The notes below the pieces were generated by a model. That model was not told the DNA's origin. It worked only from the letters and a program-made list of their open reading frames with translations, and ran no database searches. Of a stretch of 64,000 nucleotides of DNA, positions 1 through 64,000 are shown piece after piece. This DNA is from Halichondria panicea. Its lineage: Eukaryota; Porifera; Demospongiae; Suberitida; Halichondriidae. The stretch is from positions 4,333,182 through 4,397,181 of the forward strand of contig NC_087384.1 in assembly GCF_963675165.1 (NCBI RefSeq), given 5' to 3'. Both the position numbers and the translations under genes were made by a program. Each line of letters starts with the position of its first letter. The first letter of the stretch is position 1.

Positions 1-345
1 AGCAAGTCTTCTCGACAACGCAATAGAGAGCATAAGCCACAGCTTCATAGGAGACAAGTATTTGTTAAAATTAATACGGAAAGAAACTAGTAAACAAACT
101 AGTTTACGGTATAATTTTACAAAGGTTTACTAAAGTATAACGAGTTACCCAGATTCTGGGTAACTCAGTTCGCGCATGTGCACTATCACCCATGCAATAG
201 AGACCAGGCCGTATTTTAATCGGCCTGGTCTCGCGGCTAGTACAAGGTATACTGGAGGCCACGCCCTTTTTCGCATGCGGAATGGGACTGGTAAGCTACT
301 AATAAAACAGTTGTCCTGCAATTAGAAAAACCACATAATAGCTTC
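1..345. other. No gene seen; short inverted repeat
   Basis: No coding exon is recognised here. Positions about 201-234 form an inverted repeat around GAGACCAGGCCG / CGGCCTGGTCTC. A similar GGCCTGG-plus-TCGAGGCTAG phrase recurs near 10450, 62165 and 62900, so this is probably the remnant of a dispersed repeat family. Confidence 0.4.
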
Positions 346-354
346 GGTTACAGG

Positions 355-694
355 TAGTTGGGCACCACTCCAATGGTATTAGGGTGTGGCTAAGCATGAA
401 TATGATCAATCCCAAGTGGGCGGTAACTGCAAAGCTCAGTTAGAATGCTCTGCAGGAGTCACTTTTGCATGCCACTAGCACTAACTGATGTTCCTGGATC
501 AAGCTGGCTTGTCTTACTTACTGGTGCATTTTGATTTGACTAAAGAGAATTACTAGTCGTTCATTAATGAGCCACGCCTTCAGCACTTAATGAACTCTGC
601 AATCTGATTGGGCTGCAAAATTTCTGCAGTGGAACAAAACCTGACATTGGAGTGGTGCCCAACCCTACGCAGAGGGTTTGACTCCGCCCAACTA
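355..694. mobile_element. MITE, TAGTTGGGC ends, 9-bp TSD
   Basis: The 340-bp element begins TAGTTGGGC and ends with the inverse GCCCAACTA. It is flanked by an exact 9-bp direct repeat GGTTACAGG at 346-354 and 695-703. A longer internal inverted repeat, GGGCACCACTCCAATG, lies near both ends. It has no coding capacity. A 9-bp duplication is typical of MULE-like DNA transposons, but the family is not established here. Confidence 0.8.
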
Positions 695-1152
695 GGTTAC
701 AGGCCGCCATTTGTACTTAACTGGTAATATTTATTTTAACATGTATCCCATATTGATTAATAGAAGCCGTACAACACACCATACAAAACCCTGTTACATA
801 AGCTGTAAGTTGATATTAGTGACACATCTTGGTGAGTGAAACTGTCTGGGAAAACGGCAACATTCACGTGGCCATACCTCAGAAGCCATAGAATAAATAA
901 CCCTAAATTCTTACGTGATGTATTACCTCACCATACTCTATCTACCCTATTACTAGAATATTTTGCGGGTGAAAAACCTTTGCGAATGAGCCAAATCAGC
1001 AGAAAATTTGACCCTTTGCGATCTAACTATTGCGTTCTGGCAAAGATTGTGTGTGTTTACTAGTAATAATTTAGGTTTTGCGGATTTTATTGATGCGAAT
1101 TGATCAACCCTCGCAAAATTCGCAAATGTTTGATGCTCGCAAAACATTATAG

Positions 1153-1464
1153 CAGAGGAGGGTGGACAGGGTCAAAAGCTACTGCGCCCCTCCAGAGAAA
1201 TCGTGCAGTGCCTAAAAGGGGTGACCTCTCACAAAGGTCGTAATTCTGTCATGTCAAACTGACCTCTGACCTTATAAAGTAGGAGCTACCGTGCTGTAGA
1301 GTGAATGTATACATGTAGCTTAGTTATATCATCATCTAAGTATACTCTTGTTTCCAGAATGAAAAGGTGGCCTGCTGGCTAGAAAAGAGCTTGTTAAAGT
1401 AGGTTCAAGGTTAATAAAGACTACGTCATTATTAACTTTTTGGCTTCGTGTCCAACCTCCTCTG
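1153..1464. mobile_element. MITE, CAGAGGAGG family, 9-bp TSD
   Basis: The 312-bp element starts CAGAGGAGGGTGGACA and ends TGTCCAACCTCCTCTG. The 9-bp direct repeat ACATTATAG flanks it at 1144-1152 and 1465-1473. The termini resemble those of the 5.5-kb coding transposon at 39476-45012, so it is probably a non-autonomous relative. Its right end plus flank was later duplicated (see 2199-2333). Confidence 0.82.
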
Positions 1465-1479
1465 ACATTATAGTAATAC

Positions 1480-2120
1480 CAAGGGCGTATGAAGAGAAGA
1501 GGGCATGCAACTACTATCTATCAGAAAACAAATGGGCGGGGTCTTATATCTAAAAATAGCATTGCACGTGCACCGTTTTTGTGCGTGCACGGTGAAGATA
1601 TACGGAAACTTACAGAGAAAGTAGCTATTCTAGCTAAGCTAGCTAAGCTAACATACTGCAGATGATTGTAGCTCTCTATACTAGTAGTAAATGATGCTAA
1701 CAATGCTCAGTGACACTAGAAAGTGCGTAGCATAGTCGTACTAGAAGCAACAAGCCAGAAACCACAAACTTTGAGTTGTTGCCTCAAATCCTTGGTTTCT
1801 TTGACTCCTGTCTTGATGTAGCAGGTATAGCAATCATAGTGTTAAACTACTACGACTCATAAACTAACAGGAGATGTTATACAAGAGAGATAAACGAGCT
1901 AATCGAAGAAAGTAGATAAAAAGTGCCGACTCAGCAGTTTGGATGGGTTTGGAGTTTTTACATAGAAAACATAAGCTCACGTGAATCTTAATTAATCGTG
2001 ACCAACCTCCTCTAGTGGGCGGTTGGCTAAGTATAGCATATCCTGCTGACTCATCAATTTTTTGACGCATACACAGTTTAAATTGTGAGTTGCATGCCCT
2101 CTTCTCTTCATACGCCATTG
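1480..2120. mobile_element. MITE, CAAGGGCGTATGAAG family, 7-bp TSD
   Basis: This 641-bp element has ends CAAGGGCGTATGAAGAGAAG and the near-perfect inverse (CCATTG instead of CCCTTG on the right). It is flanked by the 7-bp direct repeat GTAATAC at 1473-1479 and 2121-2127. Compared with its 237-bp sibling at 3447-3683, it carries about 400 extra bases (about 1605-2013). These resemble the interior and right end of a CAGAGGAGG MITE such as 7503-7971, so it is a nested or composite element. Confidence 0.8.
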
Positions 2121-2198
2121 GTAATACGGTATGTATGAAATTTGGAAGAATTCTGACAAATTATCCGTTTAGGTAATGTTGAATTCACATGGAATGGC

Positions 2199-2333
2199 AT
2201 AAAGACTACGTCATTATTAACTTTTTGGCTTCGTGTCCAACCTCCTCTGACATTATAGTAATACGGTATGTATGAAATTTGGGAGAATTCTGACAAGTCA
2301 CCCGTTTAGGTAATGTTGAATTCGTATGGCCTA
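2199..2333. repeat. Tandem duplicate of the segment split by the 1480-2120 MITE
   Basis: About 135 bases here repeat the block formed by 1416-1479 joined to 2128-2198. Both contain the right end of the CAGAGGAGG MITE and the flank starting GTAATACGGTATGTATG. The upstream copy is interrupted by the 641-bp MITE. The order of events is therefore CAGAGGAGG MITE insertion, then local tandem duplication, then insertion of the second MITE into one copy. Confidence 0.75.
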
Positions 2334-3439
2334 CAGGCATGTCAATAACTGCACCAACTTGTATTGCAAAGTCAGTATTTTCTGATCCCATGAAGATCCC
2401 ACCACAAAACTTATACAAGGCGGCAATAGTACCTAAAGACTAGTTTGGTAAAAAATAAAAAAATAAAGTCGTCATTTTTGTGTAATGCTTAATTAAAGGT
2501 TACAATAATAACCTTTGACCCTTTAACAAGTGCCCTCCCCCTTCAAGCACGTCACCTGAAAGGGGGCCATATCATAAAGAGTACGGTGGTACAGTTTTTA
2601 TCTGCCATAATTAATCATGGCAGAAGTTATGCTCTAAAAAGCGTAAGTGGGGTCACCGAAATTTATAAATTTTGGTGAATTTTCAAGGGCTCGCAACTAA
2701 GAAGCCATACGACACATGGGGCTAAAATTGGGTGTGGTTATATAACTTATATTCTTCTCTATTTAGTTGGGTGTGACCTGATGCATAGAAGAAGCTAGTT
2801 TAGCGAAGAATAAGAACTGTCTATAGGTTTAGACCAGAATAGCTCACAATTTAGAGACTAAATCGTGTTGCTTGCCTACTAGCTAGCTAACTGCAGCAAG
2901 ATTCAGAAGAAAGAGAGTGCTCAGCAAGATAATCAGCTATACACTAACCTCAGTGAGCTGAGCTGAGTATAGTAGAGATCCAGAAAAAGGGGGGGGGGGC
3001 ATTTGCCCACTTTGCCACCCCTTGACTACGCCACTGCACATAGACATGTGATACCTCACTGCGCATGCGCACCCGAGGCATAATTATACAATAGATAAGT
3101 ACGTACAGTACACAAGTATATTTTCTTCTCTTTTTTTTACAAACTCTTGTTATATTATAGATACTATTTTCTGTACTTAAATTCCCTTTTTAATTCTTAC
3201 AGACTATAATATGCGTTAGGAATTCGTTCCTTGTCAACAATTGCGAATGCAAACATATATTTCTAGCATAGCGCAGCTTGCACCACTCATTGTGCAGTAG
3301 TAGTAAACGCATAGCACGTCAGTATTTGTGTGTGACGTCTGCATTCTTATAAGAGTTATTCATGAACGGAACAACTTCTTGATAAGTTTATACTAATACT
3401 TTTCAGTAAAAAGGGTGTGGCCTCCAGTCTATGTACACG
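2334..3439. other. Non-coding, nothing recognised
   Basis: I see no exon with coding character on either strand. There is a short G homopolymer near 2989-2998. This lies downstream (left) of the last visible exon of the minus-strand ankyrin/Ig/Death gene, whose remaining exons are not in view. Confidence 0.4.
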
Positions 3440-3446
3440 GTAAGAG

Positions 3447-3683
3447 CAAGGGCGTATGAAGAGAAGAGGAGAAGAGGGCATGCAACTAATATCTATCGTA
3501 TTATAAAATAATGGGCGGGGGTTTATTTCTAAAAATAGTTATTGCACGTGCACTTATACTTACTCTATTCCCTAGTGGGCAGTTGGGCTAAATATAGTAT
3601 ATCCTGCTGACTCATCAATAATACGACGCATATATACAGTATACATTGTGAGTTACATGCCCTCTTCTCTTCATACGCCCTTG
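3447..3683. mobile_element. MITE, CAAGGGCGTATGAAG family, 7-bp TSD
   Basis: This 237-bp copy has ends CAAGGGCGTATGAAGAGAAG and its exact inverse. It is flanked by the direct repeat GTAAGAG at 3440-3446 and 3684-3690. It is the simplest member of the family in the window and defines the boundaries of the composite copy at 1480-2120. Confidence 0.85.
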
Positions 3684-3746
3684 GTAAGAGTATACAACAT
3701 TAAAGATAGGGCTACAAACCACTAAATATACCCCCAAAAAACTCAC

Positions 3747-6700
3747 CAAGATGGTGGTCCTTACGTATGATAGCCAGTTCTTCTTCAGGGACGTTGAGTT
3801 GTATCCCAAACCGTATGGGGTCAGTAAGAGTCTTCAACTCCACTGTCAAGGTGTGCAGGCTCCACTCTGGAACATCTGAGTGAACACAGAGGAGGTTGGT
3901 TAAATATTATACGAGGAATCAACATGCGTGCATAGAAAGAAGAAGAAAAGATACGGAAACTTGAAGAGAAAAGTATAGCTATCCTACTGAATAGCTAACT
4001 GCAAACAATCCTTATACTATAGTAGCCCAGAATCCAGGCAATCTGATTGGTCAGTACAGGGTTTATATTTCCCACATTAACATATAAATTCTCCTGTAAA
4101 CCTGTAACATCCACATGACATGGACATGGCTGTTCAATCTTTACTTGCACCATGCTTGCAGGCATGGTGTGTATTTAGTATATGCAGTTGTCCTTATTTC
4201 CTGCACCGTTTGTGCTTATACTCACGGGTGGGATGGGTTTGGGCCTAGAATTTGAGGTTACAAAGAAGAATCGTGATCAACCTCCTCTGGAGTGAACAAA
4301 AGTGTATTGATTACAAGTGAATTGCGAGTGCACAGACAGTGACTATACAGTGATACAGTGTACTGTATCACTGTATACACAGGGAACTTCCATAAAACGG
4401 ACACCATTGGGAAACAGTCCACTCCAAATGACATTCTGGTTTCTGGTCCTGAAGTTTCTCTAATTTGCGGGCGGCAGGCTATTGTCATTACGTCATTATT
4501 TGCTTGTTCCAACTTGTGTAAGAGTTATAACATGGGCACGAGGGATTGTATATGGTATATATATATTGCACTGAAGCACAAGGGCGCCAGCCCTGAGGGC
4601 TGAGTGCAATATACACCATGCACCCCGAGTGCACATGTTATAACTAGTTTATATCCCTAGCAACACAAAATACACCACAGCTTCTACAAATATTACTAAA
4701 GAGACTAGTCGCAGCTGCTTGCATCTTTGTTCAAAGACACCAGTATCTAACCGTTCAAAATTACTGTCATTGGCACGACAAATGGCTTGATTCACAAAAC
4801 GTTAGGCTCCTCGCTCGATGCTACAAGAGTAAAGCAGCCCCACCCCCCCCCGAACGTTGCAAAACACTCTCTTCTCAACACTGCTGCTGCAAAACAGCCC
4901 CATCCCAAAGACAAAGCTGCAGAGCAACTCGAGTAGCCCCACCTCAAACACTACTGCAAAAAAGCCGCTCTCAATTCTGACATGCCTCCAACCAGTGATT
5001 GTGTCCTGGATCCTAGGATCTAGGACCGTTCAAGCAGAAGTAATGAACTAGAGATATAATTATTTCTACTGTATATGCACATGCTTATATACATGCTTAT
5101 ATAATATAACGCGGCATTTAATTTTTGCTATGTAGATCATTAAATCCTCCTTTGTGTGTGGTCAGTGCAGAATATGAGATTTAGGCACCATATTGCACAT
5201 AGCAACAACATAGCAACGAGATATAAGTAATAAAATATTGAGATAGAAATCCAGCAATAAATCTAATGTGCATGCATGGGCGGTGGACCAGAAACCACAG
5301 TACAGTTGAGCCTCGATTCTCCGAACCCCAATCATCCGAATTTTCGATTATTCGGATGAAAGATTCGACCAAATATAAAAGCTTCAGCTTAGCTTAACAG
5401 TATAGCATGCTGCCTTGCTCTATCCACTGATGCATTATGTCCAGTCCAAAACTGGTACATTTGTAAAAGCTCTGGACATAATTCGCTGATTTTGCATGCG
5501 AATTATTGATGGGCATGGCTCATTTAGAGTCATTCTGAATATTTCAGCCATCCGGATGAGGTTGGGACATCAGGTGTTCGGATAATCGAGGCTCAACTGT
5601 ATTATTTGGAGTGCATGGCTTTATATATAGGGAGGTGGTCTTAGGTTTCGATTGCCATCCACATCAATGCTCTACGCTCTAACAAGTGAATCTTGGCTTC
5701 TCTATATAGGGCATACAAGGGCTGTATAGGGACGAGGTTTTCACTATTGTGTAAAAATAATGCATATCTCAGCAATAATTTTCTGCTGGTTCAGAGTGTG
5801 GCTGTTAGGGGCTGGCAGAATAATGTGCTGCCATAATTTTGAGAGTAATAGGCACATTTTTTGGTGAGAATTATGCTGGAGGTCAATCGAGTCAGTATAT
5901 AGGATAAATTTAAACTAGACTGTAACTAAAAGACATGCAGAACAGGCATGGATGCACCAAATCAAAGGGGTGGTGCTGAAGTTTAAATGGTCTAGCATGC
6001 CCGAAATTGTAGGTACGCTCCCCCCCACCCTTACAGATGTTAAATTGGGTCTTTTAGTATAGGAGAAATTAAGAAACCGATATATAATTATAGCATCAGG
6101 AGTGCATTCATTTAGTGACTAGTTTTTGATCTATAGCTGGCAATAAATAGCATTATAAGTAACCACTATTATGATATTATTGCTTAGCAACCAAAATGCA
6201 GGTTGAATCTGCGCATGCGCGATGCGGTTGCTTTGTCAACCAGAAGGATGCGTAGCAGGTTTCCCCCAGTTGAAGACGAGTTTAAGAGAAAGAAAACGGC
6301 TAAAAGACAAAGAAATAAGATTCTAGAACACCAGGAGAGCTTGCAGAAGGCTACTAAAAGATTTTGTAGAGAACAGACAAGAAAAAAAGACAAGAAAAAC
6401 GTTGACAACCAGCAACCCCTTTTGAAAATGGATAATTCTGACGGATAAACAGCGTGTGCTTGCTTTCTATCATGCTCCAGTGTATCAGAAGAAGAAACAT
6501 AGACCGCTATAGCCAAAGAAAAGTGTGACAACCATTTTGAAGCGAAACGACTTACAAGAGCCTGAAAAAGACTTAAATGGTGGTGCAGTACACTTCTACA
6601 TGTGCAATATTTCGCTCAAAGCATTCATTCCCAACACTGATGCCTGTTAGATGCATTAAATATGACTGCTAAACTGAACACTGACAACCTCCTGACCCTC

Positions 6701-9700
6701 AGCCTCACTGTAAAAGAGCAAAGAAGTTATACAGAGCATCAGAGAGCATCAAAAAACATGAAAGAGACTGATAAACATTGCATTGCATGATCATAAGTGT
6801 GTAAATTATTGTTTTTCTTGTTCTTTCACTGCTGAAAAACGTTTCATTCCAAATAAGAATCACTTCCTAGTGTGCAATAAAATAATACTTCCGGGTGTAC
6901 GATATGGAAAAATATCTGCACACTTGGTGATAAGTCACTTCCTGTGCAATTTGAATGTAAAACACTGATGTCAGCACTTATTAAAAAGCCTACATTATAC
7001 TCGATATGACTTAAATCAAGAGTACTACTCTTGCTTAAATTAATTGGTGCTTTTTGCTGTTCTTAACGCAACGCCATGCATACTTGCAACGTGTAATACT
7101 GAAGCAACGGTATGATACATTTCTTAATACGCTGACAAAACGGAAACGCTTCAAACGTTACTACGTGGATATATATTATACTACACGTAAACAGAATAGG
7201 AATTAACCTTTAATATAATTATTGATTGCTACTATACTGTAGATATAGGCATCCATGCAGAGCTGATATATAAGGCAACCCTAACTGGATCTATTATGTT
7301 ACAGTTCATTTTATAGTTCATTTACATCATTTAAATTCATATTATAAAAACATTCATATTGATCAGGAACTTGGAATAAAAGGACCTCATCCATGTCTCA
7401 CATTCTCTCAGCATGATCAGACAAGGTAACAGCATGCCCAGAGAGTCCTTACAGATGGATATCACCAGCTATATAGCTATCATGCACTGTACAAGCTAAC
7501 TACAGAGGAGGTTGGACACGCGTCATAATGGTTTACGGAGGAAATGTGTGTGCATAGAGAAACTTGCAGAGAACAGTAGCTATTCAGCCAAGTTAAAAGC
7601 CTGCAAGCGATTTTAGCACTCCATACTAGTAGTAAATGACGCTAAAAATACCCAGTGAAACTAGAAACTGAGTAGCATAGTCATACTAGAAGCAATGAGC
7701 CAGAAACTTAGATTAGTCACAAACATCGAGTTGTTGCTGCACTTGCCTTTGTTTTTTTTTTTACTCCTGTCTTGATGTAGCAGGTATAGCGATCATAGTG
7801 TTAAACTACTACGACTCATTAACTAACAGGAGATATAATACAAGAGAGATAGACAAGCAAGAATGGAAGAGTTAGGTAAAATGCTGACTCAGCAGGATCG
7901 AAAAGGATCGATTTTAAGCGTATTCATGGGATTATTGATGACTACGAATGACGCGTGTCCAGCCTCCTCTGAGCTAACTAGCTCATAGATAAACAAAATT
8001 AGCTGAATCAATTCTAAAATTACACTAATAATCTTCGCATAATTGGAAAGCGCTTCAATTCGAGTATAAAAAGCTTGCAGTTGAGCATGCGCTTAAAATA
8101 AAGAACGCTTATAATCGAGTATAAGCGCTAATAATCCAGTTTCTACGGTATGAACAAAATACTCACAGCTGGCAACAGTGTGGATGACAATCATCCGAAC
8201 AAAGTGAAAGCTGACACTAGCCTATATGGATGGCCACGCCCATAGACTCTATCCGAAGCTGCTGCAACAAATCTACAGCTCTGTCTCTAGTTAGCTAGGT
8301 ATAACAATACTGTACTTCTTCTAAATAAGGCGCCGCTTTTTAATAATTACCTTTTCGAGACTTAGTGTATGCAAAACAAGAAATAGCAATGATGGTGCCT
8401 TATGAGAGAAGTCTCCAGGTGGCGCCTTAATAGAAGAGGGTCTGTTTTAGAAGAAGTACGGTATATAGCTGTGTAGGACTTTAATGAATTTGTATTCTTT
8501 GTCTGTAACCTTAAGGTGACATATTTTCGCGTGTGCTATTTCTGCGAATGAGAGTAAAATCGCAAAAATGAGTACTCGCAAATAATTGGCCGCCCTATTG
8601 TTTTAATGTATCCAGATCGACATTTCGCAAAAAAATTATACCAGCAAAATGCACAAAACTGTAAAAACGCAAACAAATCTGTGGTGAGCCTTTTGTTTCA
8701 AAATGGTGATACAAAATACCATGTGTTGGTGTCCCAAAAATCAACTCAATTTTATCGACTTTATCTGGTAGGGATCGACTCGATGTGTTATAATCAACTC
8801 GATTTCATCTGGTAAGGATCGACTCGATGTGTTTTATCAACTCGATTCAAGGCCGCTGGGGGGAAAAGGTGAGTTTCAAGGGCGGCTTGATATCGAGGCT
8901 AATTATGGCTGTACTCTTGCAACAAAGGTGCTAGGCTCAGACAAGGCACTGAGACTCTTGAGGCCACAGGCAGGCCTACAGCAGGTCAGAGTAGCTAACC
9001 TTCCAGGCACGCCTGCAGAAGGTCACAGCAGCTTACTTGTGCTGGATCACAGTAATTAAATCACTAAATGCTTGTCTACTTGACTCTTGAGTTCATGAAA
9101 CAGAGCAAGTAGCTGCTGTGTGATCTCAGGCTGCACGCTAGAGTACAGCGACTACAGCCATATCAGGCCGCCCTCGAAACACGCCTTTCCCCCAGCGACC
9201 TGGAATCGAGTGGATCCTTACCAGAAGCAGTCGCTAAATCGAGTTGATAAAACACATCGAGTCGATCCCTACCAGATGAAGTCGATAAAATCGAGTTGAT
9301 AAAACACATCGAGTCGATTTATCCTTCCAGTTTGGGACACCAACACATGGTATTTTGTATCGCCATTTTGAAACAAAAGGCTCACCATACAAATCTACCT
9401 GTGAAAATATGTTACCTTAAGGTATTTATTCAGGATATTTTTCCGGTAAAAATTTCAGTTTAATGGGAAAATAATCGAATAACTTTGCGCATGTGGAAGC
9501 AGTTAGTAGCATGCAGGCCTCCTTTCTGAGGCCTTGTGAAGGAGGCTATATATCAAAGTGCGTGACTATTGCGGCAAATGTCATTTTTTGCATGCCTGTG
9601 CATGATATTTGCCACAATAGTCACGCACTTGTATGAAAACCACACATCATTTTTTTATAACAATGTGACGTAACAGGTGTGGTCCATGCAAGGTAAGCGC

Positions 9701-12700
9701 CAAAGGGGTAACCTCGATCAATACCAGTACCAAAACATCTCCATTTATATATATAAATACGAAAATATACATGTTATTGCTTTGTGTATAAAAATGATAT
9801 GTTGCCTCGATTCCAGCACTTGCATGAGAATCAAAGAGGGCCTGCCTGGTATTCAATGTTCATGCGTAAAATCAAAATCAATGCTAAAAAATTGTAGGAA
9901 ACTCTCTGCATGTAGATTCAATTGAGCATAGGTTAGCCATGGAGCGAGTGTATTAATGGAAAATCCACGTGTCTAATGGAGATGTGAATAACGTATAATT
10001 ATATAGAGGCACATCCATGCAGTCCAAACAAGAAATAGCAATTTTATGATAAATTTATTTAAAGAGCTATATATTATGCGGATAAGACCTAAACGTCAGT
10101 CATGTGTAAAGTGCCTGCATGTCTTTCTGCAGACTAAATAGAGCAATTGGCTAACAAAGTACTCCATGTTTGCTGATGATCTATAGTTCCTCTGATCACC
10201 ATAATGGTGGATCACAACACCAGAGAGAGAAGAAACTAGAGTAGAAGAGAAGGTAGAAGTATAACAACAGTATAGTACTACGTCAATTGAGAACTAGCTA
10301 TATTTATATTAATTGTTGTATATAAATGACATGATTTATATATAAATACACATTGTTTTACAAACCAACGAATATACTGACAAATAAGATTCGTGGTAGT
10401 TGGTACGCATGCGAAAACATTGAATACCAAGCCTCTTTTCTTCTCTCTTTGCGGCCTGGAATCGAGGCTAAATTAATGCCATTGGTATATAATTATACAT
10501 GTAAGTCAAACGGGCAAACAAATGCACCTGCAGTGAGAGCTGCCAGATGTGAGGTGACTCGGGTGCCAGATGCATTTTCAGCAGCACACCAGTAAATACC
10601 TTTATTCCTAGGAAGGAATTTTAATATCTGGAGACAATTTGATGTCTGACCATTGCAGTCAAGATTTCCAATCGTTATTGATTGATTTTGAAAATACCAC
10701 TGATATGTACATGTAGAAGCAGTTGGTGATGTTGATACTGTAAACTTAGCTTCTTCCCCAGGTTTACAAGAAACATCTTTAGGTTGAATGGAAATAATAA
10801 ACTGTGACCCTGCAAGGTACAAATTTTAATTAACACATTTTGATCACATAAACATAATGCTGCAAGTATAATTATAATAACAAACATATATAGCTTCACA
10901 TTGAAAACTCGTTACCAAGAGCTTTGTGATGATGTGAATATCTGTCTTTAGCCCCGTGCTTCAACAAGAGTTGAGTAATGTCATTGTTCCGTGAAAGAGA
11001 GAGTGGCTTCACCAGGCCAGCTAGGTGTATATGAATGCATGGGGGGGGGGGGGGGGTAGGTACGTTATATTCATTTGATAATTTAGTATATAAGTTGTGA
11101 TGGCTTATGGGCCATGGGTAGCTAGGCCTTGCCCAATTATACTAGCATAATTTTGAGACTAATAGGTGCGGTGGAGCATTGAGCATTATGCCAGCCTAAT
11201 AGGCAAAAAATATTAGCCTATTAGGAAGCACTATATAGCCTCAATAGCATGAGTAATGCTAATACCGTAAAAAAATATAATAATATACACATGCATGTAT
11301 ATATATAATAATAATAGTGTAACTACTTATTCAAAGCATACTAATTAGTACTGAAGTATCAATAATTCTAAGGAAGTACAAGCGCTAAGTTCATAATTTG
11401 CCACAATCTTGTTCCATAGTTCTATGAGAAAAAGAAGTAGACCGACGTTCTTAATTAACATGTCCTGTATTGTGTGTAAGTGTCTCTTCTTATAATTGAA
11501 AAGGTGCTTCAATTCGAGTACAAAAAACCTGCAGTTGAGCATGCGCTTAAAATAAAGATACGCTTATAGTATAGAGTAAGCGCTAATAATCCAGTTTCTG
11601 CGGTAGTGCCATAATTATTCTCAATACAAATAGCACAATTTGTTTATATTGTTAAATTGCCAGGAAATGTACATAAACACAATACCATCAGGGTAACATT
11701 AATTTTATTTATGGCTGACTTGTGATACTCCGACTTGTTACCCGAGGAGCGCGTGGGCGGCCACGGTCTGTTAGTTTGTCTGTTTGCAATAATTATATGA
11801 GTCTACTCACCTGGATGCCATAGCACTGCGTTTACAGCATGGATAGCCTAACACAACAAGTTATTAGTTTTAAAAGTGGCAGATTTCGATGTTAAAAGCT
11901 TCGTTGTCCTGTAAAAGCGAGCAGAAGCTAAGAAGCTAAGGGTACATTGCTGCTCTACACACAGCCTTTATTCGAGGTAGATCTACATGTTTCTAGCTGA
12001 AGTGATTCCGTACCAGAAACAATGGAAAAGGGTCACTAGAGTAGAAAGCTAGAATTGTGACCGGTTTGTTGTCTCGGGAGGCTTTATACTGATTCTGGAC
12101 CAGGACTGGAGCCATACTTCTCTAAGATTCCAGGCCTAGTATCATAATCATGTATAACTAAACAAATATTCAGCATGCCTCCAGTCTGTTTTTATTGCTC
12201 CTGAGTTGCTGGCTAAACAGCTAAGTCATACCGTATAGCGGGTAATTTTCGGGGGACAAAATATTCGTGGTTCAGCAATCTTGAGACATTTCGTCGGTAA
12301 TATTTTCGTGGTTGGAGTTGCACTACAGGTAAAGGTAGACAAGGTCGCTTTATTCAGGGGTAAAATATTCGCGGCCAGACCTTCAACTGCGAAAAACACG
12401 AATATTTTGCCCCGCGAAAATTACCCTCTATACGGTATATACATTCACTACATTCACTGCATTATATCACTCCTCCGGTTTCTTTATAATCATGTTACCA
12501 GCTGAGGGTTTGCACTTTAGTGCTCTAGTTGCTCTTTAGTAATAATTAACTTACCACAGACATCCACATTGAATTCAGAAACGAGGCACTTGACAGTGTC
12601 CAGGCGCCCCCTCCTGACTGCCTCTCCCAGTGGAGTAAGTCCCTCACTGGTCATAGCTCCTATAGCGAGGGAGCATTGAAACTTGTACATTAACGTAATA

Positions 12701-15700
12701 CAACAGTTCTTCTTAATTACCGTATGGCTTTATTGATGCCTTTTGAACCTACATGTACTATACTGGACCAATAAACTCTTTGTGGCACTCATTGCCATGC
12801 ACAGTAGAACCTCGATTCTCCGGAAACCTGGTTTCAGAGGCAGGCCAGATAATCGAATGGATAAACCACGCCTTGATATACCACATTATTGAAAAACAGC
12901 AGTGCAAATTTAGTAAACATGAGTGTCTGCGCATGCACAGAAGATAAACACGCTTGTGTCCATGGTAACAGCTGTAAATATCGCATTCACATTAAGGGAC
13001 AAGCCCGTTTTCAGAAAAAAATACCAACGAATAATCGAGGTTCTACTGTAATGACTAATAATTGCTATAATACCACACATTTGTGAATATCTTATGACTA
13101 GAACGTCACTAAGAAATGCGTCTACTGGCTAGATAACTAAGCAAAAGTTTTATGGTAGCCGTCCAACATCTCTACCTCTTCATGCCCTATAGTCTCATGA
13201 ATCAGCCACTCTTCTTTCACGAAACCTCCGAGCACTCTTTACATGAACTCATGGGCCACGGTGGAATACCAACTGCTCACAAGTATCAGGTAAAAATAAT
13301 GAACCTTTACATGCGGTTGAGCAGCAAGCACTTATGTGGCTAAGCAGAGATGTGGTCACATTTTTATGGTTTTGTTAGCTTGTACAGTGACGTAATATGC
13401 AGGGTTTTGCAGAATTTTTGAAATAGAGGGTGTAGAGCGCACATTTTGTTAGCTTGTACAGTGATGTAATATACATGTATACATTCCATTGTGCCATGAC
13501 TTCACGTAAAGAGTGCTCAGACGTTCCTCCCTGAGAGGTGCCGCTGATTCATGATACTTTCATGCATGGTCATGCATGCTTCGTCACCCTTCTACCCTCA
13601 CGTGACTTTGTAGAATCAGGGGGTAACTAGACATTTTACAGGAAGGAGGCAGACAGGGTGCTTGCGCCCCAACAAAATGTTTAACGGAAACCATACCCAC
13701 TAATTAACGCATAGAAGGACATGTAAATGGGAGTATTAAACTGCTATTTACCAGCTCTTTTTCTGCTCAGTCTACAGTGGCTAGCTAACTCCAAAAGTTA
13801 GCTAGCCAGAGAGAGGTATATTAAAAGCTACATGTATAGACTCTACTTTTTCTTAACTCTAACTCTATTTCTTTCTTTATTAATACCGTATTTTTTTTAT
13901 CTTATTTGAACCATTGTGACAAAGAACAGAAAAACGAAGAGCCTGATGTGTAGAGGCTGGCTAGAGACCTTCTGGATATATAGCAATAGAATCAGCAAGC
14001 CCTTACATGCGACATGTTTATGCTTACTCGACCAAAGTAGAGCCTTCTAAAAATACAGTTAGACTTCTCATTAATCCGGTCACTTGGAATAGTGCAGTTT
14101 GGCCGGAATAGTGAAGGTAGCTGCATTTCAGAAAACAGTCGCTTATAGGCTAAAAAGTGATCCTACCTTGAATCTAATTTTGCGGTTCTGTCTCAAGGAT
14201 ACATGTAATGAATCATTACATGTACAGTGCATCCAGTCTAGAGAGTAGAATACTACAAATAGGTGAGTAGTTGTACTTAAATTATCTCAACATCGGAACA
14301 TTTCTGTGCTGATACCATTGTATAGGTGAATACAACATTATTCAAAAATATTTCCCCAAAAGTTGTTGTAGTGGGAAATCATTTTAGGTGAAAATGGGGG
14401 TGATCGTAAAAAAATGTGTGTAACATCAACTATATCTGAAACTAAAATATTTCTGGACAATCTTAGACAATTTATTCAAGGAAACGACCAGCCTATCAAG
14501 GTAACTTCAGAGAGCGGGATTAGTGAAAAGTCTACTGTAGTTCCATAGGTAACAGCAAGGCGTATATCCCTCATTTCATGGTCTTTAAGCTAAAGGTAAG
14601 GATTGTTGCCTTTTTCATAGGCCCCTGCTCATACATGGAGTTAATCCACAACTCCTACAGTAGTGGGTCAGACTAGAATCAGTGACAGCTATTATGATAC
14701 ATTTCTGCACACTATAAGCAATGGTAGGAAGGGAAATATACACAGATCAATTCTGCATGTCACCAATGCAAACTACAACTTTTCCTCTTTAGCAGCCTAC
14801 AAAATGTTGTGTCTACGCTGCTTTAAACAGGCTGAGATTCCCGTACTTAGCAGGTAACTTTCCTTTCAAATATGTTAGCTAGTTGTAACGAGTGTTCAGG
14901 CACTGCAAGACTGTCAGCTTGGTTGTAAATGTACACTATACACTCACCCAGAAGCTACAGTGGTGCTAAATAGTTAGCTGCTTCCCTAGCAAGATGCCCC
15001 AACATATAGAGTGGTTGTCAACACATAGAGCAATGCAGTTGCTGTCATATGCATTACTAGGCTCCACTTGACAATAAAATGTTCCTATAACAGGTTAATT
15101 GATTCCACTGGCTTGACTTGTGAAGGAAGCCAGTTGACAGACTGAAACCGACATAGCTAGCTTTTTACTGTCATGTAAAAACTTCCTAAACAGTATAGAG
15201 TTACGACATAAATAGTACAGCCATGCACTAGACAAACTACATTGTATAACTGGCTACGCGCCCCACACACGGAGCCCCCTGATGAAAGTCCCCCACTAAA
15301 TCCCTTACATACTTCACATGCGTCCGGGGTAGAGCCTAACAATATCAACAGATGTATCACTTCGTACGAATGTACTCTGTCAATTATCCCCACACCGGAG
15401 AGAGAAAGGTGATGGTCAAATCACGTGCAAAATCTGACGTTTATACTTACTTTCAAAAACACAGACTTAAAGTCTTCATGACACTCACACTGACTTACCT
15501 AGGGCACACTGTCCAGTTGCCATCAGTAGCTGGACACACTTCAGGTGTCCCCCCCAGCAGGCCCAGTGAAGGGGAGTGGACCCAAGAGTAGTACTCTGTA
15601 CATTGACATCGATGCCATCTTGCTCTGCCAGTATCTTCACTACAGCAGGATGGTTGCAGAGGCATGCTGCATGGAGAGCGGTCCGCTCAAACACAACACT

Positions 15701-15800
15701 GTTCCTCCAGTTTACAGGAGCTCCTCTAGCCAGAAGTCTCACCACCTCATGCACATGACCGCCACAGGAGGCCACATAGAGTTGCTTACCCAGATCATCA
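3747..15800 (-). CDS. Ankyrin-repeat / Ig-like / Death-domain protein (partial)
   Basis: This is a multi-exon minus-strand gene. Proposed exons are 15499-15800 and 12555-12659 (ankyrin repeats, motifs such as TALHAACLCNHPAVVKILAE and TPLGEAVRRGRLDTVKCL), 10916-11020 (ankyrin-like, ITQLLLKHGA), 10528-10809 (one Ig-like domain, CKPGEEAKF...YQWYF...GIYWCAAENASG, with both cysteines and the tryptophan) and 3747-3875 (first half of a Death domain, WSLHTLTVEL ... LNVPEEELAIIRK). Every internal junction is phase 1, which supports the chain. The 5' end, some ankyrin exons and the rest of the Death domain are not seen. It could also be the 3' half of the Roco gene at 23-35 kb, but the last visible Roco exon ends in phase 0 and the first ankyrin exon needs phase 2, so at least one exon would be missing. 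The role in immune or apoptotic signalling is inferred from the domains. Confidence 0.68.
3887..4289. mobile_element. MITE, CAGAGGAGG family, 9-bp TSD, next to a splice acceptor
   Basis: This 403-bp element runs from CAGAGGAGGTTGG to the inverse CAACCTCCTCTG. It is flanked by exact 9-bp repeats GAGTGAACA at 3878-3886 and 4290-4298. It lies in the intron immediately 5' (on the minus strand) of the Death-domain exon 3747-3875, and the left duplication reaches the C of that exon's CAG acceptor. The pyrimidine-rich end CCAACCTCCTCT now sits upstream of the acceptor. Confidence 0.83.
4523..4645. mobile_element. Small palindromic MITE
   Basis: This 123-bp element has ends AGTTATAACATGGGCACGAGG and an inverse CCGAGTGCACATGTTATAACT, with further pairing toward the centre (GCACTGAAGCAC, CCCTGAGGGCTGAGTGC). 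It has no coding potential and no clear flanking duplication beyond one or two bases. Confidence 0.6.
5303..5599. mobile_element. Tc1/mariner- or pogo-like MITE, TA TSD
   Basis: This 297-bp element has ends CAGTTGAGCCTCGATTCTCC and an inverse GATAATCGAGGCTCAACTG. TA dinucleotides lie on both sides (5301-5302, 5600-5601). Ends of the form CAGT(T/A)GAACC/AGCCTCGATT are typical of pogo/Tigger-type elements. Similar copies are at 12802-13048 and 14056-14537, and a single end starts near 24205. Confidence 0.75.
5602..7493. other. Non-coding, no supported gene
   Basis: There are overlapping open frames on both strands near 6184-6531. One is lysine/arginine-rich. They lack family signatures or splice partners and are not annotated as genes. 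No other structure was recognised. Confidence 0.4.
7503..7971. mobile_element. MITE, CAGAGGAGG family, 9-bp TSD
   Basis: This 469-bp element has ends CAGAGGAGGTTGGACACGCG and the inverse CGCGTGTCCAGCCTCCTCTG. It is flanked by exact 9-bp repeats AGCTAACTA at 7494-7502 and 7972-7980. Near the right end, at 7882-7894, it carries the palindrome TGCTGACTCAGCA, which is also found inside both ends of the coding transposon at 39476-45012. Its interior is similar to the extra block inside 1480-2120. Confidence 0.87.
8515..9416. mobile_element. Foldback-type MITE with TTAA TSD
   Basis: The element has ends GGTGACATATTTTCGC and an inverse GTGAAAATATGTTACC, directly flanked by TTAA at 8511-8514 and 9417-9420. 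Most of its 902 bp is one imperfect inverted repeat. For example, the GATCGACTCGATGTGTT blocks at 8770-8840 pair with AACACATCGAGTCGATC blocks at 9240-9320, leaving a unique centre at about 8900-9160. TTAA duplications are known for piggyBac- and Kolobok-type transposons. The small open frames inside have no recognised domain. Confidence 0.75.
9554..9634. repeat. Short hairpin repeat
   Basis: CAAAGTGCGTGACTATTGCG at the left pairs with the CAATAGTCACGCACTTG region at the right around a short spacer. It is probably a tiny MITE remnant. No flanking duplication was identified. Confidence 0.55.
11737..12115 (+). repeat. Dispersed repeat (inverted copy at 27.4-27.7 kb)
   Basis: This region is similar, in opposite orientation, to about 27360-27730. 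Shared landmarks include GTTACCCGAGG, CGCGTGGGCGG, TGCTGTAAACGCAGTG and CTACTTTAGTGACCCTTTTC (or its complement). The element boundaries and class are unknown. Both copies contain an exon-like stretch ending in CATCCAG followed by GTGAGT or GTAAGC. Confidence 0.6.
12231..12435. mobile_element. MITE, CCGTATAGCGGGTAATTTTC family, TA TSD
   Basis: This 205-bp element has ends CCGTATAGCGGGTAATTTTC and an inverse ending CTATACGG, with TA on both sides. It is one of at least five copies of the most repeated small family in the window (also 22090-22218, 31983-32468, 36421-36618 and 52513-52738). Confidence 0.75.
12802..13048. mobile_element. Pogo/Tigger-like MITE
   Basis: Its ends are CAGTAGAACCTCGATTCTCC and the inverse AATCGAGGTTCTACTG. 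The right flank is TA. The left flank is CA, so the duplication is imperfect. It is related to the element at 5303-5599. Confidence 0.65.
13050..14055. other. Non-coding intronic DNA
   Basis: No exon or element boundary was recognised. On the gene model used here this lies in the intron between the ankyrin exons at 12555 and 15499. Confidence 0.35.
14056..14537. mobile_element. Tigger-like MITE, TA TSD
   Basis: This 482-bp element has ends CAGTTAGACTTCTCATTAATC and an inverse of the form ATTAGTGAAAAGTCTACTG, with TA duplicated at 14054-14055 and 14538-14539. No transposase is encoded. Confidence 0.68.
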
Positions 15801-16001
15801 CTACAGTGTTTAGTGTGGACGGTAAATAGTGAACAATGAAAGGCAAAAGTACCGGTAAGTTGTAACGACAATCTTAGGAGCTAGCTAAATATATACCTTT
15901 ACTTGCTAGCTATACCCACATCTACACCAGAGGAGGGAACCAATTAACTATTGCATGCTCATTAATGCCTTGAGGCGTAGCCGCACAAGAAATAACGAGG
16001 A

Positions 16002-16003
<2 letters not shown>

Positions 16004-16034
<31 letters not shown>
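16004..16034. repeat. (GT)n microsatellite
   Basis: An almost uninterrupted GT tract grades into GCGCGCG. It follows a GCCTTGAGGCGTAGCCGCAC motif that also precedes GT tracts at 16821 and 23786. Confidence 0.9.
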
Positions 16035-16042
<8 letters not shown>

Positions 16043-16820
16043 CACGCGTTTGGAATGGGGGTATAGTGAGCACGAGGCTAACTACACGGGCTAGATGGAA
16101 CCTCGCCCGCTGAATCATACCTTTATACTTAAACGGGATGAACATTTTATTGTTATAAAGGACATGCATCCAACTTAAGCAATTTACAGTCAATATAGGG
16201 GAGCACCAATCCCGTCTTTGCAAGTCCACAAGTTTTGGTCCCCTTAATAGAAAAAAAGCTTTCAGCACTGGTCAAGGTATCGTGACGTTGCTGTGCTGTG
16301 AGTAAATAATTATGGAGAAAATTGTATAGGTAAGAGAAGTTCAAGCGTGAGAGGTCATCTGCATGTTTGTGATTTAATTCAGGTTATATAATTATAATTG
16401 GGGCGAGTCCCATAGTTTCGAGTACTGTAGAAAAAAGCTCAGCGACCGAATATCCGTCTGTCGCTTAGCATGACGATCTCCATTTGCACGCTTTTTAGCG
16501 TGACGATCGCTGCAAGACATTAATTTTTATTTCTACTCAAAATGATACAGCTCAACAACTAAGGCAGTGAGGCAATGGCGTTGGGATATCAAACACACCA
16601 TTTGCTGGCAAGACTAAGGGAAGTTTGACAACAAAAAGGAGCTAATGAGACAGAAGCTTAGCTCGTCTGTCGTCTGTCTAAAGAGGAAGAGAGAACAGTT
16701 AGAGAGATCTTTAGGAAACGAAGGAAACAGCAAGTCGAAAAAGTGATTACTACTCACTACAACTTATTTGTCTTTGCTAAGGCTAGGCTCGCCCCACACA
16801 ATGCTTCCAGCATCCCCTAG

Positions 16821-17180
16821 TTATGCCTCGAGGCGTAGCCGCACGAGGGATATGGTAAAGCTGACTGTGTGTGTGTCTGTTCCAACTGTAACTGCTCAAC
16901 GGTTGCAATGCGACGAAAACTAACAGCTTCTATAGGCTTCTAGCCACGTTCTCTTGGATTTTGATTCCTGGATTAGCAAACTAAAGCTTCTTTCTCGAGT
17001 TATGGCTAGTTTGATTCACATTTAAGGCTGTTGCAGTGTTTTCAGAATTTTTCATATCATCATCTGTTTGCACAAACTTTTTATTCAACTAATGAGTTAG
17101 CCTTGCACTAAAGCGCTAGCTTTTTGTTATAAGTCGTAGGAGTGGTGTTTCTCCCTCTGTGTCGGTATCTCTCTCTGCAT
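16821..17180 (+). repeat. Dispersed repeat, GCCTCGAGGCGTAGCCGCAC family
   Basis: The repeat begins near TATGCCTCGAGGCGTAGCC, runs through a GT-rich tract and contains CAACGGTTGCAATGCGACG and TTCTCTTGGATTTTGATTCC. Related copies are at 23786-24060 (+), about 28310-28570 (-) and about 62215-62415 (-). No terminal inverted repeat or coding capacity was recognised. Confidence 0.65.
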
Positions 17181-18367
17181 GCCATCGTAAATATAGTATC
17201 TATTTATTTTATACAATAGTCAGCTAAAGAAGCTAGCTATTTTTAATAGTAGCCATTATTAATTTTGTGAACTTGCGGACACACCTCTTATTACCTCTTA
17301 TTCCTGGATGTAATGCGCATGCAAGCTTCAATATCACGTGTAAGAGAATCCATTTTGAACCCCAGATCGATCCTGGCAGAATAAATTTTTACTTTGTTGA
17401 GGTCCTGGTAAGCCACAAACCAATGATAACTCTTTTTAGATTCCTTGTTATACTAGTTACTACTTTCTGTGATTGAATTCTGTAATTAAACTTTTAGACT
17501 GCTCGTTATATAGATATATACTACTTTCTGTGATTGAATTCTGTCTTCAATAATACTTATCTCACAGACTACTGCTATGCCTTTGACAAAGGTGTGCTCC
17601 CACTGTTCGGCTACAGGCCATTTAAGACGATCAGTATGCACTATTATCTGTGGACACCCCTTTCTTGTAAAACAATCAAAGCACGTACATTGCATTATTT
17701 ACCTCTTTTATAACACTCTAATACTTTTGAGCGAAAGCAAAAACATGGCGAGAGGCATTATAGCAAGCGCACACTTGCAACACTCGTTATATATAGTCGT
17801 TTGGAAACGCGTGCAGAATGTCCTGAAAACGGTCGTACTTAAAAAAAACTGCTGCTTGAAAAATTCACATGGGCTATTTTGTACATTTTGCGTATAAATA
17901 TGAAGAGAGTAGTTTCGTTGCATAATCAGTGTGTAGGCTTAAAATCATACAAGTATAATTTGCGTTTGCGGCTTAGCCTCGATGTCAGGCCGCTGCTGCT
18001 GTGCCAAGTTACATGTAGTGTTGATGACGGATGAAATTTGTTAGATGGCATTTGAGTCATACTCTGCATGTACAAACTGTTATAAAGCTAGGGTATCATA
18101 TCGGGGAGCTTTCTGTTGGAGAATTATGATATAATTATAGCTTGTGCAAGAGAAGTTGGTAATGTTCATGACCCTGCTGTTGTTCATAGGGATCACTGGT
18201 GGTCACGTTCCTCGAGCTATATCTGCTGTTTGTTCAGAAGAAAATGGTGTAAAATTATTGGAGTCAGAAAATATTCTGTTGATCTACTGTGTTTCCTAGT
18301 GATGAAGAGGGTGGGTGTGTCTTTGGTGAAAGGGAGGGGCCTGACTTAAGGTGGATTAGGTGGAAAT
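17181..18367. other. Non-coding, local duplication only
   Basis: TACTACTTTCTGTGATTGAA occurs near 17457 and again near 17519, a small local duplication. There are no supported exons. Confidence 0.4.
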
Positions 18368-18442
18368 CAGAGGAGGTCGGACATCACTTGAACTTTCACT
18401 AATTATGACCTTTTAATGACATTCCAGGCCAAATTGCTTTTC
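18368..18442. mobile_element. Solo end of the 5.5-kb HIRAN transposon family
   Basis: From CAGAGGAGGTCGGACATCAC onward, about 75 bases are almost identical to the left terminus of the coding element at 39476. The similarity ends near 18442 and no matching right end was found. It is a truncated second copy of the family. Confidence 0.8.
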
Positions 18443-19043
18443 GTTTTTGCTATACTATACTATAACTCTATCTATGATTCAATAATAATTATACATAGCT
18501 GCTATCAGGCGTGCCCGCACCTGCCCGTCCCCAACCATAAAATGGGGGGACGGGTTTCAGCCCTATCTAGCATTCGTTCTGCTGCAGAAAATCATGCAGC
18601 ACCAATCAGATTGCAGACTACTTACGTGGTGCACTTGAGCACCAATCAGATTGTATAGCCCTTATGTACGTAATGCATTCCTTGGCTTCCCCATCCAATT
18701 TCCCATGTTGGCCTGACTCATCCCGGGGGCGGGGGGGGGGTTAGTAGGGCAACACATTGATAGGTATAAACTATTATAGATTTAACTAACTACGAATAGG
18801 GTAGATCTTTTATAAGATAAAAAATATCTAAGGAAGCTCACCTTGTTTCCATAGTCCTGATACTTTTGGCATATACTTTTGGCTTTGCTGAGCACTTATA
18901 TAAACACCATGTGTACTAGGTGTACGTACAAGCCTAGGTACAAGCATAGATCAAAGAATTACAAGCAACTGCATAGACCATAGAGCTAGAGCTAGAGCTA
19001 GATACACCAAAGAAAGGGATAGGCAACGCCCCACGTGATGCTA

Positions 19044-19287
19044 CTCAAGTGAACTTCAATTATTGTTGATTCAGCTAAAACGAAGCTCCGCCCACGCTTT
19101 TTACTAGCAATTGTGCATAAAAACTGCTTAAATCTTTAGCTCTAATTCCGGAGTCCTAAACGCTCCTTGAAGCACTTACTTTTTAGTGTAGTAGTTAGTT
19201 CTAAGGCTAGTACACACAGTAATATTCAGAAGGAGCCGTCTGCACTACGTAGAGTAAGTTATTAGCTTTTACATGTAAAAAATTAAG
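19044..19287 (+). mobile_element. Left half of a palindromic TA-flanked MITE, joined to a LINE
   Basis: Following TA at 19042-19043, this stretch (CTCAAGTGAA onward) matches the left arm of the 525-bp palindrome at 57592-58116, including GCTCCGCCCACGCTTTTTAC and CGCTCCTTGAAGCACTTAC. The match stops after AAAAAATTAAG, exactly where LINE-like coding sequence begins. The right arm is absent. Confidence 0.75.
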
Positions 19288-22081
19288 GAGCTCTGGTTCT
19301 ATTGCCAAGAGGACCTTATCCGGCTTGATTTTGACCCAGTTCAGCTGTTTAACACTGTTCTCTCTGACCTTTTGCAAGCTTTTGATAAACTAGATCTTGA
19401 GGAGTGTCTTCCGGCTATTTTTCGTGAGGCTAATGATCTCTTGTCCTTGCTTATACCCTTGACCTTGACCCGATCTCTAAACAACTGGAGCTAAACACCT
19501 GTGCTGTTAAGAACTTAACTGACACAGTGTTAGGTCTGAAAAACACCAATGCACCGGCCACCCCTGATATTGCCTCAAATCTTTCTACTAGTCTAGACTC
19601 GCTGAAAGAGTTAGTCAGGACGGCTGAGAAGATCAAGGATGAGCTGTCCAGTTCTGTTAGAGATGCCATCTTCTCTCTCTCTAGTACAGGGTCCAATGGG
19701 AGTCGTCCCCCAGAGGCCAACAGAGGGGCTGCTCATAAAAAGACTCAGCCTATCCCATCAGATAGACGCTCAAACATTATTCTATTTGGACTTCCTGAAA
19801 AAGACAATCTTGAGGATACAAAATCAATTGTTGATGAGGTGTTTTCATTTGTGGTCGGCAAGGATGTTAACTGGTCTGATGCTTTTCGGTTGGGACGTCG
19901 TAAGCCCGGTGGTTCTTCTGACCCGCTACCTCCTCAACCCCTTCTAGTAAAGTTGGTCAGTGAATGGGATAAAAGGCTTCTTCTTTCTTCTAAGTACAAG
20001 CTGAAAATTTTTTACGAGTGCCAGAGTGTTGTTTCTAAGGGAGGATCTTCCCCCTGAGGTTAGAGTTGCTCGTGCTAAGCAACGTAGAGAGGAGCAGGAG
20101 CTCACACGTAATCCACCCCCCCTGCTACCTGGCAATCGTACTAGTAGATCCAGATCTGTTTCGGAATCATCTGATCATTCGAACTCATGACTATTGACAT
20201 TCGCATGATGAGTTATAACTGTAGGGGTTGGATATCCAGTTCAGCGTTTGTTGAGTTTCTTTTGTGTGAAGTTGATTTACTTTTGATTCAGGAGCATTGG
20301 CTATTTACAGAGAATCTTGCATCGCTCAATATTAATGATGATTTTACTTCATTTGCGGTTAGTGGTATGGATAGTGGGGCCATTATTAGAGGACGACCTT
20401 TTGGTGGTTGTGGTTTCCTCATTCGAAAATCACTCCTTCCCTTTATCAAACAAATTAATTCTAATTCTAAAAGATTCTGTGCTATTACGATCACTACAAA
20501 TTGACTGTCTTGCTTCTTAATGTATACATGCCCACAAAATAATTATGGCACTGCACACTCACATGACACATATCTTGAAACTCTTGGAGAATTGAAGGGT
20601 ATTATTGAGTCTCACTCATTTGATAAGATTGTTATTGCGGGTAATTTTAATGTTGATATGTTACGTCCATCAGTTTTTCGTGATAGTCTTTTGTCCTTCA
20701 TGTCTGACTTTAATCTCTGTTCTGTGGACCTTTTTTATAGAGAATGTGTAAAGTTCACGTATGAACGTGATGGAGGTTCTGTCAGGTCGTGGCCTGATCA
20801 CATTCTCACGCTGTAACATCACACTGATATAATTTGTGGTGTCCATAGTGTTCACTCTCCAAGCAATTTTTCGGATCATGCACCACTCCCGTTTGTGCTT
20901 AAACTGGATTCTAGTGTCAACGATGTTTCCGGAAGACTCACTAGTAATTGTCCTATTCAACAGCCCGTTTGTGGTATCGATTGGTCGGTTTTAAGTGCAA
21001 ATAATATTGAGGATTACAGACAAATTATATTTCACACTCTACCACTTTTGTCACAGGACCTTCTTAATTGCGGCTCAACGTGCTGTTTATTACACCACGA
21101 GGAAATTGATTTGTTCTGTAATCAGCTTCTTTCCTGTCTCTCTGTTGCATCCAAACTTTGTTTCCCGGTCATAAGCAAAAGAGCTAGAACAATGCCTGGA
21201 TGGAATGATCACGTGCGTGAAGTAAGAGAATCTGCCATGGTTTGGAACAAGATATATATGGGTAGAGGCAGGCTGTCCTGAGGCTGGTGTCGTGTTTGAT
21301 CTGCGAAAGCAGACTAAGAAAGCTTACAAGTATGCGGTTAGGAGTGTCAAGCGGAGACAAAAACACATTGTCAGTGAGAAGCTTAGTAATGCACTTCTGT
21401 CGGCCAATAACTCTCTATTCTGGAAAGAAGTGAAGAAAATTAAGTCTCGCTCTAAACAGTGCAATTCCCCAGTTGTGGATGGTTTCAGTAATGACAAGGA
21501 GATCAGTGTGTACTTTCGCTCAAAGCTCTCTGGCATCTTGAACTACAGCGATACTATAGTACACACAGGAATGTTCTTTTAGATGAGGTGGCCTCCCAGA
21601 TAACGGTTTCTGACATTGAAGAGGTTGATATTTCAGTGGAACTTGTAGAACACTGTCTAAAAGATCTTGGCCGTAACAAATAATAGAATACCAGATCTTT
21701 TTTCTAACTTCATTTCACGTGCTTTAGCATCGAAATCCACCCTCATTAGATCGGTTTTCTCATGGGCATCTAGCCATGCATTCACAGCAGTCGGGGCTAA
21801 CAACCTGATCAAACGGAATTTTATAAAAGTTTATAGCAGTGACGACATGGTTTGTGCGGACTTTGTTCGGGATGTCAGGCTTGGCTGCATTTCATTCAAC
21901 TCGCGTGAAGATACATCAATGATAATTAACTCTATCTGCTGCGATTGACTTTAAGTTGGACTAACTATTCTTGCACTATAGCTATAGTACTATACTATTA
22001 CTATACATGTAATATAATTATATTATGTACACCTATTCTGGTGTGTTCAATGATAATTATTATTATTATTATTATTATTAA
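19288..22081 (+). mobile_element. Degenerate non-LTR retrotransposon (CR1/L2-like LINE)
   Basis: An ORF1-like frame (about 19290-20055, frameshifted near 19455 and again near 20030) contains SDRRSNIILFGLPEKDN, the RRM-like start typical of LINE ORF1 proteins. From 20187 an ORF2 begins with an apurinic-type endonuclease domain (MMSYNCRG ... LLLIQEHWL ... VIAGNFNVD), broken by stops and frameshifts at about 20504 and 20816. The linker KSRARTMPGW-like and LFWKEVKKI motifs follow to about 21660. The reverse-transcriptase core is missing: the sequence jumps to a C-terminal-like frame at 21667-21948. An (ATT)n tail at about 22053-22081 marks the 3' end. It is inactive. Confidence 0.78.
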
Positions 22082-22089
22082 TTTGCATA

Positions 22090-22218
22090 CCGTATAGCGG
22101 GTAGTTTTCGTTAGGTAAAAATTCAAAAACGGTGATTTTCATGACTAAATTTCGTGGAGGTCAGCTTAACCACGAAAATAACAAATTTTTTACCCCACAA
22201 AAATTACCCGCTATACGG
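22090..22218. mobile_element. MITE, CCGTATAGCGGGTAATTTTC family, TA TSD
   Basis: This 129-bp copy has CCGTATAGCGGGTAGTTTTC at the left and AAAATTACCCGCTATACGG at the right, with TA on each side. It inserted just after the LINE tail. Confidence 0.78.
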
Positions 22219-23168
22219 TATATCAAAAAATGGTGTTGAGAGTGTAGTGACAGCTATAATTATATTATTATGCATGCACATTAATTCAAGTACATGCATC
22301 TAGATCTCTACAAGTAGACTAGCAGTGGTATATTATATACAGAGCACCTATTCTTTCGATGCAGCAACTTTTAAAGCATACAATTATGATTATATGTTGC
22401 TTCACCATGTCCATAGAAAACAAGGCAACAGGCAACAGCTATAGTTTATTTTAAAAATCATTATACGATAATTATATTATTGACCAGAAACTGGAACAAG
22501 GGTCCACATCCACCTTAATTTAATATCTATAATAATGTCACACATGCATTCTCTTAGCATGATCAGACAATTAAGGTAACAGTGTGCCCAAAGAGTCCAT
22601 CCGTATGGATATCACCAGCTATACAGCTACCATGCATGCACTGTTACAATTAAGCTAGCACAGATAAAAAGAAGTTAGCTGATAAATGTTCACTAATAAT
22701 ATCCTTATTGGAAAAGCGCTTCAATTCGAGTACAAAAAACCTGCAGTTGGTTAATCGAGTAAACGCTAATAATTAATCCAGTTTCTACGGTACTTTATGT
22801 ATTGTTTTACATCCCACTTTTTATTCCTGGTCAATGTATGAGACTGAACAGTTATGAACACACATGGAAAAGTCTCTGTGTTTTCCCCTGGAATCACCAA
22901 CATGTTGATTCCTAAATATTGAACTGCTCCCTCCAAAATGTACATGTATATAATACATAACAGCACACTCGACAAAAATAATAATTATAAACATGTAATG
23001 TTTCAAAGCAAATGCAAAAATGTGTACATGTAATTAAATACCAGTATAGCTAGCACCTGTGGTGTTTTCATTTATATCGTTAATGTTATATAATGTATAC
23101 ATATATGCTGTAAAGTTAAAAAACGTTGTGACTAATTTATAGCTGTAGGTGAACTACATGTATCTTAC

Positions 23169-26100
23169 ATCTGGTTCATTACTAAGATCTTCAGCAGCAG
23201 AATAGTAGTCGGCATCATCACCGGAAGAATTTTCTAAATCTGTGTGCTGTGTGAGTACATTGATATGATAAGCATGCATGCATGCAGTGGTCCAGAAATC
23301 CCTGTTACCATGCACTCCTAAAGCGATATATAAAAGCCAGGTACCCCAGGACCCAAATTTAAACTATACTTCTGCATGACTTGTATTGGCCAACATTTTG
23401 TTCATCATTATATTAAAGGAGGTTCCACCATAATTATATAATAACACAACAAATCAACTGATAGGTATCGTTGCAATCACAGAGGGCCTTTGACATTGAT
23501 TTAATATACCTCTGATATAGTACTTGCACCGTCAGGTGATAGAGCATCTATTTCTGCACCAATGTTACTTTCTATACAGAGTGAAAAAAGCAAGTTAATA
23601 TTATTTTAATAACAGAAATGCACACTTTTGATTAATATACAGTCTGTTGCTATTAACAGGAGACAGTGCATGCACGCTATTAATAATGTGTTTGTACTTA
23701 TAATTATATACAGTGCATTAATTTTTAGTCTAGAGAGTAAAAAAAAAATACTAATTTGCTCCTATTAATTGGTACATAATACTAGTTATGCCTCGAGGCG
23801 TAGCCGCACGAGGGATACGGTAAAGCTGGCTCTGTGTGTGTGTGTATCTGTGTGTCTGGTACATAATACTAGTTAGAGGCGTAGCCGCACGAGGGATACG
23901 GTAAAGCTGGCTCTGTGTGTGTGTGTGTATCTGTGTGTCTAGCTGTATGTCTGTTCCAGCTGTAACTGCTCAACGGTTGCAATGCGACGAAAACTAACCG
24001 CTTCTATAGGCTTCTAGCCACTTTCTCTTGGATATCTGTTCAGCCCATTTTGCTTGATATTAAATTCTGCTAATTCTTGCAATTAATATTTGTTTCTAAT
24101 AGCCACGTGGAGCTCTATACGGAGATCTCAAAATTAATTTTCAGTCTAGGTGGCGCATAATTATAGAAGGGCGCCTCTTTTAGAAGAAGTACGGTAATAA
24201 ATACAGTGGAACCTCCATTAACGACCACCTCCAAAAAGCAACCACACGCTATATAACGGCCAAGAGCTCAGGTCAGAATTGGAACTACAATGACTGACTT
24301 AAATGTAAAGTAACCTCTCAGGAGCGACCACCTCTCTACTCCGTACAACGAACAGCTTTCTAGTCCCCAATCAGCTTTAGCAATGGAAAATAACCTCCCA
24401 GAACAGACAGCTACACCCAGAATTAGCAGGAAATTATTGCTGAGCTAGCATTATTTTGCACAATCGTGAAAACCTAGCTGTAGCTTGTCCCTACATATGA
24501 GCTAAATAAGTAGTTAGCAAAGCTCCAAGATTCATTTGCAGCAATATGGATATGCTTATCCTCCTGCGCATGGGCTTAATACGTCACCATGTGCACACAG
24601 TTCTGTAACATAGTTTTACATAATGTATAGTGCATGAGTGTGGATATGTCACCACACACAGTAACCTAGTTTTACATAGAGGGGGATCATTATCACCTAT
24701 ATACAGACACATAGCACAATTCTGGCAGTATATATACCTGTGCTTGGACAGTTTGCCGTTGGTATGGGAATTGGTACTAGATCATCACTAGTCTCTTCAG
24801 CAGCAACATCAGCCAGTTCCTACAAGGGCATGCACTATAATTATAAGGCTTGAGACATAAGAATTATAATAACTGAATGCACACCATAAGTTGTCTAGAA
24901 GGAGACACAGAGGAATAACTATGGGAGAATGCAACATGTTTGGGACGAGCGTGAACAAATGCATGGTGCACGTACATCTGGGTTTATACTGTTTTGGAGG
25001 TGTCTATATGGGATTTAGAATCCCAAAGCACTGATTAGTATCCTGAGCGTAACGAGGGTACTACAAGTGGCTGAGGGATTCTAAATCACGTGGACACCGA
25101 CAAAACTGATTTAGATACATGTATTGCCCTCAAAGCTTGACTACAATACAACAAGTTTACTTTGCTAGACAACGGGATACTAAGTAAGTTGCAGGTATAC
25201 TAAGTCCCTTCCCACGTACCGTATAATTACGCTTGATCAGAGGCCGCTCTTGTATAAAGGCAACACTCAAATATAGCCTACCAAGCCTTCAGTGCAATAA
25301 GAAGCCGCTCTCAAATGGTGGCCTCAGTGGCTATGTCTCTGCACGTGGCAGCCATATTGATACTGGTAGGTAAGTATCTACAGTAGAAGTAGATAGTGCT
25401 TTTGAAATACTTTCTCATTGCCGAGTTCGAGTTTGTACAGGTAAAAAGAACTTTTGATGACAAACTAAAGGTTTTTGAATTAGCAGGGACTTATAATAAA
25501 TAAATGCCTCTCTTGAACAATGGTCTCTCTCAAATTGTAGCCTCCTCTGTCAGCAAAATGAAACATTTAGTAGCCGCGGCTTCTGATTGGTACCTCCCAT
25601 GTAGATCTTAGTGATGAATTGATATTAAGAAACAATGAAGTGATAAATTGTTAGAAGGTTTAGCCATTCATTGCAATATTAGGAAATCGCTCTAAAATAC
25701 AATGTGAAGCTGCGAGTCCAAAGATGATAGCTTAGGGTGAAAGAGTGAACTTTAGCATCTTACAATGTGACGGAAATAATGCACAGCTGCAGCAGATGTA
25801 ATAACAAAAGAGCTGCATGGGTTCACAGCCTAAGAGCGAAGCAAGATTATCAACTAGATGGCACAAGCAGTGAACAATTGCAACCTTCTAGCAAGTCAGC
25901 TGCTCTAGCCTGTTGCAGGCGGACCTGTGACTTATGCAGGAGTCTGAGCTGTACGCCATCATGTACAATTATTGCTATAGCTTGCACATGCGCGTATAAG
26001 TTGGAAATGGATCACGACACCCAAAAGCAAATATTGTGTGCCGGTCCATGATGAAGATAAGACAATTAAGGTACACATTTTGTGAACTAGGACAAGATTT

Positions 26101-29100
26101 TAAGACATCTCAATGCCACTTGAAGCTAATATACGTACTGGGTGCAACCGATTGCCTTGTCAAAAATGCAGGCTGTAACTCTAAAAACTGACATAAAGTG
26201 TGTACTCACATTCTGAGCCAAGTACTGACAGACTCGAGCAGCTACTTCCACTCTATTCAGCCTCAGTAGCAGCTCCAACAGTGCTCTGAATGTTGCGTTG
26301 AATGAGTAGTGGCTTTTCCATATTGACAAGCAATACGCCATGGCTGTCTGAGCATCGCATTGAACGAGGGTAGTTCTCACAGTTGTTTGATCAGCGGGAC
26401 TCAGACTCATTGCTTGAGAGTAGAGATTTACACTGTCGAAATAGGCAGCTATGACTGGGATTTCATTATCAGGAATCTCTCGATCAAGCTTGACGGTATC
26501 GACATGGTACTTGTCCACCAACTCTTGTAAATCAGCTCCTCCCACATCACAGGCTGTGCCTACACAAATATACCACATGCATTTAAAGACTAAGAATTAC
26601 CAAACATATTTTCCCCATATTCCAAACTGGCAGTGCTTCAACTACTTACGCATGCACTATAGTTTCCAACAGAACATATCTTCCAATCCATATACATACC
26701 AGACATGCAACAAACGTCTAAAGCAGTTCATAGCATATTGCAGTAGAGTAAGTAACCAATCTTTGCCATGCAGACACCTATAATCGGCGGCTATTGCACG
26801 AAATACAAGACGATATTCCACAAAACTATAACTATACATGGACCTACAGATGAGTAATAAAGTAACAGGTTCAGGAAAAAATAACATGCTTGCAGACTGA
26901 ATGGTAGTCATGAGAAGTGAGAGGTAAAATTAAAACACTCATGAATATATCCCTCTATAATATAATATGAACACTAACAACAATACATGTGTATATAAAT
27001 CATGGTAACAAAGAACACACCCTGTGTAGATGAGTGTACGCGTTTGGTACTTAATGTTTCCCCAGCAGATAGATGTCTCTTCTGACTAGCTCCTCCTGAA
27101 CATTCTCCGGAATCTGTGATATCAAATAAATTTGGTCAATATACCGTATATACCGTTAATTAATCACAACACACTCATGCATACCCTGCCATACATGTAT
27201 AAACTAGAGCACTGAAGTGCTAACGCTCGGCTGGTGACATGATTATAAAGAGGCATGCTGAGAATAGAGTTTTAGTGGTATAGGCCTACATGAGACGATG
27301 AGACATGCATGTACTGGGGACTAGGATCACAGCAAAGAATCCTAGAGTCTTGGTGAAGTATGGCTCCTTGGAGTATCCGGACTGAGAGTCAGCTCCCCAA
27401 ACAAACAAACCAGTCACAATTCCAGCTTTCTACTTTAGTGACCCTTTTCGATTGTTCCTGGTACGGGATCACTTCAGTTGTCGAATAAAGGCTGCATGTA
27501 GTTAGCTAGCCAAGTCTGCCAACATGCAAGTTCAAGCTTCTTAGCTTTTGCTCGTTTTTATTCGACAACGAGGCTTTAACATCAAAATCTGCCACTATTA
27601 AAACTAATAGCTTCTTGTCTGGAGGCTATCCATGCTGTAAACGCAGTGTTGTGGCATCCAGGTAAGCAGACACAGACAAACAAACCAGACGACTACTATA
27701 CCCGTGGCCGCCCACGCGCGCCTCGGGTAACCAATCATGCATGTGTGCACATAATAATCAGCTAGGACACTAAAATGCACACCTTGTGGAGATATTGTCC
27801 GTGTGTGTTTTGCGCTGGACACAAGGTATATACGGTAGTGTGTGTGTGTGTGTGTGTAGACTGCTATACAGCTGCTCAAGGATTAGTGAAGTGTTTCTAT
27901 AGTCTTGGATTGTAATTCGTGGATTTCCAAAATAATGCTTTGTTCTCGAGTTATTCTCAAGTTATGCCTACCTCTTAGATCTACTACTACTGCACTTACT
28001 GTGTGTATAGTAGGTATCTTCAATAGTTTTGCTTACTTGGGATGCCCATATAGGAGAGGGATTGGAAACGGAAGTGGCCTCGGAAGACCTGATCACCAAG
28101 CATAAGGGAATGTATGCCTAAAATTTAAGTTCTGTTACGTTTTGGATACTCCCGAAAAAGAGATCTTTATAGTGGTGCTAATTTTTTTTCTAGCACTAAA
28201 TGGTACCAGCTGATGTATGACTAGGCTTGGGGTGATATACCAACAAGCAGACCAAAACCACTAATCATCTCATGCAAAAAAGAGGTGAAATACAAGTAGT
28301 TAGCTCTGCACTAGAACGCTAGCTATTGGTAGCTGCAAGAGTGAGAAGAGAGCTGCAAGGCTCTACTGAGGCAAAGTTTGTGCGAACAGATGATGCTATG
28401 AAAGATTCTGAAGAGACTGCAACAGCCTTCAATGTGAGTCAAACTAGCGAGAAAGAAGCTTTAGTTTGCTAATCCATGAATCAAAATCCAAGAGAACGTG
28501 GCTAGAAGCCTATAGAAGCTGTTAGTTTTCGTCGCATTGCAACCGTTATAGCTGGAACACACACAGACCCGCGGTGCAAAGCAGATGAGGTCTAGTGCAA
28601 ACCTAGCTATTTACATGACATTTTATGATTGTATGATTGTAATGAACTTACTGAGCTCATCTTTGTAGAGAGCTCTGTATGCAGTGAGGACTACTTTCCC
28701 AGCCCCCTTCACCTCACACCGGTAGTAGTCTAGGTCCTCCTCACTCACACTCTGGAAGGTCAGAATGTTGGGCTTGCAGGGATGAATTGGAGGTTGTGTG
28801 TCGTCCTCTCCCACTTTGCTCCAATTAAAAGAAAATTTCTTCAGAGACTGTTCCTTAACAAACCCAAAAACACCCAAGCTAGCACTCTGACCAATAGAGA
28901 TAGCCTGCAGGTAAGACAAAGCACATGATGTTCACGCATGCGTTACAGTCCAGTATAATTAATTGGTGTGATATTGGACTGACACAGCCACCCTTTCGTT
29001 ATTTGGCCTGATGTTTGCCTTAGACTATACACGTACATATACAAAAGTTGTAGAGCATACAGTGTCGATCATATCATAAAGTATAGTACATGCATGGTAT

Positions 29101-32100
29101 GTTGTAATTAACGTACCTTTCCAAGCCAAACCATTTGAGTCTTCCTCAAGGTAACAGGTTCCTTGGAGCTTTCACAAAGGAATCTGACTTCTGATCCTAG
29201 CGAAATTGAACAAAGATCGTTGAGATTGGGCTTTTCCGAGTGCTTAGGACAGTGGCACTGAAAAGCAATTTGTGGAACTAATCGCTCATAAAGGCCGCTA
29301 AGAATGTACTGAATTACAGACCAAACATATGCACAAATCTCATTGACAGATTTTTTCGATTTTTTCCAACAAACTCTTATTTCATAGTATCTTTCACGAG
29401 AGATAATAGTCGCTGTATGTACAGCATCGATAACAAATGAAACACAGTTTCGCTTGACACCATTTTCATTTTCTACTAACTTCCACGTCAATCCGAGGAT
29501 TCCATGAGGGCCTTGGGAAACTAGTTGAGTAATCAGACCACAAAAAGCTCCAGTTGGAACGTAACCACAGCTAAATGTGATGAGCAGTGGCTCTGGGTTG
29601 TTGGCATCTGGTGGAGGTGGGTTGGTCAGAGAAACACACTCCAAAATAGCGGGCATTAAATAGGTGCTTCGATATTTGCTCTTATTATTAACATCTATGT
29701 GAATAATTTCAGAGAGAAGATTTAGATGTTGAAGAAGTGTAATAAGAACCTTGGCTGGGATAAGTTCGTTGTTTCCCAACTTTTTGCTTACTTGAGCAGT
29801 TTTACAATACATTTCGATGGCTTCAGCTGAATATTGCCCCTTTCTAATCAACTCTTTTCGCTCATACTCGGTGAAGGTACCTCCAGAATGAAGTTCACGC
29901 AAAGAAGGAAGAATCAGCTGACTGATGCTATCGAAGACTACTTGAGGGGAGCAGATTACACGATTTTTAAGCCACTTTTCCTTATCATTTGTTATGTTTG
30001 TGTAATGCATGACAGTGCCAACGCAGTCGTGAAGATACCGCAGACAAAATTTCGTTTCATTTTCATCCATTTCTAGCTTCTTCCCCAACTCTAGACAATC
30101 TTCAACACTGGCAATCTTGTATTCCCTTCGTAGAATGAGTCCAAATAAAAGCCATTTTGGTCTAATCGGTAGCGAAGCATCCTTGAAGCGTTTGTGAAAG
30201 ATTTTACTCAAAAATTTACGAAGAGGGGCTATGTCCGACTGTTCAGTTCCAGTGTAGTTGTCCACAGTAAATAAAACCTTTGAGCTAGAATTAGCTGATG
30301 GAAAAATCATTACTTCATCAAACTTTTGTACAATGTCTTTTAAATCTTGGCTTTTTTCCTCGATCACCTCCTCAGGATTTTCCAGCTTATCTTTGTGAGT
30401 GCCTATCAACGCAGCCAACGGACTAACTTGTAAAAAACATTCAAGCTTCTCTCTAAATCCAGCAACTGTATCGGTCTTGAATGAAGAGGTCACTTGAGGG
30501 TTACAATGTACGCTGCTGATGGAAGAAAGGATTTGAGACACTGTGTCTTTGACTGTGTGTATAGAATCATAAGGAGTGATGATTGTTTCATCGCGACTGA
30601 AAGGGATCTTGTACGGCTTGTTTAACTCTTTTCGCAAGTCTAAGAAGACAAGATACATGGCCGGACCATTACTCAGGGCTGGGAGCATTTCTAAAAAGCC
30701 CGGCTGACCTCCAATATCATTAATGTTCAAAAATGTGCCCAGAGCATTGAAAAGGTTAGAATATTCTCCACTTTTGATCAATTTTTGGAAGCGACTAACA
30801 ATATCACTAATTCTTTGATCTTTACAAGCCTTTTTTTGGTCATCTAAAGTTTCGACTTGTGAATTTGGGGTGTGGGCTTGTTGAACACGTGGCTGTGTTC
30901 TGGCAGGTTTGGGTGGAGTAGTGTGTTCTTTACTAAGGGGTATGTCCAGCGGTGCCTCTTTAGCTATTTGTTTATGTCCACAGAAATAGTTGAATACAAT
31001 TTTTGCTTCACTGTCAAAGTCACTGGAAGACCGCCACTCTGCTGCGTCGTCACCAACAAAAGCAAATGCTTGAATACAGTTAGCGAGTAGTGTACTTTGA
31101 AGCTTTGCTTTGTCACCTGCTGAATGAATATTCTCAAATACTTTTAGCAGACGGCTTAGAGTGGTTGTTTTTCCCACAAATGGTGGGCCAACAAGAAAAA
31201 GTTTCAAGTAGCGAAGGTCGATGGTGTCTGCAGCTGTCATCAAATCCTTGAGTATCTCGAGATATCGCTGCTGCTCTTTGGCAACTGTGAGAATGTAAAA
31301 GAGTTTTTGATTGAATGAAAGGCAAGAAGCACTATATAAACACTAAAAATGTACATGTAACTCACTTTCTTTGAGTTTTGTCCTGAGATTCCTTGCGTCC
31401 TCGATGTAACCTTTCTGGGAAAATAATTGTTGAGCTTCTTCAAGAGTGATGCCTTGACCAGTAGCAATGAAGGTATCAATGTTCACTTCTGTCCCCTCGA
31501 TAAGCTTCTGTAGAGCATCAATCTCATCTTGTGTTAGAGGTGTGCGCTCTGGCAGTTGAATAATAGTGGGTGTTTGTAGCTTCTTCAACAACCCTGTACA
31601 TACGGTATGCTTGCATGAGCATGTGTATAGCATTGGTCACCATGCATGCAGGGGGTAAGCTAATGATAGCTCAAACTAATTTGTGTATATCATGCATGGC
31701 ATTGCTTGCTCCGGCCGGCCACCACTAACTGTATACGCACCTGGAGGCTGCTGGTAGACTGGAGGACTCTGGTCGTCAGAGAGTTCCTGTAGGATATGCA
31801 ACATAATATGCAGATGTTACAGTAAAGCAAAGTACCAGTTGTGTAATTATACCAAGGGCGTAAGGCGTGTAACTAAGCATCAGTCAACGTACTCAAGTGA
31901 AAGACTAGATATCCCATAAACGGATGCAGAGTGACACAGACTTTTCCTCAATTTATGGAGTAGGCTATAGTTTACAGAGTTACCATACAGCGGGAAATTT
32001 TCGAAGTTGCAAATTTTTTGCTATTTGGCTCCAGAGCCCTCAGCAGAAATGTTCGTGGGATCTAATACTCATGCTTCAATTTCAGGAAACCACACCCACC

Positions 32101-35100
32101 AATACTTGCATGTGAAATACTGGTGCATGAGAGTTTATCCCAGTTTTAATTTTCACGTCTTCTGTCTGCCTAGTTGGGCGGAGCCCGACCGTCCCTGATA
32201 GGAGGTCGGGTTTCAAGCCTATGTCAGGATTTGTCTTGCTGAATTATGTAACACGCTGATAAGCAGCTATGAATAATCATTTTATTCTATGAATATTATT
32301 ATTTTGAAGTGGGTGTTAACCAATTTTATCTTGCTTGAGGTTGCACAACCGGACGTGACATAGGCTTGAAACCCTACCTCCCGTCAGGGACGGTCGGGCT
32401 CTGCCCAACTACTGTCTGCCCTCAAAAAACTGCAATTTTTGACCTTACGAAAATTTCCCCCTGTACGGTAGTAGCTGTTATTGGACCATGGATCGTGACT
32501 ATGATGATCGTGATACTGATAGTGCTACAGTAACAATATGTTCTAGTGAGTGTAGATCTCTGGCAAAGCTAGCTCGGGGGGGGGGGAGGGGGGTCGGACA
32601 ATTACGTTACGTACCATATTGAATTCTTAGCCTCATTCCAAACCGATTCTTCTCCAATAGAGCATATTTTGCGTTAAAATGGGGGAAAATTGGTCTAGAA
32701 AGGAGGTTTTGCAAGCCTTTGTACCACAACTGAAGCTATCCTTGAGATTGTAAGCAGCTCCAATAAGTTTGTGAGCTACTATAGACACACAGACTGAATG
32801 TCTGGAGCTAAGAGAGATTCTACTGTCAATTACTCTCATCAGCTTGCAGCATCACAAAACAAGCGGGACAAGGTACCGTATATGCTTGATGAGGCCGTGG
32901 CTACAATTTGAGAGAGGCCATTGTTCAACTTTTAGTTTGTTATTTTCACCTACTTAAACTCGAACTCTGAAATCTTTGTAAAGCACTAACAAGCCGCTAC
33001 CTACATGTAGCTAGCTAGCTGCTAGTATTAATATGGCTGCCACGTGCAGAAATACTAGAGTCAAAGTTCACTGAGGCTACTATTTAAGAGCGGCTACTAA
33101 ATGTTTCATTTTGCTAGCAAAGGTGGCTATTATTTGAGAGCGCAGCCTCTGATCAAGCATATACGGTACTTCAAATAGTTTTATAGTACAGTAACGAGTA
33201 ATTTAGTCGACAAATTTCGCAATGTAAAAAAATTTGCCTGACTCAGCAATATTTGTGCTCATGTGATATTGTCCGGCTCCCCCTTGCTACATGTATATAA
33301 AGAGCTCCAAGCTAAACTGATTACCGGTAAACCCTACATATCTAGGTTCAATCGTGTGGGGTGCATGCTGCTAAAACTAGAACTATAATTATGTATGAAA
33401 TTCTTATGAATTTTGCTGAGTATGCAGTTGCATGCCTTCTTTTCTATATACCCACAATGACATGGTACTATACGTGCTCAATGTGTATTACATTACACAC
33501 ATGCGTACAACACAGCTTCCTGTCATTCAACAAGCGACAGCGAGCGACATGTGCATGTACATGTACACTCACTACATGTACATGTAAGCGCATGGTAAGA
33601 CACAAAGTTGGTAGGTTTGTGACATAAAATTACCCGTAATAATTAAGGGCACACACAAACCACTCACGGTCAAGTAGTGACAAATTTGTTCAGCAATCTC
33701 TTCTTTCCTCAGCTTTACTAACATCTCCAAAAGGGCCCTGAATGTCGCTTGTGAGGCCTTCCCTCTTTTCCAGATGGTCAAACACTCGATCATAGCTAGG
33801 TGGTTACTTTTAATTTTCTTCAACCGTACATCACTTTGTTCGCCCGGGGATAACTCCATTACGTAAATATAGAAATCTACATTGTCAAAATGGCCCGCCA
33901 ACAATGGTATGTCTTCCTGTTGGATTTCCCTGTTGATTTGTAAAGTAGTGAGCTGACATTTGTCCATCAGCTGTTGAAGAGCTGTACTCATTGGTTGAGG
34001 TTGAGGAGGCTACAATTTGAGAGAGGCCATTGTTCATCTTTTATTTTGTTATTTTCACCTACACTCAAACTCTGAAATCTTTGTAAAGCACTAACAAGCC
34101 GCTACCTACATGTAGCTAGCTAGCTGCTAGTATTAATATGGCTGCCACGTGCAGAAATACTAGAGTCAAAGTTCACTGAGGCTACTATTTAAGAGCGGCT
34201 ACTAAATGTTTCATTTTGCTAGCAACGGTGGCTATTATTTGAGAGCGGCCTCTGATCAAGCGTATACGGTACTTCAAATAGTTTTATAGTACAGTAACGA
34301 GTAATTTAGTCGACAAATTTCACAATGTAAAAAAATTTGCCTGACTCAGCAATATTTGTGCTCGTGTGATGTTGTCCGGCTCCCCCTTGCTATATAAAGA
34401 GCTCCAAGCTAAACTGATTACCGGTAAACCCTACATATCTAGGTTCAATCGTGTGGGGTGCATGCTGCTAAAACTAGAACTATATGTATGAAATTCTTAT
34501 GAATTTTGCTGAGTATGTAGTTGCATGCCTTCTTTTCTATATACCCACAATGACATGGTACTATACGTGCTCAATGTGTATTACATTACACACATGCGTA
34601 CAACACAGCTTCCTGTCATTCAACAAGCGACAGCGAGCGACATGTGCATGTACATGTACACTCACTACATGTACATGTAAGCGCATGGTAAGACACAAAG
34701 TTGGTAGGTTTGTGACATAAAATTACCCGTAATAATTAAGGGCACACACAAACCACTCACGCTCAAGTAGTGACAAATTTGTTCAGCAATCTCTTCTTTC
34801 CCCAGCTTTACTAACATCTCCAAAAGGGCCCTGAATGTCGCTTGTGAGAGCTCCCTTCTTTTCCAGATGATCAAACACTCGATCATAGCTAGGTGGTTAC
34901 TTCTCATTTCCTTTAACCGAACATCACTTTGTTCGCCCGGGGATAATCCCATTACGTAAATATAGAAATCTACATTGTCAAAATGGACCGCCAAAAATGG
35001 TATGTCTTCCTGTTGGATTTCCCTGTTGATTTGTAAAGTAGTGAGCTGACATTTGTCCATCAGCTGTTGAAGAGCTGTACTCATTGGTTGAGCAAATGAT

Positions 35101-35101
35101 C
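23169..35101 (-). CDS. Roco-family GTPase with Death and Ig-like domains
   Basis: Proposed exons are 34761-35101, 33668-34009, 31741-31786, 31366-31593, 29117-31284, 28652-28904, 27021-27113, 26210-26559, 24738-24819, 23510-23571 and 23169-23246, and all junction phases agree. Domains in order are two near-identical Death domains, a linker, a ROC GTPase (P-loop GPPFVGKTT, switch motif DIGGQPG, guanine-specificity-like GTHKDK), a COR region (about residues 330-560 of the large exon), an Ig-like domain (FNWSKVG ... LDYYRCEVKG), a third Death domain (26210-26559) and an acidic serine-rich tail. An ATG lies at 35082-35084, and an in-frame upstream ATG at 35142-35144 would need no first intron. 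The 3' end is not seen. Roco proteins are GTP-regulated scaffolds, and Death domains recruit other Death-domain proteins, so a signalling role is inferred. No LRRs or kinase domain were found. Confidence 0.75.
23786..24060 (+). repeat. Dispersed repeat, GCCTCGAGGCGTAGCCGCAC family, locally duplicated
   Basis: This is the same family as 16821-17180. Its first part (AGGCGTAGCCGCACGAGG plus a GT tract) appears twice in tandem, at about 23790 and 23877, before the shared CAACGGTTGCAATGCGACG segment. It lies in an intron of the Roco gene. Confidence 0.65.
24820..26209. other. Roco intron; repeat fragments only
   Basis: A partial match to the 32876-33166 MITE (GCTTGATCAGAGGCCGCTC, TCAGCAAAATG, CATTTAGTAGCCGC) spans about 25225-25590. 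No exon was recognised, although a 94-codon plus-strand open frame exists at 25767. Confidence 0.4.
27360..27730 (-). repeat. Dispersed repeat (inverted partner of 11737-12115)
   Basis: Its reverse complement is similar to 11737-12115 over most of its length. It lies in the Roco intron between exons 28652-28904 and 27021-27113. Confidence 0.6.
28310..28570 (-). repeat. Dispersed repeat, GCCTCGAGGCGTAGCCGCAC family, 3' part
   Basis: It contains the reverse complement of the CAACGGTTGCAATGCGACG and TTCTCTTGGATTTTGATTC landmarks of 16821-17180. The GCCTCGAGG start is not present. Confidence 0.55.
31983..32468. mobile_element. MITE, CCGTATAGCG family, carrying a nested MITE
   Basis: Its ends are CCATACAGCGGGAAATTTTC and the inverse GAAAATTTCCCCCTGTACGG, with TA at both sides. 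Its 486 bp include the 237-bp element at 32173-32409, so the host copy is about 250 bp. It lies in the Roco intron between exons 33668 and 31786. Confidence 0.72.
32173..32409. mobile_element. Nested MITE, GTTGGGCGGAGCCCGACCG ends, TA TSD
   Basis: Long inverted repeats, from GTTGGGCGGAGCCCGACCGT on the left to CGGTCGGGCTCTGCCCAAC on the right, are flanked by TA at 32171-32172 and 32410-32411. Pairing extends about 60 bases into each side (GGGTTTCAAGCCTATGTCA). Confidence 0.78.
32876..33166. mobile_element. MITE, CCGTATATGCTTGATGAGGCC ends, TA TSD
   Basis: The left end is CCGTATATGCTTGATGAGGC and the right end is CCTCTGATCAAGCATATACGG, both bordered by TA. It contains inverted GAGAGGCC and GGCTATTATTTGAGAG blocks. 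A second copy, missing the outermost left 20 bases or so, sits at 34008-34268 as part of the larger tandem duplication. Confidence 0.72.
32899..35092. repeat. 1.1-kb direct tandem duplication containing a Death-domain exon
   Basis: Unit 1 (about 32899-33999) and unit 2 (about 34008-35092) are near-identical, differing by scattered substitutions and small indels. Each carries part of a MITE, about 500 bases of spacer and one Death-domain exon of the Roco gene on the minus strand. The junction reads TTGGTTGAGGTTGAGGAGGC at about 33991-34010. High identity including non-coding parts implies a recent event, or an assembly duplication that would need long reads to exclude. Confidence 0.85.
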
Positions 35102-35214
35102 CTACAGTATGGAATGAAAGGCCAGATAATTTAACACAATGCATATCTCGATCGCTATTATACTATGAACACTATCACTACAAAACTATACCGATGTATA
35201 ACATGATGTAGAAC

Positions 35215-36393
35215 CATAGATGAAGGAAGAGAAAGGGATTGGAAACGCACGTCATTTGACGTCACGTTTTACTATGTTTTGTACGTTGTGTGGGTGAAAC
35301 CCTTTGAAGTCTAGGCGCGTTACGCCTAGGCTGCTAAGCTAAGAACACTTATTTTCGTCTGTAATCACAAAAACAAGAGCTAGATATTGCGACTGAGATG
35401 TGCTTCATAAAGAAAATACCAAGTACAAAGTTGTGCTACTCTTAGAAAGTTGTCTGAATGTGAAATATATGTGCTGTGGGCCCTCTATGAGGCTACTCAA
35501 AGCTATCTTGCCTAGCTTCTTTCATGAAATAGACTCATGTACACTACTTCAATGTATGGTCTTTACCCTTTCTTGTTTGCTTTAGAGAAACTCGAGATTT
35601 CCACTAAAGTTTAGTCTAAACTGTAAAGGCCGTTATGCTTTGACTTTAATCGCTCTATTTACGACTGATCAATTATTAGCCCTTCTGGCATTCATAGCAA
35701 GGGAGAATAGCCTTTGCTGTATCGTAATGTACACTAGGAATATTAATGACACGCGGAAGATATCAGCATTGGAAAAAGGCTGCAAGAGATAGACGGCTGG
35801 CTTCGTATGCCAAAGATGGAAGTGCAAACGAAGTCCTCAAGTGACTCTAATATTACATTGTGTCCTTTGATAATTATAAGTCCTCTGATAATAACTTTTA
35901 CCGGTCATGAACCAACTACAAATGTATGTCTACGTCATCATTATTTTTTTTAATAACTATAACTTTTTAATACAATTGTAATATGGAAGTTAGTACTGTA
36001 TAGAACTTAAAGCAGAACTTGAAGCAGTATCTCATTCTAATCCTTTTCATTATCCTGCTGTGAATAGAGACCATAGCCATTCCTTTATTGAGCTCAAAAC
36101 TCTTCAGTGTATTATTATTCCTGTCAGAAGTTACCAGGTCTAAGCAGACTTCTCAGCATTCTGACTATTCAGCTTGTCAAGTCTATTATGACTTCTAATA
36201 TGACCTGTGCAAGATATCTTACCATATTAGCCCTTTGATGAGAAGACAAGCTTTGATTCACTGCCACAGCAACCTCTCTTATTGGCGCCAATCTCGCACG
36301 CAATGTCTCCCTAAATAATTATTACATCACCGTAACGCGCCTGGATTCAACCACGCCCATCGTTTCCAATCCCTTTCTCTTCCTTCATCTATA
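35215..36393. mobile_element. Inverted-repeat element, CATAGATGAAGG ends, ~7-bp TSD
   Basis: The left end CATAGATGAAGGAAGAGAAA is mirrored by TTTCTCTTCCTTCATCTAT on the right. The flanks GTAGAAC and ATAGAAC match at 6 of 7 bases. The pairing continues through GGGATTGGAAACG. It is 1.18 kb long with no recognised protein. It resembles 36742-37623 in end sequence and duplication length. Confidence 0.68.
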
Positions 36394-36420
36394 ATAGAAC
36401 TGCTCTACTAACAGGATATA

Positions 36421-36618
36421 CCCGTATAGCAGGTAATTTTCGTTGGTGCAAGTTTCGTACGAACGACCCATTTAAATATTTCGTATTTTTTATTTTCGCA
36501 CAGCTGAGGATAGTGACGTTGAATCTATTGCGGTTGAATCGTAGTTTTAATTTCATATGATGCTCTTCAATACGAAATCTATGAAAATTTCCACCATATG
36601 AAAATAACCCGCTATCGG
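36421..36618. mobile_element. MITE, CCGTATAGCGGGTAATTTTC family (diverged)
   Basis: CCCGTATAGCAGGTAATTTTC at the left pairs with GAAAATAACCCGCTATCGG at the right. Both ends carry small differences from the other copies. It lies between two CATAGAT-type elements. Confidence 0.6.
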
Positions 36619-36741
36619 AATAGGGGTAGAGGGGAAGTCTGTATACAAAAAAGGTGCACTATGTGTGCGTATATATCGCATAATTTAAAATCTGTGTAAG
36701 AATTGCATGAGTATACTTTGGATCTAGTACACACATTCAAC

Positions 36742-37623
36742 CATAGATATAAGAAGAGAGAGGGATGGGAAACGCTACGTAAATAGCATTGACGATCCGC
36801 GTTTTGGTCAATGTTTTCTTCTTTATTTCCTCCAACCCATGCTTTTAGCTAGTACTAGGCTATAAACTAGCTATTGAGCTCATGTATTAGCAATGGCTAG
36901 TGGAACAGTCACAACAAGGTAGCAGCAATAGTTAGTGAGACCCTCCAAGCAGTAAAAAGCAGCTTGGACAGGCAAATTCTTGAGAGGAGCTCTGTCTGTA
37001 CCGTTGAGTATTCCAGTACAGTCAGAGACATGATAGAGAATTATAGAAATGTAGCAAAGTTCTGTCGTAAATTACTGTGCCGATACGATGAACCAACTAT
37101 CAATGAATACAAAGAGACATTTACCTACATTCAATCATTGATGTAACTTTCTAAATGGGTACACAAAAAGTCTGCTTTTAAAAACCAGCTTACTAAGACA
37201 AAAATGAACATTACTTACCAACCTAAAGCCAAGTGGCTTTGATTTTACTTGCATACAATGCCCAGCTACTTAAGAAAGAGGGAATCATTAATATTTTGGG
37301 CTGTAGTCACAGCCTCTCCTTGTAGAAGGTACACAAAGCCACTAGATAGAGCCGAAACGACAATACAACACTCAAAAAACTGCCTTTGAAAGTTTTCAAG
37401 CTCTTGGTGAGATACACAACGCTTCTATATGATGCACAGTAGGTGTGGATGCTCAGCACAGTACTAAGAGTCCCAGTGGGGAGCTGTGAATGATAGTAAT
37501 AACATTTCCCGCTGGGTTGGCGGGGTGTCTAGAGCCGAAACGCGGATCAACCTTTTGGCATTACACGGAAGTGATTGTGCGCACGTGCTCCGTTTCCCCT
37601 CCCTCTCCCTTCTTATATCTATG
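36742..37623. mobile_element. Inverted-repeat element, CATAGATATAAGAAG ends, 7-bp TSD
   Basis: This 882-bp element has ends CATAGATATAAGAAGAGAGAG and an inverse CTCTCCCTTCTTATATCTATG. Exact 7-bp repeats ATTCAAC lie at 36735-36741 and 37624-37630. A 60-codon open frame inside (36964-37146) has no recognisable domain. It inserted just beyond the stop codon of the minus-strand gene at 37659-38290. Confidence 0.8.
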
Positions 37624-37658
37624 ATTCAACACAAAAAGTATGACTTCACTGAACACAA

Positions 37659-38290
37659 TTATGGAGTATTCCAACCTAAGAACATTTCTTGGGAATCCAG
37701 ATTAATAGTGATGCTGTTGTAGGGAGCCCTTGCACCCACTAGTCTGATTTGGTGTTGGTGGAACAGCATTGGAACAGACTTCTTGCGTTTGTTTGTCATC
37801 TCAGCCATTGTCATCTCAGCCATCAAGGAGCAGTGCGGAATTCTCTGTCCCGGCTTGAACTGATCAACATGCTTCTTGATAACCTATAGAGATGTCGTAC
37901 TAAGTACAAACTACATGTAATTATGAAATTTCTACCGTAGGATAAAACACTGGCGTTATTTTCAACTCTCCACTGACTTCAACACCAGCCATAGGAATAT
38001 CCAGTGTTATTCTGTCCTCCTCAAACTCAACAAGATGACTCACTCCGAGAATGGCTTCTTTAGAGGAGTACTCCTCCCTCACATGCTGTGGCAAAACAAT
38101 GCATTGACATTGTAAAATATATTGTCACTTACTGTTACATAAATCTCATGATTCAAGCAGACAACAAAATGTATTTCGCTCTTGTGCAGCTCTGAGCGAA
38201 GGTAGTAGAGGAAGGAAGTGTACTTTCTCTCCAAATCTGGCACAACCAGTCCACTCATATCAAAACAAGTATACCAGTCTTTTCTCTTTA
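37659..38290 (-). CDS. Unrecognised protein, last three exons (partial)
   Basis: Three consecutive minus-strand exons fit together: 38133-38290, 37936-38085 and 37659-37883. Each has a good acceptor and GTAAGT- or GTAGAA-type donor, the two internal junctions are both phase 0, and the last exon ends in TAA at 37659-37661. They give about 176 residues, with segments DWYTCFDMSGLVVPDLERKY, HLVEFEEDRITLDIPMAG and VIKKHVDQFKPGQRIPHCSL. I do not recognise the family. The charged and hydrophobic pattern looks like a folded protein rather than chance. Upstream exons would lie to the right, at 38.3 kb or beyond, but none was found before the transposon. Introns are about 47-52 nt. Confidence 0.55.
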
Positions 38291-39466
38291 CTACAGGGGT
38301 ACAATTACATGCAATAATTTCTCGCTATGGTAGCCTAGATATAATTATTAGGGATGTCGTAATCATATAGTTTATTATTTATTACTATGTTGTGATGATC
38401 TATAAATATTAGTAAAACATGTAGCTACATAGTACCAGGAGTATATTACAGAGGAGCTTGTGCATGCATGGGTTCGGAAATCACATCTCGTGTGCTTTCC
38501 TAAACGCCGCATTGCCTTATAATAAAGTGTGTAAGTACTGTGTACATAAATTACAGGCCGCGTCAGCCTGTGAATATCATTATAAACGGATTTTGTATGT
38601 AGTGCAGCAGCAGAAGAGCTAGGTTGAGCCAGAAAGAGCTAAAATGAATAGCTAGATCTTTGATGTATGTTGGTATACATCATGGAAGAGACTGTCATTG
38701 GTGAGGTACAGAAAGTTCTAAAATAGGAGCATATCCAGTCACTTTGTACAGAAAAAATTTGCTAGACTTAAGACTAAAACATACTAGGTGTTTTGTTTTT
38801 GCAGTGGGAGTCTTACTGGGGTTCTTAGAAGAGAGAGCTTACTACCAGCCCTATAGCTAACTAGCTAGCTGTAGCTTTTCACTTTTATTGACCTATGCTT
38901 GGTAAAAGTGCACCGTCAGCTCAATTAGCACTCGCCCGCAGACCCACTCAGTGGTTTTGGTCATGCTTTGCAAACTTCCACGAGGTGCGATTCCCGAGGT
39001 AAGACGCTCCTTCTGTAACGTGCTCCTGATAGTACATAGTACTACATGTAGCTCTAGATTTTAAATCTAGTACTCTGTGTACTATTTAGTGACATGTACA
39101 TAGTACACTCTGCATATCGATTGACATAACGTCCCGTGATTGGATTACAGTGGCATCTTTAGCAGACCTCTTGCGATAGTTTAGCTAGCGATGGGCTGTA
39201 AAAACAGAACTTACAACAGAAACCTAGCCACAACCATTGAATTATGACTAGATCTATTTTTTTTTGATGATGTCTCATTGTTTAACCTGTATAGATATTT
39301 AGAGTCTACCTCACAATGCAGTCAGTCGGTCCGATGAGTCAAATGCAGTTCTCACAACGTACAACACCATTTACCAGTACAGTAGTATAGTAGTACACTC
39401 TCTGCCGCGCCAGTAGACCACAGAGCTAGAGTAGACCAGATGGAAGATGACCCAGATCGCTCACGG
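38291..39466. other. Non-coding; weak tRNA-like segment
   Basis: Around 38914-38996, a CAGCTCAATTAGC box and a GGTGCGATTCCCG box resemble the A and B boxes of Pol III promoters (see findings). Otherwise no exon or element was recognised. Confidence 0.3.
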
Positions 39467-39598
39467 GCACCAAACCAGAGGAGGTCGGACATCACTTGAA
39501 CTTTCACTAATTATGACCTTTTAATGACATTCCAGGCCAAATTGCTTTTACGTTTTATGCTGATTCAGCACAAATAATGCTGACTCTAGCACAAATAA

Positions 39599-39611
39599 TG
39601 CTGACTCAGCA
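39599..39611. promoter_or_regulatory. Subterminal 13-bp palindrome of the HIRAN transposon (left)
   Basis: TGCTGACTCAGCA is a perfect inverted repeat around a central base. The same 13 bases occur near the right end (44902-44914) and in the MITE at 7882-7894, and degenerate versions precede it (TGCTGATTCAGCA and TGCTGACTCTAGCA at 39557-39590). It is a candidate transposase or host-factor binding site. It equals the consensus Maf/AP-1 element known in animals. Confidence 0.65.
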
Positions 39612-39691
39612 GTAGCGTCTCCTTTCGTTTCTGCATTGTGACAGAAACCCTAAACCAGTTGCATGCAGTTATATATATATATTAAGATCTG

Positions 39692-40258
39692 ATGGCTACT
39701 GGACCTAACCCTATGTCTATGAGCACCGACAGCGACAGTAGCAGTGAGGATGAAGGCAGCAATGGCAGAAACAGTGACAGTGACAGTGACCCTAACATTA
39801 ACAGTGACAGTGCTAGTGCTAGTGAGCCTGATAGTGAGCCAGAGGATGTTCGAGAGACAACATTAACACAGAGATGTCACAGACTAAAATTTAAGTGTAT
39901 TGGTAGCAAGAAGGAGCAAAGATACCAAGATGCTCTTCGATCAGCTCAGGATGTGCGACGGCTTGGACATACAATCCCTGTCTCATTATTCAAGGAACCT
40001 CTAAACCCTAGAGATGCACAAGCAATAGCCTTCAAATGTCAGTTGGATGGAAAATGGAAAACGATAGGATATGTCGTTAGTGAATTGTTAGATGAAGTCC
40101 ACACTGTAATGGATAATGGCAGAATAATATCTGTGGAGTTTGCCTGGATATCTTATGTTACTGACTGGAGATCAGGACCAGCATACTTCGCTGGTATATG
40201 GGTCGAGAAGAGGGGTGAGTGGTCAAACCTAGCTAAACGAAAAGCAAGTACAAGATAA
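39692..40258 (+). CDS. HIRAN-domain protein encoded inside the transposon
   Basis: This is a single-exon 188-residue protein. Residues 1-50 are an acidic, serine-rich low-complexity leader (runs of SDSD and SEPDSEPED). Residues about 58-175 form a HIRAN-like domain with the hallmark KEPLNPRDAQAIAF segment followed by GKWKTIGYV and a terminal aromatic/basic stretch (FAGIWVEKRGEW). HIRAN domains are known from Rad5/HLTF, where they bind 3' single-stranded DNA ends at stalled forks, and as stand-alone proteins in bacteria and phages. Here there is no helicase or RING domain, so an accessory role at DNA ends during transposition is inferred. An AT-rich TATA-like run (about 39669-39681) lies just upstream of the ATG. 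It converges with the transposase gene, with 146 bp between stop codons. Confidence 0.8.
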   Translation: MATGPNPMSMSTDSDSSSEDEGSNGRNSDSDSDPNINSDSASASEPDSEPEDVRETTLTQRCHRLKFKCIGSKKEQRYQDALRSAQDVRRLGHTIPVSLFKEPLNPRDAQAIAFKCQLDGKWKTIGYVVSELLDEVHTVMDNGRIISVEFAWISYVTDWRSGPAYFAGIWVEKRGEWSNLAKRKASTR

Positions 40259-40404
40259 CTGGTTATTGAACTTTATGTTATGTGTATTTATTTATTATGC
40301 GTTCATGAATCTTTTTAATCCCTTGTTGTGTTGTATAATTTGATTTTCATATAAATTATTGCTTAATTGAACACAATAAGAAGTATATAATGTTGGAGTG
40401 AAGT

Positions 40405-43400
40405 TTATTGAGCGTATGAGTGTTCAAATAGGTGATGTTGAGTGCTTTCCAGTGGTGGTGGCATTGGAATGGGTAAATTATGGAAGGTCATCCTAGTTGA
40501 ACGAGCACCAGATTCAGGGAGTGTTGCTCTTCCATACATAAGGTGAGCTGGTTGTTCTTTTCTTCGAACACGTTTCTTCCTCTTCTTTGAAGGTTTCTCA
40601 TCAAAGTGCGGTCTGCTTCCTTCATAAAAGCGGTCATGTGATGAAGAAAAGTAATAAAACCCCAGAGTTGGGTCTGACCTCTTGTCAAACTCGATGCACA
40701 CCTTCCTCCAGGTGTACCTCGCTTGCCGTAAGGTAAAGTGCTTTCCTGTCAAATCCCTCATGATTGAGAACATGCACTCAACATCATCAGTAGTGCTTGA
40801 GCGGGGATTCTCCATTGGCCTTCCAGTTTGGGCGTACTCTCGTCTTTTCCATTCAACACTTTCGATTCCTGTGGTGAGGGCATACACAATCTCCCTGGTG
40901 AATCCTAGGACAGTTACTTTCCTGTGTGGAAAAATTACCACTAGATCATTTTTGCTTCAATTCACATCAACAGTAAACTTTAGGTTACCTTGTAACTTCC
41001 ATCAAACTGAAGTCGTACTGGGCTGTATGCCAAGGCATCAGCTCATCTAAAATGAGATTCAGGAGGTCATAGTTGTACTTTGACCTCTGGAGAGATGACA
41101 GACCTCGCTCGTCACAAGAGCGCCTCCAATTCCTGATGACTCTAACGTACTTCTCTTCATACTCATATTTATTTTTTCTCATGAACAGTTCAACACCCTC
41201 AGAGAAAAGATTTTCTGCATCTTGGACTGACTGTTTTCTCTGGCCTGTCAATGCTGGGTACGTTAGTCCAGACTCGTCATCATATAATGCCTCATGAAAT
41301 CTTTCAACCCTGATTGGTTGTGGGCCTCCTTTCCTTGTGCACTGGCACACTCTCTATATAGAAGTATATTAAATAAAAACACACCCAAGCTAGTGAATGT
41401 ACTGTAAAAAAACATATATACCTTCATAATGTGTGCAAAATCTTCTCTCTCGTGGAATTCTTTGCCGGTAATGGGATGAATTTCAGGAACATACATGTGA
41501 GTAGAGAATGGCACACCCTTTTCAACCCAATGGCACACTTGATACTTGTACTCCATCTGAGAAAGAATGGCTCTTAGCTTGTCACCTTTGTCTTCTGCCC
41601 TCTGATCTACACATAATTATTATACGTACTTTCACGTAATTTTGGTTGGTCATTATTATCATACCTGAATTATATATAACATCATACCTGACCATGGGCA
41701 TGGAGTATATCCTGATGGTACTGTACGCAGTCTGAGCCTCCCTATCCAATCATCTGTATCGATGCCAGCATTTTTCCATCCCCAGATTTCAGACAGGACT
41801 CTCATAGGAACAGCTGGGTTTCCTTTCACAGCTTGAATACTACCATCTGGCATTTCTGAATGGAAATCATGCATGCGTACAATAATATTATACTGATGTA
41901 CAGTACATATACAACTTTACAAACCTGTAGGAGTCAACATGTTCATCATAGCGGTTACAGACATTTTGTCAAACTTCTTTTTTGCTTGTGATTTGATTTC
42001 AAGCACTGAAAGGGGACGAGTATATCCTTTTACCCTCATAGTGTTATACTCTCCATTAGAAAGGAAACCTAATAAAGAAAATGCACATGAACACACATAC
42101 ATGTAGAAGGTTCACAACAAGCACCTACCACTGACATCCATGTTTCTGTCTTTCATTGCTATCACAATTTTGTTGAGAATTGACCTCATTTGTGCAACAC
42201 TTATCCCAACGTAAGAAATACATTGAATCGGCAGGGCATAAGGCTTCTTTGACCGTGACTCCGTGCTTAGCAAAATGACGAGAATATGTGTAGCTGCTGT
42301 CCTCTTGTGCTTGTACAACCCTGTCAAGAATTACAATACTTAAATCTTATGTACTTAATACACTTACCTTTGACAAACTCCAACAATTTCTTGTGTACAA
42401 GTGTTAACTTCTTTGCGACATTAAGAGCGATGATATCGGCGTCAGCATCCTCTAGCACATCTTTTAGTGTTGCCAAGTCAGTGCGTAACACTCGACCACC
42501 AGCAGACAGCTTTTGTAGATCATCTACATTCCATGCAAGGTTTAAGAGAGTTTTCTCATGTGAGACGCCACTTCGAACTTTGGCTGAATATGCATCATTG
42601 CACTTCTTTAAAGCTGCAAGGAAACTATCCATCATACTTACTACGTATTTGGAATGTACATGTACCTTCAACAACGAAGTTAACATCTCCTTCGAGTTTG
42701 CCATACTCTTCATGGACAACGGTAACTAGAGCTGGACGTCTATCAACTATGGACTGGTTTGTGCAAAGCATATCAATTGCAGAACGACGTGTACGATACA
42801 TGTGGTAGAGTTCCTGGACAGCTTCAGTAGCATAATCTGCATCTCCGTTCCATTCAAGCCGTACAGACTCCTCCAAACCACTCACGATATCACAACCGTC
42901 AGCCTTGATCCACCATTTAGCCTCAGGATGCACCTCTACAGCATGGTCTAGTGTAGCCATCTGAAAAAAAAAGTTGAGTATAAAGAAACTTCAGAAAATT
43001 AAATTTACCTGAATGTTCCAAGAATTAGAGAACTGGGTATTCACAATGTGCCTTCTCATTGTGCGCTCACCTAGGGCAGGTACATTCACTCGAGCCTATG
43101 AGATCAATCATACAGATTTACACACATGATATTATACATGTACCTGTATGGGATCCAAAAAAACTACGTTTTCTTGTCCAGTTTGAGTTGTTGAGACCTG
43201 ACTCCACATTGGACCACATAGCATTTTTGAGAACTTAGTCCCAAATAGAGAGTACATGCTAACAAGCCACTTCTCGTAACCTTCTGAACACACAGCCTGC
43301 ATGTGTATAGGTTTAAATTGAACAATAATAAGTCTATACGCACACCTATTTAATACTTACATGAGTTGCATTTGTAGAAGTAAAAAAAGTCGTCATGTAC

Positions 43401-44859
43401 TGAAGTAACCCAAAAGGCATCCTTGATACTGGAAAGCGTGACTCGTTAGAGTTAGGTCGGAGTGTACCTAATCCTTTGGCAAGATGATACAATACGTTCA
43501 CTTTGCCGTTAGAGTCCAAGTGCTTCATTGCAAGCAGTGTCAACTCAAGAAAGTTACCATCCACGGCAACTTTATAGAAGCTGGTAGCGAGTTCACAAAA
43601 CAGCTCACTGATTAATTTCAGCTGGTCTGCAGGTGGAAGGTTTAGAACCTGCCGTTTGAAGTTCTGAAACTTGTCAACCATTACGAGATTAACCTGGCAT
43701 TCTCCAGTATCAACCTACATGGATAAAATAATAGTACACACAGCCTGTACATGATATACTTCAGTACGTACATAAGAGACACTCAGAGCTTGTGGCTCTG
43801 AAGATACTCTTGCAGGGAGTGTCATGAGGGGTGTTGTACTAGGGTGTTTAGAACGTGTAGCCGTGAGTGCTATTTCTGCTTCCCTCGGTGCTGTGTAGTG
43901 TTTGCTGAGAACCTTCCTCACTCGAGAGCTACACGCCAAACCTAGTCATATACATTTTAGTCATTATTTTAAAGTATTTTAACACACACATCCATGCAAC
44001 GGTATTTATTTCACTCACTGCTTCGCAATGGTTCTTGGCTTCTTTGGTGTACAAACAGAGCAGCTAACTTCCAGAAATTCTCAGACATTGCAGGCCAACT
44101 ATTGCTAGGTGTTGATAATAGAATAAACTTTACAATTGCTATATCTTCCTTTAATTTCCATTTCGATGCAGTAGTCGGAGAGGGTGTACACGAGGCACCG
44201 GATTGTTGAGCAACTGAGCTTGTGCTGTTTTTCACTGTGAGGGGAAGTCTTCGACTGCGGGGTCGCTTCTCCTGCTGCTTGGGTGTTATTCCAGTAGGAG
44301 TGGACAACTGTCGACATCGCTTTCTTTCACCACTAGCTCTAGCTCTGTCGACATGTTCAGCCATGGCTAGCTGGTTAGTGCTGCTCGGAATTCGACTCTG
44401 GGGTCGCTTCTCATGCTGCTTGGCCTTGGCCGCCCTGGGTACGGGTGTACATATTACATAAACACTGGCAGTAGGAGTGGACAACTGTCGACATTGCTTT
44501 GTTTCATCAATAGCTCTAGCTCTGTGTTCAACCATGACCAGCTGGTTAGATCTAGTGTTGCTCCTGAGGGGAATTCGACTCTGGGGTCGCTTCTCATGCT
44601 GCTTGGCCTTGGCTGTTACTGTACATATTACATCAACACTGGCAGTAGGAGTTGAAAACTGTTGAAATAGCTTTCTCTTGGCTCTGTGTTCAACCATGAC
44701 TAGCTGGTTAGATCTAGTGTTGCTCCTGAGGGGAATTCGACTCTGGGGTCGCTTCTCATGCTGCTTGGCCTTGGCTGCCTTCCGTGTTACATCAACACTG
44801 GCAGTAGGAGTTGAAAACTGTTGAAATAGCTTTCTCTTGGCACTGTCACGTTCAGCCAT
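40405..44859 (-). CDS. Transposase-like protein, 13 exons, ~1,238 aa
   Basis: Exons are 44019-44859, 43772-43941, 43361-43714, 43144-43296, 43009-43095, 42666-42960, 42368-42613, 42129-42320, 41925-42068, 41688-41855, 41422-41606, 40989-41353 and 40405-40921. All phases agree, and most introns are 48-80 nt. The first exon has about four repeats of a roughly 50-residue basic module (QFSTPTASVDV, KQHEKRPQSRIP), then a SANT/Myb-like segment (WKLKEDIAIVKFIL). The central part holds WWIKADGCDIVSGL (aspartates near residues 556 and 559). The C-terminal part has SSTTDDVECMFSIMRDLTGK (Glu near 1115), then a basic tail. These are candidate DDE residues, but the middle aspartate is unassigned. The stop codon TAA lies within an AATAAA poly(A) signal. 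The start is the ATG at 44857-44859, just inside the right terminal repeat. Confidence 0.82.
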
Positions 44860-44901
44860 AGCTGGCTAGCTAGCTAGGATCAGGATTATGGTTTACTTTA
44901 C

Positions 44902-44914
44902 TGCTGAGTCAGCA
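44902..44914. promoter_or_regulatory. Subterminal 13-bp palindrome of the HIRAN transposon (right)
   Basis: TGCTGAGTCAGCA is the exact reverse complement of the left copy. It sits about 100 bases from the right terminus and 43 bases upstream of the transposase ATG, so it could serve in both end recognition and transcription. Confidence 0.6.
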
Positions 44915-45381
44915 TTATTTGTGCTAAGTCAGCATAAAAAATGCAATTTGGCCTGGAATGTCATTAAAAGGTCATAATTAGTGAAAGTTCAAGTGATGTC
45001 CGACCTCCTCTGGCACCAAACAAAGATCACCTAGCCACACCCACAGTGGGCTTTATTTAGAGATTTTGAAAATGAAAAGAAATTATCATGGAAGATTTAT
45101 CCACTCCTGGTCACAGCTATCGTAATAGGTAATGCTTCATGTTATATCTCTACCATACCATACTAAACCTTTCCTCCTGTTAACACAACAGTTGTCTTGT
45201 TTCGAGTTTAAACAGAGAGTAAGCTTAGGGCAGTGGTAGCTACTATGCATTACCAGTTTCATGAGCTCAATAAATGGCTGGATGCAGCTAGTGCTCATAT
45301 TTAATTTGATTAGAGCCATATTGTTCATCTGTTCACTGTTTTGTCCACACCCAATGCCCCAGGTCTCCTACGACACAGGGT

Positions 45382-48300
45382 ATGAGCTCTCAGAGCATGT
45401 CCATAGTCCACACTCCAGAGCGGCACCCCTTAGAGGTCACAAACCTTCTACACTCGGCCAGTGTCTGCATCACAGAGTTCCCAGATGTCGTGAACCCGCA
45501 ACCCTGGGAGACGGAGTTTGGAGAGTTGTCTCAAGGACTGGGTCAGGACTATTTGTCCCCACGGAAACTGATAAAGATAACTGGAGAAAGAGACCTGAAG
45601 GGTGTGACCTACATGGACCTGACAGTGAACAGTAGTGAAAATAGTCTGGGAAACTTTGGTGAGTGGGGTTGTTGGTCTCCGTGTGAAAGCAACTTACATG
45701 TATCTATCATTACATGTACATGTATAAGGACATTTTAGGCTGTAATATTAAATAGCTCAGTCACATGTATATACCGTACTGGCGCGATTAAGCGAATGCG
45801 CCTATATATCCACAGCAAGGCACTCTGCGCTTAACAAAGAAATTATAATTAGTTGTGTAGGAACAGTGTAAGGAGTGCGCTTAACCCGGAGTATTAAACC
45901 ATTCGTGGCGCGCTAGATCATCAATGGTTCACAGGTTAAGAGAAAGTTAAGAGACATAACCTACCAAGAAGATATGGGTATGTAGTCCTGTTCTTTGATG
46001 CGTTAGTATACTACATCACGTGCGCGTGCATACATGTACATGTATGTGTTTGCTTTAAACTGACAAAACATAATTATAGTACATGTAGGTGTATCTAAAA
46101 TCGTTCTGAGGAGGATACAATTTTATAAAAGGAAAATTATATAATTCTTTATACTTGATGTACATCAGTGTCATCACTCCGCCTCCCAGGTTGCCACGTT
46201 CCTAACTTGTCCCAGCTGCGACTCAGTGGCAGTGTGGTCCCGTGTGTTCGTGACTTGGGCACTAGTCTGGGCCACCTCACCGTACTCTGGATGCCTCGCT
46301 GCAAACTGAGGGACCTTGACGGACTCCCGGCTCTGGCCAGTCTCAAAGAGCTCTACCTGGCCTTCAACGAGATCAGTGATGTGTGTCTCGTCTCAATGCT
46401 CTCCTCGCTTGAGGTGCTCGATGTTGAGAGGTGAGTTGGCACTCCTGGAGTCCTGGAAGTACCTATTATACATGCATTCATTGTACATATAGTGTACACA
46501 TACATGTATATACAAGCCACAGATCAAACAGTACATGTATGTAGGACAGTCTTCCCCTTATGATTATTAAGTCACCTTTGCAAAACAGATACAGGAATCA
46601 ATGTTACTACACATTTCTTCCTGCAGCAATGAGCTTGGTGACCTGGACCAGTTGGGTTACCTCTCCCTCTGCCCCGCCCTTTCTGTGCTCACTCTGGAGG
46701 GGAACCCCCTCTGCTCACTCCTCGCTCAACAGCAGGTACAGTAGCACTCATGCTGTAAGTGTGTTTGTACATGTTCCTTGTAGTACGTGGCATCAATGGT
46801 GTCGTGTTAAATGTTTAGAAAACAACCCGTATTTTAAAAGAGACGAGGGCATACAACGAAAATACAAGCGCTTCTCTTAGACAAATACAAGTACCAGCTA
46901 CACCCTAAGACATGTACAAGTACAAATCTGTTTAGCAATTTCGTGCCGTCCACTTCGCCTTGAACACTAGTTTCTGTGCATATTCCCTCTTCTTCTCTCT
47001 CTTTATACTCCCTTGGTGAATAATTGCCATATACATGACGATGTATAAGCAGGCAGCAGTCTAGCTACCCTCTATAATACAGCCAGTGAAATCGGTGAAT
47101 ATTGTGCCCCCTTAAAGCAGGTCTCCCTCTAATGCAGGCATGTTTAATAAACCCCAAAGTCTCCATAGCATGTGTTTCAAACCTGTGCGTGTAGTTATGC
47201 AGTCATGTGTGTTGTTGGGTGCATTCATGCTTTTGTTGGGCATGCAGACATTCACATGTGATTAATTATCTCTTCACTCACAGAAAGGCACAGAGAAGGG
47301 ATATCGTTCAGCCATCTTTGAGTCCATGCCTAACTTGAAATCCCTGGATGACAAGAAGCCAGTCTCAACGTCTGAAGATGGTCTGTCTTCCCATAGCTCT
47401 CTGTTTGTACTGAGTGAGGCTGGTATGGAGCGGGACTGGCAGCTGGTGAACGAGGGGATCAAGGGCGGGGCCGGGGTTGGGGAGCTCGATGAGCTGACAG
47501 AGGACGTGGATAGGGAGAGGACAGCTAGACCGACTACTGCTCCTCTCACACGTAGGTTTATTATTTAATGTGGATGTCAAGAATTGTTCACTTGCACAGT
47601 GGATATGCATGCAGTGAGCCAAGTTGTTTCTAAAATAACACTGGGTATAGGTCGCCGTTAGGCCAAGCAATGTTAATTGTTAGTTCTCATCAGAAAAATT
47701 GGAACGGGGGTAGGCTTTATAATTTAATGTTCATGTTGTACTAACATCACTTAGCTTTGCAACGGATTTGCTGCAGCACTAGCTCATATACAATAGTGTT
47801 AATGCACAATGCAGGTCGAGCTACAGGTAAGCTATATGTAGCTGATCAGGAGCCCTACACTGCACTGTCTAGCAATACATGGACGTTGCAGCACTAGTCA
47901 GTCACGTGACAAGGAATAAAATTTGAAGGGACGGTTTGAAGATCGTACGGAAGATGATGAGAAATATTTAGAACAATCGGCCTGGGAACGAAATAAGTGT
48001 ACATGTATAGTGGGTTATTTCGTATGGTGGAATCGTATTTTCATCTTGTAGAATCATCCAAAAATTGAAATTAATCAATCTACTGCAATCGATTCTACGT
48101 CACTATGCTGAGCTGTACAAATATTTTAAGAAAATTTCCATCAACAAAATTACCTGCTATACGGTGTACATGCATGTATATCATTGTGGGGTCTACATTA
48201 CCTCTTGGGTATTCCCAGTTAACAAGAAGCATATATAATTCTCTACTTCATTTTTCCCGGTTTGTCCGAGGTAGTGCACACCTGTATCCAGATTAGCTTG

Positions 48301-50557
48301 GCAAATTATGCTAGCATAATTTTTGGAATATAGGGATCGAGACTTCTAGCAACAAGCATAATTTGACCCTCAGAGTCTGGTAGACCTAATTTCAGTATTG
48401 TAGCTATAGATAGACATCTATTATAATAGATCTGTACTGTAAGCACTAGCCACTAAGCATGGAGGAGTATTTTCTCTTTCGGCACAGAGGATTATTTTTA
48501 TAATACTACTCTTCGGTCCCGGGCCGATTTTTTTTTAAGTTGAAAAATACTAGCTAGAGACAACGAGGCTGGGAACAAGGCTACCAATACAACTACAAAT
48601 AAATTGTCTTTTCGTTGATGTCTTTAATGGAATAATGGGTACACCAAACTGAGGCTGACTTTTTGAGAATAGTCAAAAAGAATAATAGGTAAAAAAAAGT
48701 ATAATTTGCCAAGGCCTAATCCAGATATTGATCGATGTACATTGTACATGTATAGGTACGTACGTAGTCATTCAATTTGTTATTATTTCCAGGAGGTAGA
48801 CAGTCGACCACGCCCTCTCCCCCGGCCCTCCCCTCACAGGACGACAGTAGCGAGCTGACACACGGTGAGACACTGACTATAGTTGTAGACTTATAGTATA
48901 GCAATAAGTTATGGGCAATAAAATTCGTGTTTGAGTACCAGAACATTATTATAATAATTATGGCTTAAACCCATCAATATGCCCATAGACAACGCCTCTG
49001 ATATTGTAAGTACACATGTATGGTTTCTTTAATATGTTGTTCCGTAAGGTGATTTACACATGTACATTAATGTGGACATGACACATACCAACATGCTTAC
49101 ATGCACACTAGCTGCCATGTGCAATTTTCTAAGCAACCTTGAGCGCAATATTGCACATGTACAGTACATACATGACTGAGTATCTTGTGCATTCCATTCC
49201 ATGGGGTGCAGGCTTGGTGCAAGTGATCTGTGGTAACCCCGTGAGAGCCCTGAGACAACGCAAAAAACAGACCCTCTCCAGTCAATCTACAGTCACTGAC
49301 ACATTCTCACCCTCCCACGAGCAGCAGCTGTTGGCACGAGTCCACGGATGGAGACTAGAGTGAGTGGGCGTATACGTTACCTACATGTGCATCGCCATGG
49401 TCTCCATGGATACTGGTAGCACAAGTATAGACTGGTGTATATTGTATGCGCGTGCACTGTGGTGGATCTTCCAATAAACATATTACACCTGTTCCATGTG
49501 TAATCTGTGACTCCCTACTTGAAGGACATGATATTATTTGCAAGCTACAACCTCAGAAGAAATTTTTTGCGGTTTTAATACGGTAGATCCAGCTCTCTGA
49601 AGCACGGTCACCTCGATATATCGGTCGTTTCATTTGGCATGGATTGCTAGCTTGATCGATCTTTACTGCACAAACCTCGCCCTGAAATGCAGCTTTCTGG
49701 ATACTGGGTCAGTTCTGGTTGCCCCAAAACTAGGTTTTTGTACATTTATATAACGGCCAGATATGAACAAGATAAAATAGAGAACATACATGTGTTTTGT
49801 CATTATCCTCGAGACAGAACTGCATAATTAGTCATTAGATTCGAGGTAGGTCGCTTTTTAGCCACGGTTATTTTCTGAAATGCAGCCACTTTGCTATTCC
49901 GGCCAAACTGCACTGTCCCCAAGGGTGACCGGATTAACGAGCTAGAGTCTACTGTATTCGCGCTTCAATGCCGGGAATCACACCCACCAAGAGCTTTGCA
50001 TGTGGTGCGTGGGAGTTTCTCCAAGTTAAAATTTTCTCGTTAACTGCTCTGCCCTCAAATCGAAAACACAAAATTTTGCAACCTCACAAGCATTTCCTGC
50101 TATACAGTATAGATTATACATAATTATATAGTGCCTTATGTGTATCCTACATGTAAGTGTAACCATAATTATATAGTGCCCTATGTGTATCCTACATGTA
50201 AGTGTAACCATAATTATACAACCAACGTAATGTATGTTCCTAACCTTAATTATGTACAATGTAATATAACTTCACCTGTACACACACACACACAGTGCCA
50301 TCAGCGAAGACAACACAGGAAACATTATACAACCAGCTCAGCAACCCGATCACTCTACCATTTCCCCTAGACTACCCACCCCTCCCAAAGCCACACCCAC
50401 CTCCCATTCACTACCACCGCGCCCCCAAACAGTAGCTGATTTCAGACAGCGCAGATATCGAAAAAGTTCTACTGAGCGAACATTCTCTCAAGAGCCAAGA
50501 GCCAGCAAAGGACTCAATCACAAAACCGCTGGTGACAATGTGGACACTATCTCTTAG
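45382..50557 (+). CDS. LRRC56: LRRC56-like leucine-rich repeat protein
   Basis: Exons are 45382-45658, 46190-46430, 46627-46735, 47284-47551, 48793-48864, 49212-49359 and 50296-50557, all phase-consistent, giving about 458 residues (the human protein is somewhat longer). After a roughly 90-residue N-terminal part, the LRRs run through NLSQLRLSGS, SVRDLGTSLGHLTVLW, LRDLDGLPALASLKELYL, ISDVCLVSMLSSLEVLDVE and LCPALSVLTLEGNPLC, the pattern of LRRC56. A capping segment follows (MPNLKSLDD), then a low-complexity tail with a conserved-looking VQVICGNPVRALRQRK. LRRC56 is required for ciliary dynein-arm delivery in other animals and protists. A possible 17-nt exon at 48989-49005 breaks the phase and was left out. 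An upstream 5' exon is possible, because a CCCCAG acceptor precedes the ATG. Confidence 0.82.
45740..46140. other. Intron with palindromic repeat fragment
   Basis: GCGCGATTAAGCGAATGCGC and CTGCGCTTAAC near 45780-45830, with GTGCGCTTAACCCGG near 45880, form an inverted repeat related to the one at about 63311-63522 (GGTTAATAAGCGCAC). It is probably a MITE in the first LRRC56 intron. Confidence 0.4.
47560..48780. other. LRRC56 intron with MITE remnant
   Basis: Around 48005-48165 a pair of ends (TATAGTGGGTTATTTCG, AAAATTACCTGCTATACGG) indicates a diverged member of the CCGTATAGCG family. Nothing else was recognised. Confidence 0.45.
50121..50210. repeat. 45-bp tandem repeat, two units plus partial third
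   Basis: The unit contains TAATTATATAGTGCC and TGTATCCTACATGTAAGTGT and is repeated at 50121-50165 and 50166-50210, followed by a partial TAATTATA. It lies in the last LRRC56 intron. Confidence 0.85.
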
Positions 50558-51420
50558 CCTATAATTATACACACGTGTTGTTTCTATATTTGTAATGTAC
50601 GTGTATTTGTGTATTTGTTTGTGATGGTTGTATTATACATGTATAAATTGACAAATTTATGGTATGATTTTCACAAAAAGCTCTGTAATATAAATGTATG
50701 TACATGTAGTATGTATGTACATGTAGTACAATTAATCATGTGCTCGCACTGCTCGGTGAATACTAGTTACCACGATAATATCTATATATAGTCTATTGCT
50801 AAGCAACAATCTATAAGCCATAAGTACGTGTACATCCGTGGCATGGCACCACACTGTCTGATGAAGCCAGTTTCTGTCTATAGTGTAAACATGGACTGAA
50901 TCAGCTAGCTATATATAGCTCTTGCAAGCTATAGTGTACGTATGCACAGAGCCAAAATAATACCACTGAAATGGCTATGAATAATTCTACTGAACAGGCA
51001 TGCAATCATGACGGAGCATTTTTGAAACATAATTATAGTTATTCAGACTGCAACAGGGTGGGGGGGGGGGGGGGGGGGGACACTTCTTATATTCAATCAA
51101 CTTCATGAATGTTTTTATATAGGTCTTCAATATTCACACAAGTATTTAAAATTTAATTTTAAAAGTATATGGGATATCACAATATGTCACAATTGTCAGT
51201 AGCAATATCAGGGCCTGGGGTGAGCAAAAAAATAAAGCACGCACTGCATGGCTAAAGACATAATGAAGTCATGATTCCATAAAAAAACAAGAAGTGGATT
51301 GTGATGTCTAACATCTTGACATTTGGCGACACATTACAACCACAAACTAACACGAACTAAGCGCACTTTCTTGTGTCTCACACACTCAACACAGAACACA
51401 GTGACCTAGCTCCCTCAAGA
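50558..51420. other. Convergent intergenic region with poly(G)
   Basis: This separates the LRRC56-like gene (+) from the GMC oxidoreductase gene (-). A G homopolymer of about 20 occupies 51060-51079. No exon was seen. Confidence 0.5.
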
Positions 51421-53451
51421 CTACAGCTTGCTATTGGGAGCAGTCAGACAATCAGCTAGGTGCATAGCCAGTGCAGTCATGGCACAGGTTGGATTCCAAG
51501 ACCCAGCAGTTGGCCACAGAGCACCACCAGTAAGGTACACATTGTCCATACCACGCACGGTATAGTCAAGACTCACAGGAGAGCTAGCATCATTACTTAT
51601 CCACATGGTAGAGGCTGGGTGCACTAAAGACTTGTGCTGGATTTGATCTTTTGGAGGACGACCTTCTTGCCATTTCCTAAAGTCAGAGTTCCAATATTCG
51701 ATTTGGTTAGGACTCAAATGTTCTAAGACCTGAAAAGTTGTTCGATCCATGGTATCCCAGAGTTCTTTGTCAGTGTCATTGGCCGTGAAGTGGAGAAATT
51801 GTTGGCCGGTTGTTTCATCAAGATAAAACTGATTATTTGGGTTATTGTGGTCGACCTGACCAAGAGTTGCACAAACAAAGACAATGTGATTGTGGCAAGT
51901 TTCAATCATTTCGTCCTTCGGTGTTTTGAGCAAATGACGCATTTTGTCCAAATTTGGTTTCTCGTTACCGGCAATGGACACGGCGTTAAGCTGTATATGA
52001 AACTGATGTCTAGATTTCTCACTTACACCAGCAATATAAAAAGCAGCCAATTCAAGATGTTCGGGAAGAGGGTCAAGAGCAAACGCAGCATAATTTCCTT
52101 CACACGGCACACGAGCAAAGATATACGTAGCAAAGTGACCAGTGAAACGTGTTCCAATACCGTGAACAGCAGGAGACAGAGAATTGAGAGTGAGAATTGT
52201 CGAAGGTAGGGTACTCATTGCTAGGATGAGTTTAGCTTGACCGAGGGGAAGTGTTCCTTTGCTAGTGACTAGTCCAGATGCTTTATCTTGATCCATTATG
52301 ATTTTAGACACTTCGCATTCTGTTAACAGCTTCACATTATCGAATTTCTTTATTTTTGCTCTGAGGGAATCTACCACAGAAAATTTTTGGTGGCTGCCAT
52401 ACCTGCAGGAAAGAAAGTTGTTATAGACACTTGTGGCGAACACAATAGTACAAGTACCAAGAATATTATTACAATGCACAGTTCTTTAATAGTGTAGTTC
52501 CTGGGAAGAATACCGTATAGCGCGAAATTTTCGAGGGGCTTAATTTTCGTGGATTTCGTGGGTTAGCAATCCTACACGAAAATTAAGTCCACGAAAATCG
52601 TTCTTTACCTGCTATAACGTGCAAGATTTAAAGGCGTGGCTTCCGGAAAGCAGTCATTCCGCGAACATTGTGCAACGAAAATACTTTTAGAGGCCAATCC
52701 ACGAAATATAAGTGCCTCGAAAATTTCGCGCTATACGGTATATACTTCCACAGTGCATGGTAATTACAGAGTAGTGAGCGGGGAAATACACATTGTTTAC
52801 TAAGCAAATTACCTGATAAGCCCGATAAAAATAGTACAAATGCAAAAATAGCAGTAATAAAACTCACTCTGAGTTCCTCTCAACAAGTGCAAGTGGAGCA
52901 TTCTCAACTCTTGTTATTGCCGTAAATTTATGCAAAGGCTGCAGTTGCAAAAAAAGGACCTCTTGAAGTCGGTTGAACTGATCTCCTTTAATTTTATCCA
53001 CATTTTTAACACTCAAGAGCTCTTTGGCACGAGGAAAATAATCATCTAGCAGCTTGATCACTGTTCCGGGCCATCCAGTCATTTCTTCTCTGGTGGGCTT
53101 TGGACACCAAGCTTTCCAAAAACTAGATCGTCCACCCACATAGCAATTCACTCCTCGTACTTCTTTGATAATACCATTTTCATCCGCTGTCTTAAACTTC
53201 CAAGATTGTTCCTCCGTCTTTTTTTCTTTTTCCCCTAAGTCAGCTGGACTGAGGCTCTCAATATCAGAACAATAGGAACCTTTCTCGATTATCAGCATTT
53301 TAGCGGTACAGTTATTCTTCAGTAGTTGCTCCACAAAACCGAGGGCACAAAATGAAGACCCAATAACAATATAGTCAAAATCCTCAGAAATGCAGTCGTT
53401 AAAACCAGACACGGTAGGTTTAATACTAACAGAGGTACTACTAGTCGCCAT
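51421..53451 (-). CDS. GMC-type FAD-dependent oxidoreductase
   Basis: There are two exons, 52868-53451 and 51421-52402 (junction phase 2), giving about 521 residues from the ATG at 53449-53451. The N-terminus has a Rossmann FAD-binding start FDYIVIGSSFCALGFVEQLL, in which the usual GxGxxG is altered to GSSxxxxG, followed by an acidic strand end (MLIIEKG). NCYVGGRSSFWKAWCP corresponds to the GGSS.WN-type motif. The C-terminus carries the GMC signature region: HPASTMWISN, then MDNVYLTGGALWPTAGSWNP and an ALAMHLAD helix. Such enzymes oxidise alcohols, sugars or sterols using FAD. The substrate is unknown. The single intron is occupied partly by a MITE (52513-52738). No signal peptide is evident, suggesting a cytosolic enzyme. 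Confidence 0.78.
52513..52738. mobile_element. MITE, CCGTATAGCGCGAAATTTTC family, TA TSD
   Basis: This 226-bp element has ends CCGTATAGCGCGAAATTTTC and the exact inverse, with TA on each side. It accounts for about half of the 465-nt intron of the GMC oxidoreductase gene. Confidence 0.85.
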
Positions 53452-54345
53452 AGCGTATTCAGCTAGACACTTTCTAAGTAAACTTTCTAAATAGCTGCTT
53501 GATGTGGTTTTAAAGCACAAATAATCATTACTTGTGGTCAAGTTTAGGCCAGGCTCTTATATACCAGCTCAGACTAATGTTATTCATTGTTTCTGGTGTG
53601 AGAGTTTCTAATAAACACATGATACGGGTATAAATGCTGCGTGTATACAAGAGATATTCATACATTCAAAAAAGTTGTTATTCATACATTCAAAAGTACA
53701 CATGTTTAAATTGTACTGGGAAATACCAGGGACCTTGTGACTAAAGGGGCTTTACCAGGGGACTACATTCCTGCAGTAGGGAATTATATGCTTCCTGGTA
53801 ACTGGGAATACCCAGAGTTAGGTTTATACCCTATCCCATATATACCAGGGTAAACCCAGGGCATATAGGGAGTGATTAGTTTCTGGGGAATATACTACAT
53901 GTATGTGCAGTTTAGGGAGTTACTGGTTGTTGGCAACAAAGACCCAAGATACCAGGGTAAAGTCAGTTACCTTGGGAAAGGCTACAAACCTACCATGTTG
54001 CCTTAGGGAATTATGGTTATTTAAGGGCACATACATGTACTTGAATTAATATGCAAGTAGAATAACGCTATAAGTAAACATTGTAAGGTACCTAAATAAA
54101 CGCACTCAAATCAAAATATACAAACGGGTAGTACACAACACATGCAACCCCGTTAGTGTACATATATGTATTGCATGCATGTACTAGTCTGAGAGTACTA
54201 ACAGTCCTGTAGTTTTTATTGGTGCCATAATATCAAGTCAACTAAGCCCCATACGATTGCTTGCTACAATTCTTTCAATAATAGTATTGTAAATAACAGA
54301 GACTTCCAGAAATACAGTAAGTAGCTAAAACACAAGTTTCAACTG
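53452..54345. other. Intergenic region with degenerate ACCAGGG repeats
   Basis: TACCAGGG-like words recur irregularly between 53720 and 53970 (for example near 53726, 53755, 53846 and 53959). It is probably an old decayed simple repeat. This is the upstream region of the GMC gene and the downstream region of TP53RK. No exon was recognised. Confidence 0.4.
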
Positions 54346-55026
54346 TCACCCTACCATTGTTCTCTTCCTTCCTCTCATTCTCACCTCGTCTAGCTTGGCA
54401 ATGACTGCTCGCGAGTTGTCCATTTTCTCACTGTAACTCTCCAGTAGTGCTTTGAACAGCAACTCTGTGTTCGGGTGGGTGCTTAGAAACGCTCTTTCCA
54501 GGACGTACAAATCCACTCCTTTATCTTCAGTGAGAGTAGACACGGAACTGAGACCAAAATCGATTAGTGTGAGTTCTTTCTGGGCTGGGTCATATATCAT
54601 ATTGGATGTTGTCAAATCTCCATGAATGAGATCAAAATTATGCATCATTGCTATAATGCTCCCTACTATTGACACTGCTTCGTACAGTGCAGAACTGTCT
54701 TTGTCCATATCCAGTTGGCGTATGTAATCCCTGAGAGTCATACCATCTACGATGCACTCCATAAAGATGAGACGCTTGTTGAAATCAACGTGGTACACAG
54801 CAGGTGCCCTTACACCCCCTCTCCGACATCGAGCAATTGAACGAACCTCTTGACTCATTCGCTTCTGAGTTAGTTTCTTGTCCAGGGCTGGTACACGATA
54901 TGATTTAACAAATCGTTCTTTAACGATGGTGGGCTTTCCAAAAAATGTGGTTCGATAAATTTTACCTTCTGCACCTTGCTTTACGAGCTCCCATTCCGGA
55001 TGAAGTCGCTCTGAACCTACAGCCAT
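54346..55026 (-). CDS. TP53RK: TP53-regulating kinase / Bud32 (KEOPS complex)
   Basis: This is a single-exon 226-residue protein, close to the usual 230-250 of the family. It has the minimal kinase plan of Bud32: a short glycine-rich start VKQGAEGKIYRT, KERFVKSYRVPALD (lysine region), the catalytic loop HGDLTTSNMIYD, DFGLSS in place of DFG-x, and GVDLYVLERAFLSTHP in the C-lobe. It ends in a basic RGRKRTMVG tail, as in KEOPS Bud32. Bud32 supports formation of t6A37 on ANN-decoding tRNAs through its ATPase activity within KEOPS and was also reported to phosphorylate p53 in mammals. The ATG at 55024-55026 precedes conserved sequence directly. It is divergent from the methyltransferase at 55225, with under 200 bp between them. 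Confidence 0.93.
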   Translation of the reverse strand: MAVGSERLHPEWELVKQGAEGKIYRTTFFGKPTIVKERFVKSYRVPALDKKLTQKRMSQEVRSIARCRRGGVRAPAVYHVDFNKRLIFMECIVDGMTLRDYIRQLDMDKDSSALYEAVSIVGSIIAMMHNFDLIHGDLTTSNMIYDPAQKELTLIDFGLSSVSTLTEDKGVDLYVLERAFLSTHPNTELLFKALLESYSEKMDNSRAVIAKLDEVRMRGRKRTMVG

Positions 55027-55224
55027 CTAATGGTGCCCAGGGAATGAAAGACATGGAATTAGCTACCAAGAATACAAAACATTAATTAGGTACCTGCTCA
55101 ATGTGATATGTCACTGTAGTCTCGGGTCCACGCCGCGCCTTTCGGAATCGTAATGTCATGAGACATCTTTACCAAACCAAACTTCCTGATCTCTTTCGTT
55201 TACGGTAAAGATCGCATTCATGTG
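55027..55224. promoter_or_regulatory. Short divergent intergenic region (TP53RK / methyltransferase)
   Basis: Only about 200 bp separate the two start codons, so a shared bidirectional promoter is likely. No TATA box was recognised. Both 5' UTRs must lie inside it unless further upstream non-coding exons exist. Confidence 0.5.
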
Positions 55225-56166
55225 ATGCATAGTTTTGACACAAATAACTGCATGCAACACTTTTGGTCTATAACTTTTGGTCTCCTCAGATTAATATTCA
55301 CCCTCACCCAAAAGTGGAACAAGGTATTGTTGTGGAGAAAGACAATAATGAAACGCCTAGCTACCTTAGCCAAGCTGTCAGTGAGGAAACCTCACACATC
55401 CCAACTGACACAAGCAGGAAACTATGAATGTTTCAGCCAGTATCAAAAGTATGCAGGGATGCAGCTGATCAAAAAGCTCAAAATAAAGTCGGGAAGCACT
55501 GTTCTTGACCTGGGATGTGGTACAGGCTCACTTGCAAAGGTACTGTCAACACAAGTTGGGGCTAATGGAAGAGTGATCGCTGTTGACCCAGATGAGGAGC
55601 GATTGGAGATTGCAGTGCAAAAATACTCATCTGCAAATATCGAATTTATTAAAGCCAATGACAAAAGTTTTCCACTTGGAAATTACGATGTTGTGTTCTG
55701 CAATGATAGCATACAGTGGATCAGAGATAAGGAAGGACTGTACAGACGTGTGTATCAAAATCTTTTACCTGGTGGCTGCTTTGCAATCTCAACTCCTGAC
55801 ACTAGCTTCCCGATTCCACACATAGGGAAAAAGTTGTTTGACAATCTGCTTAGCCCAGGTTTTCTTCCCCGAATGAACAAGCAAGTCATGACCTACCTCA
55901 GTGCCAATGACTACAAGCACATGGCAGATAATACCGGGTTCCAGATTACCTCCATGACATCGGAGAACATTGCACTGTATTGGACAGACCTTGACCACTA
56001 TATCGATGCAATGTACGGCTGGTTTGGAGGAGAATTTGACCCGTCTCAGCTTCATGAAAATGCTCTTAACCAGCTAAGAAAGGAAAGTGGTTATGCCCCA
56101 ATCAGTTTACCTGAGCCTATAAAGAAACTGGAGTTTGTTCTAAGTAAATTTCTAGATCTAGTCTAA
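55225..56166 (+). CDS. Class I SAM-dependent methyltransferase
   Basis: This is a single-exon protein of 313 residues from the first ATG at 55225, or about 272 from the ATG at 55348, which begins MKRLATLAKLSVRKPHTSQ. That arginine-rich, acid-free start looks like a possible mitochondrial presequence. Motif I is VLDLGCGTGSLAKVL, motif II-like IAVDPDEERLE supplies the acidic ribose-binding residue, and DVVFCNDSIQWI and LLPGGCFAISTPD match later motifs of the Methyltransf_11/25 families. The C-terminal half (FGGEFDPSQLHENALNQLRK) resembles trans-aconitate/juvenile-hormone-acid or malonyl-carrier type methyltransferases, but the substrate cannot be told. It is intronless, unlike most neighbours. 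It is divergent from TP53RK. Confidence 0.82.
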   Translation: MHSFDTNNCMQHFWSITFGLLRLIFTLTQKWNKVLLWRKTIMKRLATLAKLSVRKPHTSQLTQAGNYECFSQYQKYAGMQLIKKLKIKSGSTVLDLGCGTGSLAKVLSTQVGANGRVIAVDPDEERLEIAVQKYSSANIEFIKANDKSFPLGNYDVVFCNDSIQWIRDKEGLYRRVYQNLLPGGCFAISTPDTSFPIPHIGKKLFDNLLSPGFLPRMNKQVMTYLSANDYKHMADNTGFQITSMTSENIALYWTDLDHYIDAMYGWFGGEFDPSQLHENALNQLRKESGYAPISLPEPIKKLEFVLSKFLDLV

Positions 56167-57371
56167 TATCACCCTTACAAAACATAGAATACCAAGAGTA
56201 GCTAGATAAGAGCTCTTAGAACTCTTGCCTATAGATATACATGTGTGTATGATTTACATGCATGTAGTCTTTACAATGATCATGTATATATAGTTATAAT
56301 TATTATTGTCTGCATATATATATAGTAAAATTTGCATTTTACGTTTATACTAAGGGTTGCTAGGATAAAGCTGTTGTGTATAAACTACAAGTATTATAAG
56401 TCAATAATTATACATCCATAATAATTGCAGTTGACATAGGTTTCATTGCAGAATTTAATGTGTGTACATGTTTACTTATCGGCATGGTAATTAAATGAGT
56501 ACGCATGCAATGCCATGCTCTGAGAATAACTAGTTTGTACTGGTTGCATTGGGTATTACCAGGAATACATGAAGATGCACTTCTGGTATTACCCAACAAA
56601 AACATGAAAATTACCTGATACATGTACATGTATACGAGGGTGCATTCTACGCTACAAGTACATGTATAATAGCTTTGATAATTATGGAGGCACAACTTTA
56701 TTACGGTAATAAAGTTGTGCCTCCATAATTATCAAAGGTAAATGGTACATGCATGACATGTACTTGTAGCGTAGAATGCACCCCCGTACACATGCATGTA
56801 CATTCATCAGGTAAATTTCGTGGGATAAAAGACTCTTAATTTTTGTTTGATTTCATTGCATGCGTTCCAGTAAACCACACCTACGTTTTGTGGGGGAAAA
56901 TTTTGTAGGTGTCAGCTTGCCAACGAAAATATGAATATTTACCCCCCCCCCCCCGCTCAGTAATACTGAGGGAATTATAAGGCGAGGAGGAATCTCGATT
57001 CAAGATGTGATGCATGCTTACCTAAGCATTGTAGATCCACAATTATAATTGCGTCGATTACTGCTACTGAGTATAGAAGCCATATAGATATCAAAGATGC
57101 CCGTATATTTTTCGTTATAAAATTTTATGCAGAGCATGAGGTGCATACCAAGTATATGTATTACAACTATCAGCTGAGAGCTAATACTAAGATAGACCAC
57201 ATGCCAGCCAGTCTCCAAGGAACCTCTAACTGTGTACAAAATCTTCAAATGTATCTATAATAATTGATTTTGGTACCCTCACGTCAGACACCATGGTAAG
57301 AATAACTTAATAATTGGAGACAATTCAAATCCATCATAAATTCAAGAAAACGAAAGCAGTACATAGGCTAA
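56167..57371. other. Convergent intergenic region with strong hairpin
   Basis: This separates the methyltransferase (+) from the 3' end of RPL6 (-). It holds the palindromic element around 56606-56816 (see 56674-56736), a C homopolymer near 56943-56954 and AT-rich sequence. No exon was seen. Confidence 0.5.
56674..56736. repeat. Perfect 31-bp inverted repeat with 1-nt spacer
   Basis: TTTGATAATTATGGAGGCAC continues to CTTTATTAC, then a single G, then the exact inverse. Outer flanks also pair imperfectly (GTGCATTCTACGCTACAAGTAC against the 56760-56785 region), extending the palindrome to about 56606-56816. It is probably a MITE centre. It could form a long hairpin if transcribed. Confidence 0.88.
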
Positions 57372-59844
57372 TCAAAACTTCATCTTATGAGGGTACTGTC
57401 CATGCTTGAGCGAGAATCGTCCAGAGAGGTACTGTCTCATACTGGGCACATTCTTGATCAGAGTGAGTAACTGGGTATCAACGCTCTTCTGATCTTCCTT
57501 ACGCTCATCACTGACTAGGTAGGACTGAAGGGAGGGAGAACAGTAATCATATCAATCTGTCAACTAGAAAGGCAGAATAATACTAGAGATACTCAGGTGA
57601 ATTAAGGACTGGGTCCTTTAATTATTGCTGATTCAGCTAAAACGAAGCTCCGCCCACGCTTTTTACCAGCAATTGTGCATAAAAATGGATCTCAAACTGC
57701 TTAAATCTTTAGCTCTAATTCCGGAGTCCTAAACGCTCCTTGAAGCACTTACTTTTTAGTGTAGTAGTTAGTTCTAAGGCTAGTACACACAGTAATATTC
57801 GGAAGGAGCCGTCTGCACTACGTAGAGTAAGTTATTAGCTTTTACATGTAAAAAATTAAGCTAGAAAACTATGTTTTATAGCTTTAGTTGAAGGAACAGC
57901 TCCTTCCGAATATTACTGTGTGTACTAGCCTTAGAACTAGCTACTACACTAAAAAGTAAGTGCTTCAAGGAGCGTTTAGGACTCCGGAATTAGAGCTAAA
58001 GATTTAAGCAGTTTGAGATCCATTTTTATGCACAATTGCTGGTAAAAAGCGTGGGCGGAGCTTCGTTTTAGCTGAATCAGCAATAATTGAAGGACCCAGT
58101 CCTTAATTCACTTGAGTATTTAATTTTCTTACATGTCCATTTAACACAATAGGAGAAAAACAGCCTAAAACCACAAAAAAACTGGCCCTTAGGAAGAACA
58201 TAAATGCATTGCTAAGAAAATACATGGCAAATGAAGCTTTGTATTTGGGGCACAATAGGGACAGAATATCTCACATACCCCCAACCTGGCTATGTCATAA
58301 CTCACTTTTTTTGAGTCTGCAAAGAGGTCTCCTCCTTTGTCCTTCTGGCTTGAGGATCTTGTGAAATAGGTGTCACTAACCCCCTCAGGGATGTTGAGAG
58401 TACTGATGTCCAGTCGAGTGCTCGTAGCAATGACGTATGACTGACACACACGCCTTAGGGGGAAACCATTCACACAGAACGGACCTATGGGAAGCAGTGA
58501 CAAAACGATCCATAAACAAATTAACGAATAGCTGAAGGTGCTGTCATTCCATACACTTCTAGACCTACACAAAATCTCCGAAGCCTCTATAAACACAAGT
58601 TACATAATATCTACCATAATGAATCTGAATCTCCCATTGGTACTCTAGCAGACGGCTGTGTTAACACTTAGTGCACTTACCAGTCACTAGGAGAAGGCCA
58701 GACGCGAGCTGTTTCAAGAACACCACCCTCTTGCCCATGTGTCGCCCTGCTAGGATGATGAGCACTGTTCCGGGAGTGATGGACGAGCGGACCTTGCCAG
58801 GTTTGGGGTGCTTACGAGAGCTGATCCTACGCTTGACATCCTCTGTCGGGTAGTAACGAGGCTGTGGGAGAAATAAGGGAGTCAAAATACTGTTACGTAC
58901 ACTAGCAGATATGCGAAAGAGGGTGTAATTTTATAGACCATAAATAGCATAATTGATGTGTGAACATGTAAGTGTAATTTTATAACGAAATAACACAATT
59001 GATGTGTGTGCATAATGACCACACATACTGACTACGGAATTTGACGAATGACACAGTACTGTAAAAACAAGTTTGTTTGCACTTCATTCTTACTGGTACT
59101 GAAACGTACCCATATATATTTCGAGGATATAAACATTCGCAGAATGACCGTTAGAAAGGTTTTTGCAGATAATTTTCGTGGAATACCAGCCTTTCTGCAG
59201 CATGCATGCATGCATGCAATATTAACTTCGTGGGTCGCGGTAGATGCTTGATCAGCGAAAACTACGAACATTTTATACCCTCGAAATATACCCGCTATAC
59301 AATACTTTGGTACAAATACAGTAAAACTTAGCTCGCTCAGACTGAATGCAATTTTGGAATACCTAAAGAAAGCACGAACCGTTACCGCAATTAATTTGTT
59401 CTGATGCTTATACATTTGTGATATCAAAGGCGGGCAGTCGCCTTTTATGTTTTGGCCTAAAATAATAATGATACGCATGCATTAGCCTCGTCCCCATGCC
59501 GATTTTTATGAACCGGAAAGATAAAAATCCTGAATATGGGCCAAGCAACAGATTGGACTGAACGCTTTATAGAAGTGTAATTACGTCTGGGGAGCTGTAA
59601 TAACACCAACTAGCCACGGTATTAATGAACATACCGATTTCTTTAACAGGACATCTCTTGTCTTGCCGTTATCTTCCCCCTTGATGGGCTTAACCCTGTA
59701 GAGAGGCTCAGCTGGGTTATCAGCCTTGGCTGCCACCTTCTTACGCTTGTAGAGGAATCTCTTTCGATACATAGCAGACCTACTGTACCGGGAGATGCCT
59801 CCCAGAAGCACCTGGTTTCTTGGGCTATGAGGTTTACCAGCCAT
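57372..59844 (-). CDS. RPL6: 60S ribosomal protein L6 (eL6)
   Basis: Exons are 59635-59844, 58681-58861, 58306-58484 and 57372-57524, giving 240 residues with consistent phases. Diagnostic stretches are the basic N-terminus [11 protein letters not shown] and [26 protein letters not shown], the conserved [20 protein letters not shown] and [14 protein letters not shown] core, [11 protein letters not shown], and the C-terminal [20 protein letters not shown] ... QYPHKMKF. eL6 is a structural component of the large ribosomal subunit. A non-coding 5' exon is likely: a TCTATAG acceptor lies just before the ATG, and a donor (CAACGTG followed by GTAAGG) lies near 59959, with a pyrimidine-rich CCTCTCTAC upstream that could be a TOP element. 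The last intron carries a 525-bp palindromic MITE. Confidence 0.94.
57592..58116. mobile_element. Fully palindromic MITE, TA TSD, in an RPL6 intron
   Basis: This 525-bp element is flanked by TA at 57590-57591 and 58117-58118. Its two arms (about 57592-57864 and 57890-58116) are nearly perfect inverse copies, from CTCAGGTGAATTAAGGACTG inward through GCTCCGCCCACGC to GGAAGGAGC. A half copy without the second arm abuts the LINE at 19044. Confidence 0.85.
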
Positions 59845-60124
59845 CTTTTACTTCTATAGAAATTAAAATACCATAATGTGTTACCACTGCATAAGACCAG
59901 AGTGAAATTTATAGACAGTAGGAGCAGATTAATGAGGATAAAATTTACTTACCTTACCACGTTGGATGGCACAACTTGTAGAGAGGACGACCTCATTGAG
60001 CATGCGCACAAAGTAGTACCCACAATCACACATTTTTATTGTATGGCTAATTGGATTGACACCTTTATATCTATGGTTGCACTTGATAGAAGAGTGTCAC
60101 TGTTTACTTGGCGATACAGTTGGC
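59845..60124. promoter_or_regulatory. Divergent promoter region, RPL6 and capping enzyme
   Basis: The start codons of RPL6 (-) and the capping enzyme (+) lie 280 bp apart. The interval contains the probable RPL6 5' non-coding exon (about 59959-60005, minus) with a pyrimidine-rich segment GTCCTCTCTAC typical of ribosomal protein mRNA starts. No TATA box was found. Confidence 0.5.
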
Positions 60125-63100
60125 ATGTCCATTCCTAGAAGGTGGGAGCATTGCCCAAGAATTGGTCAGATAGTTGCTGGTGAGTTTGTATCTCTATGCT
60201 GTATGTTAATACAATCATGCACCATCGGATGGTGTTGTTTATAGTAAACACATGCTCAGTCAGTGTAGTTGTCATCAAGCTCATGCACCACAAAATGTAT
60301 TTTTTGAGGGTTGCTGAACCTCAATAGTTTTAAGTTGGATCACCTGGCTTGTACGGCATGACGTGGAAACGCCCTAAACTCATCATTTTTCTTTACCCTA
60401 TCTACGCCTACTAAATCAACATCCTGCGCCGTACATGCCATGTTGTTTGTGTCACTCGATTGCAGTATACACCACTTATAATTACGTACAAAGGATCTTG
60501 TTAACTACAAGCCAGACATATAAAACTACAGTATAAGACCTGTACCACATAAGGTATTATAAACCTGTCTTTGCTCATTGTAAAAGAATAAATGACCTCA
60601 ATCGCAAATTAACCCCCCCCCCCTTGCCACCCGTAGATATACGCATAGTAAAAGAAAGCGAGATCTTTCTTGACTTTACTAACTACTTTTTTGTAAAGAT
60701 ATTGGCTATAGAGAACTTCTCCAATGTCAAGATGGCTTCTTATTGAGTATCAGCTTGGCTAGCTAAGACAGCCTCGATTTAACCACACGATTTATCCACA
60801 CGGTAACACAGATGTAAATTTGAAATACATCCGTTTTGCTTTCTATATGCTGCCATCCTTCTTTCTTTCAGATATTTGCTTCCAATTTTCAGCTCAATTT
60901 TATGTATTTTATTTGTCACTATGCTCAATACATTGTGACACAGACAAGTTCCTTCCCTTCAAGACCCCACTGTCCTTCCAGTATGATGGAGAGGTTCCTA
61001 AGGAGAGTCGGTTTGACGTATCAGCATTGCTATAGTGTGTGGAGGGGCTGCAAAAACGAATGGGGATGGTGATAGACCTCACTAACTTGGACAGGTACTA
61101 CGACAAGAGAGAGCTCACTGATGACAAGAATATTAACCATTACAAGCTACAGTGCGAGGGGTGAGTATCAATGGTTTTTAGACAGGTGCCATCTTCATTA
61201 ATAATTGTGTTAACGAGTGATGCATCTGCGCTCAGAGGAGATACAACACGCATGCCTCGATTTAGCAATTAGCCTCTGCAATATAACGTTGAGCGTGTTC
61301 GGATAATTGAGGCATAATTACACCCACCACTCAACGTTATTGCAGTGGCTAATTGCTAAATCGAGGCACACGTGTCGTACCTCCTCTGAGCTGCGTTGTG
61401 CTAATGCCTCTCACCATGTTTTGCTTTGCTCAAAAGTGTTATAGAAGAGGTAATAGATGTACATGTAGAAGTTTTAAGCATTTCCTGTCAATGAAAAAAG
61501 GGGTGGACCTGCAATGAGGTCAGATTTCACAAGGCTGCTTCATGGCAGTGTACGTATAATTATGAACTTCTGATGATATGCATGCAGCTTTGTAGCCTCG
61601 ATCCCAGCCCCTCTCACTAGAGGGCCTGGTAACCACCGTTTGTGCGTGGGTGGATTCAATAGTAAATTTGTTAGTAAAACTCTTGTAGTTTATCAATTAA
61701 CCTTTTGTACTATGGTCACCCACGTGGTTGATTAAACTATACTATTAAGAGAGAAATCGCCATCACAACTCTAGGCTCATACAAGGAGCACTGATCTTAC
61801 TGAGATGGCATCAAACAAGCGTCTGGAAGCAAGTAGACTTGCCAGAGTCGGTAGGTACTGACAGAAAAACGCCCACTACTCTACCACAGTACAAAAGAAG
61901 ACAAAACCTGACTTTCCAACACTGGAGAGAGCTTGAGCAAGAGCAGAACAGAAGTAGAAGCCATCACAACAAAACTAGTCACTATAGTCTAGGTCATAAA
62001 TGTTGTGAGTAGCTGTGTTATTTCATTAAAACTGCTGTGATTTGTGCAATGACATTATTGTACAATATACTGACTAATTTACTAAGATATCTCGATCCCC
62101 AAGAATCTTGGGGCAATTGACGCATGCGCAGACAATGTATACCAGGCCGTCTCAACTGAGAACGGCCTGGAATCGAGGCTAGCAGCTTTGCAGCTCTTTT
62201 CTGACACTTACAGCTAACAAACAGCTAGCGCTGAAAATTTGTGTGAACAGATGATGCTATGAAAGATTCTGAAGAGACTGCAACAGTCTTCACTGTCAGC
62301 CAGCCAAACTAGCCATAATTTGAGAAAAAAGCTTTAGTTTACAAATCCACGGATCAAAATCCAAGAGAACGTGGCTAGAAACTGTTAGTCGTTTTTTTCG
62401 CATTGCAACCGTTGAGCAGAAGTATGGTGGCTATTATCAATCTTTAATCTCAATTCAACATACAAATTTTCCTTTTTATACGCAGGCCTAAGAGGTGGCT
62501 ATTTTATTTATTCTCCCTCTTGCCACTGAAATAATTCCCATACAGATTTGGAGAGATCCCTACTATGGAGCAAGTGGGAGAGTTTAAGCGAGTGTGCTCA
62601 CATTTTTTTGCTCATCATCCAGAGGAGATTATTGGTGAGTTGGTTGGATAGTTGACCTTGATGATTTAAACTTGGGCGCTCGAATTATATTTGTCTTAGC
62701 AACGTATTTTTTCTGTTCTGGTTTGTACATGCAGGTGTGCACTGTACCCATGGCTACAACCGAACTGGGTTCCTGCTAATTTCACATCTTGTAGAGGCTG
62801 ACAATTGGGGGTGAATACATAGGCTGTATGCGCATGGATGCTTAAATTGTGACTTTTTTTCACGACTCCAGCCCCTTACAAGAGCGCTAGTTTTCCCCTT
62901 CCTTGCGGCCTAGAATCGAGGCTAGTTTAAGTCCTAAGCCTTTACTCAAGACCAGGCCTCTAAACTGAATTTTACAATCAGGGGATTAGGATAGGCCACC
63001 TACTGTATAGTCATGCTGTTTGCTCATTAATTTTTATAGTGAAAAACTGCACCCCTGTAATCATTTTCTTGTTGATATGAAAGAGTGGCCAATTGTGATG

Positions 63101-63287
63101 GTATGCTCTCAGGTTGGAAGCTGCACTGGCCACGTTTGCCCAAGCTCGTCCACCTGGTGTATACAAGCAGGATTTCCTCGATGTGTTATCTCATTGCTAT
63201 GGTGATGACCAACAGCTGATTGCGTCTCTGTGGCCTGCGTGGTGTGAAGAGGGTGAGAGGTGTGCCGAGGGGAATGAGCATTACAAA
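60125..63287 (+). CDS. RNGTT: mRNA-capping enzyme, RNA triphosphatase domain (partial, internal TAG)
   Basis: Exons are 60125-60179, 60944-61160, 62546-62634, 62735-62810 and 63113-63287, all phase-consistent. The protein starts [18 protein letters not shown], followed by [44 protein letters not shown], the cysteine-phosphatase signature [10 protein letters not shown] (nucleophile in exon 4) and [18 protein letters not shown]. This is the N-terminal RNA 5'-triphosphatase half of metazoan capping enzymes, which removes the gamma phosphate from nascent Pol II transcripts in the nucleus. Exon 2 contains an in-frame TAG at 61033-61035, at a position where family members have a sense codon and with no length change. 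The guanylyltransferase half is not seen before 64000. It may be a real gene with an error or polymorphism, or a pseudogene. Confidence 0.8.
60180..60943. other. Capping-enzyme intron 1, nothing recognised
   Basis: This is a 764-nt intron with a C-rich homopolymer near 60612-60622. No element boundary was identified. Confidence 0.4.
61231..61390. mobile_element. Palindromic MITE, CTCAGAGGAG ends
   Basis: This 160-bp element has ends CTCAGAGGAGATACAACACG and the inverse CGTGTCGTACCTCCTCTGAG, pairing inward through GCCTCGATTTAGCAATTAGCC. CTGCG is repeated at 61226-61230 and 61391-61395. The outer bases recall the CAGAGGAGG family but the interior differs. It lies in capping-enzyme intron 2. 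Confidence 0.68.
62215..62415 (-). repeat. Dispersed repeat, GCCTCGAGGCGTAGCCGCAC family, 3' part
   Basis: It contains CAAATCCACGGATCAAAATC and CAAGAGAACGTGGCTAGAA and the GCATTGCAACCGTTGAGCAG landmark, i.e. the reverse complement of the 16821-17180 copy. It lies in capping-enzyme intron 2. Confidence 0.55.
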
Positions 63288-63310
63288 GTGAGTGGGACCA
63301 GATAAGATTG

Positions 63311-63522
63311 CCGTATAATCTGGTTAATAAGCGCACTTGGTTAATAAGCGCACATCAACTAATAGGCGCATACTGGTTAGCAGCTCAATATATTGTGTTA
63401 CTGCTGATATAACTATAGACCTCTTGCAGACAACGATTGAGATTCGCGTATCCGGATAATAGGTGCATAGAGGCCTGATCTTTCCCCTATAGGTGCATGC
63501 GCTTATTAACCAGTAGCTATAG
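63311..63522. mobile_element. Small inverted-repeat element, GGTTAATAAGCGCA arms
   Basis: CTGGTTAATAAGCGCACTTG at the left is matched by ATGCGCTTATTAACCAG at the right, with TAGGCGCATA and TAGGTGCATA repeats inside. The ends are not precisely defined. It immediately follows the last visible capping-enzyme exon. Confidence 0.55.
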
Positions 63523-63647
63523 GAAGTTCATGTGATTCACCCAATACTTGATAATGAATAACACAATGTAGAATAATTTTATGCTAGGTATAATTATAAC
63601 GAACATGGTACACCAGCTAGTGCTGTGTATTGTTATAGTTATCAGAG

Positions 63648-63922
63648 TCAGTAGTGTAATAGCAACTTAGATGCAACATCATCCCGCCTCACTGTTGGAC
63701 CCTGAAGAGCTTCAATCACTTTTCTCCATGTGAGATCAGTGGGTAATTTTAATCGGAGAGATAGCATTTCTCGTAGACGTTCATTATTAGCATGTTTTTC
63801 ACGACCAATGTTATCTAAGTCCGGTTCAGTCACTCCCAGAGCTAAGCCTAATTCGTGCCAGTCTGCCCTTGCATCTATCACTCCATTGTACACAGTATGT
63901 AGATCCTCTAGAAGCAATTTTC
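63648..63922 (-). CDS. Death-domain protein, terminal exon (partial)
   Basis: This last exon on the minus strand runs from an acceptor (CATGCAG) at 63923-63929 to a TGA stop at 63648-63650, giving 90 residues starting in phase 1. It encodes a full six-helix Death-domain pattern: LLLEDLHTVYNG, then RADWHELGLALGV, EPDLDNIGREKHANNERLRE, MLSLRLK and LTWRKVIEALQGPTVRRDDV, the classic TW and VA..L ending. A C-terminal Death domain is usual for signalling adaptors and for sponge ankyrin, NLR-like and Roco-like receptors. Which N-terminal domains precede it cannot be seen, since the rest lies beyond 64000. It is antisense to, and downstream of, the capping-enzyme exons. Confidence 0.82.
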
Positions 63923-64000
63923 CTGCATGTATGCGTAAGCAAACAAGATTGTCATTAATTTTGGTATGACTGCTTGTTAAGTTACATACGCTGGTCATTA

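Follow-up and report, generated by a model that had tools for sequence, protein, structure and literature searches.

P elements generate 8-bp target site duplications, encode a transposase with an N-terminal THAP domain and have ends that begin 5ʹ-CA. In hAT elements, the duplications are also 8 bp long and the ends read 5ʹ-CAG, while MuDR/MULE elements are marked by 9-bp duplications and long inverted ends. HIRAN is known as a reader of DNA 3ʹ ends from a fork-remodelling enzyme. In more specific terms, the HIRAN domain of HLTF binds the 3ʹ-OH at a single-stranded DNA end, and the N90A-N91A substitution disrupts HIRAN function, according to the accessible part of PMC11237066. The catalytic triad of the P-type transposase THAP9 is given as D304, D374 and E613 in the available text of PMC8230255.

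The element described here lies in the genome of the sponge Halichondria panicea, in a stretch of 64,000 nucleotides (contig C8, positions 4333182-4397181) that was analysed as a whole and is termed the window; the host genome searched comprises 131 Mb in 39 contigs. It is probably an autonomous cut-and-paste DNA transposon, deeply branching and allied to P elements, with a HIRAN protein as partner.

Boundaries and gene content of the element

The element occupies 5,537 bp (window 39476-45012). Its two genes face each other: HIRAN is encoded in a single exon, and the opposing open gene has 13 exons and 1,244 codons. Its parts are the following:

39467..39475, unstranded: left 9-bp target site duplication GCACCAAAC, an exact repeat
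39476..39614, plus strand: left terminal inverted repeat, beginning CAGAGGAGGTCGGAC, from arm comparison
39692..40258, plus strand: HIRAN gene, one exon, 188 aa plus stop, from open ORF, Pfam and fold
40405..44859, minus strand: transposase-like gene, 13 exons, 1,244 aa, from splice-site search and relatives
44899..45012, minus strand: right terminal inverted repeat, from arm comparison
45013..45021, unstranded: right 9-bp target site duplication GCACCAAAC, an exact repeat

The inverted ends begin CAGAGGAGG. Their arms (39475-39549 and 44939-45013, each one base wider than the element) match over 75 nt at 99%, the first 70 nt of the element being identical between left and right, and further inward come 34 nt at 94% and then 28 nt at 100%. 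The duplication GCACCAAAC is exact at 39467-39475 and 45013-45021; from the base composition of the window, the probability of a 9/9 match by chance is 5e-6 per comparison. A first-pass annotation of this DNA had described a complete two-gene transposon with matching inverted ends, an exact 9-bp duplication, an open HIRAN gene and an open large gene, and each of these parts is borne out. Recent activity, which the annotation had read from this integrity, is plausible in view of the 70 identical end bases, a second copy that is 95-97% identical and many derivatives. In a genome search for an empty site of the window copy, the joined flanks matched only their own two halves, and no empty site was found.

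Copies and short derivatives

A search with the left end matched at least 43 places, including both ends of some elements. Copy counts are lower bounds because 40 of 265 left-end candidates were scored. Twenty short copies were fetched; 13 have both ends in the stretch, and the other 7 were dropped before the counts. Exact 9-bp duplications flank nine of the 13, one duplication matches at 8/9 and three at 5 or fewer positions, although a one-base shift brings one of these three into agreement. Elsewhere in the window family, two further copies have exact duplications (GTTCCAGTC and GCTGCAAGA), one matches at 8/9, and another, at 7/9, is present at two loci with identical flanks. The second long copy, on contig C9, is the one that is 95-97% identical; it has lost the first 15 bases as well as element bases 1851-3255, and no duplication was seen around it.

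The copy L016 is located near the end of a different CAGAGGAG-type repeat. When its flanks are joined, 37 other places match across the junction and contain the 9-mer once, and most of these matches run only 5-10 bases past the junction because the repeat ends there.

Other CAGAGGAG elements are present in the window, three with exact 9-bp duplications (ACATTATAG, GAGTGAACA and AGCTAACTA) and one pair at 7/9. The three with exact duplications are short and lie at 1153-1464 (or 1153-2249), 3887-4289 and 7503-7971, the first having two possible right ends with the same duplication. At 18368 there is an isolated left end belonging to the family of the main element, with no right end up to 24000 and no second copy of its left 9-mer up to 26000.

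Full-length relatives in the same genome

A protein search with the window transposase returned 92 matches, each to a single exon. From these, an initial set of nine loci and a later set of ten were extracted, and the HIRAN ORF was examined in the initial nine. The alignment used below (A2) holds the window protein and six relatives whose transposases are 40-48% identical to it; 13 further loci, decayed or near-duplicate, were omitted. Four of the initial nine loci have both ends, L019, L021 and L027 yielded one end each, and none was found in L024 or L025. Exact 9-bp duplications accompany both ends in L020, L023 and L026 (CTGATTTCC, GGAGCTTCC and GTTGGGAGG, respectively), and L022 has both ends and a duplication at 8/9. 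Every end found in the relatives begins CAGAGGAG.

The pairing of the two genes recurs: a HIRAN-like ORF lies convergent beyond the transposase end in 8 of the 9 loci, and none was found on the opposite strand beyond the transposase end in L024. This layout is partly built into the search because only that strand and place were inspected, and the 8 loci represent about six distinct lineages because L019, L020 and L021 are near-identical.

Predicted structure of the transposase-like gene

The predicted exons, all on the minus strand, and one notable part of the first are as follows:

Exons 1-5: 44859-44019, 43941-43772, 43714-43361, 43296-43144, 43095-43009
Exons 6-10: 42960-42666, 42613-42368, 42320-42129, 42068-41925, 41855-41665
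Exons 11-13: 41601-41422, 41353-40989, 40921-40405
44161..44859, minus strand: low-complexity region encoding the N-terminus in exon 1, containing direct repeats spaced about 140-185 nt, outside the trimmed alignments

No stop codon interrupts the 13 predicted exons. The border between exons 11 and 12 was picked among 8 open combinations because it reads KRVCQCTRKGGP, like KRMATSTRxGGP of the relatives, whose own gene models were obtained by spliced alignment guided by the window protein or by another relative. Ten of the 12 introns of the window gene recur, column and phase alike, in one or more of the 8 relatives. The intron at residue 337 occurs in none of the 8 relatives compared; for the one close to residue 891, three relatives have a counterpart within 4 columns but in a different phase. 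Such shared positions support the predicted splicing of the large gene without amounting to proof.

The N-terminus of some relatives looks Myb-like, by eye only and without support from any tool.

Candidate active site

Positions of interest in the large protein, all on the minus strand, are listed below:

43051..43071: GERTMRR codons, paired with the S-RTLRD block of P elements, from block comparison
42898..42900: candidate first catalytic Asp, residue 556, in WWIKADGCD, from position and conservation, not hhalign
42049..42057: codons 784-786, Asn-Gly-Glu, with Asn784 aligned to the Asp of the P-element DGA, from hhalign
41431..41442: DxxH motif, Asp945-His948, paired with the P-element DPPH in a non-significant second match
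41030..41032: Trp1059, a conserved position that follows the DxxH motif and precedes the last Glu, from residue tally
40777..40779: candidate last catalytic Glu, residue 1121, in DDVECMF, from block comparison and tally

Conservation was tallied over 20 rows, which include near-duplicates and the 13 loci omitted from A2. The first Asp is kept in 15/16 rows and the last Glu in 14/14; within the DxxH motif, the Asp is kept in 14/15 and the His in 15/15, and the Trp of the insertion is present in 17/17. Both motifs that the first-pass annotation had offered as candidate DDE elements, WWIKADGCD and TTDDVECMF, are present and conserved, and KADGCD and DDVE are plausible as the first and last acidic sites. 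The second site is less regular. At the presumed position of the second catalytic Asp of P elements, 18 rows hold N (10), D (6), E (1) and I (1), with Asn in the window protein, and a Glu follows two residues later in 16 of the 18. Judged by spacing, D374 of THAP9 would be the Asp of DGA. We propose Glu786 as a candidate replacement for the second catalytic Asp, with the Asp of the DxxH motif as the alternative. A single-sequence structural model of the transposase (pLDDT 35.9) was discarded, and any hint of an RNase H-like fold comes from profile blocks.

Possible affinity to P elements and comparison with other superfamilies

The window protein has no Pfam family over cut-off (best E 0.066), which agrees with the earlier statement that it bears no recognised superfamily signature. 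PF21787, which with PF21789 (TNP-like) we take to be P-type, matches 3 of 6 members of the family at E up to 10, the window protein not among them; its best match, in a relative, reaches E 6.1e-5 and, at 23.8 bits, falls just short of the cut-off (24.6). It is the only Pfam family found in more than one of the 6 members. Other families appear in one member each, the best being a coiled-coil type, ALIX, at E 0.0023. When the genome is searched with PF21787, P-type elements lead, and L026, L025 and L027 match weakly (E 0.05-0.16).

Many P-type elements reside in the same genome, as seen from 61 PF21787 matches (E up to 10), eight of them with equal score; the places matched include L038, L040 and L044.

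The family was also compared by hhalign with six P-type ORFs from the same genome, so that P is nearest only among the groups tested. The top match pairs ATHILVILLS...VSGFLSNGE with VFVLMVRG...VLFVTADGA (E 0.0034-0.0039, probability 8.6-9.5%), and none of 200 column shuffles equals its block score of 32.8 (the shuffles average 17.6 and peak at 28.1). A second match, EREDFAHIMKR with FIADPPHLIKT, is in the right order and lies inside the shuffle range (score 22.0, E 0.099); a third (E 0.3) is not collinear. Scores as high as that of GERTMRR with SDRTLRD arise in 1 of 100 shuffles of a region picked after inspection. For TTDDVECMF with SQDPLENYF, the corresponding figure is 3 of 100 in a region picked after inspection and 13 of 100 with the whole protein. 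The first Asp was left unaligned by hhalign between the family and the P-type ORFs. A PDB profile search gave three matches at E 0.11 and worse, none relevant, and a P-type ORF of the same genome had no PDB match at E 0.001. In viral and prokaryotic contigs, 38 and 57 stretches, respectively, match a peptide pattern, and none encodes a relative.

The element thus resembles the P-element superfamily, which includes Drosophila P transposase and THAP9, in one significant beta-strand block and three weaker ones in the same order, in the PF21787 match just under cut-off in a relative, and in ends that begin 5ʹ-CA. It is unlike them in several respects. Exact duplications are 9 bp in the window copy, 9 of the 13 short copies and 3 relatives, whereas P elements have 8 bp. 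No THAP domain was matched along the full length of the window protein (E up to 1); the relatives' models begin after the part matching window residue 235. At the D of the P-element DGA, the family carries Asn or Asp, and 230 residues separate the first Asp from Glu786, with 159 more to the DxxH Asp, compared with 99 and 41 in a P-type ORF of the same genome. Finally, the element contains HIRAN as a second gene. On the whole, we read the large protein as probably a deep lineage allied with the P superfamily that has extra insertions and an altered second catalytic position. The element had earlier been left unassigned to any superfamily; this remains true at the level of Pfam cut-offs, but the weak similarity points to the P-element type, PF21787.

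The strongest rival, whose chances we put somewhat below even, is that the family is a separate superfamily within the DxxH-bearing group (hAT, P, MuDR, Kolobok and Dada), its likeness to P reflecting shared RNase H features. The weak P scores would suit this explanation, as would the 9-bp duplication, the HIRAN partner and the missing THAP match that set the element apart from P. So would the C/DxxH motif, which is common to the five superfamilies according to the accessible part of PMC9587614. It is opposed by the finding that the sole Pfam family in more than one of the 6 members is a P-type RNase H profile, and by the one block beyond 200 shuffles, in an hhalign comparison that covered P only.

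Within that group, the element's ends match the 5ʹ-CAG of hAT, but hAT duplications are 8 bp, and hAT transposase domains are absent from the Pfam matches of the window protein and 6 members. hAT shares the C/DxxH motif (PMC9587614, available part), and the conserved Trp in the insertion has a counterpart in Trp319 of Hermes (PMC8230255, available part). Kolobok, also of the C/DxxH group, likewise encodes a second protein; unlike the element, it has TTAA duplications and 5ʹ-RR ends, and its second protein is a different one (PMC9587614, available part).

That the element is already catalogued in Repbase or Dfam is possible, though we rather doubt it. A family this abundant, with many derivatives, is one that repeat annotators would meet. 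Nevertheless, no transposon of this kind appeared among the open-access literature matches listed, which are mostly without subscription papers and include the accessible parts of PMC10045372, PMC9587614, PMC8230255 and PMC11237066.

The HIRAN protein

The HIRAN gene is open from 39692 to 40258, and its product has an acidic Ser/Asp-rich N-terminus followed, in the structural model, by a HIRAN-like fold from about residue 61. Against Pfam HIRAN, the window ORF scores E 1.7e-4 and 21.8 bits (cut-off 24.7); HIRAN is the best Pfam match in 6 of 6 scanned proteins and exceeds the cut-off in 1. The model, built with 7 unspliced ORFs, reaches pLDDT values of 79-96 by block beyond the N-terminal part, starting at residue 61. 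In VIA, where chance often produces a best Z of 7-8, five HLTF HIRAN entries match at Z 8.3-8.8 over 103-107 residues and 3.3-3.8 A, Rad5 at 7.3, an HLTF NMR entry at 6.7 and the next unrelated chains at 6.2 and less. One protein, lp_0118, ranks above HLTF (fold Z 10.6 in VIA; profile E 0.16), and plain Foldseek returned no match to the HIRAN model at E 0.001 or better. The HIRAN assignment is nonetheless well supported by Pfam together with the predicted fold.

The profile of the HIRAN alignment (A4) matches HLTF at E 0.34, and the match includes the NPYD stretch. All 7 rows of A4 share N105 and D108, which align with the N and D of NPYD; counting from N90-N91, these two residues would correspond to HLTF N91 and D94. 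The element's protein differs from HLTF in having Arg at the Tyr of NPYD in the window copy and in standing alone in a transposon, without the helicase part.

HIRAN is found in 18 genome places, 3 in relatives fetched with the transposase and 15 elsewhere. This distribution, and the failure to find HIRAN in L024, are what one might expect if HIRAN had been captured from the host and played no part in transposition. Such a capture is improbable, as the gene occupies the same place in 8 of 9 loci, or about six distinct lineages, and its invariant N105 and D108 align with HLTF NPYD.

Three of the 15 other places were inspected. L071 (2730-3365) has a HIRAN ORF resembling that of the element's family and an exon-like stretch upstream, likely a relic, with no transposase match among the matches listed. 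The HIRAN place in L072 lies among unrelated-looking genes. In L073 (2986-3993), a HIRAN match is fused, within one ORF, to sequence resembling Ulp1 protease by eye, and a pogo-like-looking ORF is nearby on the other strand. Among the relatives, L027 (5361-6182) and L019 (5947-6450) have a coding-looking further N-terminal part upstream of HIRAN that is absent from the window copy.

Proposed mechanism and significance

The earlier hint that a 9-bp duplication is MULE-like was not upheld: a Mutator-like element would share the duplication length, the long inverted ends and the C/DxxH motif also known in MuDR (PMC9587614, available part), but no MULE family is among the Pfam matches of the window protein or the 6 members up to E 10, a search in which HMMER filters drop most weak matches, and we regard this identity as very improbable.

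For the favoured P-allied cut-and-paste transposon, the large protein would act as the transposase and bind the CAGAGGAGG ends. An RNase H-type active site, putatively Asp556, Glu786 or a neighbour, and Glu1121, would cut these ends and join them to target strands staggered by 9 bp, and gap repair would then yield the 9-bp duplication. Given the precedent of HLTF, the most likely role of the HIRAN protein is at 3ʹ ends. It may bind exposed DNA 3ʹ-OH groups, either those of the excised transposon ends or those at the 9-nt target gaps, and once bound may shield the 3ʹ ends or recruit repair. A bolder proposal, and in our judgement an unlikely one, is that the family constitutes a new eukaryotic cut-and-paste superfamily, characterized by CAGAGGAGG ends, 9-bp duplications, a dedicated HIRAN protein that holds 3ʹ ends during transposition and an RNase H active site whose second catalytic Asp is replaced by a Glu two residues on.

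A transposon with its own HIRAN would mean that a mobile element brings along an end-binding repair factor, and it would offer a compact two-gene system for testing a 3ʹ-end binder in excision or gap repair. Additionally, the family bears on the diversification of P-type and hAT-type transposases and on how far the second catalytic position tolerates change.
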